This document shows positions 1 through 64,000 of a stretch of 64,000 nt of DNA, piece by piece. The notes beneath the pieces are model-generated. The model was not told the origin of the DNA. It did no database searches and saw nothing but the letters and a program-made list of their open reading frames with translations. The DNA is from Chaetoderma sp. LZ-2023a. Its lineage: Eukaryota; Mollusca; Caudofoveata; Chaetodermatida; Chaetodermatidae. How positions within the stretch are numbered: the stretch's first letter is position 1; the number at the start of each line of letters is the position of its first letter. A program made the position numbers and the translations under genes. Location: the NCBI GenBank assembly GCA_034401795.1, contig CM067369.1:85073129-85137128 (forward strand), given 5' to 3'.

Positions 1-1438
1 CAGACATACCTGGGAGTCACCTATGACAGAAGATTAACATGGAAGGAGCACATCCAGACCACAGAGGCAAAGGCCAGAAACTAAAGCTAAACATCATGAG
101 GAAGCTGGCAGGAACAAAGTGGGGTGCCAATGAAAGGATCCTCAAGACCATCTACCTAGGTGCCGTATGACCACACCTTGAGTATGGATCCAGCTCATGG
201 ATGACAGCAGCTAAATCTCATCAACAGAACCTCGACAGAGTACAAAACCAGGCACTGCGCATCATCACTGGTGGAATGAGATCAACACCAATAGAAAAGA
301 TGGAGCAGACAGCAGGCATCCCCCCACTTGGTAAAGGAAGGGAATGCAAAGCACTGATCCAAGCTGCAAAGTTCAAATCATTCAACAACCACCCGATGAA
401 GATCAGGCAAGCACAGCTGTCATCAGGAAGACTTAAAAGATCAAGTTTTGTGAAAGAGACAAAAGCACTTCAAAGGAAACACCAAGAAATGTTGCCAGCA
501 CAAATAGAAGACCCAAACCACACCCTTGATCCTCCACCCTGGGAAAACAAACTAGAGAACATAGCTATTCGCACCACAGTACCTCATCTCACAACCAAAG
601 ATGAACACAGTGATGTGAGCAAGAAGGCCCTGACCCTAGTCATGCTGGAAGAAATGTACCCTCAGGAGACATGGATAAGGATCTACACAGATGGATCAGC
701 CGAAGATGCAATTAGGAGCGGAGGTGCCGGACTGCACATACAGTATCCAAACGGACAACATGAGTCAGCTGCAATACCGACAGGCAAACACTGCACAAAC
801 TACAGAGCTGAAGTCGAAGCACTGGTCCATGCAGCTAATACCATCAGCAGAACAGCAGAACAACAGACCCTATTGCACAGATTGTCTTTTTATCTGATGC
901 CCGCTCCGTCCTTGAGGCTATCACCAAAGGTAAGCTGCCACAACTTGAAGAAGCATTACAAACCATCAAATGCTTTCGGATGGCATTGCAGTGGATCCCC
1001 TCACACTGTGGAGTCCAAGGAAATGAGGAAGCAGACAAGATGGCAAAGGTGGGTGCAGAAGAGAATCAGACAGAAAACATGGTTACACATACAGAGATGA
1101 AGACTATCATCAAGTCACTTTATAGAACACCTCAATCAGAAGATGCCTACCATCATCTCTCGAGGCCAGAGCAAGTGACCATTTTTCGTCTCAGAACTGG
1201 ACATAACAGAATAAACCAACACATGTACAGGCGGTTCTACCTTACGACATCGCCCGCTTGTCCTTGTGGAGAAGCAGAACAGACCACAGAGCACATACTT
1301 CAATGTTGCAGTACCTATCAGCTGCTGAGAGAAGAGATCTGGCCTTTGTCAACCTCTTTTCTTGAAAAGCTGTATGGGCCTGTGGAAGAACTGCAGAAAA
1401 CCACAGATTTCATCTTGAGAATGGCTCTCCAAGTGTGA
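1..1438 (+). pseudogene. LINE A RT end, RNase H and zinc motif (frameshifted)
   Basis: The reading frame runs through the RT connection (MTAAKSHQQNLDRVQNQ at 201) into RNase H. The RNase H residues visible are Asp in IYTDGSA (about 690), Glu in YRAEVEAL (about 805) and, in another frame, Asp in NEEADKMAK (about 1030). The C-terminal motif CPCGEAEQTTEHILQC (about 1255) is a Cys/His zinc-binding type. A duplication of about 8 bases near 855, compared with LINE C, shifts the frame. An early stop (tga, about 167) replaces an Arg codon of LINE C. The copy is therefore dead, although it keeps Trp at 541-543 where LINE C has a stop. Confidence 0.85.
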
Positions 1439-1478
1439 TACCAGCGATTGAAAAGAAGAAGAAGAGAAAAAGGAAGAA
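1..1478 (+). mobile_element. LINE A, 3' part of an I-superfamily-like non-LTR retrotransposon
   Basis: From its first base this segment matches LINE C from 28733 almost base for base (sparse substitutions, small indels). It carries the end of the reverse transcriptase, the RNase H domain and a C-terminal Cys/His motif, then a GAA-rich tail (1453-1478). The 5' part lies outside the window. LINE B begins directly after the tail. Near-identity to LINE C implies recent activity of this family. Confidence 0.9.
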
Positions 1479-1514
1479 GGTTGTCCAACCTAAAGTACAA
1501 GTAAGCAAACCGCT

Positions 1515-2288
1515 GACTATCATGCAATGGAATGCTGAAGGAGTTTCTAACAAGAATATGGAGCTTAGCCATACATTAGCGTATCAAAGAAACTCATCTA
1601 CATGCAAACAGAAGATTCTGTATAAGAGGATTTCTGACAGGGATGACAGACATAAAGGAGGAGTCAAAACCCTGGTCCGGAATAACCTAAATGCCATTGA
1701 ATTTCAGAGAGACATGAACGGACCTGAAGTTCTCACAATCAAGATAATTCCAGAGAAACATCCTATCACTGTTGTCAACCATTACTGCCATAATAATCAA
1801 CCATTGAATCTCAGAAAAATCCCAGTTCACCCAGATTCAACTATCGTTGCTGGTGACCTCAACAGTCATTCTCAGTTATGGGGCTATCATTCTACTGATA
1901 GGAGGGGTGAGAACATTGAAAATTGGATGGATGAGCAGAAGCTGATTCTCTTGAATAAGGCAGATGACACCCACCCACCCCCCCACACCACCTCATCTTT
2001 TATGACAGTTATTATTATGAATATCCGTCATGGTGCTCGCCATGTGAGTTCCCGCCAGGGATGTTGAGATTCTACTCAAGACGATGGCATACCTCAAGTT
2101 CTCCTGATCTAGCATTTTTGACAGAAAATCTACATCAAGAATCTTTGCGTATTGTTGGGGAACAGCTTGGAGGCAGTGATCACCGCCCTGTTTTCATTAC
2201 CATTAACATGGATGTTGAGATTGACCGGAATCACACTCCTCGATGGAACTATAAGAAAGCAGACTGGGACAGATATCAGAAAGAGTGA
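1515..2288 (+). pseudogene. LINE B endonuclease domain (broken)
   Basis: Endonuclease motifs are visible: TIMQWNAEGVSNK at the N-terminus (Asn of the active site), VNHYCHN, the catalytic AGDLNSHSQLWG (about 1850) and, in another frame, SPDLAFLTENL and GGSDHRPV (about 2175), the last holding the Asp-His pair. Sequence between about 1965 and 2070 is degenerate (CCCACCC tract) and shifts the frame. The endonuclease would nick the target DNA to prime reverse transcription. This copy cannot encode it intact. Confidence 0.82.
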
Positions 2289-2289
2289 T

Positions 2290-3815
2290 AGATTGGTAAA
2301 AGACATTGATGTCAAAAAACTAAATATCAATAAAATTGTTAAAGAGCTTAACTCTGCTTTACTCTCTGCTGCTGGCAAATGCATTCTTAGGGGATCCAGG
2401 AAAAATTACAGACCTTACTGGAGTATGTCTCTGCAAAAGTTACACGAAGAAATGTCCAACTCAAGGGAAATTGCAGAGAATGTTCCAACAGAAGCCAACC
2501 ATGTGAGACTCCAACAACCCAAGGCAAAATATCTGAAAGCCAAAATCAGAGCCACCAGAGAATCGTGGAGAGAAAAAACGTCACGCTTAAATCTTGAAAA
2601 AGATACGAACAAACTATGGAGGCTTGTGAAGCAGCTTAATGATGAAAACACCAGAGTAACGAACAAAATTCTTGAAGAGGATTGTGAAATTAAAACAGGA
2701 GAGGTTGCTGCTGAACACTTTGCTTGTATGTTTCAGAAAGTAAGCAAACTAGATGTTCCAGTAAGTTGTAAAAAAGCTGCAATGAAGTCTGCAAAGTGGA
2801 ATGGAGACACACAAATACATGCCGCAGGAATGGATGAGCTTCTGACTATCAGCGAGTTGCAGAAAAGCTTGAAAGTTCTGAAACACAGGAAGTCTCCTGG
2901 ACCAGATGGAATAACCAATGAGATGTTGAGGAATCTGGCTACTATTGGAAAGCACAAGCTTTTGGAGATTTTCAACCACAGTTGGTACACAGGAGAAGTT
3001 CCCCAGCCTTGGAGAGAGGCCAACATGATCCCTGTACTGAAAAAAGACAAGAATAAATCCAAAGCGACAAGTTATCGACCTATCAGTCTGACTAGTTGCA
3101 CGGTCAAAGCCATGGAAAGAATCCTCAACCAGAGACTTCTTCGACATCTTGAAAGCAACAATCTCTTGGCGGATGAACAAAATGGCTTCAGAAAGTGTAG
3201 ATCTACTGAGGATCAAACAACAGATCTGACACAGTCTATTGAGGAGGCGTTCCAACAGCAAAAGCATTTGATAAAGTATGGACGCATGGACTCCTCCAAA
3301 AGCTCAGGACCAGTGATATTTCTGGAAAAATGTACAGCGGGATATGCCAGTATCTCCACAGCCGAAAGGCATCAGTACAGCTGAATGGGATGAGCAGTAA
3401 GAAAGTCCTGCTACGACATGGTGTACCTCAGGGAGGTGTAGTCTCTCCCACCCTCTTCACAATATTCATCAATGACCTGGTGAAGAACCTTCTAATGGGA
3501 GTCAGAGCTGCATTGTATGCTGACAATCTTGTGATGTGGAGCAGCGAGACGTATGTGTCAACAGCCAATTATCGCATGCAACTCGCAATTGATCATCTCA
3601 ATTCTTGGGTTACAAGATGGTTTGTCCAGATCAACAAAGAGAAGACAGTTGCAACTCTATTCACACCATCCACTAAAAAGGAACACACAACAAGTCAGAA
3701 ATTTGGTGACTCAGTTCTGCACTTTGAGGATGAAGTAACTTATCTTGGTCTGATATTTGACAAAAGACTAACTTGGAAGGTGCAAATCAGAAAAGCTGAA
3801 GGTATAGTCAAGTGA
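2290..3815 (+). pseudogene. LINE B reverse transcriptase (inactivated)
   Basis: Motifs seen: KSPGPDGITNEML (about 2890), SYRPISLTSC (about 3070), EQNGFRKCRSTEDQ (about 3175), GVPQGGVVSPTLF (about 3420) and, at the active site, LYADNLVMW (about 3515). The YADD box reads YADN, losing a catalytic Asp. A deletion around 3260 removes the catalytic FxD part of motif A, leaving only KAFDKVW in another frame. A stop at 3813-3815 replaces the Arg seen in LINE C. Confidence 0.88.
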
Positions 3816-3932
3816 AGACTGGCAGTTATGCGGAAGCTTTCTGGAACAAAATGGGGAGCTAACATGAAAATTCTGAAACAGGTTTACTCTGGATCAGTTA
3901 GGCCAAGCATCGAATACGGCTCATGATCATGG

Positions 3933-5179
3933 ATGACAGCTGCTACAAGCACCCTTCAGACATTGGATAATGTACAAAATCAGGCTCGTTGTATCATAAC
4001 AGGGTCTATGAAGACCACTCCAATAGCAGCGATGGAAGAACTTAGCAATATCCGGCCACTCCAGCAGAGACGAGAAATCAAGGCCGAGATTCAATACGAG
4101 AAATTCAAATTGATGCCTCACCATCCCATGCATATGCTGACTCACCAAATGTCTAGAGGAAGGCTCAAAAGGAATAATTTCTTATTAACTTCAAAGAAAA
4201 TTGAAAGAAACAGAGAGTCGGACATCTTCCCCAGATGTAGAAACATAACTGCTATTTCTGAGAGGGAACCGTGGAAAGCTTCTGAAATAGAAAACACAAT
4301 TTCAATCTGGCCCTCGATTCCAGGAATTGAAAGCAAGGGAGATCAAGCAGAAGTGACAAACAAAGTTCTTGCATTGAGTCATATTGCAGAAAATTACCCT
4401 GAGGAAGAGTGGATACATGTTTATACAGATGGATCAGCTATCCAGGCTGTCAAGAATGGAGGGACACGTGCTCACATTCGGTTTCCATGTGGAGATATAA
4501 CAGACTCATGCTTGCCAACAGGGAAGCACTGTAGCAATTACACTGCAGAAATCCAGGCACAGGTCTTAGCTAGCCAAATGCTGATACCACGAAAAAACAG
4601 AAATGAAAATATTGTCTCCCTGACAGACTCCCTCTCAGCGCTCCAGGCACTGGAGAGTGGAAAGGAAAGTACAGATTTAATTCATGAAAATCTTACACAA
4701 CTGGCTAAGGAGAACAATGTCAACTTACAGTGGATCCCCTCGCATTGTGGCATATTAGGAAATGACAAAGCTGATCAACTGGCTAAGGAAGGGTCAAATA
4801 AAGAACAATTCAACCATGAGATTGACTTTGAAAAACTGAAGCATATCAATAAAGCCACAAGAACCACCAGCAGGCAGCATAATGATGCAATACACAGCCT
4901 CAGTAGGGAGGATCAGACATGTATCTTCAGATTGAGAACTGGTCACAATCATCTCAATGCACATCTTCACCGTCTCAAGATTACAGATTCTGCACACTTT
5001 GTGAGTGTCAGCGGGCAGACGAAACAGCAGAACATCTCTTGCAGCACTGTCAGCGATATGAACAGGCTAGGAGAAGCTTCAGGTTTATTGAAGTATCTTT
5101 TGAAGAGAAGATCAGAGGAGACAAAGACAGTTTTATGACCACTTCAGCTTTCATGCACCAAATAAGGAAAACAGTCTAA
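3933..5179 (+). pseudogene. LINE B RNase H and Cys/His motif
   Basis: RNase H shows all four acidic positions: VYTDGSA (about 4420), YTAEIQAQ (about 4545), SLTDSLSAL (about 4620) and GNDKADQLAK (about 4760). The SHCGI motif is also present (about 4745). The C-terminal FCTLCECQRADETAEHLLQH lies in a different frame because of an indel near 4930. RNase H would remove RNA from the RNA:cDNA hybrid. It occurs in I-superfamily LINEs and is absent from RTE/CR1/L2 types. Confidence 0.84.
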
Positions 5180-5217
5180 GATTACTGTCATGAGAAAGAT
5201 GAACGCAAGAAGAAGAC

Positions 5218-5773
5218 TGCCCTGCTGATTATTTTGAGAACAATTTGATTGAAAATTGTTGCGTCAATGATTTTCAGCCACATTGTTATCAAATCATTAC
5301 CTAGTGACAATTGTATTATTAGCTGATTATTTTGACAAAAACTAGATGGAAAGCTGTTGCTGCTACAGGAAAGCTGTTGCTGCTACAGGCAGCAACAGTT
5401 TTCAGTAAACTTGTTATAAATATGTTTGTTGTCACTTGCACCATAGCAAACATACAACTGGTATTGAACTACGCTAGACACTTACTCACCATGGAAGCAA
5501 GCATAAGAATGATTAGCATTACGAGAATGGTTTTATACCAACAATCGAGCAGTGGCGACGGCAATAGTCTTGAAACAATGGCGTCTGCAAATGTCTATCT
5601 AAAACGGCGGCTATAGGCTCTAGTTAGTTAGTGTCCATAAAGTAACAAATAGACCTAAATTTAGCAAGGATATGTTTCTTTTAAGAACAGATGAGAACTT
5701 TAAGTTGTACCTGATAAAGTTCACTCCTAGAGAAACTGATAATTGTATGATATTTTCAAACACTACTTAGTAC
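5218..5773. other. Unassigned intron sequence
   Basis: AT-rich and without a supported exon. Contains a direct duplication of a ~20-bp unit (ggaaagctgttgctgctaca, 5348-5387) close to the GCTGTTGCTGC core of the hairpin family. A splice-donor-like TCCATG|gtgagt on the minus strand near 5495 has no PLAT-like frame upstream. Confidence 0.5.
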
Positions 5774-5863
5774 CTTTTGCAGGAAACAAGTACCATTCGT
5801 TATCGTTTCAGAAGATAAATAAACTCGGATCTTGTAAATCCTTCCAATATCGCCTATCATAAT
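5774..5863 (-). CDS. LOXHD1: PLAT exon 16 (domain f, middle)
   Basis: The acceptor tttttccag precedes ATTATGATAGGCG and the donor is CAAAAG|gtacta. Thirty codons, phase 0/0: IMIGDIGRIYKIRVYLSSET, then ITNGTCFLQK. The G-D-I-G-R-I-Y-K-I-R core aligns with exons 4 and 11. It is the last exon I can support. The exon expected next (about 133 bp by the pattern of domains b and d) was not found in 5218-5773 and probably lies beyond LINEs A and B, outside the window. Confidence 0.8.
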
Positions 5864-6394
5864 CTGGAAAAAGAAAACAACAAGTTGATAAACATATTCA
5901 AATAAATAACTGTCAAGATAATTAATTATACAAGTCCGGTGAAATATCTTGTACCCGCTAAGTATTCAGTTTCCATTATCAGGATAAGTAACTTATGTCC
6001 AGCTGTCTTGGATCTGGTGCTGTTGAATCAAACTGCCCTTTTGGTTTGCATGACAAGTGCTAATACAGACAATGGTTGATGATTTCTTGTCTCTAGGAAT
6101 CTAGAAAACTGCAACTGCTTCGTCGCTGGAGTGACTGGTGTCAAAGTTTCCAGAATTTTTTCTGATTCTTCCGATTTTTTCTGATCATCATAGAAGTTGT
6201 AGAGTTCCAGTGTACCATCACACCATATCTTGTGTTAATATTTGAGCCAAATCACACCAGCAGAGTTTCCGAGATATTCATAGCTCAGGCATTTGATCCC
6301 ATCTGGATCCGGGTTATTTTTTCCGGATCACAGCCAAATTTTTTACCCATAAATGGTTACCCTTCAAACAAGTGCCTTTCTCAAAGTTTAGCCA

Positions 6395-6813
6395 ATGGAG
6401 GATTCCAGTTTATCCATCAATCACATGAAATCATAATCAACTATGTAACATGTAGGCCGATGTCATAATCAATTATGTCATGAATGATGTAACTAAGTTT
6501 GTCATGAATGCTTAATTGATGACAGAACCAGCATTGTTTTACGAATTATGTGTCTTGTTTGTTTCAAATTATTTTCAAAATATTCAACAGCATGTTTATT
6601 AAATAGTAAATTAATTTGACTGGCCGCTGTTGCTGCAATAGGCAGCAACAGCCCCCTGTCTAATTAGTTTCAAAATATTAAACAGCTTACCTGTATAGTT
6701 TTCTGGAAATTGATAGTCAGTGAGTTCAGGGATCAATCCCAACACGGCCGAAGTGTGGGCGGAGCTTAGTTAAAGATGGCCAGGGAATAGCTAAAACTGG
6801 ATTCCTTAACTTT
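6395..6813 (-). mobile_element. Hairpin-family (H) element, near full length
   Basis: Minus-strand copy of a non-autonomous family. From its right end it reads GGAATCCAGTTTTAGC, a GGGATTGATC-type segment, TTTCCAGAAAACTATACAGG, GCTGTTG, then a hairpin of GACTGG..GCTGTTGCTGC / GCAGCAACAGC..TTTCAAAATATT, then a TGATTATGACAT-type tail. Short imperfect inverted ends carry GGAATCCAGTTT / GGATTCCAGTTT. The same order recurs at 45512, 56741 and 58485. No coding capacity. Confidence 0.75.
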
Positions 6814-6861
6814 AGCTCTCTTGAAATCAGGTTGAAGTTGCTGTTGGTTTATTTTATCTAC

Positions 6862-7070
6862 CTGCGATTTGTTGACGGACTCGGTCATATCAGCTGTAGT
6901 GCAGAGTTGTTTTGGTGATGTTTGTCCTTTAGTGCCATATACAACCATATTAACCTGTAACTCTCCTACCAGACCCTCATCCATCACACCTGAGTATGTC
7001 AATACAGTCCATTGACCGAGACTGGACAGGCGAGATGCCTTGGGTAATGACAGAGTTGATGGTTCAATAC
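6862..7070 (-). CDS. LOXHD1: PLAT exon 15 (domain f, first part)
   Basis: The acceptor gattctag precedes GTATTGAACC and the donor is TCGCAG|gtagat. The 209 bp complete a Gly codon, then read IEPSTLSLPKASRLSSLG, QWTVLTYSGVMDEGLVGE, LQVNMVVYGTKG and end ESVNKSQ. The first 15-18 residues are linker and the rest opens a PLAT domain. A TTAA-family element starts 46 bp before the exon and a hairpin element ends about 50 bp after it. Confidence 0.85.
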
Positions 7071-7115
7071 CTAGAATCAATGATATTAACATGGCAAGAT
7101 AGAAACGGCATCATA

Positions 7116-7340
7116 TTAACACTTTAACGGTCAAATTTGCTCAAGAAAATTTTAATATCTTCCTATTGAATGTCCATTTACTTGCCAAGAGAATACATTT
7201 TTTGAAAATTTATCACTGGAATGGCTCGGTTATCGAGCCAGTCATTTCAGTGGTAAATTTTCTAAAATTGTATTTTCTTGGTCTGTAAATAGACATTCCA
7301 CAAGACTATAAGCGAGGCCGGTATGACCATTAAGGGTTAA
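7116..7340. mobile_element. TTAA-family 1 hairpin element
   Basis: TTAA at both ends, then inverted ends of the TTAACCCTTTAATGGTCAA type (here TTAACACTTTAACGGTCAA on the left). Two-thirds of the element is a long palindrome centred on GGCTCGGTTATCGAGCC. TTAA ends with CCCTTT suggest a piggyBac-type non-autonomous element (inference). Confidence 0.8.
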
Positions 7341-7436
7341 CATGTAATAAACGAGATATATAAACTTTCCATTGATAACACATTTTAATGTCAAATAGAG
7401 GCATTTAAAACTAGAACTAAGCAGATATCAGACTTC

Positions 7437-7600
7437 CTTTAATCCTTTCACGGCTAAGCCGGTGCAAATGGTCTTTGCAGTGGTCTTGTGGTATTTTTTT
7501 GACAATTTTAGCACTTGAAGGACTGGCTCAATAATCAAAACATTAATTGAATTGGTAAATTTTTTTCAATAGTTTTCTTGACCAAATGTAGCCAGTAATA
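7437..7600. mobile_element. Degenerate TTAA-family 1 copy
   Basis: Reads AATCCTTTCACGGCTAAGCC, then the GCAGTGGTCTTG segment and a decayed palindrome around GGACTGGCTCAATAATC. The right end is lost. A CA-rich stretch (7610-7675) follows. Confidence 0.55.
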
Positions 7601-7988
7601 TATATAATCACGCACACGCATGCACATATATGCACACACATACAGGCACATGTACATTTACACGCACACACACACTATACTGTACAAAACCTTCTAAGAC
7701 CCTTTCAACTCTACATCACATATAATATACAACATGAACTGTTTAGGAAATGTAACATTTTGCTAGGATTTGGTCACCACAACTTCAATGATTGAAGCCA
7801 ATCTATCGAGATAAGATTCCCAGCCAACAGAATTTCAAAATCAGAAGTTATCCGTTAGAACATATATATGGGGTTGTAGTTTGGGCCCGATCTTCAAATT
7901 TGCACACAAAAAAAAAGAACATAAAATCTTCAAGAAGGGTTCACCTTAGAAAAATCCCTGAAAAAGTATAGTCTTTACAATATAAAAC

Positions 7989-8045
7989 TTATTCTATTGA
8001 ATATTTTGAAATTAATCAAATTAATTTCAAAATATTCAACAGTTT
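7989..8045. repeat. Core of the H hairpin family
   Basis: Perfect-looking inverted pair GAATATTTTGAAATTAAT / ATTAATTTCAAAATATTC with almost no loop. A short relic of the H family. Confidence 0.65.
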
Positions 8046-8191
8046 TCCTGTATGGTAGCTTGAAAATAAGATACAGGGAATTCATCGGTGAAAGAGTTAA
8101 ACAAAAGATTTAATGGACTGAATGAAAGGGGTGTTCTGCCAAATGAAAGTAGTCAATTTCTTTGTTTGCTGTTTATCTCATGTGCACATAC

Positions 8192-8326
8192 CTGTGAGAG
8201 CAAACTGTTTAGTGACTGTATCCTCAACAGCACCAATATGGAACCACTCCTCTGAGGGGAATTCATACTGAGTCAGTGCCATCTCTCCTTCAGCTATCAC
8301 AATCTTTGTCAGATTCCACCGAGAAG
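8192..8326 (-). CDS. LOXHD1: PLAT exon 14 (domain e, last part)
   Basis: The acceptor tgtttcag precedes CTTCTCGGTGG and the donor is CTCACAG|gtatgt. The 135 bp read T-SRWNLTKIVIAEGEMALTQ, then YEFPSEEWFHIGAVEDT, then KQFALT. The strand S-R-W-N-L-T-K-I-V-I replaces the usual G-W-F-L-E-K-V, and Y-E-F-P-S-E-E-W-F replaces F-P-C-x-R-W-L. Domain e therefore lacks the Cys. Flanked on both sides by TTAA hairpin elements. Confidence 0.85.
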
Positions 8327-8404
8327 CTGAAACAAATATATGATAATCATTATTATAAATAGTCCAGACCCGTCTAAGACCCAGTCAGCATCACACCTAC
8401 AATC

Positions 8405-8645
8405 ATTAAACCTTAATCGTTCAATTTTGTGAAGAAAATCTAAAAATGTTCTTATTGAATGTCGATTTACAGGCCAAGAAGCCTATTTTTTTTAAATTTA
8501 CCTCTGGAATGACTGGCTCGGTCATCGAGCCAGTCATTCCAGTGGTAAAATTTTGAAAAATAGGCTTCTTTGGGCCTGCAAATGGCCATGCCTCAAGACG
8601 ACTACAAAGCCCAGTTTTGGCCGGCTTAACCATTAAAGGGATAAG
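8405..8645. mobile_element. TTAA-family 1 hairpin element
   Basis: Begins in TTAAACCTTAATCG, has the palindrome GACTGGCTCGGTCATCGAGCC, and ends CCGGCTTAACCATTAAAGGG. It starts about 80 bp upstream of exon 14 in transcript sense. Confidence 0.78.
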
Positions 8646-8765
8646 CATACATTTCATTTAGTCATTCTGATTATGTACTTAAACAAGATGGTCAGTCATA
8701 TTTTGTAAACAGTATTGTTTGCATTGTTTTATTGGTATTATATCACTTTAATCCGTAACCTTTTA

Positions 8766-8955
8766 ACACTCATTACATATCAGCAAAAACAGCTTCTGCA
8801 GTGGTCTTGAGAAATGTCCATTTGCAAACCAAGAAGACTATTTTTGAAAACTGACCAATGACAGGCTCGATTCCGGTGGTAAATTTTCAAAAATAGTATT
8901 CTCTTGGTCTGCAAATGGACATATTTCTTGAACAAATTTGAGGGCTAAAGGGTTA
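8766..8955. mobile_element. TTAA-family 1 element with shortened palindrome
   Basis: Starts TTAACACTCATTACATATCA and carries TTCTGCAGTGGTCTTGAG and GTCCATTTGCAAACCAAG. Its central palindrome is partly deleted. It ends GGGCTAAAGGGTTA. Confidence 0.72.
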
Positions 8956-9089
8956 CTATTGGTCAAGAAAATCTAAATTTTGGGTTAATCCATTCATGTC
9001 TTGTGAGATCTCCTTCGATATGTGATTGAGAAACATATATTAGATACATGTCTGAGAAACATGCTCAATGACTGATAGCATATGAACCC

Positions 9090-9900
9090 AGACGGACATC
9101 TGGACATATTTTTGTGATAACGTAGAGGAAAAATCCATATTTACATTTACTGGCACACATATTTATGAAACAACACCTATCAAGTAACGTAAAAGAGTTA
9201 TCAAACGGGTACTCATTATGCGGAATGGATTGAATGTATAAAACTCTGCCACCATCACGTAATGATAATATATAACTATATAGTAATTTCTGAGATACCG
9301 AGTCCAGTATACTGCGCATATAAATCACAGATGACTCTACTGAGTACACCCTCTAAAGGTTACTATATTTTAATTTAGTGAGTTTAGGCCGCCACTCTCG
9401 TAGCTACTCAGGTAAGTACTCGAGGCTACCCTCCTATATACCTATATATGTGGGTTGTGAAAATACCTAACCTGGTACGAAAATTGGTATTTTTGCGCTA
9501 CACGAGTAAACCAAGAGTGACGACCTAAACTCATCCTTAGCGCATTATGACACGATTTATATATTTCATGATGTCATTTTATGTCAAATTTAGGATTCAT
9601 TTTGATGCGACAAATGACATTTATTAAAGTGTATGCAATATTTAGGTGGTCCTATTTAATAATTTTACTAGTGCAATGATGAATATGAGGTATACATTAG
9701 GCATATTCGCAAAACAGTGAGTATTTGTACCATGAAACTGTGTTCAATTTTCATGTTACTATCTGATTTTTTAACATTTTAGAGAATTGATTTCAACTTT
9801 TTCTTGAAACATACCTAATAGAGGTCGGCCCCCTTTCTCAGAGATTTGGATAAAAGCAATTTACAGCCCATGTCCTATTAGAAGCTGCGGCTACAATTAG
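9090..9900. repeat. Dispersed repeat, first copy of a pair
   Basis: Several blocks recur in the same order at about 48850-49380: the AATGATAATATATA block, the block around AATTTAGGATTCATTTTGATG with GCAATATTTAGG, the GAGGTATACA block, and CCCCCTTTCTCAGAGAT followed by TGTCCTATTAGAAGC. Copies are diverged, non-coding and without obvious terminal repeats. Family unknown. Confidence 0.6.
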
Positions 9901-10164
9901 GTGATTTACATAATTAATTCCAGTTACCTTACTGATAATTCCTTTTAGTAACACACACCCAAACCCCACCCACCCCCACCCCCAGTCTTCATCCACCCCC
10001 TCCCCAACCTATGGCTGACTGGCCAAACCTTTATTTATAGTGGCCATATGGTGCAGACATTTCCACCAGAATTGAGTAATAAAGAGAATTGAATCATGAA
10101 AGCACACAAGAACTACCCTATTTATACCAGACAATAGTATTTCACATCGACCAGATGATATATA

Positions 10165-11821
10165 CACCTGTGCAAAAGTTAAGCACCACCCTATTTTTAC
10201 GCACATGCGAGGGTATATTCATGTGCTATGAAGAAAGCAATAGCATAAACATTTATGTACCCATCCATCTTAGTGCAAGAGGTAATAATGCAACTAGAGG
10301 AATGCTGATTATGATGGTGGGGAAACACTGTATGTTTTTGTTTGAACTTGAAAACGAGGCCTGAATATGGTTACGTTGACACAACTGACAACTATTGCCC
10401 TACAGTTGACACACGTGGCTAGATTGTCATTAATGGTGTCTGAAAACGAAGTTTAACATCTGTGCACGAGTTTGAGACTGTCATTATTAATACCGGGTAT
10501 ATCCACCTTGTGCCTGGATGACGGCCTGGACACGACATCTCATGCTGGTCACCAACCGACTGATACGCCATTGTGGTATTCGTTGCCATTCAAGATGGAG
10601 TGCGTCTGTTAATTCCTGTAGGTTCTGCACAGGAGGATCCCTCCTTCTCACCATGTTTCCCAGAATGTCCCAGATATGCTCAATAGGGTTCATGTCAGGG
10701 CTCCTTGCTGGCCATGGTAGGGTTTCGATGGCATTCTGGCGGAGGTATTCATGCACAGCTCTAGCACGATGTGGTCGGGCGTTGTCATCCATGAATATAG
10801 GGTGGGTTCCAGGTGCATGATTTACAAAATGAGGGACCACAACTCTATCCAGTATGGAATCTTGATATCTTTGTCCATTTAGTGTTCCAGGTACAGTCAA
10901 CAGATCCAGCTTACAATCAAATGAGATGCACCCCCATATCATAACGGAACCTCCACCAAATGGAACTTCTTCCATGATGTTACGTTGGTCGTACGTCGTG
11001 CGTCTGGACCTCCATACACGAGTTCGACCATCTGTGGCATGAAGCAGGAACCGACTTTCATCGGACCAGTGTACCCGTCTCCAGGATCTCATGTTCCAGT
11101 GTCTTCTTTCGTTGCACCACCTCAGACGCTCCTCTTTGTGGAGTGCAGTGAGGAGAGGACGTCTGACAGGTCTCCTAGCTTTCATGCCAGCAGCATACAG
11201 TCTCCTTTTGACGGTAGACATTGACACTCTATTGCGCGTTTCCCATTGCTGGCTGAGCACTCTGCTGTTGGTGAATGGAGATCTCCTAACAAGGCATACT
11301 AGGGCTCGATCATCACGGGCAGTAGTCTTCTTCGGTCTTCCAGATCTAGGCCTGTCCTTCACCTCGTTAGTTTGCCCATGTTTTGCAATCAAACGACTGA
11401 TTACAGTATGGTTAATGTTCAGCTGGCTGCCAATCTCTCTGCATGACATACCAGTGGTATGCATGCCTATGATTTGCCATTTCACACGATCACTTAACCT
11501 TTGTCTTGCCATAGCGGTTCACAATCAAGAGCTAATTCTCTCTGTACAAATAAACCACGGTCATGAACACAAAATTCCTAATCTTGTCGCCTAAATCTGT
11601 ATGTAATGTTCTACACCTCAAACTGGACTTTTACATAACTGAACACGTGTGCTGTTTCCCGCCACGCACGGACATCAAGCGGCGTGAAGTCATTCATCCA
11701 TGTGCATTTCGTACTTGGAATTATGTCAGCTAATGCGGGGACAAAAAGTATGGCAGCCTAGTTGTACCATCATGTTTCTACGTTCTATTGTTTTTGCTGG
11801 TGCTTAACTTTTGCACAGGTG
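10165..11821 (-). mobile_element. Complete Tc1-type DNA transposon
   Basis: Bounded by a 24-bp perfect inverted repeat starting CACCTGTGCAAAAGTTAAGC (10165-10188 and 11798-11821) and flanked by TA on each side (10163-10164, 11822-11823), the expected Tc1/mariner target duplication. A single uninterrupted transposase gene lies inside. Total about 1.66 kb, a usual size for Tc1 elements. It sits in the intron between exons 14 and 13. Confidence 0.93.
10487..11512 (-). CDS. Tc1-like DD34E transposase, 341 aa, intact
   Basis: Cut-and-paste transposase. The N-terminus (MARQRLSDRVKWQIIGMHTT) begins a paired-type helix-turn-helix DNA-binding region (residues about 5-60), followed by a GRPKKT basic patch and a second HTH (about 70-115). 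The catalytic triad is visible: Asp in HWSDESRF (about 150), Asp in FMDDNARPH (about 242) and Glu in MNPIEHIWD, with 34 residues between the second Asp and Glu. The GGGSVMIWG glycine-rich box is present. Length and order match Tc1 transposases, with no stop or frameshift. The start is the first Met after the upstream inverted repeat. The protein could be functional, which also suggests recent insertion. Confidence 0.94.
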   Translation of the reverse strand: MARQRLSDRVKWQIIGMHTTGMSCREIGSQLNINHTVISRLIAKHGQTNEVKDRPRSGRPKKTTARDDRALVCLVRRSPFTNSRVLSQQWETRNRVSMSTVKRRLYAAGMKARRPVRRPLLTALHKEERLRWCNERRHWNMRSWRRVHWSDESRFLLHATDGRTRVWRSRRTTYDQRNIMEEVPFGGGSVMIWGCISFDCKLDLLTVPGTLNGQRYQDSILDRVVVPHFVNHAPGTHPIFMDDNARPHRARAVHEYLRQNAIETLPWPARSPDMNPIEHIWDILGNMVRRRDPPVQNLQELTDALHLEWQRIPQWRISRLVTSMRCRVQAVIQAQGGYTRY

Positions 11822-12035
11822 TATATGATGAATAGCTAACAGAGAAATAGTCCCTCTTAATTCATCTCAAAATTCAAAATGGATGCATAGAAAATGAGTA
11901 CAAGAATTTGCTGACATAAACTGCATAGATGCTGCTATTAGTACAGTAGAAATCGACATGGACCCGGACATTTTGTCTAACAGACAAATTTTTGTTTTAA
12001 TCACTTCGGTATGGCCAAAAATACATCCCAGAATT
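11822..12035. other. Spacer between the Tc1 element and the CXC/nuclease element
   Basis: AT-rich sequence with a small palindrome (TTGTCTAACAGACAA, about 11972-11986). No coding signal or recognised repeat. Confidence 0.5.
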
Positions 12036-12263
12036 AAATTCACACATGGGGAAATATGTTTTTTAGAGGAAATTCAAAATGGCCGCCAAGGCGATGCCCA
12101 ATAACCAGGTAATAAGTATTTTGACTCTAAAAACCCGTGTTTTGGTAAGTGTTGTACAGTTTAAAGTATGTCATCATCAAAATCACTTGATAAACTATAA
12201 ATTTAATGCAAACTTAGCGACTGTTGTGAAACACAGCGAACAGGCAGAATGGCTGAAATTTGT

Positions 12264-14625
12264 CTATGCATTTTCACTTTCAAATTTCGAGCTGTTAAGG
12301 CAGTGACCTTCACATTTACAATGTATGCTACAGGGAATGCCTTTCTTGGAGCAACTACACGAGGAACACAGATGTGTGCTGCTTTTACACTGACACCTTA
12401 TATTTAGAAGTAGCTCCGGAGGCGCTGCTGACTTGTCCATAATGATCGCCGTCACTGATCCTTGTTCTACTGCATAACCATACTCTTCTTTCTTTAACAC
12501 AGTTTATAGGTGAAGCCATGTGCTTGCTTGGAGATGAACCAGAAGGCTATGGAAGTATGATGCCCTACGTGTGGGTGGCATCCTTTCAACTGGTGCATGC
12601 TTAGGAGAGATGGCAGTCATGTATCTGAGATTGTCTAAGCCAGGACTTCTTGATCCAGCACCATACAAAGACTTAATGTACTTTTCACCAATAACCATTA
12701 TATCCGCCTTTGATCTGGAGATGTCACCAAATGCAAGTACATCTTGTCTGAGGGTTGGTGAAGATTGGATCATTTTCATATGCTTTACTTTGCCCATGCC
12801 ATATAAAGCTGATGTCGTGTCACATCCAAACATACTATGGACGAATGGCAGGCACATACACAATTCCTTGCCTAAGATCTCTGTGGCCACTTTGATGCAT
12901 AGCTTATGTTGCTTTGTTTGTAGGAAAATATTTGCAGAGGTGCTTGCATGATAGAGGAGTAAGATCAATATGTCTGTATCGTCAGCAACAACTATCGTTG
13001 TTCTTTCAGTTCCTGCCAATTCTAATGCTCTCCTTACAATCACCACATCAGCATCGGCTTCATCTACTGCATGTACCACCTCAACACCTGCATCTGATAA
13101 ATGTTTTGCAAACAGATTTATGGTATTCTGCTTGTTGCGTTTGTTTGATAGAAATCCAGTTTTGTTTCCTGGAACAGGTGTGTTGTCTTGGACAGCTACA
13201 TCAGGAGCACCAACTTGATTAAGCCGTCGTCGTTTCTGTTCTTCATCTTTTGTGGTCTCAGTTTGAGTTATCAAATATAACGCATACAGGCACTTCAAGC
13301 CTCTGATAATGTACTACTGATGCTACGAATGAGCTACAAACGGTCTCCATTGTTCCAACCTTAGGCCCTGGTATCCGATGCAAAAGTGCGCAGCCATCAA
13401 ATACTCTTGCAGCTGGCTCTGTTGTCTCTTGCTGTAGCATTGATGTGTTCATTTCAATTATATACTTCGCCAGTTGTGACTTTTGCGATTTCCTCATAGT
13501 TCCGTCATCGTGGAAGAGGGTGGGAAATACTGTTGCAAGCTCGTATTCAAAGATCGCTTTGTCTGGAGGTCCATAAACAGATGCAGTTGACATTAAGCGA
13601 TGGTACAGCTCCTGGGAAGACATATGGACATCTTCATTTCCTACTTTAACTACCTTTCGCATGATAGCAAATGTTACAGCTTGATCTGCTTTCTTTAGCG
13701 TAATGTCGCCAAACCTTTTCTCATTTAACTTCTCATGAATTCTTCGATCAATATCAATGGCATCATCGTCAGTAACACGATGGTCTGCAATCAAACCAGT
13801 TGCGATATTTCTCAGTTGGTCGTCTTCAACTGCAAATAGATTGTGTTCTCTGAGAAACAGAGTGAATTTCTTCATGTCATCTACATCTCGTCTCATATTT
13901 GCAGGGTGAACATCTCTGTGAACATCTCCGGTGAACGTGTCAGTCAATGACCGCGGAGCGTGTGTGTACTGTGCTATGATGTGTGCAGTGAGAAGCCATT
14001 TTGTTCTAGCGGATTCCTTGTGCGTTATATTGATCAATCCACCCTGTGTCTTCCCAGCTCTCATTAGACTCTGTTCAATTGTCATATCAGACCAGGTACC
14101 ACTCCAATACAGTTTAGCATTCCTGCATACAGCAAAGTGCCCTTCGTGCATGGGACCATCCAGACAAGTACATAGATCATCAGAATCTTGGAGGTAAAGG
14201 CGACAACACTTTATGTAATTGTTGTGCCCTGCAGCAGCAAAGAATGGCACCATTAGTTGTGTCGCCTTTAAATGAAGGAGCCAATTACCAGTATGCTCAG
14301 CCCTGATGAACAATCGTACAATGGCGACAAATTCCATGAACAACGACCACAATTTACCAGTTCTTGATTTCTCTACGTTTTCCTTCAAATTAGAAACTTG
14401 CTTACATAGGTCTTGCAAATGATCATTGTCACAAACATCGTCTGCTGAAATATCATGTGACATAATAGCATCGTATAAATTGTGCAGCTCTGACCACATA
14501 TCATCCGTTGACATATGTGTTTGACTTTCACAGCATGTTTCTGTTTCGGTTGTTTGCTCATCCGAAGCGTCATCGCTATCAGGATCAACATCACTTTCTT
14601 CATCTTCACCATATGTACTGTAATT
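12264..14625 (-). pseudogene. Broken XPG/PIN-like nuclease and CXC-domain protein
   Basis: Three pieces join in order. Piece 1 (to about 13258) has an acidic start and family motifs such as LFIRAEHTGNWLLHLKA, MVPFFAAAGHNNY and IEQSLMRAGKTQGG. Piece 2 (13298-12504) has paired acidic motifs AVDEADADVV and VVADDTDILILLL, the pattern of XPG/PIN-like nucleases, plus a FGCDTTSALYGMGK motif. Piece 3 (12500-12264) ends in nine cysteines spaced CxC-x6-CxxCxC-x6-C-x3-CxC-x3-C, a CXC (tesmin/TSO1-type) DNA-binding domain. One frameshift near 13265 and one in-frame TAA (12504-12506) break it. An acceptor-like ttacag lies just upstream (about 14626). Function unknown. A transposase role is inference. Confidence 0.72.
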
Positions 14626-14654
14626 TTAATTTACATTAGTATGTCTTACAGGTA

Positions 14655-14740
14655 ATTTGACTGGGATCTGTTGTCATATACACAATTGACAATAGCAATT
14701 GTCAGTAGGTCTAATTTTATAAAATTCTCAACAGATTACC
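14655..14740. repeat. Decayed H hairpin core
   Basis: Reads AATTTGACTGGGATCTGTTG, CAATTGACAATAGCAATTG, then AAATTCTCAACAGATTACC, the order of the H core. It lies inside the putative nuclease element, upstream of its gene. Confidence 0.5.
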
Positions 14741-14987
14741 TATTTATGCTAAATATTTTCCACATTTCGTTCCCTAACTTCAAAGGGTTAAAAATCAGGT
14801 TTCCCCAAGTGTGAATTTGTGAGAATTTCTTGTGTGCACTCTGGACAGTCATAAAAAGTGTTTGGAACACAAAATCGTCTGTTATACAAAATGTCTGGGT
14901 TATCCTATATTTCTGTTGATTTCTACTGGACTATATCACATGAATCACTGGATGGATCAAATCGATTTTAACTTCTATATCAAGCCG

Positions 14988-15228
14988 TTTAATGCTTTAC
15001 CAACCATATCAGCCAAAAACGGATTCTGCAGTGGTTTTGAGTAAAGTCCATTTGTAGACCAAAATAAGACTATTTTTGAAAATTTACCACTGGAATGACT
15101 GGCTCGATAACCGAGCCAGTGATTACAGTGGTAAATTTTCAAAAGTAGTCTTCTCTTGGTCTGCAAATGGGCATTCCCATGAGAAAATAGAAATTTTCTT
15201 GGAGAAATTTGAGGGGTAAAGGGTTAAG
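14988..15228. mobile_element. TTAA-family 1 hairpin element
   Basis: Left TTTAATGCTTTACCAACC, palindrome GACTGGCTCGATAACCGAGC and right GGGGTAAAGGGTTAA. The GCAGTGGT and TCTTGGTCTGCAAATGG segments are well kept. Confidence 0.78.
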
Positions 15229-15544
15229 ATGATACAAAAAGCAACACAATCCACAGTAGTGCACTTACAGTCCCATTACAGAGAGAGACTGTGTCCTGAC
15301 CTCAAAGTGGAGTCTGTTCAACAGTTTATTCATTGTAATTATGTAACAAGATGGCCAGTCATTACACTAGAGGTGTATTCTCAGCACAAAGTTGAGCCGC
15401 TATTTTTAAACTGAGTGAATGTCCTTTTGATGGCCAAGTGATTCCAAGTCTTCTCTTGCTCATGCAACAAATATATATGGTTAGTTTGTTATCATAAATA
15501 TCTTAAACCATTTCAATGACAAAGCCCTGATAAAATTAATTCTT

Positions 15545-15665
15545 TACAAAATAACACATATTCTGTTAAATATTTTGAGATTAATATAATTGGAAGCCAT
15601 TGCTTCCTATTAGGCAGCAATGCCTTCGAGTCCCTTCAAACTCAAAATATTCAACACCTTTCCTG
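15545..15665. repeat. H-related hairpin
   Basis: TTAAATATTTTGAGATTAAT pairs with TCAAACTCAAAATATTCAAC around a GCAATG / GCAGCAATGCC core. It lies about 70 bp beyond the donor of exon 13. Confidence 0.6.
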
Positions 15666-15732
15666 GATGGTACCCGTGTAATCGAGATACAGGAAATTAA
15701 TTGTCTCGTATATAGTTAAATTGTACTCTTAC

Positions 15733-15966
15733 TTGCATTCTTGCTCATGTATTTTAACTCAACATTCTGTGGTTTGCCAACTGAGACAGCCTCAATGATG
15801 AAAATGTCTGTCTGACCTGGTCGCCAAGGTGTTATACTGGACTTGGAATTAGTCAGTGGTCGCAGTCCGATATTACCGTGTTCACCGTGAATGTCCAGAT
15901 ACACAATAGGCTCTGCTTCAGGATCACTGTCCTGTCCAGTGCTCACTGCCACCATGTATCGCAAAG
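15733..15966 (-). CDS. LOXHD1: PLAT exon 13 (domain e, first part)
   Basis: The acceptor tttaccag precedes CTTTGCGATAC and the donor is AATGCAA|gtaaga. The 234 bp read A-LRYMVAVSTGQDSDPEAEP, IVYLDIHGEHGNIGLRPL, a WRPGQTDIFIIEAVSVGK strand and KYMSKNA. G-E-H-G-N-I-G and R-P-G-Q-T-D are classical PLAT motifs. Here the Q-T-D strand is in the same exon as the first strands. In domain c these are split between exons 6 and 7. Confidence 0.91.
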
Positions 15967-15996
15967 CTGGTAAATATTCAATGAAATATAGGCTTG

Positions 15997-16206
15997 TTAA
16001 CACTTAGCGCTCTGATGTCAATATTCTATCTTTTACTGTGTCAATATCAAAGAAACTGATGTACATTTCTCAACAATTTTGGTGGAAGATGTTGCTATCT
16101 ACAACAGCACCATCTCCCACCAAATTTGTTGAAAAATGAACACTAGTTCATCTTTTAATTTAATTTGAAAATTTAAAAATTTTGACGCCAGAGTGGTACG
16201 GGTTAA
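15997..16206. mobile_element. TTAA-family 2 element
   Basis: TTAACACTTAGCGCTCTGAT on the left pairs with ATTTTGACGCCAGAGTGG..GGGTTAA on the right. TTAA occurs at both ends. A shorter copy lies at 50482-50587. Distinct from family 1 beyond the first 9 bases. The internal palindrome around AACAATTTTGGTGG is copy-specific. Confidence 0.7.
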
Positions 16207-17042
16207 GTGTGACATCATGCACATGTAATGGACCCGGAAGTGTAGCATTTTGCTTTTATTATGTCATAATGGAGGAATCCATGAAGTGATTCATTATGAC
16301 ATCAGCCTAAATGTGACATTATTGATTATGACATCATATGATTGATTGATAAACTGGGCCAGTTGACATGAGGATTAATTTGAAAGACCATAGATTTTAC
16401 AGTTCAGCTCATAAATACGAAGGGTATATATATATGAGGAGTTTTGGAAAAACATAAGAGAAATATATGACATTGCTGACAAAAATATAGGAAAATAAAG
16501 GAATTTTCCAACCTAAAATGTTTCCATTATTGCAATTTCATGTTGCAATTGCTTTTGGAATAGTATGATGAGATGTCTTGAGTAAGTTGGCTATGGAGCT
16601 AGGAGGAAGCAGATTATTTTTGGACCAGTCCATCTGTCCTTACGTCACTCTTGCTGACCACTGTGTGCACCTGTGAGTGCAAGCTTAGTTTTTGTTTGAT
16701 AATTTACCTTCTATGTGTACTTGGGAGCTAAACACAATAAATGTATAGGAACAATAGGCTTCTATCTTAGTGTAGGAAATATAGGAATTGGGCAAAAAAA
16801 TATAGGAAAATTTATGAAACATAGGATCCTGCAGTTATTACAAACCGTCATGCAAACCAGCTTGTTCGCTATTAACCAAAAAGCCCCTGGCCTATGACAT
16901 TGAGCAGGAATTTGGGGATGGGTGTCTTTTACATCAGCTTCAACATCGAGTTAATCTCATACACATCCATCTCTCACATACATTGTTAGCCAAATAAAAG
17001 AACATTAATACCGGTACATATGGTATTCTGTGCAGCAGGTAC
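16207..17042. other. Unassigned intron sequence
   Basis: AT-rich. 16270-16350 resembles the TGATTATGACAT tail of the H family. Repeated ATATAGGAA words (16480-16830) suggest decayed low-complexity sequence. No exon supported. Confidence 0.5.
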
Positions 17043-17175
17043 CTGGTAAAGCAGCTGCACCGTCTCGATGAATGTGGAATTCTCTGCAGATCTGACCATC
17101 TTCTTCATCCACGGCAAACCATCTGTCTACATAAACTATCACGTGCTCATCTGTGTCAATGTCAATTAACTTTAC
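17043..17175 (-). CDS. LOXHD1: PLAT exon 12 (domain d, last part)
   Basis: The acceptor tctctag precedes GTAAAGTTAATTG and the donor is TTACCAG|gtacct. The 133 bp read VKLIDIDTDEHVIVYVDRWF, then AVDEEDGQICREFHIH, then RDGAAALP. The VDRWF strand and the E-E-D-G-Q-I-C-R-E tail are the usual PLAT C-terminus, in better shape than in the paired exon 5. Phase 0 in, 1 out. Confidence 0.89.
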
Positions 17176-17210
17176 CTAGAGATACACAATTGTTGATAAC
17201 GATATAGGTC

Positions 17211-19132
17211 AAGTTCGACTGGCTAACCATAGTCAGTTTGCTGGTTTACTGAACATGCGCATTTGTTATGCCCTGTCTGACGCTAAATAGTTAACTATAG
17301 TTCGTTGGTAACCGATTCCACATTCAATTATTATTGCAGAAGATTTAGAGCCGTGTACCAGGCTCCATTAACCCTTTCTGTCATCTGTTCTAATGGCCTA
17401 CGAAAATGGGTTATTTTTGTCCACTACAACGTCAGAAAGCATCCATATGAAATAAAGTGTGAAGGAATAGGGGCTTGGGAACATTGACATACAATGGGAA
17501 AGTATAATTTCATCAAACCTACATTATGTAATGAAATATTTACACTTTCATATGCATTTATTCGTGGAAAGAGAGGGGTGTCTGCCGTTTTGAAATTTAC
17601 ATAAATTTCCTAACCATTTGTAACCGAGCTCGGATGCTCGGTCAACTATAGTTGACCAGCCAGTTAACTATTCAAGTTCGACTGGAATCTAGGGCTTCAC
17701 GATATACAATATTTTATCGAATACCGGTATCATTGCTACAACATTAGTCATACAGATATGATTTTGCTGATACTGAAATATGGAGATATAACATAAAACC
17801 GGTATGACATTCTGTTTAGGCAGATAATCTGCCTCCCATTAGCAAAATTCAATAGTATATCTATCTAATCAGATAAGCAACTGCTCTTGGTATAGGAAAA
17901 TGATATTTTACCTGTATTTAGCGACCACGCTCAACATTTTGTTATTTATCTGGATCTGTCAAAATGTTGTTTGGCGGCTAGAGAAATTGATAAATTAATG
18001 ATTACTACCACGAAAATTTGCTACTTATAAGAATGCACTTCTCACAAAAAAATAGAATAAAACTTATTTTAATTAACCTCATAGGACAGGGGGTGATTAA
18101 AAATGTCTAAAATATATCTTTTCTTGTGCTAATATTTTATCATTTTGGCCAGTTGTTTGCTAGAAAATCACAATTTCAAATCAACACTTTGCGTCATAAT
18201 ATTTTATCTCAATTCCCAATTACTACAGCCTGGTTAATGACAGGTTTTGCGGGATTGTATAACTTTGTAGTGACCACCAAACGGCCCAAGTAAATGAGAA
18301 AAACTTCTCAATCCCTGCGAGCTCGATTCACTTCTTAGGTTGGCGGGTTGCTAGATATCGATCGATACAAGCTACTCTAACGGGAGCGAGCATAGGCCCA
18401 TGTATTCGCAGCATATATGGTGATCTATTTAGTAAGCAGTATAATGGCTAAGTTGTACGCCAGCGCAGAGATTTCCATGATTCCTGGTGATTTTGTCCCA
18501 TTGCAAATTAGCACAGGTATTCATGGAATGTTTATTTATTATTCTGGCATATATCAATACAAGCAGCCCATAAAATTAGTAAAACATAGATTTACATCCA
18601 TTATCCAATGATTTTGACTCATAACATTGATATTTGTCAGTCAAATATCAAATATCAACAGGTTTAGCGGTTTGCAGTATCATTAGGTGAGTTTATTCGG
18701 GATGAGATGGTCACTGGTTATCTCACAATATCCATGCAGGCGTGTCTCTGCCGAGATTGCGAAAATAGGTGTAATTTCATTGCAAATTCTAATCATTTGT
18801 AGGGCTGATTTTGGAATTATTTAAGCTGTTTTGTGATATGATTTAACTGAAGACAGTTATAATTTAGCATTTAATATTAGGATTCGTGTAATTTCTTTGT
18901 TTTATTGCGGAAATTTGTACAGTTCAGCATTTATTTCAGAAGCGCTGATATACGTTGAATATGCAATCATACTACCCAACCTTCACGCTATTTAGCCCAT
19001 CGCAATAACACTGATATTAAAGATATACCGGTATGGAAATTGATATCGATACCGGTATTCATTTTTCTAATACCGTGAAGCCCTACTGGAATCTAGTTAA
19101 CTATAGCTAACTATGGTTAGCCAGTCGAACTT
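17211..19132. mobile_element. Inverted-repeat element (older host of the hAT copy)
   Basis: AAGTTCGACTGGCTAACCAT at 17211 is the reverse complement of the sequence ending at 19132 (23 bp match). Internal pieces of the same ends recur near 17673-17681. Without the hAT insert it is about 0.5 kb. It is non-coding and rich in GTTAACTATAG words. Confidence 0.75.
17690..19085. mobile_element. Non-autonomous hAT-type element, 1.4 kb
   Basis: Ends TAGGGCTTCACGATAT and its inverted partner ATACCGTGAAGCCCTA are flanked by an identical 8-bp duplication CTGGAATC (17682-17689 and 19086-19093). An 8-bp duplication with TAGGG-type ends is the signature of hAT elements. No transposase frame is present inside, only short unrelated frames. 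It interrupts the 17211-19132 element. Confidence 0.8.
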
Positions 19133-19254
19133 AGTCCATTTCCAGATATGCAACACATTTCTAGTTAGAATCCACCCACTTTGTACAGGCGTTTGAAACA
19201 ATTGTAACACTTTGAGGTCTAAAGTCACAGTTTAAATTTCTAGGTAAATATACA

Positions 19255-19345
19255 GGTAAGCTGTTGAATATCTTGAAACTAATTTGACTGGGAGCTGCTG
19301 CTGCTTATGTCAGCAACAGTTTGCAGTCACATTAGTTTCCAAATG
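19255..19345. repeat. H hairpin core
   Basis: GCTGTTGAATATCTTGAAAC, GACTGGGAGCTGCTGCTGC and the return arm CACATTAGTTTCCAAATGAT. Confidence 0.65.
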
Positions 19346-19369
19346 ATCAACATAATGTTATTATCCCCA

Positions 19370-20480
19370 CGTTTTAAAAAAACGTCGGGGATATTGTAAT
19401 CGCCTCCGTCTGTCTGTCCGTACATCTATCTCCTCCCAAACCATTGGGTGGAATTAAATCAAATTTGGTATGTGGGTTATCCATATAATTCCGCTTTGCA
19501 AGACGACAGTTAGATTTGGCTCCGCCCCAGGGGGTCATGGCAGGGGTCAAAAGGTCAAATCAGTTGTAACGCAACTCCTCTGAAATCGTTAGACAGAACT
19601 CAACCAAATTTGATATCTGAGTTACCCATATGATTGCGGAGTGCAAGAGGCCATTTAGATTTGGCTCCGTCCCCAGGGGGTGGGGGATGGGTCAAAAGGT
19701 CAAATTTTAACCCGCGGAAATTGATTGTAACTCATCTCCTCTGAAACCATTAGACAGAATTCAACCAAATTTGGACTATGGATTACGCATCTCAATGTGG
19801 AGGACATGAGCACATTTACATTTGGCCCCCGCCCCCCAGGGGTGGGTGAGGGGTGGGGGTTAAAAGGTAAGAAAATTGATTGTAATGCCACTCCTATGAC
19901 ACTACTGTTGGACGGAATTGAACCAAATTTATTATGTCAGTTAACCATATCAATGTGGAGTATTTGAGAACCCAGGGGTTCGGGTATGGGCGTCAAAAGG
20001 TCATGAAATTGATTGTAATGCAACTCCTCTGAAATCGTTAGACGGAACTCAACCAAATTTGATATCTGAGTTACTCCTATGATTGCTGAGCGCAAGAGGC
20101 CATTTAGATTTGGCTCCGCCCCGAGGGGGTGGGAGAGGGGTCAAAAGGTCAAATTTTAACCGGCAGAAATTGATTGTAATGTATCTCCTCCAAAACCCTT
20201 GGACGGAATTCAACCAAACTTGCTATGTGAGGTACCCATGTCAATGTGGAGTGGATGAGCACATTTACATTTGGCCCCGCCCCCAGGGGTGAGGGATAGG
20301 GGTCAAAAGGTCATTAAATTGATTGTACTGCAACTTCTCTGACACTGCTGGATGGAATTCAACCAAATTAGGTATATGAGTTACCCATATGATCGCGGAG
20401 TGCAAAATGACATTTACATTTGGCTCTGCCCCCGGGGTGGGTTGTGTGGTGTGTCAAAAGTGCAAAGCGGTGAATGTGGG
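19370..20480. repeat. Degenerate tandem array, ~135-165 bp units
   Basis: About seven units. Each has an AACTCCTCTGAAATCGTTAG-type word, AATTCAACCAAATTTG, a GAGTTACCCATATGAT word, ACATTTAGATTTGGCTCCGCC, CAGGGGGTGGG and GGTCAAAAGGTC. The first word recurs near 19575, 19733, 19888, 20021, 20183 and 20333. The array opens with CGTCGGGGATATTGTAATCG and CTGTCTGTCCG and closes with GTGGGGATTTGCGATG, so it looks like one element with an internal tandem array. Confidence 0.8.
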
Positions 20481-20539
20481 GATTTGCGATGAAGCGTCAT
20501 CGACCGATCAATATAGTTACATTATAAATTCGCCAAAGC

Positions 20540-20720
20540 CATACAATGGAGAAATCCAGTTTTAGCCATGCCCCGCCCATCTTTAAGCTCCACCCACACT
20601 TCCCCTGTGTTCGGATCAATCGATCTCTGACCTCCCTGACTACCCATTTCCAGAAAACTATACAGGTAAGCTGTTGAATATTTTGAAACTAATTTGACTG
20701 GGTGTTGAATTTTGAGTGTC
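20540..20720 (+). mobile_element. Truncated H-family element
   Basis: Starts ACAATGGAGAAATCCAGTTT, runs through GCCCCGCCCATCTTTAAGCT and CAGAAAACTATACAGGTAAG to GAAACTAATTTGACTGGGTG, then stops inside the hairpin. Confidence 0.72.
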
Positions 20721-20953
20721 TAACTTGCGCACCTGCCCAACTGCCTACACCTATTTAAATGATCTGATTACATCATATTCACGAATAGCTGCCTAAATAT
20801 TCATCGAATACAGACTTGTACTGAAGTACTATTTGTGAATATGGCCCAGATATAAATCTGGATGAATGTATGGAGTGCAATTGTTATCTCCCATGTCTGC
20901 AATGTCAGCACATAATTAATCAGATTAGCCTTGCTATAAGATGGTGTACTTAC

Positions 20954-21040
20954 ATAGTCTAGATGCCAGTTAGGCTCTGGATTACTGTTGTCATGCTCTA
21001 GTCGAATCTTGAATATATCACCAATACCACGAAGATCAAT
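20954..21040 (-). CDS. LOXHD1: PLAT exon 11 (domain d, middle)
   Basis: The acceptor gtttcag precedes ATTGATCTTCGTGG and the donor is GACTAT|gtaagt. Twenty-nine codons, phase 0/0: IDLRGIGDIFKIRLEHDNSN, then PEPNWHLDY. The core G-D-x-x-K-I-R-L matches exon 4 and exon 16. Clean splice sites and conserved exon length make this a confident call. Confidence 0.88.
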
Positions 21041-21119
21041 CTGAAACACAATTACACAGAAAAATGAAAAGGAGAGGCACATTTTAAGTATATGGACATA
21101 TCTCCCCTAGAACGAATTG

Positions 21120-21345
21120 CAATGGACCATTCCATTTTTAGCTATGCCACGCCCATCACTAGCTAAGCTCCACCCACACCTCGCCATGTTGGGATTGATC
21201 GATCCCCAAATTCCCTAGCTATCAATTTCCTGAAAACTATACAGGGAAGCTGTTGAATATTTTGTAACTAATTTGACTAGGCGCTGTTGCTGCCTATGGC
21301 TCATTATGATGTCATATGATGGGTGGGTACTCCGGAAAGGTGAAT
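21120..21345 (+). mobile_element. H-family element with collapsed hairpin
   Basis: Runs from AATGGACCATTCCATTTTTA through TTTCCTGAAAACTATACAGG to GGCGCTGTTGCTGCCTATGG, then jumps to the TGATGTCATATGATG tail and ends ACTCCGGAAAGGTGAATTA. Its intact end is the empty-site version of the DIRS-2 insertion point. Confidence 0.74.
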
Positions 21346-21477
21346 TAATGGTGTTGTCATTATCTTTTCAATATTAAAACAACATGCTACAGCACAGCTC
21401 ATAAATAAGTTAACAGGTTAAAAAAAACACCCAGAAACATGCTAGTTAGTACAATTTTGAACACGATGTAAAAATGT

Positions 21478-21565
21478 TCTGTTGAATATTTTGAACATAA
21501 ACGGATTGGTAGACAGCAATGTCTTCCACCAAAAATATGTTTAAAATATTCAACAGTACATTTCA
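21478..21565. repeat. Hairpin relic
   Basis: TCTGTTGAATATTTTGAACA pairs with TTTAAAATATTCAACAGTAC around a GACAGCAATGTC loop. Confidence 0.6.
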
Positions 21566-21699
21566 TTTTGTTTTGGATATATTCTATGATATATCTCAGC
21601 TGTACTGTATATTTCAGAACTCTTATAGCCTACCCTTCATCAACATAATCATCCACTCATAATCTTCTGAAAGAGGAGCTACTACACCAACCAACCAAC

Positions 21700-21704
21700 G
21701 AACT

Positions 21705-21735
<31 letters not shown>

Positions 21736-21741
21736 TAGCTA

Positions 21742-21773
<32 letters not shown>

Positions 21774-21863
21774 ACCAACCAACCAACCATCCAACAAACA
21801 AACAAACAAACAAACAAACAAACAAACAAACAAACAAACAAACAAACAAACAAACAAACAAAC
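21700..21863. repeat. Compound microsatellite (AGCC)n-(AACA)n
   Basis: AGCC units (about 21700-21770) give way through AACC to about 20 AACA units (21796-21863). Long open frames across it are repeat artefacts. Located between exons 10 and 11, 65 bp from the donor of exon 10. Confidence 0.95.
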
Positions 21864-21927
21864 ACCAAGTAAATACATCTGTCTAGATGTTGATTTATCA
21901 TTTTTGAGATGATTGATCAGTTCTTAC

Positions 21928-22097
21928 CATAAACTCAGACTCTTTGTTTGGCTGGAAGAGATCAGACTGCATGGTCCCATCACCGAGAGCAATGCGGTCA
22001 GACTGCCCGCTTTCACCACAAACTGTCAGCCAGATTTGTGCATGTGTCCCAGAATTTTCCAAGGCACTGGTCCGCAGAATCGCTTTCCATCGACCCT
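21928..22097 (-). CDS. LOXHD1: PLAT exon 10 (domain d, first part)
   Basis: The acceptor ttattttag precedes AGGGTCGATGG and the donor is TTTATG|gtaaga. The 170 bp, with two bases completing the previous codon, read GRWKAILRTSALENSGTHAQ, then IWLTVCGESGQSDRIAL, then a QPNKESEFM end. This is a PLAT opening similar to exon 3. The donor lies about 65 bp from a long AACA/AGCC microsatellite. Intron 9 upstream contains all of DIRS-1. Confidence 0.86.
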
Positions 22098-22099
22098 CT

Positions 22100-22524
22100 A
22101 AAATAACATTTTAAATTCACAAAATAATACAAAATAGAGTTTTAAAGATGCGCATCACAAATCATAGATCTGCCACAGACTGAGCACAATTTCCTTTTAA
22201 CATTGAGAGAAAAATGAAAGTTACAATAACCGCTAACAGAAGGTAGATCCATACTTCACGACTGGCAATTGTAGATGGAACATTTTTTAAAAATAGATCC
22301 TAAACATCTACTTATGACGCTAAATGAACAGTGAAAAGTAGGTCACCCTGACCGACTTTTGATATGGGGCATAATATTAGCCTAAGATGCAAACAAATGC
22401 TGATTCCGGTGACCATCGGTGGAAATATTGAGAAAGCAGGACAGACAAACAGTCCTCCAGTGTTTCACCAATGGTGAAAAGTAGGTCAAGCTTACCTACA
22501 TTTCAGGTATGGCACAGCCTAGAG
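22100..22524. other. Unassigned intron sequence before DIRS-1
   Basis: Only diffuse AT-rich sequence with two GTAGGTCA words. No exon or named repeat seen. Confidence 0.5.
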
Positions 22525-22775
22525 AATCAAAAATGCTCTCGCATTCGTTTCAACGAGACTTAATTATACTTACCCATAGTGACTATATGATATTTACTGC
22601 ATATTAAATATCCTATCGGAAAACCTAGAGTTTTACATGCACCTATTTCCGGAGACTGTCCACCCTAGTTCGGAATCCACCTTGTCTCAAATGTCAACAG
22701 ACATGCGCAGGTGATTCTCGGTAATCTTCTGTAAAGACTACCCTGCTCCGCCTCACGGGGTGGGGGAGACAGGCC

Positions 22776-22875
22776 GTCACTATGGGCAAGTATAATTAAG
22801 TCTCGTTGAAACAAATGCGAGAGCATTTTTGATTCAACTTCAACTTATACTTACCCATAGTGACTATATAATATC
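22776..22875. repeat. DIRS-1 internal complementary region
   Basis: The first half (TATAATTAAGTCTCGTTG..CATTTTTGATT) is the reverse complement of the left outermost end at 22525-22575, with one visible difference. The second half (CAACTTCAACTTATACTTAC) is the reverse complement of the right outermost end near 35735. In DIRS elements this region templates completion of the ends on a circular intermediate. Confidence 0.88.
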
Positions 22876-23430
22876 ACCAGAATTTGAAGTAGAACAAACT
22901 TCTCTGGTGGGAGGAGGCATTAGCAGGCTTTGAACAGCCCATAATAACACTTCCTCAAAATTTTAAGTCCTATGGACCAATATGACTGGCCATACTGATC
23001 CTCAAGAAAGCCGATGGGATCCGATTTTTGACTTAGAATTAGTCATGAAAATAATGACCGCCCAGCCCCCCCCCCACCCCTTTTCCCAACATAAATTCAT
23101 TCCATGCCCATGTCATGTTCTTCCGTCATTATCAAGAACTGCAAATGAGAGAAAGGTGCTTCAACTTTCTGGTAATATTTTATATTTATTATTAAAACTT
23201 ATATGCTTGTATTATTTCAACACAAAGTTGAACATTTCAAGGAATAGGTAATGAGTGATTACATATATATATAATAATTATGTTATTTTAAAACATATCA
23301 TTTTAACATAACTTACTGGTTTTGGATCTTTCTGTTTCAGTCATCTTTAGCCCTCGAGAACACCAGCTAGGCCTGCATACAGTGGTAAGCCGTGTCCCTA
23401 ATGCCTATGTACTCTGTTTGTCAATTGTGA

Positions 23431-24650
23431 TCATTTTCTTGGATTGATAGCATATGCTAGAGGGTTGGTTAAATCTGATATGTAACGCAAATAATAATCC
23501 GTAAAGGATGATTCACAATGCCAATGGGCTACCGACATAACATCCTCCAATGAAACACCATTATACAGTGCAGTTGAGGCCACTAAGCCCCTGACATTAT
23601 GTGCCCTAGCCCTCTCTACCTGTACATTAGAAGAGATCTTATGAATGGCTTTATTTGTTTCCACAATCCATCTTGATATGGTGTCCTTTGAAGCTCTACC
23701 ATGTGGGGCTAAGTAACATAGCCATAATGATGTTGGATCTGTTCTCCAAGCCATGGTGTGCTTCTTATATACTTTCAAAACCCTAACTGGACACCATTCA
23801 CTAGCTGACAGATCATGTCTAACCAAACTTGGCAAACAGATAGGTTGATCACGATATTTTAATGATTGATTTTTTAACATAAACTCTATCCTAGGTAAAA
23901 GACGCAGACCGTCTCCCATTACTACAAAGCGGTCATCTTCTGCTGATAATGCGTGAATTTCACTACTTTTTCTTCTACTAGCTGAAGCAGCAGCAACCAA
24001 AAGCACTGCCTTCCATCTCAACAGTTTCATATCTATTGTTCTAATAGGTTCAAAAGAATGTTTAGACAATACTTATAATACTACGGATAAACTCCATGCT
24101 GGATGTGCTAATGCCTGTCTTGGTCTTTCATTACCCATTCCCCTTATCATATCATTCAACATGTTCATACATTCACCCCTCTCAGCCAGGTAAGGAATTA
24201 CAGCAGCAAGAGCTGATTTGTATGATGCTAATGTTGATGGAGCTAGTTTTCGTTCATTAAAGCGCTCACAGAGAAAGTCTGCTACCTGTTGCATAGTTGC
24301 AAGAAAGGGATTAATATTTCTTTTCTTACACCACATTGCAAATTGGTTGATTCTAAAATTATATGTTTTATAGGTAGATCCTTTTCTGGCACAAGCAATG
24401 ACTTTTGATGCTTCATCAGAAAAGCCTCCCTCAATTGAGCGTTGAGTGATAACATCCAGGCAGTCAATTGAAACATCTCCAGGGCCTCGTGGTAATGCTT
24501 GGCCCTGTTCTGGGAGATCAAATCTGGTGACTGTGGCAGAGGCACAGGTCTGTAAACCAGAAGGTCCACCATGTCCATGATAAGGATCGGCCTGGCCAAT
24601 TTGGGGCGATCAAAAGCACTTGGCACTTCTCCGCATACATCCCCCTCCAA
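23431..24650 (-). pseudogene. DIRS-1 tyrosine recombinase (broken)
   Basis: The catalytic part (24069-23431) keeps SSEIHALSAEDDR (Arg), ARAHNVRGLVAS (His-x-x-Arg), AHWHCESSFTDYYL (His/Trp and the Tyr nucleophile) and GRASKDTISRWI. The N-terminal SAM-like part (24336-24073: VADFLCERFNERKLAPSTLA) lies upstream, separated by a stop at 24073. Further upstream pieces (to about 24650) are frameshifted. The YR would splice circular cDNA into the genome. Confidence 0.87.
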
Positions 24651-25233
24651 TCTATTGCCAATGCATCTACTGTGAAGGCATTTGGATCTGGGATCGGTGA
24701 CATGTAAGTTATCATCTTTGCATCTTTGCAGTCTATGTTGGGGTTTCCCCCAATGGTTAAATGGTTAAATAACACTTCTGCCACTGGTTGATTGAGCGCC
24801 CACTCGGTTTGTCAACAAATCATTCTGCAACTCAGTGCATCTGCCAAAATGTTCAACATCCCCGGGATATGAGCTGTCTTCACTGATATTGGAATCTTTT
24901 TGCACTACATCAGCAGGTTCCACACTAACATACACAGGTCCGGGGATCGTGTCTCCCCTTGCTTGTTTATATAAGACACTATTGTTGAGTTGTCTGACCT
25001 GATTAGTACTACTTTGTTCACCAGTTGTGGTTTGAAGTGTTGAATCACCAACTTGACTGCTAACATTTCCAAAATATTGATATGTTTCAATCTCTCTTCC
25101 TGATTCCAAAGACCTGAAATTGTCTGATCTCCCAGACAAGCTCCCCCCCATCCCTCCATCGAGGCACCTGTGAATATCAATACCCGAGAAGGCGGAGAAC
25201 ATAACCTTACTCCTGCAAGAAGGTTGCAGCTGT
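24650..25233 (-). pseudogene. DIRS-1 RNase H and connection (broken)
   Basis: RNase H pieces in two frames: IFTGASMEGWGG (the catalytic Asp of YTDAS is Gly), NILEMLAVKLVIQHF (Glu), VLIRSDNSTIVSYIN (Asp). The downstream connection has DCKDAKMITYMSPIPDP and CQVLLIAPNWPGRS. It ends abruptly at an 18-G tract where the Penelope element begins. Confidence 0.82.
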
Positions 25234-25235
25234 CA

Positions 25236-25253
25236 GGGGGGGGGGGGGGGGGG
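25236..25253 (+). repeat. Poly-G tract (18 G) at the DIRS-1/Penelope junction
   Basis: Eighteen consecutive G between DIRS-1 coding sequence and the Penelope end (GTAATAACTACG). It has no counterpart in DIRS-2, so it arose at or after insertion. Confidence 0.9.
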
Positions 25254-25259
25254 TAATAA

Positions 25260-25660
25260 CTACGTCATGCTGGGTGGGGGCCTCACATTCAAGGCACCCC
25301 TAACCACCGTTGTTGATGCCTTGTGGTTCCATACAGTGGAGTTGATGGATCCAATGTGGTTCTTTAGATCTTCTCCACAAGGTGGAGTTGTCGTCATCCG
25401 GGTCTGATGAGAAAACTTGTATGATACGGTATTGCATATCATTCCTTGCATATCATTCCTTGAATGCGCGTGCAGGTTAGTGTCTTGATACTGGTGTATC
25501 ATAGGAGGCACTTCTATAGAAGTAAGAGATGCTTCGTAAATGTTCTTAGATGCGCATCATGAATGTTTGCTTGGTTTCACCAACATACTGTTTCATGCAG
25601 GTTTTGCACGAGATGAGATAGATCACACTTCTGGTTTTGCAGTTGCCAATGATTTTACAC
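25260..25660 (-). pseudogene. PLE GIY-YIG endonuclease (broken)
   Basis: The minus strand reads CKIIGNCKTRSVIYLISCKT, then CMKQYVGETKQTFMMRI, then a stop (TAA at about 25554). VIYLI..CKQYVG is the GIY-YIG core with the Cys pair usual in animal Penelope elements. Downstream pieces (SDPDDDNSTLWRR, HWIHQL) in another frame resemble the domain end. It would nick DNA for insertion. Confidence 0.78.
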
Positions 25661-26820
25661 CTATACAATAGTCATATAGCCAGTATGTACGCTATGGAAA
25701 AACAGTGTTTTTGTCATATTTTGGCAGACATTGCAATTTTTCATTATGTAGTTTAGGAATGGATTGCGAAAAGGAGGTCTGTCTTTCTCTGGATTAGGAA
25801 GACATGCTCTAACCACTTTGTCCTTTAGGGTCAGGTTTCTCTGGTATCCGAAGAGTGGTTTCTCAGGAAAAGCAAGGCGACACCTGGCGTTGGATTCTAA
25901 TAGAGGCCAGAATTTGAGGACCACTGATCTCACAAAAAGACTCGTTGGTGTGTAGTTTCTAATAAATAAAGTTTTGTTCGACTTTGTTTGTGTGGGCTCC
26001 TGTCCGGCTGTGGGATGAAGGATGTCATTGTGCTCCTTTGATACGGCTTTCTCATAAGCTTTTGTGAGAATGGTTTCCGGGTATCCCCTGTTTGAATAGT
26101 GTGAAATTAACTCTGTTCCATGCTTTATGTAGTCTGCGGTCTCAGTGCTGACCATATGGGCTCGTATCTTTGCAAGCTTGTGGGTGGGCTGAGCTGTATT
26201 CCAGGTAGCCGTGGGTGTCAGTGGGTTTGGTAAAGAGGGCGAAGGTGATTTTTCCTTCCGAAGATAGTTTTACTCTGGTGTCTAATAAACTTACAGCTGT
26301 CTCTGATGATTCTGCTGTGAATTTTACAGATGCATGGCAGCTATTCATATAGTTGATGAAATCATTCAGGGTTTCTTCGCCATGTTCCCAGATGAAGAAA
26401 ATGTCGTCAATATTTCTGAGAAAAAGTGATGGTTGTGCTGGTGCATTAGGTAAAAGTCTCTCTTCGAGGTCTGTCATGAAGATACATGCATATGTGCATG
26501 CTACTTTGCTGCTCATAGTGGTACCCCTTACCTGTAGGTAGTGCTCTCCATAAAATTTGAAGTTGTTGCATTCCAAAACCAATTTTAGCCAGGTTAAGAA
26601 TGCCTCTTATGGAAACTGACTGCCATGAGTCCCTCTCTATTGGGGATGTTAGTATAGAGTGATGTAATGTCCATAGTTACAAGGAGGGCACCTGCTGGTG
26701 CCGGACCATATTCTTCTACAAGACATATGAATTCGGTGGTATCCTTTACGTAGGATTTAATTTGCGTTAGATTCTGTTTGCTATGTTCGTCTACAAAACT
26801 GCTGATGAGTCTAGTTGGAC
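25661..26820 (-). pseudogene. PLE reverse transcriptase, palm and C-terminal part
   Basis: Motifs in order: SSFVDEHSKQNLTQIKSYVK, ALLVTMDITSLYTNIPN (catalytic Asp of motif A), a frameshift near 26595, then YLQVRGTTMSSKVACTYA (motif B), SLFLRNIDDIFFIWEHG (active site, with Asn in place of the usual Tyr), LLDTRVKLSSEGKI and LFTKPTDTHGYLEYSSAHP, a Penelope hallmark. The 26155-25661 part has LFGYQRNLTLKDKVVRA and the NCNVCQNM Cys pair. Confidence 0.88.
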
Positions 26821-27150
26821 GCCTGTTTAAGACTATATGCTCGGCCTCAACGTGGCGCAGGGGTGTAACCCACTGGGTGTCAATCCAGACATTTGGAGGG
26901 GCTAAACAGAGCATTATGCACAACGCAAATGAATGACACTTGGAGATCGAATCAAACGAAATGGTGCTCGCCCTGTGAGGATCCGCCAGGCAGGTGCAGC
27001 GCCGGTGCAGTGCCGGGCTCCACGCCTTGAAGGAGCCCACCCTCAGCTACTGGAGGTCCCATCAACTCGTCTTGTAGAGCCAGGAGACGAGGATGGAGAG
27101 CTACTGGCCAACTGAAAGAGAAGACCAAAGCCAAAGAGAACCCCAGTATC

Positions 27151-27798
27151 AACATCATGCACTGGAACGCAGAAGGGGTTACCAACAAGAAATCAGAGCC
27201 AGAACAGTTCCTGTACGAAAACAACATTGATATCTGTTGCATCCAAGAGACACACCTACAAGAAGGAAAACCGTTTAAGATCAGAGGTTACCAGAATTTC
27301 CGGTGTGATCGAAGAGGAAGAAAGAAAGGCGGGGTGATCACCTTGGTCCGATACAGCGTGAACGCCAGCCAGATCAAAACCTTTATGGAAGAGGCAGAAT
27401 ATATCAAGATCAAGGTAACAACCAGCACCCCTGTGATTGACATTGTCAATTATTACTGCCCTAATGACAAGAATCTCTCACTTGACACAATCCAGGTCCC
27501 GGACTGCCACTTCCTCATTGCGGGAGACTTTAATAGCCAGTCTCAGAACTGGGGATACAGAACACTTGATAAACGAGGAGAAGACATTGAAGCATGGCAA
27601 GATGAAAAGCACCTTTTACTTGTCAACGATCCCACAGATCTTGAAGAAGATGGACAAACACTGTCAGGAAAGATGGCTGCAGATGCCTTTGCGAAGGCAT
27701 ATGCAAAAGAAAGCACATTTCTATACCACGAATGCGTCAAAAAGAGGTTAGAAAAGAGCAAAAGGAAAGAACAGACACCAAAACTCACGATGCAATGA
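27151..27798 (+). pseudogene. LINE C endonuclease, C-terminal part deleted
   Basis: Reads MHWNAEGVTNKKSEPEQF, then DICCIQETHLQEGK (catalytic Glu), DRRGRKKGGVITLVR, IDIVNYYCPNDKN, LIAGDFNSQSQNWGYRTLD (catalytic Asp/Asn). After LLLVNDPTDLEEDGQ it jumps to sequence lying just before the RT domain. Compared with LINE B, roughly 0.7 kb is missing, including the SPDLAF and SDHRPV motifs. The endonuclease is therefore non-functional although the frame stays open. Confidence 0.87.
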
Positions 27799-29084
27799 AA
27801 GTTGACAGTAGTTTAGCAGAACTGAAGAAGTCAATCCGCCAATTGAAGAAGAAGAAATCTCCCAGGCCAGATGGCATTACGAATGAAATGATCCAATACC
27901 TTGGTAATACATCTCTTCGCAAGTTGCTAGATATCTTTAATCTCAGTTGGACAAATGGAGAGGTTCCTCAGTGCTGGAAGGAAGCCAGAATGACTCCTAT
28001 TCTGAAAAAAGGGAAGAACAAGACGAAAGTGCTGAGCTACCGTCCTATCAGTCTTACAAGCTGCATATGCAAGACCATGGAGCGCATCGTCAACCAGCGG
28101 TTGCAGTGGTACCTGGAGTCTGAGAACACTATAGTTTCAGAGCAGGCTGGCTTCAGAAGATACAGGAGCACAGAAGATCAAACAACACATCTTGCACAGG
28201 CCATAGAGGACACTTTTCAAGCCAAGAAGGTGATGCTAGCTGCCTTTATTGATATGCAGAAGGCATTTCACAAGGTGTGGAAGGATGGCCTCCTCGTGAA
28301 GATCCGGCGCACAGGCATCGGTGGCAACATGTTCCGATGGACCAAGTCATACCTACACAATCGCAGAGCTAGGGTGCTGGTGGATGGACAATCTGGACAG
28401 AATGTATTGCTGAGACAAGGGGTACCACAAGGAGGAGTATTATCACCAACTCTGTTCATACTCTTCATTAATGATATTCTAGCAGAGCTGCCCAATGGGA
28501 TCCAAGCATCCCTCTATGCAGATGACCGTGTACTCTGGTGCACCGAGGAGTACACAATGACTGCCACGTACAGAATGCAGCTTGCCTTGGACAGAATTAC
28601 AGCTTGGGCCAATCGCTGGTGTATTACCATAAACAAAGAAAAATCATCAGCCATGCTATTCTCACTGTCCACCAAAACCAAGGTTGGCAACCTGACACTG
28701 GGCGGTACTCCACTCGAGTACGGGGACCAGCAGACATACCTGGGAGTCACCTATGACAGAAGATTAACATGGAAGGAGCACATCCAGAATGCAGAGGCAA
28801 AGGCCAGAAGAAAGCTAAACATCATGAGGAAGCTGGCAGGAACAAAGTGGGGTGCCAATAAAAGGATCCTCAAGACCATCTACCTAGGTGCCGTACGACC
28901 ACACCTTGAGTATGGATCCAGCTCATGGATGACAGCAGCTAAATCTCATCAACAGAACCTCGACAGAGTACAAAACCAGACACTGCGCATCATCACTGGT
29001 GGAATGAGATCAACACCAATAGAAAAAATGGAGCAGACAGCAGGCATCCCCCACTTACTAAAGGAAGGGAATGCAAAGCACTGA
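27732..29084 (+). CDS. LINE C reverse transcriptase, uninterrupted 450-codon frame
   Basis: Open frame with KKKSPRPDGITNEMIQ, SYRPISLTSCICKTMERI, EQAGFRRYRSTEDQTTH, AAFIDMQKAFHKVW (motif A; catalytic Asp kept, KAFD altered to KAFH), GVPQGGVLSPTLFILF (motif B), SLYADDRVLW (motif C, intact YADD), TYLGVTYDRRLTWKEHI and the thumb. It ends 29082-29084 because one C is missing from a C-run near 29049 compared with LINE A. The RT core itself looks complete, but the protein lacks a whole endonuclease and is cut off from RNase H. Confidence 0.88.
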   Translation: MRQKEVRKEQKERTDTKTHDAMKVDSSLAELKKSIRQLKKKKSPRPDGITNEMIQYLGNTSLRKLLDIFNLSWTNGEVPQCWKEARMTPILKKGKNKTKVLSYRPISLTSCICKTMERIVNQRLQWYLESENTIVSEQAGFRRYRSTEDQTTHLAQAIEDTFQAKKVMLAAFIDMQKAFHKVWKDGLLVKIRRTGIGGNMFRWTKSYLHNRRARVLVDGQSGQNVLLRQGVPQGGVLSPTLFILFINDILAELPNGIQASLYADDRVLWCTEEYTMTATYRMQLALDRITAWANRWCITINKEKSSAMLFSLSTKTKVGNLTLGGTPLEYGDQQTYLGVTYDRRLTWKEHIQNAEAKARRKLNIMRKLAGTKWGANKRILKTIYLGAVRPHLEYGSSSWMTAAKSHQQNLDRVQNQTLRIITGGMRSTPIEKMEQTAGIPHLLKEGNAKH

Positions 29085-30156
29085 TCCAAGCTGCAAAGTT
29101 CAAATCGTTCAACAACCACCCGATGAAGATCAAGCAAGCACAGCTGTCATCAGGAAGACTTAAAAGATCAAGTTTTGTGAAAGAGACAAAAGCACTTCAA
29201 AGGAAACACCAAGAAATGTTGCCAGCACAAATAGAAGACCCAAACCACACCCTTGATCCTCCACCCTGAGAAAACAAACTAGAGAGCATAGCTATTCACA
29301 CCACAGTACCTCATCTCACAACCAAAGATGAACACAGTGATGTGAGCAAGAAGGCCCTGACCCTAACCATGCTGGAAGAAATGTACCCTCAGGAGACATG
29401 GATAAGGATCTACACAGATGGATCAGCCAAAGATGCAATTAGGAGCGGAGGTGCCGGACTGCACATACAGTATCCAAACGCACAACATGAGTCAGCTGCA
29501 ATACCGACAGGCAAACACTGCACAAACCACAGAGCTGAAGTCGAAGCACTGGTCCATGCAGCTAATACCATCAGCAGAACAGCAGACCCTATTGCACAGA
29601 TTGTCTTTTTATCTGATGCCCGCTCCGTCCTTGAGGCTATCACCAAAGGTAAGCTGCCACAACTTGAAGAAGCACTACAAACAATCAAATGCTTTCGGAT
29701 AGCATTGCAGTGGATCCCCTCACACTGTGGAGTCCAAGGAAATGAGGAAGCAGACAAGATGGCAAAGGTGGGTGCAGAAGAGAATCAGACGGAAAACATG
29801 GTTATGCGTACAGAGATGAAGACTATCATTAAGTCACTCTATAGAACACCTCAATCAGAAGATGCCTACCATTATCTCTCGAGGCCAGAGCAAGTGACCA
29901 TTTTTCGTCTCAGAACTGGACACAACAGACAAACCAACACATGTACAGGCGGTTCCACCTTACGACATCACCCGCTTGTCCTTGTGGAGAAGCAGAACAG
30001 ACCACAGAGCACATACTTCAATGTTGCAGTACGTATCAGCTGCTGAGAGAAGAGATCTGGCCTTTGTCAACCTCCTTTCTTGAAAAGCTGTATGGGCCTG
30101 TGGAAGAACTGCAGAAAACCACAGATTTCATCTTGAGAACGGCTCTCCAAGTGTGA
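29085..30156 (+). pseudogene. LINE C RNase H and Cys/His motif
   Basis: Continues the polyprotein in a shifted frame, with a TGA at 29268-29270 where LINE A has TGG. RNase H catalytic residues are present: YTDGSA, HRAEVEAL, FLSDARSV, NEEADKMAK, plus IPSHCGVQ. An indel near 29930 shifts the frame again before CPCGEAEQTTEHILQC. The stop at 30154-30156 is shared with LINE A. Confidence 0.86.
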
Positions 30157-30181
30157 TACCAGCGATCGAAAAGAAGAAGAA

Positions 30182-31960
30182 GTTCAGTTGGACACCCATT
30201 GCCACTGATAATTGGATGACCTGTTATTTTTTCGCTCCTTGTGGATTTTAGGTAACAAATAAGATCTTGCGGTATTCACTGGTTTTGGTAAGAACTGGCT
30301 TGCAATATCTGGGTCCAGTTCTTGACTGTTGACTAGTTGGTCCAGTCTTTTTTCTATTAATTTCACATGGTCTTCTGATCAGTCATTGTCTAGTTTTAGA
30401 TAAAAATCAATGTCAGAGAGCTGTCTGAGGGCTTCAGTGACAGTCATCCTTGGTTTGTTTTGTGTGACTGTGGCTTGCCCCTTGTCAGCCTTCTCGATGA
30501 CTAAACCTGAATTGTCCGTGAGATTGCTTATGGCTAGTCTCTCTTCTGGAGAGGTGTTGCCATGTTTACACCTGTAGGTATATATTGTGAGATCTCGTTC
30601 CTGACAGTTCCAATGAAACTGTCAAGAAGGTGACCAGCACCTGGATTTGGTGTAAAGGTTTTCGGTGCCACAAATTTTTTCTTGATCAGGGCAGCGAAGG
30701 TTTCTTCAGGCAGTGCCGCTGGTTGCAGTACTGCTGGAAGAATAGGCATGGAGGCATCTGGTTGGCTGAGACGGTCGTGTGGGATGAACGGATACGGGGT
30801 GAAATGAACTCTCAATCTAAGATTTCTGAAAAACTTGTTTAGGTATTTCATGTGTTCCCCCATGTCCAGTTCATCCACTGAAGCTAAAACCAAGACCTTT
30901 TTCTAGGGCTTTGATTGTGACGTCATCTAACTTGTGGCTTGGTAGATTGATGACAAACTTAGATGTGTAAGTTTCTGTATTGATTGGAATATCTTTATTC
31001 TCCTCGCTGTCACAGTTATTGTTAGAGTTAGATTTATTGGTTAAATATTCAGGCAGATTATATGGAGAAAATTTATGGAGACCAAGTTTGCTAGAAAGAT
31101 TAGGAACATTGTTAGTGTCCGGTGTGGGCACTAGTCATGTGCGTCTGCTTATCCTCTGTTGCATGTCTTCTACCAAGGATAGAAGTTCATCAAAAGAGCT
31201 GCGTCTGCTCGGTGGGCCTCGACCTCCTATGTTTGGTGTCCATCTTTTGGTGGACTGGTTGCCGGTGTCCCTCTGGCAGTGTGCTTGCACTCGGTTTCTG
31301 GCTGATGGTGTCCGGTTGTCCCTGACTTGGGACTGGGTTCTACGGCATCTGTTAGATCTCTATTTGAATTGCTTCACGGGCGTGCTTCAGTGCGGAGTGC
31401 AGTGGCTTTTATTGCTGCCCTTGCTTCTCTGACTGTGTCCTCTTCTGCAGATTCAATGAAGGCGCTCTCCAGGCTTTTCGTCTTGGCTTTGAGTTCTGTT
31501 AACTTTTTGTTTAAGAAATCAAAGACTGTCTGGGTCAGATCTAGTCCCATAGCTTTGAGTTTATCTTCCCATTCCTGTTTGAATATCTTATCTTCTAGTG
31601 GGGGCCTTTATGCTACCTTCGGTAGGAACAGTTGTGGAGCAGTTGCTTCATCCAGGACGGGGACCAGTCTGTCCCGCTAGGCCCTGATGCGCACTGTCCT
31701 GCAGGCTGCATTCCTCCATAGTCTGTAGGTACCCATTTGCTCAGCCGGTATCCGTGGGGCACCATATTGCACCGGTTTGGCGGTGTCCATGGTTTCAGTG
31801 GTGTCTTCTTCACTACTGTGTAGATGCGGTTTCTTTTTTGCTGGCCTCTGATCTAAGGGGTACCCTTCTGATACTATCACCATGGAGCGTGGGCGGCTTG
31901 GTCCCGGTTCCGTGACTGAGGTGCTATGTGTTTGAATACCGGTGCTGCAGGACATCTTGG
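30182..31960 (-). pseudogene. PLE N-terminal region and start of RT (broken)
   Basis: The part next to LINE C reads PKPVNTARSYLLPKIHKE (YLLPKIHK is a Penelope RT signature) and ends in IISGNGCPTE in another frame. Further upstream: LRQLSDIDFYLKLDND, FVAPKTFTPNPGAGHLL, the start-proximal segment KYLNKFFRNLRLRVHFTPY, and a linker with LPEYLTNKSNSNNN. Upstream of about 31130 the frame is too broken to assign. Confidence 0.75.
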
Positions 31961-32124
31961 CGGTCTCTCCTCTTTGGTCTGTGGTGTTAGGCTTGTGACC
32001 GTCAGGCAGAATCTCTGAGTCAATCGAGTGGAGTGAGTCTCAAGATTGAGGGCATAGTTATCACCCCTTGTTCTGGCTCATTGGTCGCCATGACAACAAC
32101 GCAGGATGGCTGGTCTGTATAAGA

Positions 32125-32264
32125 AGTGTAGTAACTATGTCTTCAGATGGTCTGGATTCCTCTCAATTGGATGTATATTGTAAACCTTACACTGAGTCCT
32201 ATGTGACTCAAAAGTCTGAATCAGAAGAGAGGAATCCAGACCATCTGAAGACGTAGTTATTACA
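32125..32264. repeat. PLE terminal hairpin
   Basis: AACTATGTCTTCAGATGGTC..GGATTCCTCTCA (32130-32168) is inverted at 32224-32262, leaving a ~55-bp loop. It marks the 5' edge of the Penelope element and abuts DIRS-1 RT sequence (METVKTIMAG) at about 32263. Confidence 0.82.
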
Positions 32265-32680
32265 CCTGCCATTATTGTCTTCACTGTCTCCATCTTGAAT
32301 TTTGGAGAGTGAATGAACTTGTTCAATGGTTTCAGGTTGAGTACTGGTCTCCAACTGTCGGTGTTCTTTGTTACCAACAACATTAGTGAATAGAAGCCTG
32401 GGGTCGTCTGATCGTGTACCAATCAAATCACACCCTTTTTCCTTAAAGAATCTATTTCTGATATCATGACTTCTAATTTCTGTGGATCCTTCATTATTGG
32501 AGTCCACACTGGATCCATGGTCAATGGTGGGATTGGAACATTCTGTATCCAATCCAGGGCATATCCACTTTTCAGCCAATGGTACACCTGTCCATCCCCA
32601 ATAAATGTATTCCATTCCTTTGCGCATAGTTGCTGTCGACCCCCGACTGGGATTGACTGATTTATCAACCTTTCCTGCAT
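32265..32680 (-). pseudogene. DIRS-1 reverse transcriptase, N-terminal fragment
   Basis: Reads INQSIPVGGRQQLCAKEWN, then PPLTMDPVWTPIMKDPQ, GFYSLMLLVTKNTDSWRPVL, NLKPLNKFIHSPKFKMET, VKTIMAG, aligned with DIRS-2 (VTKNTGGWRPILNLKPLN). The palm with the YIDD box is absent, lost at the Penelope insertion. Confidence 0.87.
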
Positions 32681-34625
32681 GGATTGATCACTGGATCCAT
32701 AGCCACAGCTAACACCTGACTGGTTTTCGCTAGCAGAATTTCAAGCATACTGACCACCTCTTCCTCCACGTCAGAAACCGCGACCTCTTTTAGCAGAGGG
32801 CCCTTCACCTCCACCACCTTGGCCACCACGTTGACCGAAGTGGGCCCCATTTCCATGGTTACTCTGACCACGTTGAGCACCGCTACCAACAGCAGACGCC
32901 TTTGGAATTTTATAACATCTTCCCCAGCCTCGACCCCTGCCCCTCTGGGGCTGAGCTTGTGACTGGTTTGGCGCTGCAGAAGTTCTACCCAACTAAACAT
33001 TCTTAAATGACTGCTGAGGCTTAGCTTTAAATTCATAGACCTTAGCACAAGCCTTTGCTTATCCGCAAAATCTGCCGCCTCATCAAGTGCCTTTTTGGAC
33101 ACACCTCCAAAGAGTTGAGGTCCAACCATGGGAGAACTAAGAATTTTCCCTGAAATAGATGTGCTAGGCTTCTTGTAGTCAATAACCATTTGACGCCTTG
33201 GCCTTAAACTTCGCTGAATGGCATGGATAAAACAGTCCTGTGACAATCTGACATAATCTGTCAATACATTAAATACTGACTCAGGCGCAGTCAGACCCTT
33301 GTCATCCTCCTAAAAAATAGTGGACAGAAGAATTGAGACATGAGATAAAGCAACGATTCCTGCTCGACCGCTTTCCTCAATTTTAGACACCTCATCATAA
33401 ATATCTACATTCTTTGGATCTACCAAAGGTTTCAGTTTATGAAGCTTAGTCATCATATGTTCAGGAATATTTTCCCTCAGTACCTGTCTCTCTTGAATTG
33501 ACAGTTGTGGGTTCTTGCCATACATAATGTAATCATTATAGCGTATCCTGATGTGCTTCCTGGCCTCTGTTGGGGTCTGAGGAAGTTTGTCTTTTACCAA
33601 ATCCCTCTTTGCTAACTCAAACATATCCTTGATATTTGAGGAAAATGGCAATACTGGTATTTTGGCAGCATGACGGACAGGAGTTTCCTCTGCCTCTGCA
33701 CTAAGCAGAGTCAGAATCTGGCTCAGGAGCCTGACTCAGGTCCTTGAAATTGACTCTGACGCTAATGGCTTCCCCTGAAGTAGTGATTTTGCTGCACCTT
33801 TAACCTCCTGGTCAGTAACGGAGCCATCTTTTGGCATTTGCCCGGCTGAAAATGGACCCGCTACAGTAAAATCTGTAGCCGGTTCCATCTGCACCGACCC
33901 ATGAGTTGGTGTCGACGCACTCGCAGTTAGATGCTGAATGGATCCAAGGACCATATGACACGGATCCAACTATGGAACTGGTTCCATGAACCTGACCCGC
34001 CCAAGTCGAGTCAAACGGAACTGTTAACCTGCTAACCGGGGCTGTCACAGACCAGCCAGGATGGGAGCTGACCCCCAACAAGTCCAAAATGTGACTCGCT
34101 TGGATCGACCGCCATACCCGTTTCAACAAATAACGGATCCGTTAAGAGATTATTTTCTTCCTGCTCAGTCAGTTGATCCAAAAGATCTTTCGACTGGGGC
34201 AAATGGCCAGTAGCCGCCCCGAGCGAGGAGAAAATCTCTGTCTCACCACAGGCTGTTCCCGCTAACACAGTAGCAGCCTGAGGTAGACTCTGTAACACAG
34301 CTTGAATCATCGCAGTTTGCTGACCCATAGATGCCATCAGTTCACGTATTTGACCCATCTCTGAAGCAATGGACTTCGAAATGTGTTCACTGACAGACAC
34401 CTGCAAGTCAGCCATCATTCCTGCCTTCAAAGTAACCAAAGCATCTTCAGCTACCATTGCTGCTTTAATTCTGTACACTTGGAACTCTTTATCAAACATG
34501 TCCCAAGTTTGATCCGACCACCCTTGACAAACAGAGCACCTAGACATTAGCATGCATTCAGAGCACTGGACACAAAGGTGACCCACATGGCAGGGCTTCA
34601 TATACCTCTTACAGGCCTCTAAAGG
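32665..34625 (-). pseudogene. DIRS-1 gag-like gene (broken)
   Basis: The N-terminus has a Cys/His cluster (PCHVGHLCVQCSECMLMSRC) followed by a coiled-coil-like helix. Later pieces match DIRS-2: SIQERQVLRENIPEHMM, ESGRAGIVALSHVSILL, FIHAIQRSLRPRRQMV, SPMVGPQLFGGVSKKALDE. The C-terminus is Gly/Arg-rich (QRGRGRGWGR in one frame). At least four frame changes. It would form the capsid-like particle. Confidence 0.78.
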
Positions 34626-35735
34626 ACATCGTGCTTGTTTGCCAGACTACCCTTTATCTTTCTGTAACATACGAAGGAAACAAATTTCAATTAAAATGGG
34701 GCTTTGTGTAACCAGCTTCAATGTATAAATTATATTCCTTGTTTCGTAACGTCAGTAAAATCAATAATTTTGGGCATATTTTATTGTGCATTATGTTACA
34801 TTACACTTCAACAATTGCGATAGCTGGAACATGTCCTTGTTATCAAATACCAATGGGTAAATCATGTTCCATTACTAATAACTCGCCCAACCCCTAATCA
34901 TATTGACAAAAAAAAAATCATATTTGAACATGTAATGAATAAAAATATCCGCTTGAAGAACCAAAACATTCTCGATAATAGTTTTATTTTTAGTGACAAC
35001 TGATTGACTGGTTACGGTGCATAACCAGTGATAAAAAAAAAAATGCGGATATCAACAATATTTTCAGAAACAAATATATGATAATTTTGCGTGTATAAAG
35101 GAAGAACTTCACCCAAAAAGCACAAGGGACAGCATAAACTTTCTTAATCCGAACTGAGTTAACATCATTTGAAGTAGTTAAACCCGAGAGGCAAAAATGC
35201 ATACAATTCGGAAAATGGAAAATATGACAGCTGTCGATCAGCTGTCAGCCATTATTTGTTTATCTGCAGATTTTGGGAACCGCTCAACAATTATCCGAGT
35301 CCTGCATCTACCTGAGTACAAAAACTCGGAACTCGCGAAATGAACGGCCATAGGCAGATAATAAATAACTTTCAATCTTTACAATTTCAAATGGCAATAT
35401 ATAATTAATTACTCTATTTTAGATAGATACAACCTTTGATGGCGATGACATCGCTATCCAAAACTTTCGTCCCGCTGTAAAATCCAATAGTTTTGTAAAT
35501 ATACAGTTTCCAATAGAATATTCCCACGAGCTAATTGAATGCATGTTCACAGTTCTCCGGAAATACAGAAGATTACCGGGAATCGCCTGCTGACATTTGA
35601 GACCAGGCAGATTCTGAACTAGGGTGGACAGTCTCCGGAAATAGGTGCATGTAAAACTCTAGGTTTTCCGATAGGATATTTAATATACAGTAAATATCAT
35701 ATAGTCACTATGGGTAAGTATAATTTGAAGTTGAA

Positions 35736-36184
35736 AGGTGTTTACATACACCACATTTGGTGCTTATCTGAATGGGTGTTCAAACTATGTAAAAGGTGTT
35801 TAAATAACAGAATGGAGAATTAATTTTAAACCTCCCCTGCATAGGTTTAGTAGAACTGGCATATTGAGGTATTTGCACCTTTGTTTAAGCTAAACCATTG
35901 GTATGCATATAATCTCTTAAACTGTGTTTAGTATTAACCCACTGTTTACCTTAAACCTCCTTTATGCATATGAACAATGGTGTAAATGAGAAGTTACACA
36001 GGGTTTAAGTTAAACTCACGCTAAACCATCCTTAGGCATATAGGCCCTAGAGTCTTGTCAGCAATCTTGTGGACCATCTCGCCAGCCTTCAATGTGAATA
36101 AAGCCATCAGAGACCCAACCACTGCCATCAGAATTAGAGACCCTTAGGTGTGATAGATCCCTTTTGTTCAGTGTACTAACTTGC
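35736..36184. other. Diffuse repeat, no gene
   Basis: GGTTTAA / TTAAACC words recur (35830-36030: TTTAAACCTCC, AGGTTTAG, GCTAAACC, CCTTAAACCTCC), with a palindromic flavour. Probably an unnamed repeat. Confidence 0.5.
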
Positions 36185-36271
36185 GGGATTCTGGCTCAAC
36201 ATCATAGTTATAGTCCTTGCCATAGTTATAGTCCTCGTCATAGCCATAACCCTCATCATAGTAGACATCAA
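36185..36271 (-). CDS. LOXHD1: Tentative Tyr/Asp-rich linker exon 9
   Basis: The minus strand is open from about 36314 and reads EPEGFKDPVDVYYDEGYGYD, followed by repeats of D-Y-N-Y-G/D-x-D-Y-N-Y. It is strongly acidic and Tyr-rich, unlike the transposons around it. The acceptor given (atccag|TTGATG) and a GC donor (C|gcaagt, 36184-36179) are the pair that keeps phase with both exon 8 and exon 10. With GT donors (36181 or 36177) or upstream acceptors (36314 or 36305) the phase breaks. Boundaries are uncertain. The open, biased reading frame is the main evidence. Confidence 0.42.
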
Positions 36272-36389
36272 CTGGATCCTTGAAACCTTCAGGTTCAGAC
36301 ATTGACTGTCGGGACTATACAACAACTTTAAAGCAAACAAATATAGGATGGCATCTGCAAACTTCAACACAGGCACATTTGCATTAGCG

Positions 36390-36990
36390 AACTGGGGGCT
36401 CAGCTAAGCAGACAAGAAGGCAGAAGAAGTGCAGCGAAAACATCATATTCAGGCAACTGCGCAGCTGGCAGCGGAGAAGTTTGAGTACAGCAAGCCCATC
36501 GAGCACATGGGCCAAAGGATGCATGCAGATGGCAACAAAGGGCTCAAATATCGGAGAGACAGATGACAGTCTCAACAGGTACTATGAGGCTGTAAGGCTC
36601 TCCGAGCCGATCCTCGACTATGTGGCATCATCTTGGCAGAAGTCAGCAGAGGCCATAGTACTAATGCTCAATGCTGGAACTGTTATGGCAGGAATTGTGA
36701 TCTACGCACGCTCAAGCTGAATACCCCATTTCTGCGAGAAGCAGACCTTGGCATAGCTGAAATACAGGACCATCACACGTCGACCAACATGATCAATGTG
36801 ATACATCCAAAATCAAGTCATAGCTGTGAGTTGCTGGAGCCCTTGGGTTTGCTTTCGTCAGATTTTCTGTTTGGCAGTTGGTGGGTGAGATTTGCCCCAC
36901 TGCCATCCCAGAGAGGGCTTAATTTAGCATGTCACTGTTCTACTGCTACGGCAACCCACACAAAATCATGAATGGACATACAGAAGGAGG
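36390..36990 (+). other. Coding-like fragment of unknown origin
   Basis: The plus strand is less AT-rich than its surroundings and reads KKAEEVQRKHHIQATAQLAA, then EKFEYSKPIEHMGQRMHADG before a stop. The frame changes and continues about 36633-36971. It is unspliced, unrelated to PLAT and on the strand opposite the host gene. Likely a relic of a transposon or retrocopy. Not identified. Confidence 0.4.
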
Positions 36991-37125
36991 ATTGAATGAA
37001 CAATGTGACTACTTTATACCTACACAAGTCGGGATAAAAAAATTAATTTTATTGCCATGTTTAGAGACAAATAGATAATACCCCCCAAGAAACAGGGCCA
37101 TATGGTCTCCAGAATAAATATCCGG

Positions 37126-37361
37126 TTAAACCCTTAACCCTCAAATTTATTCAAGTAAATTTCACTTTTCTCATAAAAAATGTCCATTTACAGACCGAGA
37201 GACCATTTTTGAAAATTTACCACTGGAATGACTGGCTCGATCACTGAGCCAGGCATTCCAGTGGTAAATTTTTTTAAATACTCTTTTTTTGGTCTACAAA
37301 TGGACATTTCTCAATACCACCGCAGAAGCCGTTTTTTGCTGATATGAGTGTTAAAGGGTTA
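37126..37361. mobile_element. TTAA-family 1 hairpin element
   Basis: Left TTAAACCCTTAACCCTCAAA, palindrome GACTGGCTCGATCACTGAGCC, right GTGTTAAAGGGTTA. It ends about 50 bp from tentative exon 8. Confidence 0.78.
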
Positions 37362-37413
37362 TACCTTCCAAACATACAGAACAGATACAGCATGGCTGCT
37401 ACGTAAGACTTAC

Positions 37414-37470
37414 GACTGCTGATTTTAGAATTCTTTCTGCTTTGCTGAGGACTCTTTGCATCATCAACAT
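37414..37470 (-). CDS. LOXHD1: Tentative linker exon 8
   Basis: The acceptor ttttcag precedes ATGTTGATGATGC, and a strong donor (C|gtaagt) ends a 57-bp stretch reading D-VDDAKSPQQSRKNSKISS. It joins exon 7 in phase (G|AT gives Asp) and leaves one base. The composition (Ser, Lys, Gln) fits a flexible linker between PLAT domains c and d, but there is no domain motif to confirm it. An alternative donor 11 bases further on (TAC|gtagca) would change the phase. Confidence 0.5.
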
Positions 37471-37559
37471 CTGAAAATAAAATACAAATGTACTGTGATA
37501 CACTTATTTGAGTCAGCGTATGTATCATACAGAATGACGCTCGCCTATTTACCACACAT

Positions 37560-37740
37560 TCCATCATCAACAACCATGTCAGTAATAGATGGATCCATTT
37601 TCTAGCTCCACCCACATTTTTATGCATATTGGAATCAATTTGAAACCTGAAACGTGAGAATTCCTAGAATCTAAATTTCAAGGTAACTATACAGGTAAGC
37701 TGTTGATTATTTTGAAACTAATATGACTGCATGTTAATAC
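37560..37740 (+). mobile_element. Truncated, diverged H-family element
   Basis: Reads GCTCCACCCACATTTTTATG, AACTATACAGGTAAGCTGTT and GAAACTAATATGACTGC, then leaves the family. The downstream pieces near 37890-37990 are also H-like. Confidence 0.55.
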
Positions 37741-38067
37741 TGCCCGTGTTAATTAAATTTGTAATTAATTAAAGACATACAATTCATACACGTTCATAAT
37801 GCACTATCACCACAATCGCTACAGACTGACGTAATTTTGATTTGGACATCAGCTAACAAGTGACATAATCAGATCCCTCTATTGCATCAACAGCTCCTAG
37901 TCAAACTGTTTTCGAAATAATCTGCAGCCCATTCATGAAACCACTAAATGCCAAGCTCCGCCCCCTTTGCAGCAGTCATCAAATTATTAAACAATAATCC
38001 TTGACATAAGTTGAACTATCCCCATGCATGCATAAATCTTTGAGCAATACGATAGGAAGTACATCAA

Positions 38068-38444
38068 ACAATGGACCTTTCCAGTTTTAGCTATGCAGCC
38101 TGTCTCAGGCTAAGCTCCACCCACACCTCGCTCGTGCTGGGATCGATCGATCTCTAACGCCTTGACTATCAATTTCCAGAAAACTATACCTGCAAGCTAT
38201 TGAATATTTTGGAACTAATTTGACTGGGCACTGTTGCTGCATTCAGTCAAATTAGTTTCAAAATATTCAACAGCAAGTTTATTAAATAGTAGAGCCATAC
38301 AATTCGTACAACGTGTCAGAATATTAAGAATTAAGACCAGCCAAATAGGATCATTTATGATGTAATGATTATGATGTCATTCTACACGCCGCTTAGCTAA
38401 TTATGACAGCATATGACATCAGATGATAGATGGATACTCCGGAA
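38068..38444 (+). mobile_element. H-family element interrupted by DIRS-2
   Basis: Runs AATGGACCTTTCCAGTTTTA through the hairpin (TTTGACTGGGCACTGTTGCT / TCAGTCAAATTAGTTTC) to GATGGATACTCCGGAA. The remaining ~10 bp (AAGGTGAATTA) lie at 45475, on the other side of DIRS-2. Confidence 0.82.
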
Positions 38445-38483
38445 TAAACGAAATCAAGGATTTCTTTTTTCACGAGAGAGTTG

Positions 38484-38672
38484 ATACTTACCTCCCTAAT
38501 ACTTTTGATATTGCTAAATATTGGCTTTCACTCAATAAACACTCAGATTAAAACAGTTAGGTGCCCCTACTGGGCAGGGAGTCAGAGCGTAGTCTGGCGG
38601 ATGCCAGCCCCACCACCGCGCATGCGCAGACTAGCACTTCCTCTGACTAATTTATTGGCTGATACACATGCA
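38484..38672 (+). repeat. DIRS-2 left inverted terminal repeat
   Basis: Pairs with 45264-45460. The 39-bp outer extension (38445-38483) is unique to this end and is found again, inverted, in the internal complementary region. Confidence 0.9.
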
Positions 38673-38730
38673 ACTATAAAGAGCCTGAAGACCGAGCCTC
38701 TGTGGGGTGGAGAGGCCGGGTCCGTATCTA

Positions 38731-38829
38731 GGGAGGTAAGTATCAACTCTCTCGTGAAAAAAGAAATCCTTGATTTCGTTTATTTCACATCAAGAGTATA
38801 CTTACCTCCCTAATACTTTTGATATTGCC
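38731..38829. repeat. DIRS-2 internal complementary region
   Basis: First half GGGAGGTAAGTATCAACTCT..TTGATTTCGTTTA is complementary to the left outermost end. Second half TTTCACATCAAGAGTATACT..TTTTGATATTGCC is complementary to the right outermost end. The halves meet at about 38782, giving a direct view of the predicted circle junction. Confidence 0.93.
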
Positions 38830-39358
38830 AGAATTCGACAGTGAATTCGGCGGGAGGGAGGCGAGGTCAAAAGACCAGCTCATCCCTATACGCTTTTCTG
38901 CGTTTAAGGCACTTAAACTTCTGAAACTGTGTGAAAAAACAGTCAGGATTTGACTAACCATCGGATAACACCCCCGATGTATGAGAGATGACCGAATGTC
39001 ATATGCGCTCCCCCCCCTCCTTCCTGGGAGGAAGAGTCGAATGACCTCAATGTCCTATACGCTCTCTACGTACAAGTGCCATGTACTACAGGACAGAGAC
39101 GAAAAGCTCCATTTTCGTATACTCTCAACAATGAACCACATAAATACACAAAACCATCATCATATAAATAACGGGTAACGTGACAAGACAATCAACAATG
39201 GACAACACATACACAAGACTGACCTTGTTGAAATGGCTGCTGACATCCTCTTCCCATTGGTGAAGATCGATGCAGTCCCAAATTAGTGGTTGTTTCCATA
39301 AATTAATTGTGAAATATATAAACAATGAGGAAACCCCATCAAAAATATATATGCCTAG

Positions 39359-40400
39359 TTATTTTTTCAAAATCGACAAGGCGAGAGGATTAGAGGTGTC
39401 ACGGAGATAATGGTCTGTAAAACTTGACTCACAGTGCCACTGAGCCACCGACATAATATCATCCACAGGGACCCCATTAAATAGGGCCGTGGATGTCACT
39501 ACGCCGCGGACACTGTGAGCCTTGGCCACGTCAACCTGCTTCCCGGTGGCGGATTTATGGCAAAACTGAATGCATTCCACAATCCACCTGGAAATGGTGT
39601 CCTTAGAAGCCCTGCCATGGGGTTCAATGTATGACAACCATAACGCTGACTGATCGGTGCGCCACTCCGCCGTACGTTGCTTGTACCGGCAAAGCGCCCG
39701 GACAGGACACCATGCTTTAGAATTAGGATCATATCTAGTTAAAGCAGGCAAAATAATAGGTTGACCTGGATATTTCAACGACTGATTTTTAGCCAAGAAA
39801 TTAATCCTAGGTAGCAGCTTAAGGCCTTCCCCTGAAACCACAAAACGGTCATCCTCGGCTGATAAGGCATGAATTTCACTCCTACGCCTAGCCGAGGCCG
39901 CAGCAATTAAAAACACAGTCTTCAGTGTTAATAGTTTCATAGAAATGGAACTAAGTGGTTCAAAAGGCTTATCACCTAGTACTTGAAGCACTAGTGATAA
40001 ACTCCAAGACGGAATCACAGGTGGATTCCTTGGTCTCAGATTGCCCATGCCTTTAATTAATACATTTAATGTATTTACTTCATCACTTCCCCTCTTAGCC
40101 AAGCAAGGAATAACAGACATTAATGCTGACTTATAACCAGCAATAGAGTTAGGCTTGAGGCTATAGGCATCATAGAGGTGACAGAGGAAATCAGCTACTA
40201 CTTGAATAGATGAATCCATTGGATCAATACATCTTTTTGAGCACCATTCTGCAAATCTGTTGATTTTATAATTATATGCTCTGGAGGTTGACCCCCTCCT
40301 GGCTTTGGCCATAAACATGGCTGCTTGCTCAGAAAAGCCCTCCTTAATTCTAGATTCCTTGACAACATCCACGCAGTCAATCTGAACATTGACGGATTGT
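39359..40400 (-). CDS. DIRS-2 tyrosine recombinase
   Basis: About 346 residues of YR, continuing an open frame that extends upstream to 41401 in the shadow of the RT gene. The SAM-like N-terminal part has SRAYNYKINRFAEWCSKRC and VVADFLCHLYDAYSLKP. The catalytic part has ARRRSEIHALSAEDDRFVV (Arg), GRASKDTISRWIVE, AKAHSVRGVVTS (His-x-x-Arg), AQWHCESSFTDHYLRD (His/Trp and the Tyr nucleophile). No stop or shift. The start codon is uncertain, since DIRS YR genes often begin inside the upstream gene. It would integrate circular cDNA by strand exchange. Confidence 0.9.
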
Positions 40401-42654
40401 TGTGAAGGGCCTTGCCCTGGAAGATAATATCGTCCATCAGAGGCAGAGGAACCGGATTGCAGACCAGAAGGTCCAGCAGATCCGTATACCATGATCGGCT
40501 TGGCCAATCCGGGGCGATCAGAAGCACTTGGCATTCCTCTTGTCTGATTTTCTGAAGAATTTTTGGAATCAGGATTGCTGGAGGGAATGCGTATGCATAC
40601 ATTCTCCCCCAGCTGATAGCTAACGCATCTGTTGCGAAAGCACTTGGATCCGGAATCGGAGAGACGTACGTCGTCATCTTCGCATTCTTCTTCGTTGCGA
40701 ACAAATCGATGTTGGGTTTCCCCCAATGGTCGAACAGACGATCCGCCACACATTGATTTAGTTGCCATTCCGTGGGTAAAACACTCATCCTTCGGCTCAA
40801 TGAGTCTGCTAGCAGATTTAACCTTCCCGGAATATGAACTGCTTTCAAGGTAATCTGGTGATCCAGACACCAACAAAGCAGTCTCCATGTCATCATACAG
40901 AGACTGGGCGACTTCGTTCCGCCCTGGCGGTTTATGTAAGTCACAACTGTTGAGTTGTCTGAACGAATAAGAACAATCTTGCCCTGAACTTTCTGTAAGA
41001 AATGTTCCAGGCCCAGGACTACTGCTCTTAGCTCCAGTAGATTTATATGTTCCTTTGACTGTTCCAGATTCCAAAGCCCTGATATCGTGGACTCTTCCAG
41101 GCAAGCTCCCCAGCCCTCCATCGATGCATCTGTATACACAGTCACCTGAGGGTGGGGAGGGGTTAGCATAACCCCCACCAAGAGATTCTCTGTGTCCAAC
41201 CACCATTGCAGGTGATGAATCAGAGGCGCCAACACTGACACATTTGAGTCCAGCGAACCTGTACTCTGGGTCCATTGTGTCATGAGAAATAACTGGATCG
41301 GCCGCCTGCGTAAGGCGGCCTGAGGAATGACTGGTTCCAATGAAACCATCAACCCCAGCATTCTCAAGTAAACCCGTGCCAGGACATGACGACTGTCGCA
41401 CACTGACTGAATTAATGAGATGAGTTTCTGAACTCTCTCCTGAGTAGGATAAACATATCCTGTCTCTAGATCGAAGAACATCCCCAGGTAAACAAACTTC
41501 TGGGATGGAATCAGCTCTGATTTTGGGAAATTGATCATCCAGCCTAAGTCTGTGAGAGTTTTCAAATCAATCTCCAGACTGGCCGATAAACTTTCCCGGG
41601 TGTGTGCTTTCAACAGCCAGTCGTCTATGTACGTGTGGACTGCTATGCTTCTCCTGCGGAGGTATGCGGTGATCGCAAGAACCACACGGGTGAAAACCCG
41701 AGGAGCCGTGGAAATTCCGAAGGGTAGCACCCTGAATTCCCACTGTCTGCCCTGGAATGCAAATCTCAGGAAGCGACGGAAACTCCTGTGTATGGGGATG
41801 TGGAAATAAGCGTCCTTCAAATCTATCAACGCTGTCCACATTCCCCTCTCTAACCCCGCCAACACCGAGCGCACAGTCTCCATCTTGAAACTGGGCGTCT
41901 CTATGAACTTGTTCAATGGCTTGAGGTTGAGAATTGGTCTCCACCCTCCGGTGTTCTTTGTTACTAAGAACAGGGTTGAATAGAAGCCCGGACACCTCTG
42001 TGCCGGCTGAATAGCTCCTTTTTGTATGAGGGAATTTATTTCCTCCTCGATACACAACCTTTGATCTGGATCTCTTGGATTTGGAGTCCAGATCGGCACT
42101 AGAGACAGTCGCGATGGCGGGCCTGTCATCCAATCGGGATGATACCCGACTGAAAGCCATCGCAAGACTAAACGGTCCTGAGTTAACCGTTCCCACTCTT
42201 GCATGTGGTCGGCTAGCCGGCCTCCCACCGGTCCACCTAGGGATAGAGGTGGACATAAGGAGTGCAAGAGCGGCACTGTCTCCTCTGCCCGAAACACCGG
42301 CGCGGTTCTCACCGCGGTAACCGTCCCATCAGGAACGATTACCCCGCCCAGATCCTCGCGCGCCACGACCAGCACCGCGCGCACCTCGGTGCGCGGGCGG
42401 CTGCCTGGCTGACTGCGCCTGAGGAGCCCGCGCCCCCCTCGCTGCTGGCCGAATCGCACGCGGCCGAGGCCGGCGCTGCGATGGTGGTTGGCCTCTGACC
42501 TGGCCACTACCACCTCGAGCCTGCAGGGGACGATACGCAGGCGGTGCGGCGCGAACGTTGGCACGATGAACCACCTCAAACTGCTCGCGCAGCGCCCTCT
42601 GGTTATTGACCAGAGTAACCGTCTCCTGGAGGTGCCTACACCCCTCACCTCCAA
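40198..42654 (-). CDS. DIRS-2 reverse transcriptase and RNase H
   Basis: Open throughout. The first ~130 codons overlap gag in another frame and are probably not pol, so the real protein likely starts near 42255. RT: LVTKNTGGWRPILNLKPLNK, ALIDLKDAYFHIPIH (motif A), LPFGISTAPRVFT (B), AVHTYIDDWLLKAH (catalytic YIDD). RNase H: VYTDASMEGWGACLE, INLLELRAVVLGLEHF, LIRSDNSTVVTYIN, RLNLLADSLSRR, giving the D-E-D-D set. The C-terminal region has GKPNIDLFATKKNAK and CQVLLIAPDWPSRSWY. I saw no DPPY-like methyltransferase motif, unlike classical DIRS1. All catalytic residues are present. Confidence 0.92.
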   Translation of the reverse strand: MEVRGVGTSRRRLLWSITRGRCASSLRWFIVPTFAPHRLRIVPCRLEVVVARSEANHHRSAGLGRVRFGQQRGGRGLLRRSQPGSRPRTEVRAVLVVAREDLGGVIVPDGTVTAVRTAPVFRAEETVPLLHSLCPPLSLGGPVGGRLADHMQEWERLTQDRLVLRWLSVGYHPDWMTGPPSRLSLVPIWTPNPRDPDQRLCIEEEINSLIQKGAIQPAQRCPGFYSTLFLVTKNTGGWRPILNLKPLNKFIETPSFKMETVRSVLAGLERGMWTALIDLKDAYFHIPIHRSFRRFLRFAFQGRQWEFRVLPFGISTAPRVFTRVVLAITAYLRRRSIAVHTYIDDWLLKAHTRESLSASLEIDLKTLTDLGWMINFPKSELIPSQKFVYLGMFFDLETGYVYPTQERVQKLISLIQSVCDSRHVLARVYLRMLGLMVSLEPVIPQAALRRRPIQLFLMTQWTQSTGSLDSNVSVLAPLIHHLQWWLDTENLLVGVMLTPPHPQVTVYTDASMEGWGACLEESTISGLWNLEQSKEHINLLELRAVVLGLEHFLQKVQGKIVLIRSDNSTVVTYINRQGGTKSPSLCMMTWRLLCWCLDHQITLKAVHIPGRLNLLADSLSRRMSVLPTEWQLNQCVADRLFDHWGKPNIDLFATKKNAKMTTYVSPIPDPSAFATDALAISWGRMYAYAFPPAILIPKILQKIRQEECQVLLIAPDWPSRSWYTDLLDLLVCNPVPLPLMDDIIFQGKALHNNPSMFRLTAWMLSRNLELRRAFLSKQPCLWPKPGGGQPPEHIIIKSTDLQNGAQKDVLIQWIHLFK

Positions 42655-44414
42655 AGAGACCAGGACCTGTCATAGGCGTACATAGTAGCCTATTGTAGAG
42701 GTCCTGTGACGGGCACAGATTATCCAAGGCAAAAGTGCGCCTTGCCCGGACACTCCTGGTCACCGCCCGCGTCATACAGTCCAGAGCCAGGTTGATACCA
42801 TCCTGGATGGCTCGCTGGACTGTGACCGGACTTGGCTGGCGCGATGCGGATGCTGTTACTACCCCTTGTAACAGCTGGGAGACGTGGGACAGAGCGGCAA
42901 TCGAAGCCCTCCCACTCTCCTCCGCATCATGCAATGCGGCATTTGCTGAACGCAACGCGTTCGAACACAAGACTCCCGTGTCAGAACGGGAGCCTGGCCG
43001 CGCATCCTCACCCAAAGCCGCGCGGTCATCCACGCTCGGCTTCGGTACCACACCGTACCGCTGGTAGTCCAGGGGCACGATGCGACAACGCCTGGCCACC
43101 TCGCGCCGGGCCTTAGCGAGACGTCCACTCGACTTAATGGACGTCTCCGCCGCCTCGAACATGTCAACGACATGCTCCGCCAGCGGCAGAGAAGGCATAG
43201 CGTTAGCAGCAGGCTTACCAGCTAACCACGGCCTGTGCTCACGCTGGCTAGCCGACTGCTCCACGGGCAGATCTGGTCTAACACTTACCAACCACTGGCA
43301 AGCGTCAGACCAATCCTCCTCCGTGGCTAGCTGCGAGCGCTCTACAAACGGGGGCCTTCGTCTTCCTCCAGAGCGCAAGCAACAGAGATGACGGCGGGTA
43401 CGCTGCTATGCCTGGCAAGCCAGGGAGAACATGCGGGCCTGACAATACCGGCATGCTAATATCACTGGTTTGACCAGGAGCAGGCGCCGTGGTAGAGCGC
43501 GGGGCATATACCGCCCCACCACGGCCCCGGCCAGCACCAGCGACACTCTCGGCAAGCCGAGGTATGCGGTACCGCTGGCATTCAGCGCCCAGGGCCACAG
43601 TCTGAACCGTGGATTCTACCCCTGGGAGAGTAGAACCATGAAAAAAGGCGCCTGTATTCCCCGCGAGGGGTGCACAGACGTCATAATCCATGTCCACGTC
43701 TTCAGACGGCGACCCCAACAGGTAATCCTCATCCTCCTGGCCAGAGAGATTAGACTCCGGGTCAGCAAAGAGCGCTAACCCGGACTGGCCAGGGAAGGTG
43801 CCATACGAGGTACTGGCACCCGCGGTGTGCGGATACCCCTGGACTGATAAGCAGCCCGCGGGTTCCAGCGACGACCGTCCACGGTCCCTATTGGGCGCGG
43901 CAATAAGCCTGCTGCCAGGGCCGTGGAATGCCCCCTCTAATGGGGCCACCTCTGAATCTTCAAACAACGGAAGCGTACTAAGGAACGTTGATTCAGAGGT
44001 GGGGATTACCTGCTCCGAAGCAGATGATGAGGTCAATAAAGGATTTGGTCCAGGAAGCATGCCACGAAGCAACTCTGGAACCAAATCCTTGATTGTCCTC
44101 CTCATCTCTCCCAACATCTCGGTCCGGAAGGCCTCCATATCCACCGCGGACGAGGCCTTCCTCTTACCCTTCTTACTTACACCCTCTTTCTTCAGCTTCT
44201 TCTTCTCCTCCTCCACCTTGTCCTTCGCCTGCAAGCACAAGAATTCGGACATTAACTCGCCCCCCCCAGTGCTTACATATCTCGCAATTAAGCAAGGGAC
44301 CACAGGGGCTACACTGAAAACAGAGATGAGGGCCAAACTTGTCCCTCAAAAATCGTCCACAGGACGCACAACCAGGTCTCTGAAAAAGGGCAAAGGACGA
44401 GGAGAATGAGCAAC
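42329..44414 (-). CDS. DIRS-2 gag-like gene in two overlapping frames
   Basis: The first frame (from about 44414) opens with a Cys cluster (GCASCGRFLRD, HLCFQCSPCGP, NCEIC), then a Lys/Glu-rich helix and an acidic stretch (DEDYLLGSPSEDVDMDYD). It ends at 43305. The second frame (43378-42329) continues with VERSQLATEEDWSDAC, AEHVVDMFEAAETSIKSSGR, ESGRASIAALSHVSQLLQ, GPGLFGGEG and an Arg/Gly/Ala-rich tail. They overlap by about 74 bp, so either one frameshift mutation or a translational frameshift joins them. The product would form a nucleoprotein particle. Confidence 0.75.
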
Positions 44415-45263
44415 TAGTTAAGCTTAGAAACTCACCCTCAAGAGAGGGAAATGATCATAAAGATCATAATTTATCAGAAAACCAGCTTCGGACAACTTTA
44501 ATTGTAAATAAAGAGCAAGGCTGATTATGACGTCATTAATCCTATGACAGGAAAAAATCGATCCCCAACAAACATCCCAGTGCAAGGACGAATTGTATCT
44601 TTAACCAGAACATGTACAGAATGGACATTTCGACTATACAAGCATCAGATAAATACTGATAACAATGGCAAATAAAGTTAATTATCTCCCTTTCCTCTAA
44701 ATAATTAACATCACCTCATATCAATAATTAGATACCTGACACCTTGTCTAGACAAACCATCCAACCTGATGAACTGGAGCACTCCACCACTGAACGCCTC
44801 TTAACTCTCTCCACCTCTAGGGGAAGGAATTGGATCAAGAGGGCAAAGTGAGAAGACCTTTATAATAGGCCTCCAACTCACTGGACATAGAATACTTGGT
44901 TAGATAACCTAACAGTATTAGTAGGAAATGGAACCATGGTGGAGAGACACAAACCCTCTGCTGATGTCATGTCCATAATATTTCTTCACACAGACCTGTG
45001 GACATAAACACAAAGAGAGATTAGTCTTATATAGCACCTAGTTGAAATAAACCAACTAATCAAGGCGCTTATCACGTTTAGCGCGAGTCCCGGAAACACA
45101 TTACAACGGGACAAAACTCGCTAATTTTACTAGAAGTCACCTGATTTAAAGGTCCAAGGCCCTCCTGTGGCGAAGTTACTCTTTCTGCCATCTTTCTCAG
45201 GTAACAACAGTTCAGAATTGTGTCAAAAACGCTTATATTTGAGCTACAAAAAGCACCAGCACA
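44415..45263. other. DIRS-2 5' untranslated region
   Basis: Between the gag start and the right inverted repeat. AT-rich, with no gene. GAGCTAGTCTGCGCATGCGC just beyond it opens the repeat. It probably holds the transcription start (inference). Confidence 0.5.
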
Positions 45264-45460
45264 AAAGCATGTGTAGTCTCTTAGCCAATAAATTAGCAAA
45301 GAGGAAGAGCTAGTCTGCGCATGCGCGGTGGTGGGGCTGGCATCCGCCAGACTACGCTCTGACTCCCTGCCCAGTAGGGGCACCTAACTGTTTTAATCTG
45401 AGTGTTTATTGAGTGAAAGCCAATATTTAGCAATATCAAAAGTATTAGGGAGGTAAGTAT
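45264..45460 (-). repeat. DIRS-2 right inverted terminal repeat
   Basis: Reverse complement of 38484-38672 with a few differences, mostly in its inner 40 bp. Outer extension ACTCTTGATGTGAA (45461-45474). Confidence 0.9.
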
Positions 45461-45511
45461 ACTCTTGATGTGAAAAGGTGAATTACATAGTATTCAATTT
45501 CCTTACAAAAA

Positions 45512-45895
45512 CATACAATGGAGGAATTCAGTTTTAGCTTTGCCCCGCCCATCTTTACCTAAGCTCCACCTACACTTTGACGGCATTGTGATTGATCCAT
45601 CCCTACATTCCCTGACTATCAATTTCCTGAAAACTATACAGGTTAGCTATTGAATATTTTGAAACTAATTTGACTGGGTGTCATTTCTGTTTCAAAATAT
45701 TCAACAGCATGTTTATTAAATATTAGACATGCAATTCATACAACGCCGCTTAGTCCCTCATCAATTAAGCGTTCATGATGAACTTAGCTATGTTATTCAT
45801 GACGTAATTGATTATGACATCATCCTACACATCATGTAGTTGATTATGATGTCATATGATTAACTGAGAAACAGGAATCCTCCATTTAACCTGTT
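45512..45895 (+). mobile_element. H-family element, full length with short hairpin
   Basis: Ends AATGGAGGAATTCAG and GGAATCCTCCATT are inverted. Inside: GCCCCGCCCATCTTTACCTA, CTGAAAACTATACAGG, GAAACTAATTTGACTGGGTG, TTTCAAAATATTCAACAGC, then the TTGATTATGACATCATCC tail. The hairpin return arm is shortened. Confidence 0.78.
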
Positions 45896-45950
45896 AGTGT
45901 CAGACCTTTAAATGTTTCCTGCCAGACATACGTCATTTGAAAGTGAACAA

Positions 45951-47390
45951 GTAACAAGAGACCCAAAGGCCTTAATGCTCAGCTGGCCCATTAGCATCTA
46001 GACCATTAGCATTTGAACAGACATAATACTTTAAATTCATCAGTAACAAGAGATAAAAGACAAAATTGGGAATTCAGTACAATCGATATTTAGTGGGAAA
46101 TTCATGATGAACACTGATCACACAATCAGTTTGAACCTTAGGTTCCATCCAACCAATAAAAAAATCCAATATGGGCATCAAACCCAAAACTTTGATAGGT
46201 CCATGACAACCAATTTTTATCAAGGATCACGTTCTCTTGAACAAACTTTAATCACCCTTAGTTATAGATGAAATTAAATCTAATAAGTTTCGGCCTTTGT
46301 ACAGCAGTTGCTGAGATGCCATTTTGTAGAAACAAGATGGCCACTGGAACAAGCGGTTAATGAAGAGTAGCGTTTTAAATGATTTCCAGCCATTTTTCGG
46401 AAAAATCAAGATGGCCACCGAACAAATTAACCATTCAAAATTCTGTACACAAGCTCTGAAGCACACCACCATTGGATCATTTCAACAGAGTTTGCTTGAA
46501 ATCAGTTACAGAAGAGTAGGTTTTTAACTGATTTCAAGAATTTTCAGAAAATCCAAGACGGCTGACTAAAAAAAATGACCAATCAAAATTCTGTATACAA
46601 GTTCTGAAACCTACCAGCCTAGTACCCTTCAAGCCAAGTCTGGTTGAAATTGTCCAAGCAGTTAATGAGTAGCATTTTAAACAATTTCCTAACTCTTTTG
46701 GAAAATTCATGAGGGCCACTGAAAAAAATCGACTAATAACAAATTATATATACAACGTCTGAAGCATACCACTCTAAGGTCCTCCCAACACAGTTTGCTT
46801 AAAATCGTTCAAGGAGTAGAATTTTTATTGATTTCCGGAATGTTCAGAAAATCCAAGATGGCCGCCGGAAAAATTGACCAGTTAAAATTCTGTATATATA
46901 TGTTCTGAATCCTACCAGCCTAGTATCCTTCCAGCAGTCTGGTTGAAATTCCCCAAGCAGTTAATGAGGAGTAGCATTTTAAACGTTTTTCCGCTATTTT
47001 TCGGAAAATTCAAGATGGTCGGCAAAATAAATTGACCAATCAAAATTCTGTAAATCATGCTGAAGCGTACAACTCTAGGGTCCCTCCAACCAAGTTTGCT
47101 TGAAATCGGCCAAGTGGTTAATGAGGGGTAGGGTTTTAACTGATTTCCAGGAAATGCTCAGAAAATCCAAGATGGCCACCATAAAAATTGACCAATCAAA
47201 ATTCTCTATACATGTTCTGAAACTTACCAGCCTAATATCCTTCCAGGCAATTCTGGTTGAAATTTCCCAAGCTGATAAGAAGAGTAGCATATTAAAGGGT
47301 TTCCTGCCATTTTTCAAAAAATTTAAGACGGCCACCGAAAAAATACATGGCCACCAGAAATATTGACCAATCAGAATTCTCGTTAGACAT
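45951..47390. repeat. ~150-bp tandem array (AAGATGGCC type)
   Basis: Opens AACAAGAGACCCAAAGGCCT. Units then carry TTTCGGAAAAATCAAGATGG, AAATTGACCAATCAAAATTC, TCTGAAGCCTACCA, TTCCAACCAAGTTTGCTTGA and TTAATGAGGAGTAGCATTTT. Occurrences of the AAGATGG word near 46407, 46553, 46852, 47011, 47167 and 47328 give a period of about 150-160 bp. Strongly diverged, non-coding. Confidence 0.85.
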
Positions 47391-48789
47391 ATTGAAGCCT
47401 AGGCTTGCATAATTCTTGCTTTGAAACATCGCGATTGACTTTGTTATTTTTTATTAAATCGTAGGTCCAAATTCCGAAAAGTATAAACCGGAGTAACGTG
47501 ACAAGTCACGAAAGCTGGGACTAGGAATTGTCGAAGGTTATGTAATGGCCACCATCAGTCGGGTTTGGTACACAAATACGCAAGTATTATATTGATTAAA
47601 CAAAGCCATATATATGCCTTTGGAAACACACATGTATATCTGCATTGCTGTTGTGGTGGGTAAAATTATGACATTTGAGCTGTAATTTAAGTTTACTTGA
47701 CGATAGAGTTGGTCAAGATGGAGATGACGGAATACAGTGGCATTCAATTTGCTATAGTTGACTAATGAATATCTGCCGGTCAAACACACCTACAATTACC
47801 TAATACAAAAATATTGCGCTCAACTAACAAATACTTGACTATTGGACATTTAGCAGATCGAACCTATGCTGAGAGGTATGTAAATAATTATTGTATGAGC
47901 ATGCACAGTTCATAGTTGCTTTCAGAATGTAAGAAAAATCAACAGAACACAAAGTTCAAAATACAACAATCTGGAATGTTGTTGCTTTATTTTCTTTAAT
48001 TGGACATGACAACCGAATCAAAAAAGAAAAATTACACCATCTGACCTTGTTATTAATTGAAATTTCTATCCCTAGAATTAAAAAAAATTATGTTCGCTGA
48101 TTATTGCCTAACTTTCTGCAACTAAGTATATACTTAGTATTTCACAACAGACTCAGGATCTGCAAGTGAAAGAAACAAAATTACATGGCGATTCGACGGA
48201 GTAACTGGTTGGTTTTCTCAATGACAGGGGTGTTACCGAGCTATTGTTAGCTTGTTTATCGTAGGCCTTTGTGTTGTGATTACCATATTCCGCTTAGTAG
48301 CCTATGCTCTAATAGAAGCCCACCCCCTAACTTTGACAGATGAGCTCCAATGATTTCTTAGCAGTTTCAAAACAGCAAAACTCTGTATTAGAAGCCCACC
48401 CCCTAACTCAGCAGACTGTATAGGAAAATTTTTCTTAAGAGCAAATTTGTAAGAATAGCGTGTATAATAATAACAATCGTGTCACAGGGTGTGTCTATTT
48501 CAGACCAATCACTGCCCTGATACATTCCAGGCCCCTCTAGAAGTCAATACAGGCCTCGGATTTGTAAATCTCGACCACCTATTAGATTAATACTAACTAG
48601 TAGGCCACGTATGTTCAAGATATAATAAAGTTTATTCCACACTTTTGTAGTCAAAATGCGCGTAAAACAGTCTTGGCGTGATTAAACACCTTCCTTATAA
48701 ATATATTTTAAGACCAAATTTATGTACCAAACAACAAGCACGGAAGAAAATGTGCATCAATTTTGTAATGCCGGTCAACATTAAATGAT
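47391..48789. other. Unassigned intron sequence
   Basis: AT-rich. Contains two copies of AGAAGCCCACCCCCTAACT (about 48316 and 48391), also decayed repeat. No exon supported. Confidence 0.5.
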
Positions 48790-49400
48790 CCAAATTGAAT
48801 TATTACGAACGACAATATAGCCGGCTTCTTAAGCTGGCGAGCCATCAGTTCTTGAGATGGGAGGCATCATGTTCTCGCGAAATATTATATGCTAACAGGA
48901 GTTTATCAAATGGGTACCCATTTTTTTAAGATCAGGATAATACTCAGTTCCTATCGCGCAATGATAATATATAGATATTCCCGAGTTCCGAGTCCCTGAT
49001 TCCAGAATATTTATATCCAAGTACTTGCTCTAAAATAAACTCATCAATTGAAGGCGAATCACGTGATTTGTATTTTTTCGCGACGCCATTTTATATCAAA
49101 TTGTGGATTAATTTTGATGTAATAAATGAGCTTTATTAAAGGATACGCAATATTTAGGCGCTCAAATCAAATAATCTCACTTCCCCAGTGATGTTTTGAG
49201 GTATACAATAAACGTAGGCGGTGGGTATTTTTACGGAAGAAAATACGTTGAATTTCCGTAGTATCAATTTTAGAAAACTTTTTTGGGAAAACTCTGTAAA
49301 ATAAGACCACCCCCCTTTCTCAGAGATGTTTGGTTGGAAATTGAACACCTCTTGTCCTAATAGAAGCCTAGGCTACTATTAAGCGAAATATGGGTAGTAA
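48790..49400. repeat. Dispersed repeat, second copy of a pair
   Basis: Partner of 9090-9900: TATAATGATAATATATAGAT region, TTGTGGATTAATTTTGATG, ACGCAATATTTAGG, GAGGTATACAATAAACG, CCCCCCTTTCTCAGAGAT, TGTCCTAATAGAAGCC. Confidence 0.6.
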
Positions 49401-49639
49401 TTATTTTACACGTGCATGGCACGGCTGAATATAAAAACAATGAACACGAGGCGTGAAACGATTATAATTGTACTCATATACTGCTAAAATGTGAGGGAAA
49501 GTATACACTGTCACTTCAGATCTTAAACAAACATGAAATTTTTGACGATTTTCCGATTTTTCCACAATTACATGGTAAGAATTGCGATATTAAAAATAAC
49601 TCGAACTTCACGATAAAATAGAAATAGTGTGCAAACCTA

Positions 49640-49915
49640 TTGAAGCCTACCAGTATAGAATTAGTCCACCCAAGTTTTGTTGATTAGTCGGGCTACTTAT
49701 ATTAGGAGTAGCATTTTAAATGGTTTCCGGAAATTTTTGGGAAAATCCAAGATGGCCACCAGAAAAATTGACCAATCAAAATTCTGAATTTCTGGAGCCT
49801 ACCACCATCGGATACGTCTTGCAAAATTTGGTTGAAATCGGTCAAAGCATAAATGAGATGTGATTCAACGGATGGACGACAGCCAGACACCAGGGCATAA
49901 GCTCACTTGAGCTAA
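49640..49915. repeat. AAGATGGCC-type repeat, end fragment
   Basis: One and a half units (GCCTACCAGTATAG, TTAGGAGTAGCATTTTAAAT, TCCAAGATGGCCACCAGAAA), then the terminal part ATGGACGACAGCCAGACACC and GGCATAAGCTCACTTGAGCT. Shows the right-hand end of this repeat. Confidence 0.78.
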
Positions 49916-50057
49916 TAAATTGTAATCCTGATGTTAGCTACCTCACTGACAGATCAGATCCATGTATTAGTTAAATTGCATCTCAACACTACTCCACCAT
50001 GGTGACATGGTTGATGAAGGGTTGGTGTGGGGAGGGTGGTGTAGTAACTGTACATAC

Positions 50058-50277
50058 CAATCAGCCTAAGCAATCTCTCTGTTTTGCCATCGTCTTCATA
50101 TGTGTCCAGCCAACGACCACACGGAAACACATACTGCAGTGTTGAACCACTCCCATCCCTATCCATTATGACAACCTTTTCTAAGAACCATCCAGCGCCA
50201 TGACCTTTCCCATCATGGGAGATAAGCAGCTGCTTTAGCTCACCCAGTAATACAGCCTCGATGATAAATGTGTCAAT
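50058..50277 (-). CDS. LOXHD1: PLAT exon 7 (domain c, second half)
   Basis: The acceptor ttatcag precedes ATTGACACATTTATC and the donor is CTGATTG|gtatgt. The 220 bp read IDTFIIEAVLLGELKQLLIS, then GAGWFLEKVVIMDRDGSG, then YVFPCGRWLDTYEDDGK. All the diagnostic PLAT elements are present in order: D-x-F-x-I strand, H-D-G-K turn, GWFLEKV strand, FPCGRWL closing strand and acidic ED-DGK tail. This is the strongest single exon for the LOXHD1 assignment. Confidence 0.92.
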
Positions 50278-50330
50278 CTGATAAAGACAAGGAGAAATTA
50301 CCTGGCTAAGGGGGAAAAGGTGTGGGTGTT

Positions 50331-50756
50331 TAACCCTTTAAAACACAAATTTGTTCAAGAAGATTTTCAATTTTTACCGTAGAAAATGTCTATTTGCAGA
50401 CCAAGACAAAACTTCAATTGTAAACTTATCACTGGAATTTAAACATAGATTTCTGAAAGGGTTGTTTTGGCAGCTTGATGATTAACCCTTGCCACTCTGA
50501 TGTCAATCTTCTATCTTTTCCAGTGTGTTCATCTTTCAATTTAATTTGAAAATTTAGAATTTTGACATTAGAGTGATAAAGTGTTAAGCGGTATGGAGCA
50601 AATTAATATTTTTTCTCAATCAGTATCCATGTGCAGACCAAGAAGACTATTTTTGGTAAATTTACAAAAATAACCTTCTCTTGTCCTGCAAATGGACATT
50701 TCACACGACCATTGAAGAGGACGTTTTTGGCTGGCTTGACCTTTAAAGGGTTAAGT
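50331..50756. mobile_element. Two decayed TTAA-family 1 elements around a family 2 copy
   Basis: Family 1 piece from TTTAACCCTTTAAAACACAA to about 50483. Family 2 element 50482-50587 (TTAACCCTTGCCACTCTGAT..GACATTAGAGTG..GTTAA). Family 1 piece with a deleted palindrome to CTTGACCTTTAAAGGGTTAA (about 50755). Three TTAA elements end to end. Confidence 0.7.
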
Positions 50757-50999
50757 TGACAGTAGATGAGTTAATACATGGCCACATGTTTCTGTAAACT
50801 TCTCAGTATACATCCACCTTTCCCATCATTCATGGATCCACTTTAATGAGATCTCGTTTCACTTATACATTAGACTCAGTTGCTGAGGATTGATTTAAAA
50901 TTATTCACTTAACCATTTTATGATCAAGCAGGAAAAAATGGTATTTGTAGTGATCATGCGGGTGCGGAATGTATATGCCAAAAGAAGACTATTTTATAA

Positions 51000-51700
51000 A
51001 ACTAGGTCCTCCAAGATGGCCACCAAGTTCCCTCATACAAACTTGTGTTAGCTCTTGCCCTAGATGATCTTTCATGACTTTTGAATCAATCCCCTAAGCG
51101 GTTTCAGAGATTGCTGAAGACATTTTGAAAAATTTGCCAAAATCCAAATTGGCCGATCAGCTCCGTTTGAACAAACTTGGATCTCTATGCCCTAAAGATG
51201 CTTCCTGTGACATATATTTGAAATATATTTGAAATCAGCTGAGTGGTTCTCAAAAGGAAGAGATTTTAAATTACTATTGCTTTACTAACATCCCATATGG
51301 CCGCTAAACATGCTACATTTTGATTGATCCATGGTGGCATGTTTTTTGAAGAATCAACTTCCCTTGAACAAACTTCAATGGCCCTTAATCCTTAATCATA
51401 TCTCCAAAATTTTGGCGCTATTCATCCCGCGGTTCTGGAGGTCATTTTCACGAAAACTAGGTCATCCAAGACAGGCGCCTTGAACAAACTCGGTTCATCC
51501 GTTTCACTAGATGATGTTTCATGAGTTTTGAAACGATCCCTACAGCGGTTTCGGAAAGAATTTTTAAAGATATTTCTAAAAGTCAGCTATAATCTAAGAT
51601 AGCTGCCAGTAAAATTGGCCGATCGGCTTCGTTTGAACAAACTTGGATTTGTATACCATAAGGATGAATCCTGCTAAATATAAAATGTTAGTCATGGTCT
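51000..51700. repeat. Related array, (A/G)GATGGCC type, diverged
   Basis: Two copies of CGTTTGAACAAACTTGGAT (about 51165 and 51635), plus AAACTAGGTCCTCCAAGATG and AAACTAGGTCATCCAAGAC. A second version of the ~150-bp repeat type. Confidence 0.65.
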
Positions 51701-51901
51701 AACCGTACCTGGCCTAATAATTATTATTTATTAATATAAATTCCTTACAAAGGTTAATTCAATAATTGATGCTGTATTGTTCAGTTTATATAAATCGTTC
51801 ATACATTACTAAGAATCTCACAACATGTTCTAAAACACGCTTTTCTGTCAAAAATTGAAATCCGGACACATTCATCACTTTCATTCCAAGTTATTGTCAC
51901 T

Positions 51902-52140
51902 TTAACCCTTTAATGGTCAAGCCGGCCAAAACCAGCCTCTGTTATGCTTTAGTGGAATGTCTATTCACAGGCCAAGAGAATACAATTTTTGAAAATTTAC
52001 CACTGGAATGACTGGCTCGATAACCGAGCCAGTCATTCCAGTGATAAAGTTTCAAAAATTGTATTCTCTTGGCCTGTAAATGGACATTCAATAGCCAGAT
52101 ATTTTAATTTTCTTGATCAAATTTGACCTTCAAGGGTTAA
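51902..52140. mobile_element. TTAA-family 1 element, best-preserved copy
   Basis: 239 bp from TTAACCCTTTAATGGTCAAG to TTTGACCTTCAAGGGTTAA, inverted ends with TTAA at each edge. Nearly perfect inner palindrome of ~130 bp around GACTGGCTCGATAACCGAGC. Confidence 0.86.
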
Positions 52141-52253
52141 ACATTAAATCAGCTTCAATGTTACACACCGGAATATATATCAAATTGAAATTAGTTTTCA
52201 AAATTGGGCCTTTTGTGTTGAAAGGCTTAAACACATGCTGTTGCACTCATTAC

Positions 52254-52408
52254 CTGTCCTTTGCGGAATTTATGGACATTTTTAGTCGAGAAAATCAGGG
52301 CACGGTTTCCAGAATCACCATGGCTACCAATCATGTTCACAGAGACTTGGGCATCAGTCTCAGCTGCCCATCTATCACCGGTGTACACTTGGACTATGTA
52401 ATGGGTTA
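52254..52408 (-). CDS. LOXHD1: PLAT exon 6 (domain c, first half)
   Basis: The acceptor ctttcag precedes TAACCCATTACATAG and the donor is GGACAG|gtaatg. The 155 bp complete a Val codon, then read THYIVQVYTGDRWAAETDAQ through a GSHGDSGNRAL turn and end FRKGQ. This is a textbook PLAT opening, with the paired V-x-T-G and N-M-x-G strands. Domain c is encoded in two exons, unlike domains b and d. The best-preserved TTAA-family element sits about 110 bp downstream of its donor. Confidence 0.87.
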
Positions 52409-52454
52409 CTGAAAGCAGATGTAATATATTATGGTTTACATTTTACATTCTGGA

Positions 52455-52560
52455 CCTTCTGAATATTTTGAAAACAATTTGACTGAAAGTTGTTGGTGCT
52501 TAGCCACCAACAGCTTTCAGTCAGATTGTTTTCAAAATATTCAGTATATCCACAGTTAAA
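52455..52560. repeat. H hairpin core
   Basis: GAATATTTTGAAAACAATTT, GACTGAAAGTTGTTGGTGC and the return arm CACCAACAGCTTTCAGTCAG, ATTGTTTTCAAAATATTC. An almost perfect hairpin with compensated base changes. Confidence 0.72.
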
Positions 52561-52699
52561 CTGCATGAAAGATTTGTCTGTAGAAATTCAGCAAGCAGAC
52601 AATTAAATGACTCAGTAGTCAATAAATTATACTATAATATTCATAATATTGATCTACAGTACAGTTAAAAATAACTTAACAAGTTTTCAAAACAAAGTA

Positions 52700-52930
52700 A
52701 AATGATTCAAAATATTCAACAACTTATCTGTATAGTTTTCTGGAAATTGAGATTCAGAGAGCACAGGAATCAAATGATCCCAACATGGGCAATGTATGAG
52801 TGGAGCTTAGCTGGAGGTGTGTAGGGCATAGCAAAAACTGGATTCCTCAATCGGATTGGAAGACATTGCTGTCTAATTACTTCCAATCAGATTATGTTCA
52901 AAATATTCAACAGAACATTTCTTACATCGT
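52700..52930 (-). mobile_element. H-family end joined to a second hairpin relic
   Basis: TTCAAAATATTCAACAACTT, TAGTTTTCTGGAAATTGAG and GCAAAAACTGGATTCCTCAA (the family end), followed by a TTGGAAGACATTGCTGTC / TTCAAAATATTCAACAGAAC piece like 21478-21565. Confidence 0.65.
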
Positions 52931-53063
52931 CTTCAAAATTGTACTAACTAACATGTTATAGTTTTTGAAACTTATTTATGGGCTGTAGTGTATGATTACG
53001 AGTCGAAAACTAGGAACACATCATGGGCACTTGAAATGAGGACAGTTTCTCTATTACTATTAC

Positions 53064-53196
53064 CTGGTGAGACCGCCAGACCATCTTTGAGAACTGGGAA
53101 TTCTCGCACCATGTCATAGACCTCAAAGTCTTGTGAGGTGAGATGAGAGGTATCAAATTCATAAACAATCTGACTTGACTGATCAGTTATTTTAAT
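53064..53196 (-). CDS. LOXHD1: PLAT exon 5 (domain b, last part)
   Basis: The acceptor tttttcag precedes ATTAAAATAACTG and the donor is TCACCAG|gtaata. The 133 bp read IKITDQSSQIVYEFDTSH, then an acidic segment, then a REFPVL end. The usual Cys-x-Arg-Trp closing strand is degenerate here (FDTSHL). Exon 12 has the same length and phases (0 in, 1 out), supporting duplication of a 3-exon domain. Confidence 0.85.
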
Positions 53197-53219
53197 CTGA
53201 AAAAGACACGATTAATTCT

Positions 53220-53460
53220 TTAAAACTTACCTGATGAAAACGGCCAATACCAGCTGCTGTAGTGGTCTTGAGGAATGTCCATTTTCTGCCCAAGTATTGA
53301 CTATTTTTGAAAATTTTAACGATGGAATGACTGGCTCAATAACTGAGCCAGTTATTCCAAAGGTAAATTTTCAAAAATAGCCTTCTCTTGGCCTGCAAAT
53401 GGAAATTCAATAAGCAAATATTTTAATTTTGTTGACCAAATTTACTCATTGACGGGTTAA
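53220..53460. mobile_element. TTAA-family 1 hairpin element
   Basis: Left TTAAAACTTACCTGATGAAA, palindrome GACTGGCTCAATAACTGAGC, right TTTACTCATTGACGGGTTAA. It begins 24 bp upstream of exon 5's acceptor (transcript sense), so the splice branch region is partly transposon-derived. Confidence 0.8.
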
Positions 53461-53528
53461 AGCTGAACATTGGTCAAGAAAATCTAGTTTTTAGCTGCGG
53501 GTAGCATCTCCATAAACCATTATGTTCC

Positions 53529-53603
53529 TTTAGCCAGCCAGCCAGGCTCCCTTTAGCCAGCCAGCCAGCCAGCCAGCCAGCCAGACAGACAGACAGACAG
53601 ACA
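53529..53603. repeat. Microsatellite (AGCC)n-(AGAC)n
   Basis: CCAGCCAGCC units followed by ACAGACAGAC units. Same composition type as 21700-21770. Confidence 0.92.
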
Positions 53604-53713
53604 TACAATATACAACAGTTTTCTTGTATGCTTGGCTTGAAAATGAGATATTGGGAATTCATAGGTGAAAGGAATAATATTGAATGGAAATGTCATGTAT
53701 ATGAATGTATCAT

Positions 53714-53807
53714 TTAACCATTTAATGGTCAAACCAGCCCTAACTGGCCAGTCCAATGGTCTTGGAGAATGTCTATTTGCAGACCAAGAAAACTATTTTA
53801 AAAACAA
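53714..53807. mobile_element. Left half of a TTAA-family 1 element
   Basis: TTTAACCATTTAATGGTCAA to GCAGACCAAGAAAACTATTT, then cut by the AAGATGG-type repeat. The right half (GCAAATTGACATTTCTCAAG to GTTAAAGGGTTAA) lies at about 55114-55199. Confidence 0.72.
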
Positions 53808-53987
53808 GAGGCTCACCTGGACCATTAGCATCTGAACTATTTGCATTTAAAATAGACATGGATAATTTTTGGAAAATCCAAGATGGCCATAAAACAAAAT
53901 TGACCTATCAAATTCTCGATTGTTTTCTTGAAGCTGATCGTCATAGGATCATTCCATCGAAATTTGGTTGAAATTGAGCCATTGATT

Positions 53988-54029
<42 letters not shown>

Positions 54030-54061
54030 TGGTAGTGGTAGTGGTAGTGGTAGTGGTAGTG

Positions 54062-54098
<37 letters not shown>

Positions 54099-54106
54099 TG
54101 GTAGTG

Positions 54107-54143
<37 letters not shown>

Positions 54144-54145
54144 TG

Positions 54146-54240
<95 letters not shown>

Positions 54241-55113
54241 TGTACATTAAGTGAAAGCTTCTGGAATTTCTTTTTGAAAATCCAAGATGGCCATCGGAAA
54301 AATTAACCAATTAAAATCCTTTATTCAACTTCGGAAGCATATGGTCATAGGATGCTTCCAGCCAGGTTTCATTGATATCTGGCCATTGGTTAAGGAGTAG
54401 CGTTTTAAAGAATTTCTGGAAATCTTTTGGAAAATCCAAGATGGCTCTTGAAAAATTGACCAATCAAAATTCTCATTAGAACTCTTGAAGCTTATCACCA
54501 TAGGATCATTCCAACCAAATTTTGTTGAAATCGGGAAATTGATTAAGGGTAGTATTTTTAAAGATTTCTGGAAAATACAAGATTTACACAATTTTCCGAA
54601 AATCCAAGATGGCCACTGGAAAAATTGAAACAATCAAAATTCTGTAGAGATTTTTTAAGTCTACCGCACTAGAGTCTTTCCAGCCAAGTCTGGTTCAAAT
54701 CGCACAAGAAGTTAATTAGCAGTAGTGTCTTAAATGATTTCCTGCCATTTTTCGGAAAATTCAAGATGGCCACCAAACAAACTGACCAATCAAAATTCTT
54801 TATAAAGTTATGAAGCCTATCCCCATAAGGTCATTCCAGCCACATTAGGTAGAAATCTGCCCAGCAGTTAATGAAGAGTAGCATTTTGACAATTTCTGGT
54901 AGATTTTTCATAAAATTGAATATTTTCGCCCAAAAAATTGAGCAATCAAAATTCTGTGTACATGTTCTGAAGCCTACCCCAAATTGGATCCTTCCAGCCA
55001 CATTAGGTTGAAATCCGTCAAACAGTTAATGAGTAGTGTTTTTAAGTTAAAAGATGTCAGCCAGATGGACAGCTGAACGGACGGACGGTGGACGGTCGGC
55101 ATGGCATAAGCTC
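53808..55113. repeat. AAGATGG-type repeat element with internal array and large trinucleotide tract
   Basis: Starts AAGAGGCTCACCTGGACCAT and ends ACGGACGGTGGACGG, GGCATGGCATAAGCTCAATT. Units carrying TCCAAGATGG recur near 53876, 54281, 54435, 54605 and 54760. It interrupts a TTAA-family 1 copy, so both its borders are defined. Confidence 0.82.
53989..54241. repeat. (GTA)n/(GTG GTA)n microsatellite, ~250 bp
   Basis: About 84 trinucleotide units (GTA with GTGGTA interruptions in three clusters). It sits inside a unit of the AAGATGG array, near the word GATTAAGTAGTAG. The poly-Val and poly-Tyr frames across it are artefacts. Confidence 0.97.
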
Positions 55114-55364
55114 AATTGTCTTCTCTCAGTCCGCAAATTGACATTTCTCAAGATCACAGCAGAAGCCGGCTTTGTTTAGCATGGCTGTTAAAGGGTTAAG
55201 CTAGAGTTTATATATTATTTCTGTCCAGTGGAAAGTTTTACAAATATTCTTCTGTCTTCTTTCTCAAGTCAACTGTGGAAGCCATTTTTTTCAGGGATTA
55301 AAAATTAATGTTTTAACCCTTTTAGATCAAAAAATGAAAAATTATTTTTGGAGTAAAAAACATT

Positions 55365-55460
55365 TTGTTGAATATTTTGAAACTAATTTGACTGGGAGTG
55401 GTTGCTGCCTATCAACAGGTTCTAGTTAATTTAGTTTAAAAATCTTCCAACAGCTTAGCT
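55365..55460. repeat. H hairpin core
   Basis: TTGTTGAATATTTTGAAACT, GACTGGGAGTGGTTGCTGCC, return arm GTTAATTTAGTTTAAAAATC. Confidence 0.65.
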
Positions 55461-55563
55461 GTATAGTAGTCTTGTAATTGACATGGGACTTTCAAAGAGT
55501 AGACTGTTATTAAACAGACAAAATCAGGCCACATAATGTGGAAAAGAGACATGTTTTCCTTAC

Positions 55564-55650
55564 CTCGTCTATGACCCAAGTCTGCCAACTTGCAGGGTCA
55601 TCCCGACACAGACGTATTTTGTACAATTCGCCGAGGTCACCAAGCTTTAG
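55564..55650 (-). CDS. LOXHD1: PLAT exon 4 (domain b, middle)
   Basis: The acceptor gtttag precedes CTAAAGCTTGGTGACC and the donor is GACGAG|gtaagg. Exactly 29 codons, phase 0 at both ends: LKLGDLGELYKIRLCRDD, then a Trp-rich tail. This is the PLAT strand with the K-I-R motif followed by a variable loop. Exon 11 (20954-21040) is also 87 bp, phase 0/0, with the same G-D-x-x-K-I-R-L core, so the two are duplicate modules. Confidence 0.87.
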
Positions 55651-56170
55651 CTAAACAACAAGAATAAAACAACAATAAAACAAAACCTTCAATAACAATG
55701 TTATTTGTGTGAGCTTGAGTAAATCTAAGCGGGTCTGCGCAGACTAAGGCCGTGTTCTCACTAGTGAGTTAATTAGCAATAACACCAAACATCAGTATGG
55801 CGTTATTTTTTATTAACTCTCCAGTGAGAAGACTGCCTTAGTGATGTGTCTCGCATTGCTCATTGAGCCTTATTTGTCGAGTTTCGATCATTGGGCTCAG
55901 GCGATAAGCCGTACCTAATGTAGGAGAGATTGATCCATCCCTCTCACCCACCTCCATCCTTCCCTCATTCCTCCTCCTCCCTGTCCATTCCTCCCTCTTT
56001 CTAGTCTATCATCTCTCCTGGTTGAGACAAATTTCTGAGACTATTGGCCTAAGCTACATCTAAGTCTAGGTATCCCTTAGTGTTCAAGGAGTGTCTTTGG
56101 AAGCTGAATCATTGGGCTCTATGTGTTTTTTCGCTTGTGTTTTGAATATGATGTCCTGTGCAAGGGGGGA
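55651..56170. other. Unassigned intron sequence
   Basis: Includes a CT-rich tract (55930-56010: CCTCCATCC, TCCTCCTCC). No exon between exons 4 and 3. Confidence 0.5.
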
Positions 56171-56406
56171 GTTAAGTGTTTAATGGTCAAGCCGTCCAAA
56201 GCATCTTCTGCATTGGTTGTGGGAAATGTCTATTTACAGGCCACGCGAAAACTATATATGACGATTTGTCACTGCAATGGTCAGCCTGATAATAGAGCCA
56301 GTTATTTCAGTGGTAAAAATTTTTACAAAGTTTTCCCTCGGCCTAGAAATGTACATTCACTAAGCAAAGATTGTGGTTTTCCTGAACAATCTTGACCATT
56401 AAATTA
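56171..56406. mobile_element. TTAA-family 1 hairpin element
   Basis: GTTAAGTGTTTAATGGTCAA to GAACAATCTTGACCATTAAA, with a decayed palindrome (CAGCCTGATAATAGAGCC). Confidence 0.75.
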
Positions 56407-56434
56407 CTATTTAGTTTTATTGATTCTGCCTCAC

Positions 56435-56598
56435 CTCTATGTCATTAGTTTCACCCGGGTGAAAGGGAGCAGCATCATCAATTGTAAGTTCCACATTGTC
56501 ACTTTCCATCCGCTCACCATAAACAGTTAGAAATGTTGCCATTTGATTCGCAACATTAGATTTTTCTGATGTCTTCACGTGCAGAGTATAAACATCTC
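56435..56598 (-). CDS. LOXHD1: PLAT exon 3 (domain b, first part)
   Basis: The acceptor gtttcag precedes GAGATGTTTATAC and the donor is GACATAGAG|gtgagg. The 164 bp read G-DVYTLHVKTSEKSNV and on to PFHPGETNDIE, a PLAT start (first strand, the LTVYGE strand, then the basic/acidic turn). A TTAA-flanked hairpin element ends less than 35 bp past the donor, yet the splice site is intact. It corresponds in length and position to exon 10 (170 bp) of domain d. Confidence 0.86.
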
Positions 56599-56740
56599 CT
56601 GAAACGAACACAAAATTATATTAAGATGAAAAAGATTACGGTTCTGTCAATTCCATTAGTCTATTTATAAACATAAACAAGGCTTTCAGTTCATTCCATA
56701 TTTCTCGATATGAACACACGTGTAATATTCAACGAAAGAT

Positions 56741-57150
56741 TTTAATGGACCTTTCCAGTTTTAGCTATTCCCCGCCCATCTCTAGCTAAGCTCCACCCAC
56801 ACCTCGCTCGTGTTGGGATCGATCGATCTCTGAACACCCTGACCATCAATTTCCAAAAAACTGCACAGGCAAGCTGTTGAATATTTTGAAACTAATGTGA
56901 CTGGGTGCTGTTGCTGCCTAAGGCAGCAACAGCGTCCAGTCAAATTAGTTTCAAAATATTCAACGTGTTTATTAAATAGCAAAGAATTACAAATACATAC
57001 AATCCATACAACGTGTCAGACTGTTTGAGATTTGATGGTCTATATGGAACCCTTTGTGACGTAAGCAGTGTGACATCATCATACACGCTGAGACGATTAT
57101 GACGTCATATGAAGTCAGGCAATAGATTGATACTCTAGAAAGGTGAATTG
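56741..57150 (+). mobile_element. H-family element, near full length
   Basis: AATGGACCTTTCCAGTTTTA, CCCCGCCCATCTCTAGCTAA, GGGATCGATCGATCTCTGAA, GACTGGGTGCTGTTGCTGCC / GGCAGCAACAGCGTCCAGTC, then AAATACATACAATCCATACA and GATACTCTAGAAAGGTGAAT. Best full-hairpin copy. Confidence 0.82.
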
Positions 57151-57159
57151 GTTAGATAA

Positions 57160-57840
57160 TGCATAAGAAATATTTTCATTGTTGAGATAACGCGTAATAA
57201 TAATCCCACATGCCCCATAACACTGAAAATATTTCCTAGCAATGACGATGATTTTATGTAAAGAAGATGTGATACGTTATGTTGTTTATTTAAAATTTGT
57301 ATATATACTACCAACTAGCTATGAAATACGTTTGTAAATTTGCACGATAGATGCAGAAATTTTACAAGCTGGATTAAAAGCAATTAGAAGCCGAAATAAC
57401 GATGTTTTGTTTGTCATTATTTTTTGTGCCTCATTGGTCAGACCTCTTAGCAAGTGATGTGTCACAACGATGAAAATGAACAGCACATTACAAAATGGTG
57501 TATTCAAACTGATTTTAGGGATGGACTTTATTGGAAAAATTATCAAAATATCAGTTATTTTTAGAAAAATATTTGAGCATTAAATGGTTAAATGTGACAT
57601 AATACATTTGAGTGTATGTTGACATCCTTAAAGGGATACTAATCTCATTTTAAATGTTGAATTGTATGGATAGATTATGGTATATCGGTTCCATATCATT
57701 CACTTTTTGGCACATTCATTTATTTGTATTATAATTTTCTGCATTCTAACATCGAGTTGATGTTGACTTGTAGTCACCGCCATTTTGTCTCCTCAAGCGA
57801 TAATGCGGGGATGATTGGAATGTACCAATAGTATGCAAGA
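57160..57840. other. Unassigned intron sequence
   Basis: AT-rich, no exon or named repeat. Short open frames here look random. Confidence 0.5.
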
Positions 57841-57844
57841 CATA

Positions 57845-57925
57845 TCATGTTGAATATTTTGAAACTAATTTGACTGGAAGTTGTTGCTGCCTATGTCAAA
57901 TTAGTTTCAAAACACTCAAAAGCTT
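57845..57925. repeat. H hairpin core
   Basis: GTTGAATATTTTGAAACTAA, GACTGGAAGTTGTTGCTGCC, return arm GTCAAATTAGTTTCAAAACA. Confidence 0.68.
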
Positions 57926-57984
57926 ATCTGTGTGGTTGCTTTTACAGCATGCTACAAAACTATAAATGGCAAGAAGTAGGCTGG

Positions 57985-58262
57985 TTTGATTAGCATCTAT
58001 CGAGTCACTGATTCCAGGTCCCATGATTCAACCCATATCTAGGCTGGTTTTATTTCAGTCTATTATTGGTAACTTCCCCAGTTTTTACACTGGTACCCAT
58101 TTATACTTCTGGGTTGAGAGAGGCAAGGAGTGAAGGCGATTAGTCATGTTTCCAATGACTGCGAGATAGTGCACAGTTCAGGCATGAACCAGGTTCTCCG
58201 GTTAAATAGTCCCGAGTGTTGGCCACTACACCAAGCTGCAGCCTCCTATAAATGACACCTCT
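57985..58262 (-). mobile_element. Probable tRNA-derived SINE
   Basis: On the minus strand from 58250 the head reads GCAGCTTGGTGTAGTGGCCA with an A-box-like TGGTGTAGTGG, then GAACCTGGTTCATGCC with a B-box-like GGTTCATGCC about 47 bp later. The body CAACCCAGAAGTATAAATGG, GTACCAGTGTAAAAACTGGG resembles a conserved SINE body word seen in several marine animals (from memory). Confidence 0.55.
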
Positions 58263-58484
58263 AGGATTGAGCATATATACCGAGACATATAGTTTAGGGT
58301 TTGTCTGATTAGCTGAAAAGAAGTGCAAGATCAACATTATAGCTTAGAGAAATGTATTGACATTTAGCTATGAAAGCCTGAATAGCCTTTTTTTTATAGC
58401 ATGATAAAAATCTAAACATGCTGTGCATAGTTTGGGTGGCATGTTTTATCACCTGAATGAAATGTACATGATGTGTTTTCTTTT

Positions 58485-58855
58485 AATTGAGGAATCCCGT
58501 TTCTCAGTCAACCATATGTCATCATAATGAACTGCGTCACTTGTAGGCTGATGTTATAATTAATTATGTCATGAATGACATGATTTAGTCTGTCAAGTTG
58601 TACGAATTGTATGTCTTTACTATTTAATAAACGTTCTGTTGAATATTTTGAAACTAATTTGACTGGGCTCTGTTGCTGCCAGACAACCCAGTCAAATTAG
58701 TTTTAAAATTTTCAACAGTATACCTGTCAGTGTATAGTTTTCTGGAAATTGAGATTCAGCGAGTGCATGGATTGATTGATCCCAATACGGGTAAAGTGTG
58801 GGTGAAAGCTAGCTAGAGATGGGTGTGGCATAGCTAAAACTGGATTCCTGCATTT
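58485..58855 (-). mobile_element. H-family element, near full length
   Basis: Minus-strand copy: AATTGAGGAATCCCGTTTCT at the left, tail GTCATCATAATGAACTGCGT, hairpin GTTGAATATTTTGAAACTAA / TTAGTTTTAAAATTTTCAAC, GTATAGTTTTCTGGAAATTG, right end GCTAAAACTGGATTCCTGCA. Confidence 0.78.
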
Positions 58856-59136
58856 GGGCATGACATTTACTGTCATGGATCGTGAGGGTGGGTGTATTCT
58901 AAAGACATGCTAGACGCTGGGCATTTTGGTATTTGCATACATAACCCTCCAAACAACTGACACAGTAGGGAAACATTAGAACCATGACTAAGGCCTACTA
59001 ACACCATAGATTCTCTTGGAATTAAACAACTAATGTGACTAGCTTTAACCCACCTGCTATCTGTGTCTATTATGATCCCGATTTGACAATAATAGGAGAA
59101 AAGGTGTTGTTGTGATTATCACAAATTCATACTAAC

Positions 59137-59246
59137 CTATAATATCAGTGGGTTCAGCGGGTGGCTCTTCAGCCTGGTCCTCATGTTCTTCTGAAGGGAG
59201 CAATTCTAACGCCGTCGCACAGTCATCTTGACCAGCATCCAGCCAC
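59137..59246 (-). CDS. LOXHD1: PLAT exon 2 (end of domain a and acidic linker)
   Basis: The acceptor ttcag precedes GTGGCTGGATG and the donor is ATTATAG|gttagt. The 110 bp complete the Arg codon, then read WLDAGQDDCATALELLP and continue into a Glu/Pro-rich stretch (EEHEDQAEEPPAEPTDII). WLD closes the PLAT domain begun in exon 1, and the acidic remainder is an inter-domain linker. It ends with one base of the next codon, matching the two bases that open exon 3. No other reading frame is open through both splice sites. Confidence 0.82.
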
Positions 59247-59492
59247 CTGAACAGCGGATAACATGATGATATTTACAAAATATGTGAGATAATGAGTTCA
59301 GATCTTACAGAAGCTGTTAGAACGAAGACTGATATCAACTATGAACATAATTCTGCTAAAAACCAGCTTCGAGAAACATAATTTTCAAAATAAACACTAG
59401 ATCTCATGCTAAGGGGGAGAGCCTAAGCAGACACTCAATTAGACACCCAAGCAAGCATATCAGCCTACACTCTCCTATCATGCTTACGCACG

Positions 59493-59560
59493 CATACACA
59501 TAAACAAATGTGTGCAGTCACACATCCATATGCACGCACGCACGCACGCACGCACACTCC
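59493..59560. repeat. CA/GCAC-rich microsatellite
   Basis: CACGCATACACATAAACA, then CACGCACGCACGCACGCACA. It lies just beyond the donor of exon 1. Confidence 0.9.
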
Positions 59561-59604
59561 CAGTCCATATCCTATATAGGCCGTCACATCCACAATTTCA
59601 TCAC

Positions 59605-59765
59605 CTGTTACATTCAAAGTGGTAGACTCGTGTATCTGATTCCACCGTCTCTGTGATGATGACCTTCTCCAAGTACCATCCTTCACCAGCCTCCTTTGTA
59701 TCATGACCAATCACGAGGCTGGAGATATCTCCCAGCCATACTGCCTCGATCTGGAACTCATCCAC
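59605..59765 (-). CDS. LOXHD1: PLAT exon 1 (domain a, C-terminal half)
   Basis: On the minus strand the acceptor ctag precedes GTGGATGAG and the donor follows TGTAACAG|gtgatg. The 161 bp read as 53 codons plus two bases, starting VDEFQIEAVWLGDIS and ending VYHFECN. The next two bases, AG, complete an Arg codon with the first base of exon 2, giving the FECNRWLD end of a PLAT domain. The segment GEGWYLEKVIIT is the usual PLAT strand next to the ligand-facing edge. The exon for the first half of this domain was not found between 59766 and 64000. It probably lies outside the window, beyond LINE D. Confidence 0.86.
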
Positions 59766-59949
59766 CTAGAACGCAGATAAACAATGGAAGAATTTATTCT
59801 GTCACTCAAGTATCAGACATCATAATCGAATATGTCACCTGTAATTAGCTGATGTCGCTATCAAAATTATGTCATTCCATCAAAAAATCAGAAAGTCTGT
59901 CACAAAAGTGTGTGTATAGTAGGTCTTTGGTGAATTTATAAGTTAAGAA

Positions 59950-60030
59950 ATATTTTGTTGAATATTTTGAAACTAATTTGACTGGAAGTTGTTCCAGCCA
60001 AATTAGTTTCTAAATATTCAACAACTTACT
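59950..60030. repeat. H hairpin core
   Basis: TTGTTGAATATTTTGAAACT, GACTGGAAGTTGTTCCAGCC, AAATTAGTTTCTAAATATTC. Confidence 0.68.
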
Positions 60031-60084
60031 TGTAAATTACCGTGAATTTTGGATTCTTGGAATTCATGGGTAGTTTTTATCAAT

Positions 60085-60225
60085 TTAACCCGTAAATGGT
60101 CCTATTTTGTAAAGAACTGTTCTTATTGAATGTCCATTTGCAGGCCAAGAGAAGACTATATTTGAAAATTCCTCAAGACCACTGCAAAGGCTGGTTTTGG
60201 TAGGCTTAACCATTAAAGGGCTAAA
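60085..60225. mobile_element. Short TTAA-family 1 element
   Basis: TTAACCCGTAAATGGTC, GTCCATTTGCAGGCCAAGAG, then directly CCTCAAGACCACTGCAAAGG and GGCTTAACCATTAAAGGG. The palindrome is deleted. Confidence 0.72.
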
Positions 60226-60404
60226 AACATATCTAGAAATAGGCAGGCAAAGCTAGAAATGGCTCCCTCTATACATCTAGGGACTAGCATGTTGACTTGG
60301 ACTATCTTGCAAATGTGAGTGAAGCCGGGATTCTGTAAAAACATGCATTCTTCCCTGAATGACCATAGGCTGTGTGTCCCTAAAGGTCAATGAATGGCCT
60401 CATC

Positions 60405-60640
60405 ATCTAATGTTCAAAATTGTTCAAGAAAATTAGAATCGTCTCATAGAAAATCGCCATTTGTAGAGTAAGAGATTATTATTTTTAATATACCACTGGA
60501 ATGACTGGCATGGTTATTGAGCCAGTCAGTCCAGTGGTAAATTTTCTAAAATATTCCTCTCTTGCTCTGTAAATCGACATTCCTCAAGACCATTGACGAA
60601 GTCATTATTTAAGACAATTTGTATACAAATGGGTTAATTT
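60405..60640. mobile_element. TTAA-family 1 hairpin element
   Basis: AATGTTCAAAATTGTTCAAG, palindrome GACTGGCATGGTTATTGAGC, right end TACAAATGGGTTAA. Confidence 0.7.
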
Positions 60641-60854
60641 CTAAAATATGACAACTTATTAACCATACGCGAGCATCTGTCTCGTAGAAACATCATCATG
60701 TGCAGTGTCTTATGCATGTTTCAATACATACACATTATGGAGAAAACATTTTCCAAATTTAGATCAAGTTTACAACATGTGGCCTGTCCCACTTTCCGGG
60801 GAACTCCACGCTAGGAAGCTCACCATACATGCATGAATGTAGGTAGGAAATAGA

Positions 60855-60955
60855 GGAATTCAGTTTATCGATCAATCATATGATGTCATAATCAACGACA
60901 TCACATGTATGCTGATGTCATAATCAATTATGATATGAATGACAGTAATTTAGTC
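60855..60955 (+). mobile_element. H-family tail interrupted by an inverted-repeat element
   Basis: AATTCAGTTTATCGATCAAT, GATGTCATAATCAATTATGA, GACAGTAATTTAGTC. It resumes at 62500 with TAGTCTATCAAGTTGTACGA, the order seen uninterrupted at 58560-58620. Confidence 0.7.
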
Positions 60956-62499
60956 CAGCACAAATCCTTACCGTTAAATTCTGTGTATATTGTGCACTTT
61001 TTTGCTCAAATTACATGTTATAAAAAGCTACTGCGCACTATATACAAGGATAAATATTTGTCACATTTTTTTTCCTCAGAATTTTTCGTCAGAATCGCAA
61101 AATTCCAAGCTGAAAATGTGATTTTATGGATCGGGAATCAGTCGGGAATAATGATCGCATTCTAACATGTCTATAATGGTACTACCTCAACTGGATCGTT
61201 GAAATGTCTTACTACTGTCTAAATATTGTGTTATACCATTATTAAATACCATATAGTGTTGTAAAATGATCAAATAAACCATCATTCAACTTTTTTACAA
61301 TGCCATTGTTTCCTGTAATTTGTTCTAATTTATATCTATAAAGGGAGGTCTCTTGTCTTCTCAAGCTGAACATAGAGATGTTTAAAATCCATAGATTGCT
61401 ACACAGATACGGACATAAATGTGTTAAAAAAAGAATGATAGAGCCAATGTTTTCCAAGGTGATCTAGCGTTTACTTAGATATAGAATGGAACGTTTTCTA
61501 TGTGCTAAACGGCACGATGTTTTGACCAATCGGCGGGCAGGATGATGATTATGATTGACTGGTTACGGTTAAAGGTCACAGCTGTCAAAGTATGACGAAG
61601 TAACTATGGAAACGAAAGGATGAGAAGAGAAAATCATTTCAAATTGAAGATAATTCAATTTATTTAATAAACAATGCGTGGAATAAACTAGATTATAGCA
61701 CTATATTATAATACATTATTATCATTATTATCATGATGATGATGATATACTATGAATGCTATATTATATAAAATACAATAACACAGTGATACGATGGGAA
61801 ATGTTTGGAATACAATTGATCACTGTCGATTTTGTAAATGTCAGGCGGTCAACTCTACCACCTTTGTTTATTGTACTTCTGACGACGTTAATTCACCCAC
61901 CCCGCCCCACAACCTGACTACACCGCCTGTGAACCGAGTCTTGAAACCACTCATCTACTGCGTATGTGATTGAACAAAATCTCATGGGCTCACCTTTGAT
62001 ATAGTTATCAAAGTAATTACCAGCACTGTTAGAGTGAGCCAAAATGGATTTGAGAGGTTTTTTAAATATTAAAATCAATTTTATTCTCTCAAGTATCAGC
62101 ACACAAAACTCATATTTCATGAATTGAAACAAAATAAATATCCAATTTTTTGTTCTAATGACCATTTATGTTAATGAGCTCTGCTCAAATCAAATTCGGA
62201 TTCTAACCTGTTCTGATGAGAATTATATTTCTATTTTTATATCGTTCAATAAAGTGTAGGCAAATGATATTCCCGTGATTAAACAACAGAGTAACGCACG
62301 CCACAAATAGGATTTTATAAGGAAAGCATAATCGACACGCAGTAAGTAATTGATTTTTTCGTTACCAGTTTTCGTTCACATGTCTCTCAATCTTACTGTG
62401 CGCTAGACCCGAAAACAAGGATTTTTCAGGCCGATTTTGGTCAAATTTAGGGGTGCGCACTATGCACGATAGCGCAATATACATGGAATTTTATGGTAA
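60956..62499. mobile_element. Uncoded inverted-repeat element, 1.54 kb
   Basis: Left TTACCGTTAAATTCTGTGTA (from 60968) pairs with the right end ..TACATGGAATTTTATGGTAA (to 62499). Flanked by TAGTC at 60951-60955 and 62500-62504, a possible 5-bp target duplication, leaving 12 unexplained bases at the left. It interrupts an H-family copy. No transposase seen. Superfamily unknown. Confidence 0.62.
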
Positions 62500-62585
62500 T
62501 AGTCTATCAAGTTGTACGAATTGTATGTTTTTGTATGATGACTGTATTCTGCGGCTGTAGTAGTAGAAACATCCTACAGCTGCAA

Positions 62586-64000
62586 TCAGTCCTTCTTCGC
62601 TTTTGCCCACTGTGTCTTGTCCTCAGCCGAAATCCTTAGCTTCCTCAGTTCCATTCTTGACTTGAGTGTACCAAGTCCTGCTTTCTTGAGGTCACCTCGT
62701 AGCACACTTAGCAGATTTATGCAATGACGTCCTCTCCTGGCTTTGTATTTGCTGGCTCTGAGTAGGGCGAATTCCAAGGCTCTCGGTGCTGATGTCTCTT
62801 CTGGCATCCTTAGCACATGGCCAAACATAGACCATCTTTGCTGGGCGACTTTTACAGACAGCGGCGATGTATTACACATCTTGTATAGTGCATCGTTGGA
62901 AATTATGCTGTCTGTCCATCGGTGTCCAGTGATGGTGTGTAGGTGTTTGTGCTGGCAGGCATTGAGTTTGTCTAGAGCTGCCTGTGGAGCTGCCCAGCTG
63001 TTACAGTTATACAGCATCAAGGATACGCAGGTTGCATTGTACAAATGTAGCCTCTTTATCAAGGGCAACTTTGATCTACGAATCCATAGCTCCCAGAAGG
63101 ACTGCACAGCTATGTTCCCCATGACGCAGCGTGCAGAAATGTCAGCAGTACTGCAAAGCAGTGGGCCCGGGATTTTACTTTTCCTCCATGGTTCGCCGCC
63201 AGCCGTCATTTTCTATAGTTTCATGCTTTGTCGATAGGTATATGTGGGTGAACTCTGTTTTGGATACATTCATAAAGAGATTCTCAATTTTTAGTTTGCT
63301 TGCAGCTATTGGGAGAAGTTCGTCAAGGAGTTTCTTTTCCTCGTCTATGAAGTCCACATCGTCGGCATATTCCATCTCCGGCGGCATGCTCAGTATTGAC
63401 ACTGGGGGGGGTTTGGTCTTGTGGAACTTTCCCGCACAGATTTCAATGCAGCAAGGTAGCAGGTGAAAAGGACCGGAGATAGACCATCTCCCTGTGGGGA
63501 GCCGATTGATGTCTCAAACTCTTCAGACGTTACTGGCTTGACTCGTACTCTCAGCTTGGTGCCTGCAAGCAGTAGTCTCACTAGTCGTAGCTCAACTTCA
63601 TTGCAACTGGCCTGGCATAGTACATCTAGGATCTTTGAGCGTTTAATTGTGTCAAAGGTGCGTGACATGTCAATGCCCATTTCGTGGAAGTCCCAGTGTT
63701 TGGACATGACTACCAACACAAGCATGCATTGAGCCAATACAATGTCTGTGCATGCGGCATAGAGTAACATTGGATAGGATTTTCCATATGTTGTTGAAGA
63801 GCACAATGGGCCGCAGATTGGCTGGGGGCCCAGGTGGCTTCTTCGGCTTGGGTAGTGCGATATGGGTGCCTTGGCCTACAGCGTCGATGGGAAGGTGGTG
63901 CATAAAAGCTGAATTGATTAGGTGCGTGAGCAGTTTTGAGATAATGTCACTTGCATATTTGGATAGGTCATTGCTCATGCTATCAGGTCCAGATGCATGT
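62586..64000 (-). pseudogene. LINE D: non-LTR reverse transcriptase, truncated by the window edge
   Basis: Minus-strand pieces in several frames: THIALPKPKKPPGPPANLRP (63860s), MSRTFDTIKRSKILDVL (motif A region, about 63660), SIGSPQGDGLSPVLFTCYLA (motif B, about 63500), MEYADDVDFIDEEKKL (motif C, about 63370), then the thumb and C-terminus with LMLYNCNSWA, HTITGHRWTD, FGHVLRMPEET and a basic tail to 62586. No RNase H follows, so it is a different type from LINEs A-C, perhaps RTE-like. At least three frameshifts. The endonuclease would lie beyond 64000. Confidence 0.82.

Follow-up and report, generated by a model that had tools for sequence, protein, structure and literature searches.

A minus-strand gene that combines XPG/FEN-like nuclease motifs with a CXC cysteine cluster, and that is enclosed by a pair of 19-bp inverted repeats, raises the question whether it belongs to the host or to a mobile element, and in the latter case to what kind of element and in what state. 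The gene lies in a stretch of 64,000 nucleotides from the mollusc Chaetoderma sp. LZ-2023a, which will be called the window and to which all positions below refer. The original prediction had proposed it, provided that the ends recur around other copies, as the protein of a mobile element, perhaps one with an unusual excision mechanism, and had pointed to the Academ transposons as carriers of a comparable nuclease.

The 19-bp pair (12036..12054 on the plus strand and 14800..14818 on the minus strand) is real: the pattern has two matches in the window and no other at up to three mismatches, and shuffled sequence yielded on average 0.13 matches, with two or more in 1 of 100 shuffles. The two 19-mers are, nevertheless, not the ends of the element, as they lie about 100 bp too far in. 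Both sit inside a longer, imperfect inverted repeat as one of its inner blocks; the arms of this repeat pair at 12036-12065/14789-14818, 11962-12006/14856-14900 and 11939-11958/14914-14933; a local alignment joins all of these and extends outward to 11906/14962, i.e. past the element ends. The left arm (11939..12065, plus strand) begins with TAGTACAGTAG and the right arm (14789..14933, minus strand) ends with CTACTGGACTA, and judging from the flanks of the copies that were fetched from the genome (see below) these are the points where the similarity between copies stops. Copy comparison identified the trinucleotide TAT as the target duplication, on the left at 11936..11938, where empty sites carry a single TAT, and on the right at 14934..14936. 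Because TAT is found on both flanks, the element was set at 11939..14933 (2,995 bp, coding strand minus), on the basis of the comparison with 20 fetched copies and with empty sites.

The remainder of the window contains several other repeat-like features. Just outside the element, at 10487-11512 (minus strand), a frame of 341 aa resembles a Tc1/mariner transposase when judged by eye from familiar motifs, and at 15043-15175 two arms of 64 nt, 88% complementary and separated by 5 nt, form a near-perfect palindrome that may be a small palindromic element. Overlapping frames of 680 and 818 aa at 39359-42654 (minus strand) resemble by eye the reverse transcriptase/RNase H and tyrosine recombinase of a DIRS-like element, and a similar recombinase-like end is present at 23431-24069. 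Frames of the LINE type (endonuclease, reverse transcriptase and RNase H, by eye) occupy 201-5138 and 27157-30046 on the plus strand, and tandem arrays with units of about 153-157 bp, the consensus sequences of which look related, are found at 46350-47344 and 54259-55032.

The host assembly (2.44 Gb, 2,753 contigs) was searched at the DNA level with 12036-14818 as query. Among the 1,088 first-look candidates 40 were scored, the window included, which yielded at least 39 further places at 94-98% identity to the window copy; the gene is therefore multicopy rather than single-copy. The match ends at query position 2570-2572 in 29 of these 39 places and earlier in the other ten, no place spans 2571-2581, and the final 200 bases of the query are found as separate pieces farther on. 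We fetched 20 copies with their flanks, and since 19 were chosen from the top of the list (the remaining one came from just below), the sample leans to long copies. In 14 of the 20 a script found both ends, flanked by a 3-bp duplication without mismatch, and the window copy with its TAT comes in addition; the duplications of the 14 are AAT, CTA, CTA, CTA, TGT, ACG, AAT, ATG, ATA, TGG, ATA, TAA, AAT and CCA. They count as 13 independent cases because L011 and L012 differ neither in the element nor in the flank; a 3-bp match would be expected by chance about once in 64. The right end is truncated, and a duplication lacking, in L014 and L019, which have common flanks, and the right end was not found in L018, L020, L021 and L022. 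Between the ends, nine of the 20 copies measure 5,492-5,546 bp, L027 measures 6,346 bp, and L011, L012, L013 and L016 measure 3.7-3.9 kb. Ends, gene and target duplication thus co-occur in other copies, as anticipated for a mobile element. A separate search with the terminal inverted repeat, aimed at short elements made of the repeats alone, gave 651 candidates, 40 of which (the window among them) were scored and three partly fetched; beyond the repeat, L035 and L036 match the element over some 1.4 kb more, up to where the fetched piece stops, and L037 over about 416 bp only.

Alignment to L009 identifies the break at query position 2571 as a deletion in the window copy. At the junction (14606..14616) about 2,538 bp (~2.54 kb) of L009 are absent, with 9 other bases in between, and the loss takes residues 1 to ~729 of the N-terminal frame of L009, including a candidate DDE region; for this reason only the nuclease and the CXC cluster are visible in the window. 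What remains there is itself broken, all on the minus strand. An upstream frame (13258..14514, 418 aa) holds part of a linker and, from the nuclease, the motif VIFDN; a frame shift follows near 13266, the XPG/FEN-like nuclease continues for the most part in a second frame (12504..13298, 264 aa) with the motifs DEADAD, ADDTD and GCDTT, and an in-frame stop at 12504..12506, where L009 reads through, separates it from a third frame (12264-12500, 78 aa) that contains the CXC (TCR-like) cysteine cluster at 12291..12398. The nuclease-CXC protein is, to judge from this alignment, the C-terminal part of a longer protein, left by the deletion; it is transposon-encoded, as the original prediction supposed, and is a remnant rather than the element's protein in full. 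The window copy could presumably have moved only with protein supplied by other copies.

The longer protein can be read from the longer copies of this family (family A), for which the frames of L009, L023 and L025 were used. The minus-strand frames of L009 comprise 959 and 509 residues and those of L025 comprise 416 and 1,149 aa, the latter jointly covering the whole protein. From N- to C-terminus there is a Cys/His-rich part, the candidate DDE motifs ADN.D, TFD and EGSGI, a linker, the nuclease and the CXC cluster. The nuclease motifs of the longer copies are VIFDN, DEGDAD, ADDTD and GCDTT (GSDTT in L025). None of the 20 fetched copies has the complete protein in a single open frame, the longest stop-to-stop frame being 1,159 codons; the relatives of about 5.5 kb appear, from their conceptual translations, to encode transposase, XPG/FEN-like nuclease and Cys-rich tail as one protein. 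In viral_contigs no relative of the N-terminal frame of L009 was found and no confirmed relative of its nuclease-CXC frame (there was one pattern match, unconfirmed).

The assignment of the nuclease comes from profile comparison. A five-row profile that includes both families described here was searched against PDB with E up to 10, and all five matches were to Exonuclease 1 (E 0.0072, 0.008, 0.017, 0.12 and 0.15). In the alignment the motifs (E)AD, D.D and GCD fall opposite those of Exonuclease 1, and VIFDN is paired with VFDG only in a separate piece of 1 bit. A relation to FEN/XPG is likely. In single-sequence searches of PDB neither the window frame (E up to 1) nor the L009 frame (E up to 10) had a match. 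No Pfam XPG or DDE model was matched at E up to 10 (two frames) or 1 (other frames), the sole Pfam match of the nuclease part being a weak one to NYN_YacP (E 0.046); the window frames 13258-14514 and 12504-13298 had no Pfam match at E up to 1, and three window frames had none in NCBIfam. An AlphaFold prediction of frame 12504-13298 made without alignment had a mean pLDDT of 37.4 and is unusable as a fold. The CXC cluster matches Pfam TCR, in the window with an E of 0.0089 and 16.7 bits against a cut-off of 23.5, and across all scans the TCR matches stay below cut-off.

A second family came to light through Pfam DUF6589, to which family A is weakly similar (E 0.016 and below cut-off for L009; L023 was not listed). 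This model has at least 102 places in the host genome (102 scored of 1,025 candidates) and no match in 14 control genomes. Six loci were fetched (L029-L034) and form one family, family B, the pieces of which are mostly 92-98% alike. DUF6589, a family of unknown function, is its best curated match (E 6.4e-13 for L031 and 7e-11 for L033). The frames of family B have the candidate DDE followed by the nuclease motifs, in the order seen in family A; the CXC cluster was seen in a single open frame, that of L033, where it was judged by alignment and by eye because Pfam TCR was not listed for that locus. Families A and B are 21-27% alike and keep the same domain order and acidic motifs: BLASTP aligned L025 and L033 with an E of 3e-20 at 21% identity, and hhalign aligned the two family profiles with a probability of 98.6% at 25% identity over a stretch that begins with the TFD motif. 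The candidate TFD and EGSGI are kept in both families, and the first candidate D was matched by eye only, as MAFFT left it unaligned between the families and the hhalign match begins after it. Family B has terminal inverted repeats, with ends TAGTCTGTC about 6.3-7.3 kb apart, and three of the four loci that are readable at both ends are flanked by a duplication (TAC in L030, TGG in L033 and CACT in L032); the fourth, L029, has none. At the left end of family B there are repeats of about 193 bp, the number of which varies between copies (e.g. L032 reversed, 228-1049).

To which group of transposons do these families belong? The Academ superfamily reportedly includes a lineage AcademX (Kojima 2020); another lineage, AcademH, combines the DDE transposase with an accessory enzyme. 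According to the available text of PMC10045372, AcademX has a nuclease and duplications of 3 or 4 bp and AcademH a helicase and duplications of 9 or 10 bp, and the author relates the duplication lengths to the nuclease and the helicase. The families described here share with AcademX, so described, the short duplication (3-4 bp) and have, by profile match, a likely nuclease of the XPG/FEN kind, and they carry a CXC tail; the length of the element is near the mean of 5,565 bp that the available text of PMC10294476 gives for bivalve Academ elements. They differ from AcademH as described there, which is also the subject of PMC10799480 (in fungi), in their duplications of 3-4 bp against 9-10 bp and in that no helicase model was matched in the scanned frames of families A and B. 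We therefore consider it likely that 11939..14933 holds a cut-and-paste DNA transposon of the Academ (AcademX-like) type, in the form of a dead copy with an internal deletion; the assignment is based on the length of the duplication, the type of nuclease and the size of the element, with AcademX taken from its printed description. The guess of an Academ relationship thus agrees with the printed features of AcademX, and to speak of an under-described system was too strong, because nuclease-bearing Academ elements have been published before, as the available text of PMC10045372 attests. In the literature searched, from which Kojima 2020 was absent, no title or abstract dealt with a CXC domain in Academ, and DUF6589 was not mentioned.

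The element might instead belong to Harbinger, CMC/EnSpm, Zator or a superfamily without a name, and have gained an XPG/FEN-like nuclease independently. Duplications of 3 bp are made by other superfamilies as well, the best curated match of family B is a family of unknown function, and nucleases have been gained in other superfamilies, for instance by Kolobok lineages (PMC9587614). Kolobok, likewise a DDD/E group with an extra nuclease, inserts into TTAA, whereas the 3-bp duplications found here vary in sequence; PIF/Harbinger targets TWA, and the duplications go beyond that (AAT, CTA, TGT, ACG, ATG, ATA, TGG, TAA, CCA, TAT); and CMC/EnSpm elements end in CACT(A/G), whereas both families end in TAGT (TAGTACAG and TAGTCTGTC). 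The accessory nucleases of the Kolobok lineages are moreover of other types, as far as described in the available text of PMC9587614, and the pairing of a nuclease with duplications of 3 or 4 bp is what the available text of PMC10045372 gives for AcademX. An origin in another superfamily is accordingly rather unlikely.

Within the AcademX-like reading a role can be proposed for each part of the protein. The N-terminal half, with its candidate DDE transposase, would cut and join at the inverted repeats with a stagger of 3 bp. In the C-terminal half, the nuclease of XPG/FEN type would remove a flap or cut a branched intermediate during excision or integration, and the CXC tail would assist DNA binding. 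Among the FEN1/EXO1/XPG nucleases it is Exonuclease 1 with which (E)AD, D.D and GCD can be aligned; the similarity is modest (E 0.0072), and the setting differs, the nuclease being fused here into a transposon protein. It is conceivable, and offered only tentatively, that transposase, FEN/XPG-type structure-specific nuclease and CXC act as one fused protein in which the duplication of 3-4 bp is set by a second, obligatory cut that the nuclease places in a flap, hairpin or branched intermediate, with the CXC tail as a constant and so far unremarked part. The unusual excision mechanism of the original prediction was not borne out. The nuclease-CXC half could also be a passenger without a part in transposition, and the window copy moved or arose without revealing which half matters; two families that are 21-27% alike nevertheless keep the order and the acidic motifs, which makes a mere passenger improbable. 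The conserved order transposase-nuclease-CXC in two distant families suggests that transposition makes use of the nuclease.

The history of the window copy can be read from its unoccupied target. The window flanks were joined with one TAT and used as query, and of 1,748 candidates 40 were scored. Two of these are the window's own halves and the other 38 are other genomic places at 79-83% identity, all of which cross the flank junction at position 100; the four that were fetched are gapless at that point and show a 4-base difference some 20 bases to the left of it. For L025, 46 of 95 listed places match the joined flanks from position 1 or 2 to 200 at 87-94% identity, as judged by the span of the alignments. 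The window copy and L025 were inserted into older repeats, the unoccupied versions of which survive. The listed copies of the repeat that hosts L025 are often about 255 bp apart, like a tandem array. Among 19 copies (18 fetched ones and the window, with the duplicates L012 and L019 excluded) the K2P distances of the 171 pairs average 0.0246 and lie between 0.0178 and 0.0341, and in a partial core the changes seen in a single copy number 140/156/130 at the three codon positions and the shared ones 19/14/17, an even spread that would fit one burst from a coding source followed by neutral decay. That a nuclease-CXC gene of the host, or a transposon gene that has been domesticated, lies here between chance inverted repeats is, despite the resemblance of the nuclease to host repair enzymes (Exo1), hardly credible in view of the many near-identical copies, the 3-bp duplications, the broken frame and the even distribution of changes over codon positions, and is refuted for the window copy by the empty sites.

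The puzzling nuclease-CXC gene is thereby explained as what a deletion left of a transposon, one that has precisely placed ends, a target duplication and empty sites. The most interesting part of the result is the fused domain order found in two distant families. Annotations of invertebrate genomes may well list remnants of this kind as repair-like genes of the host.
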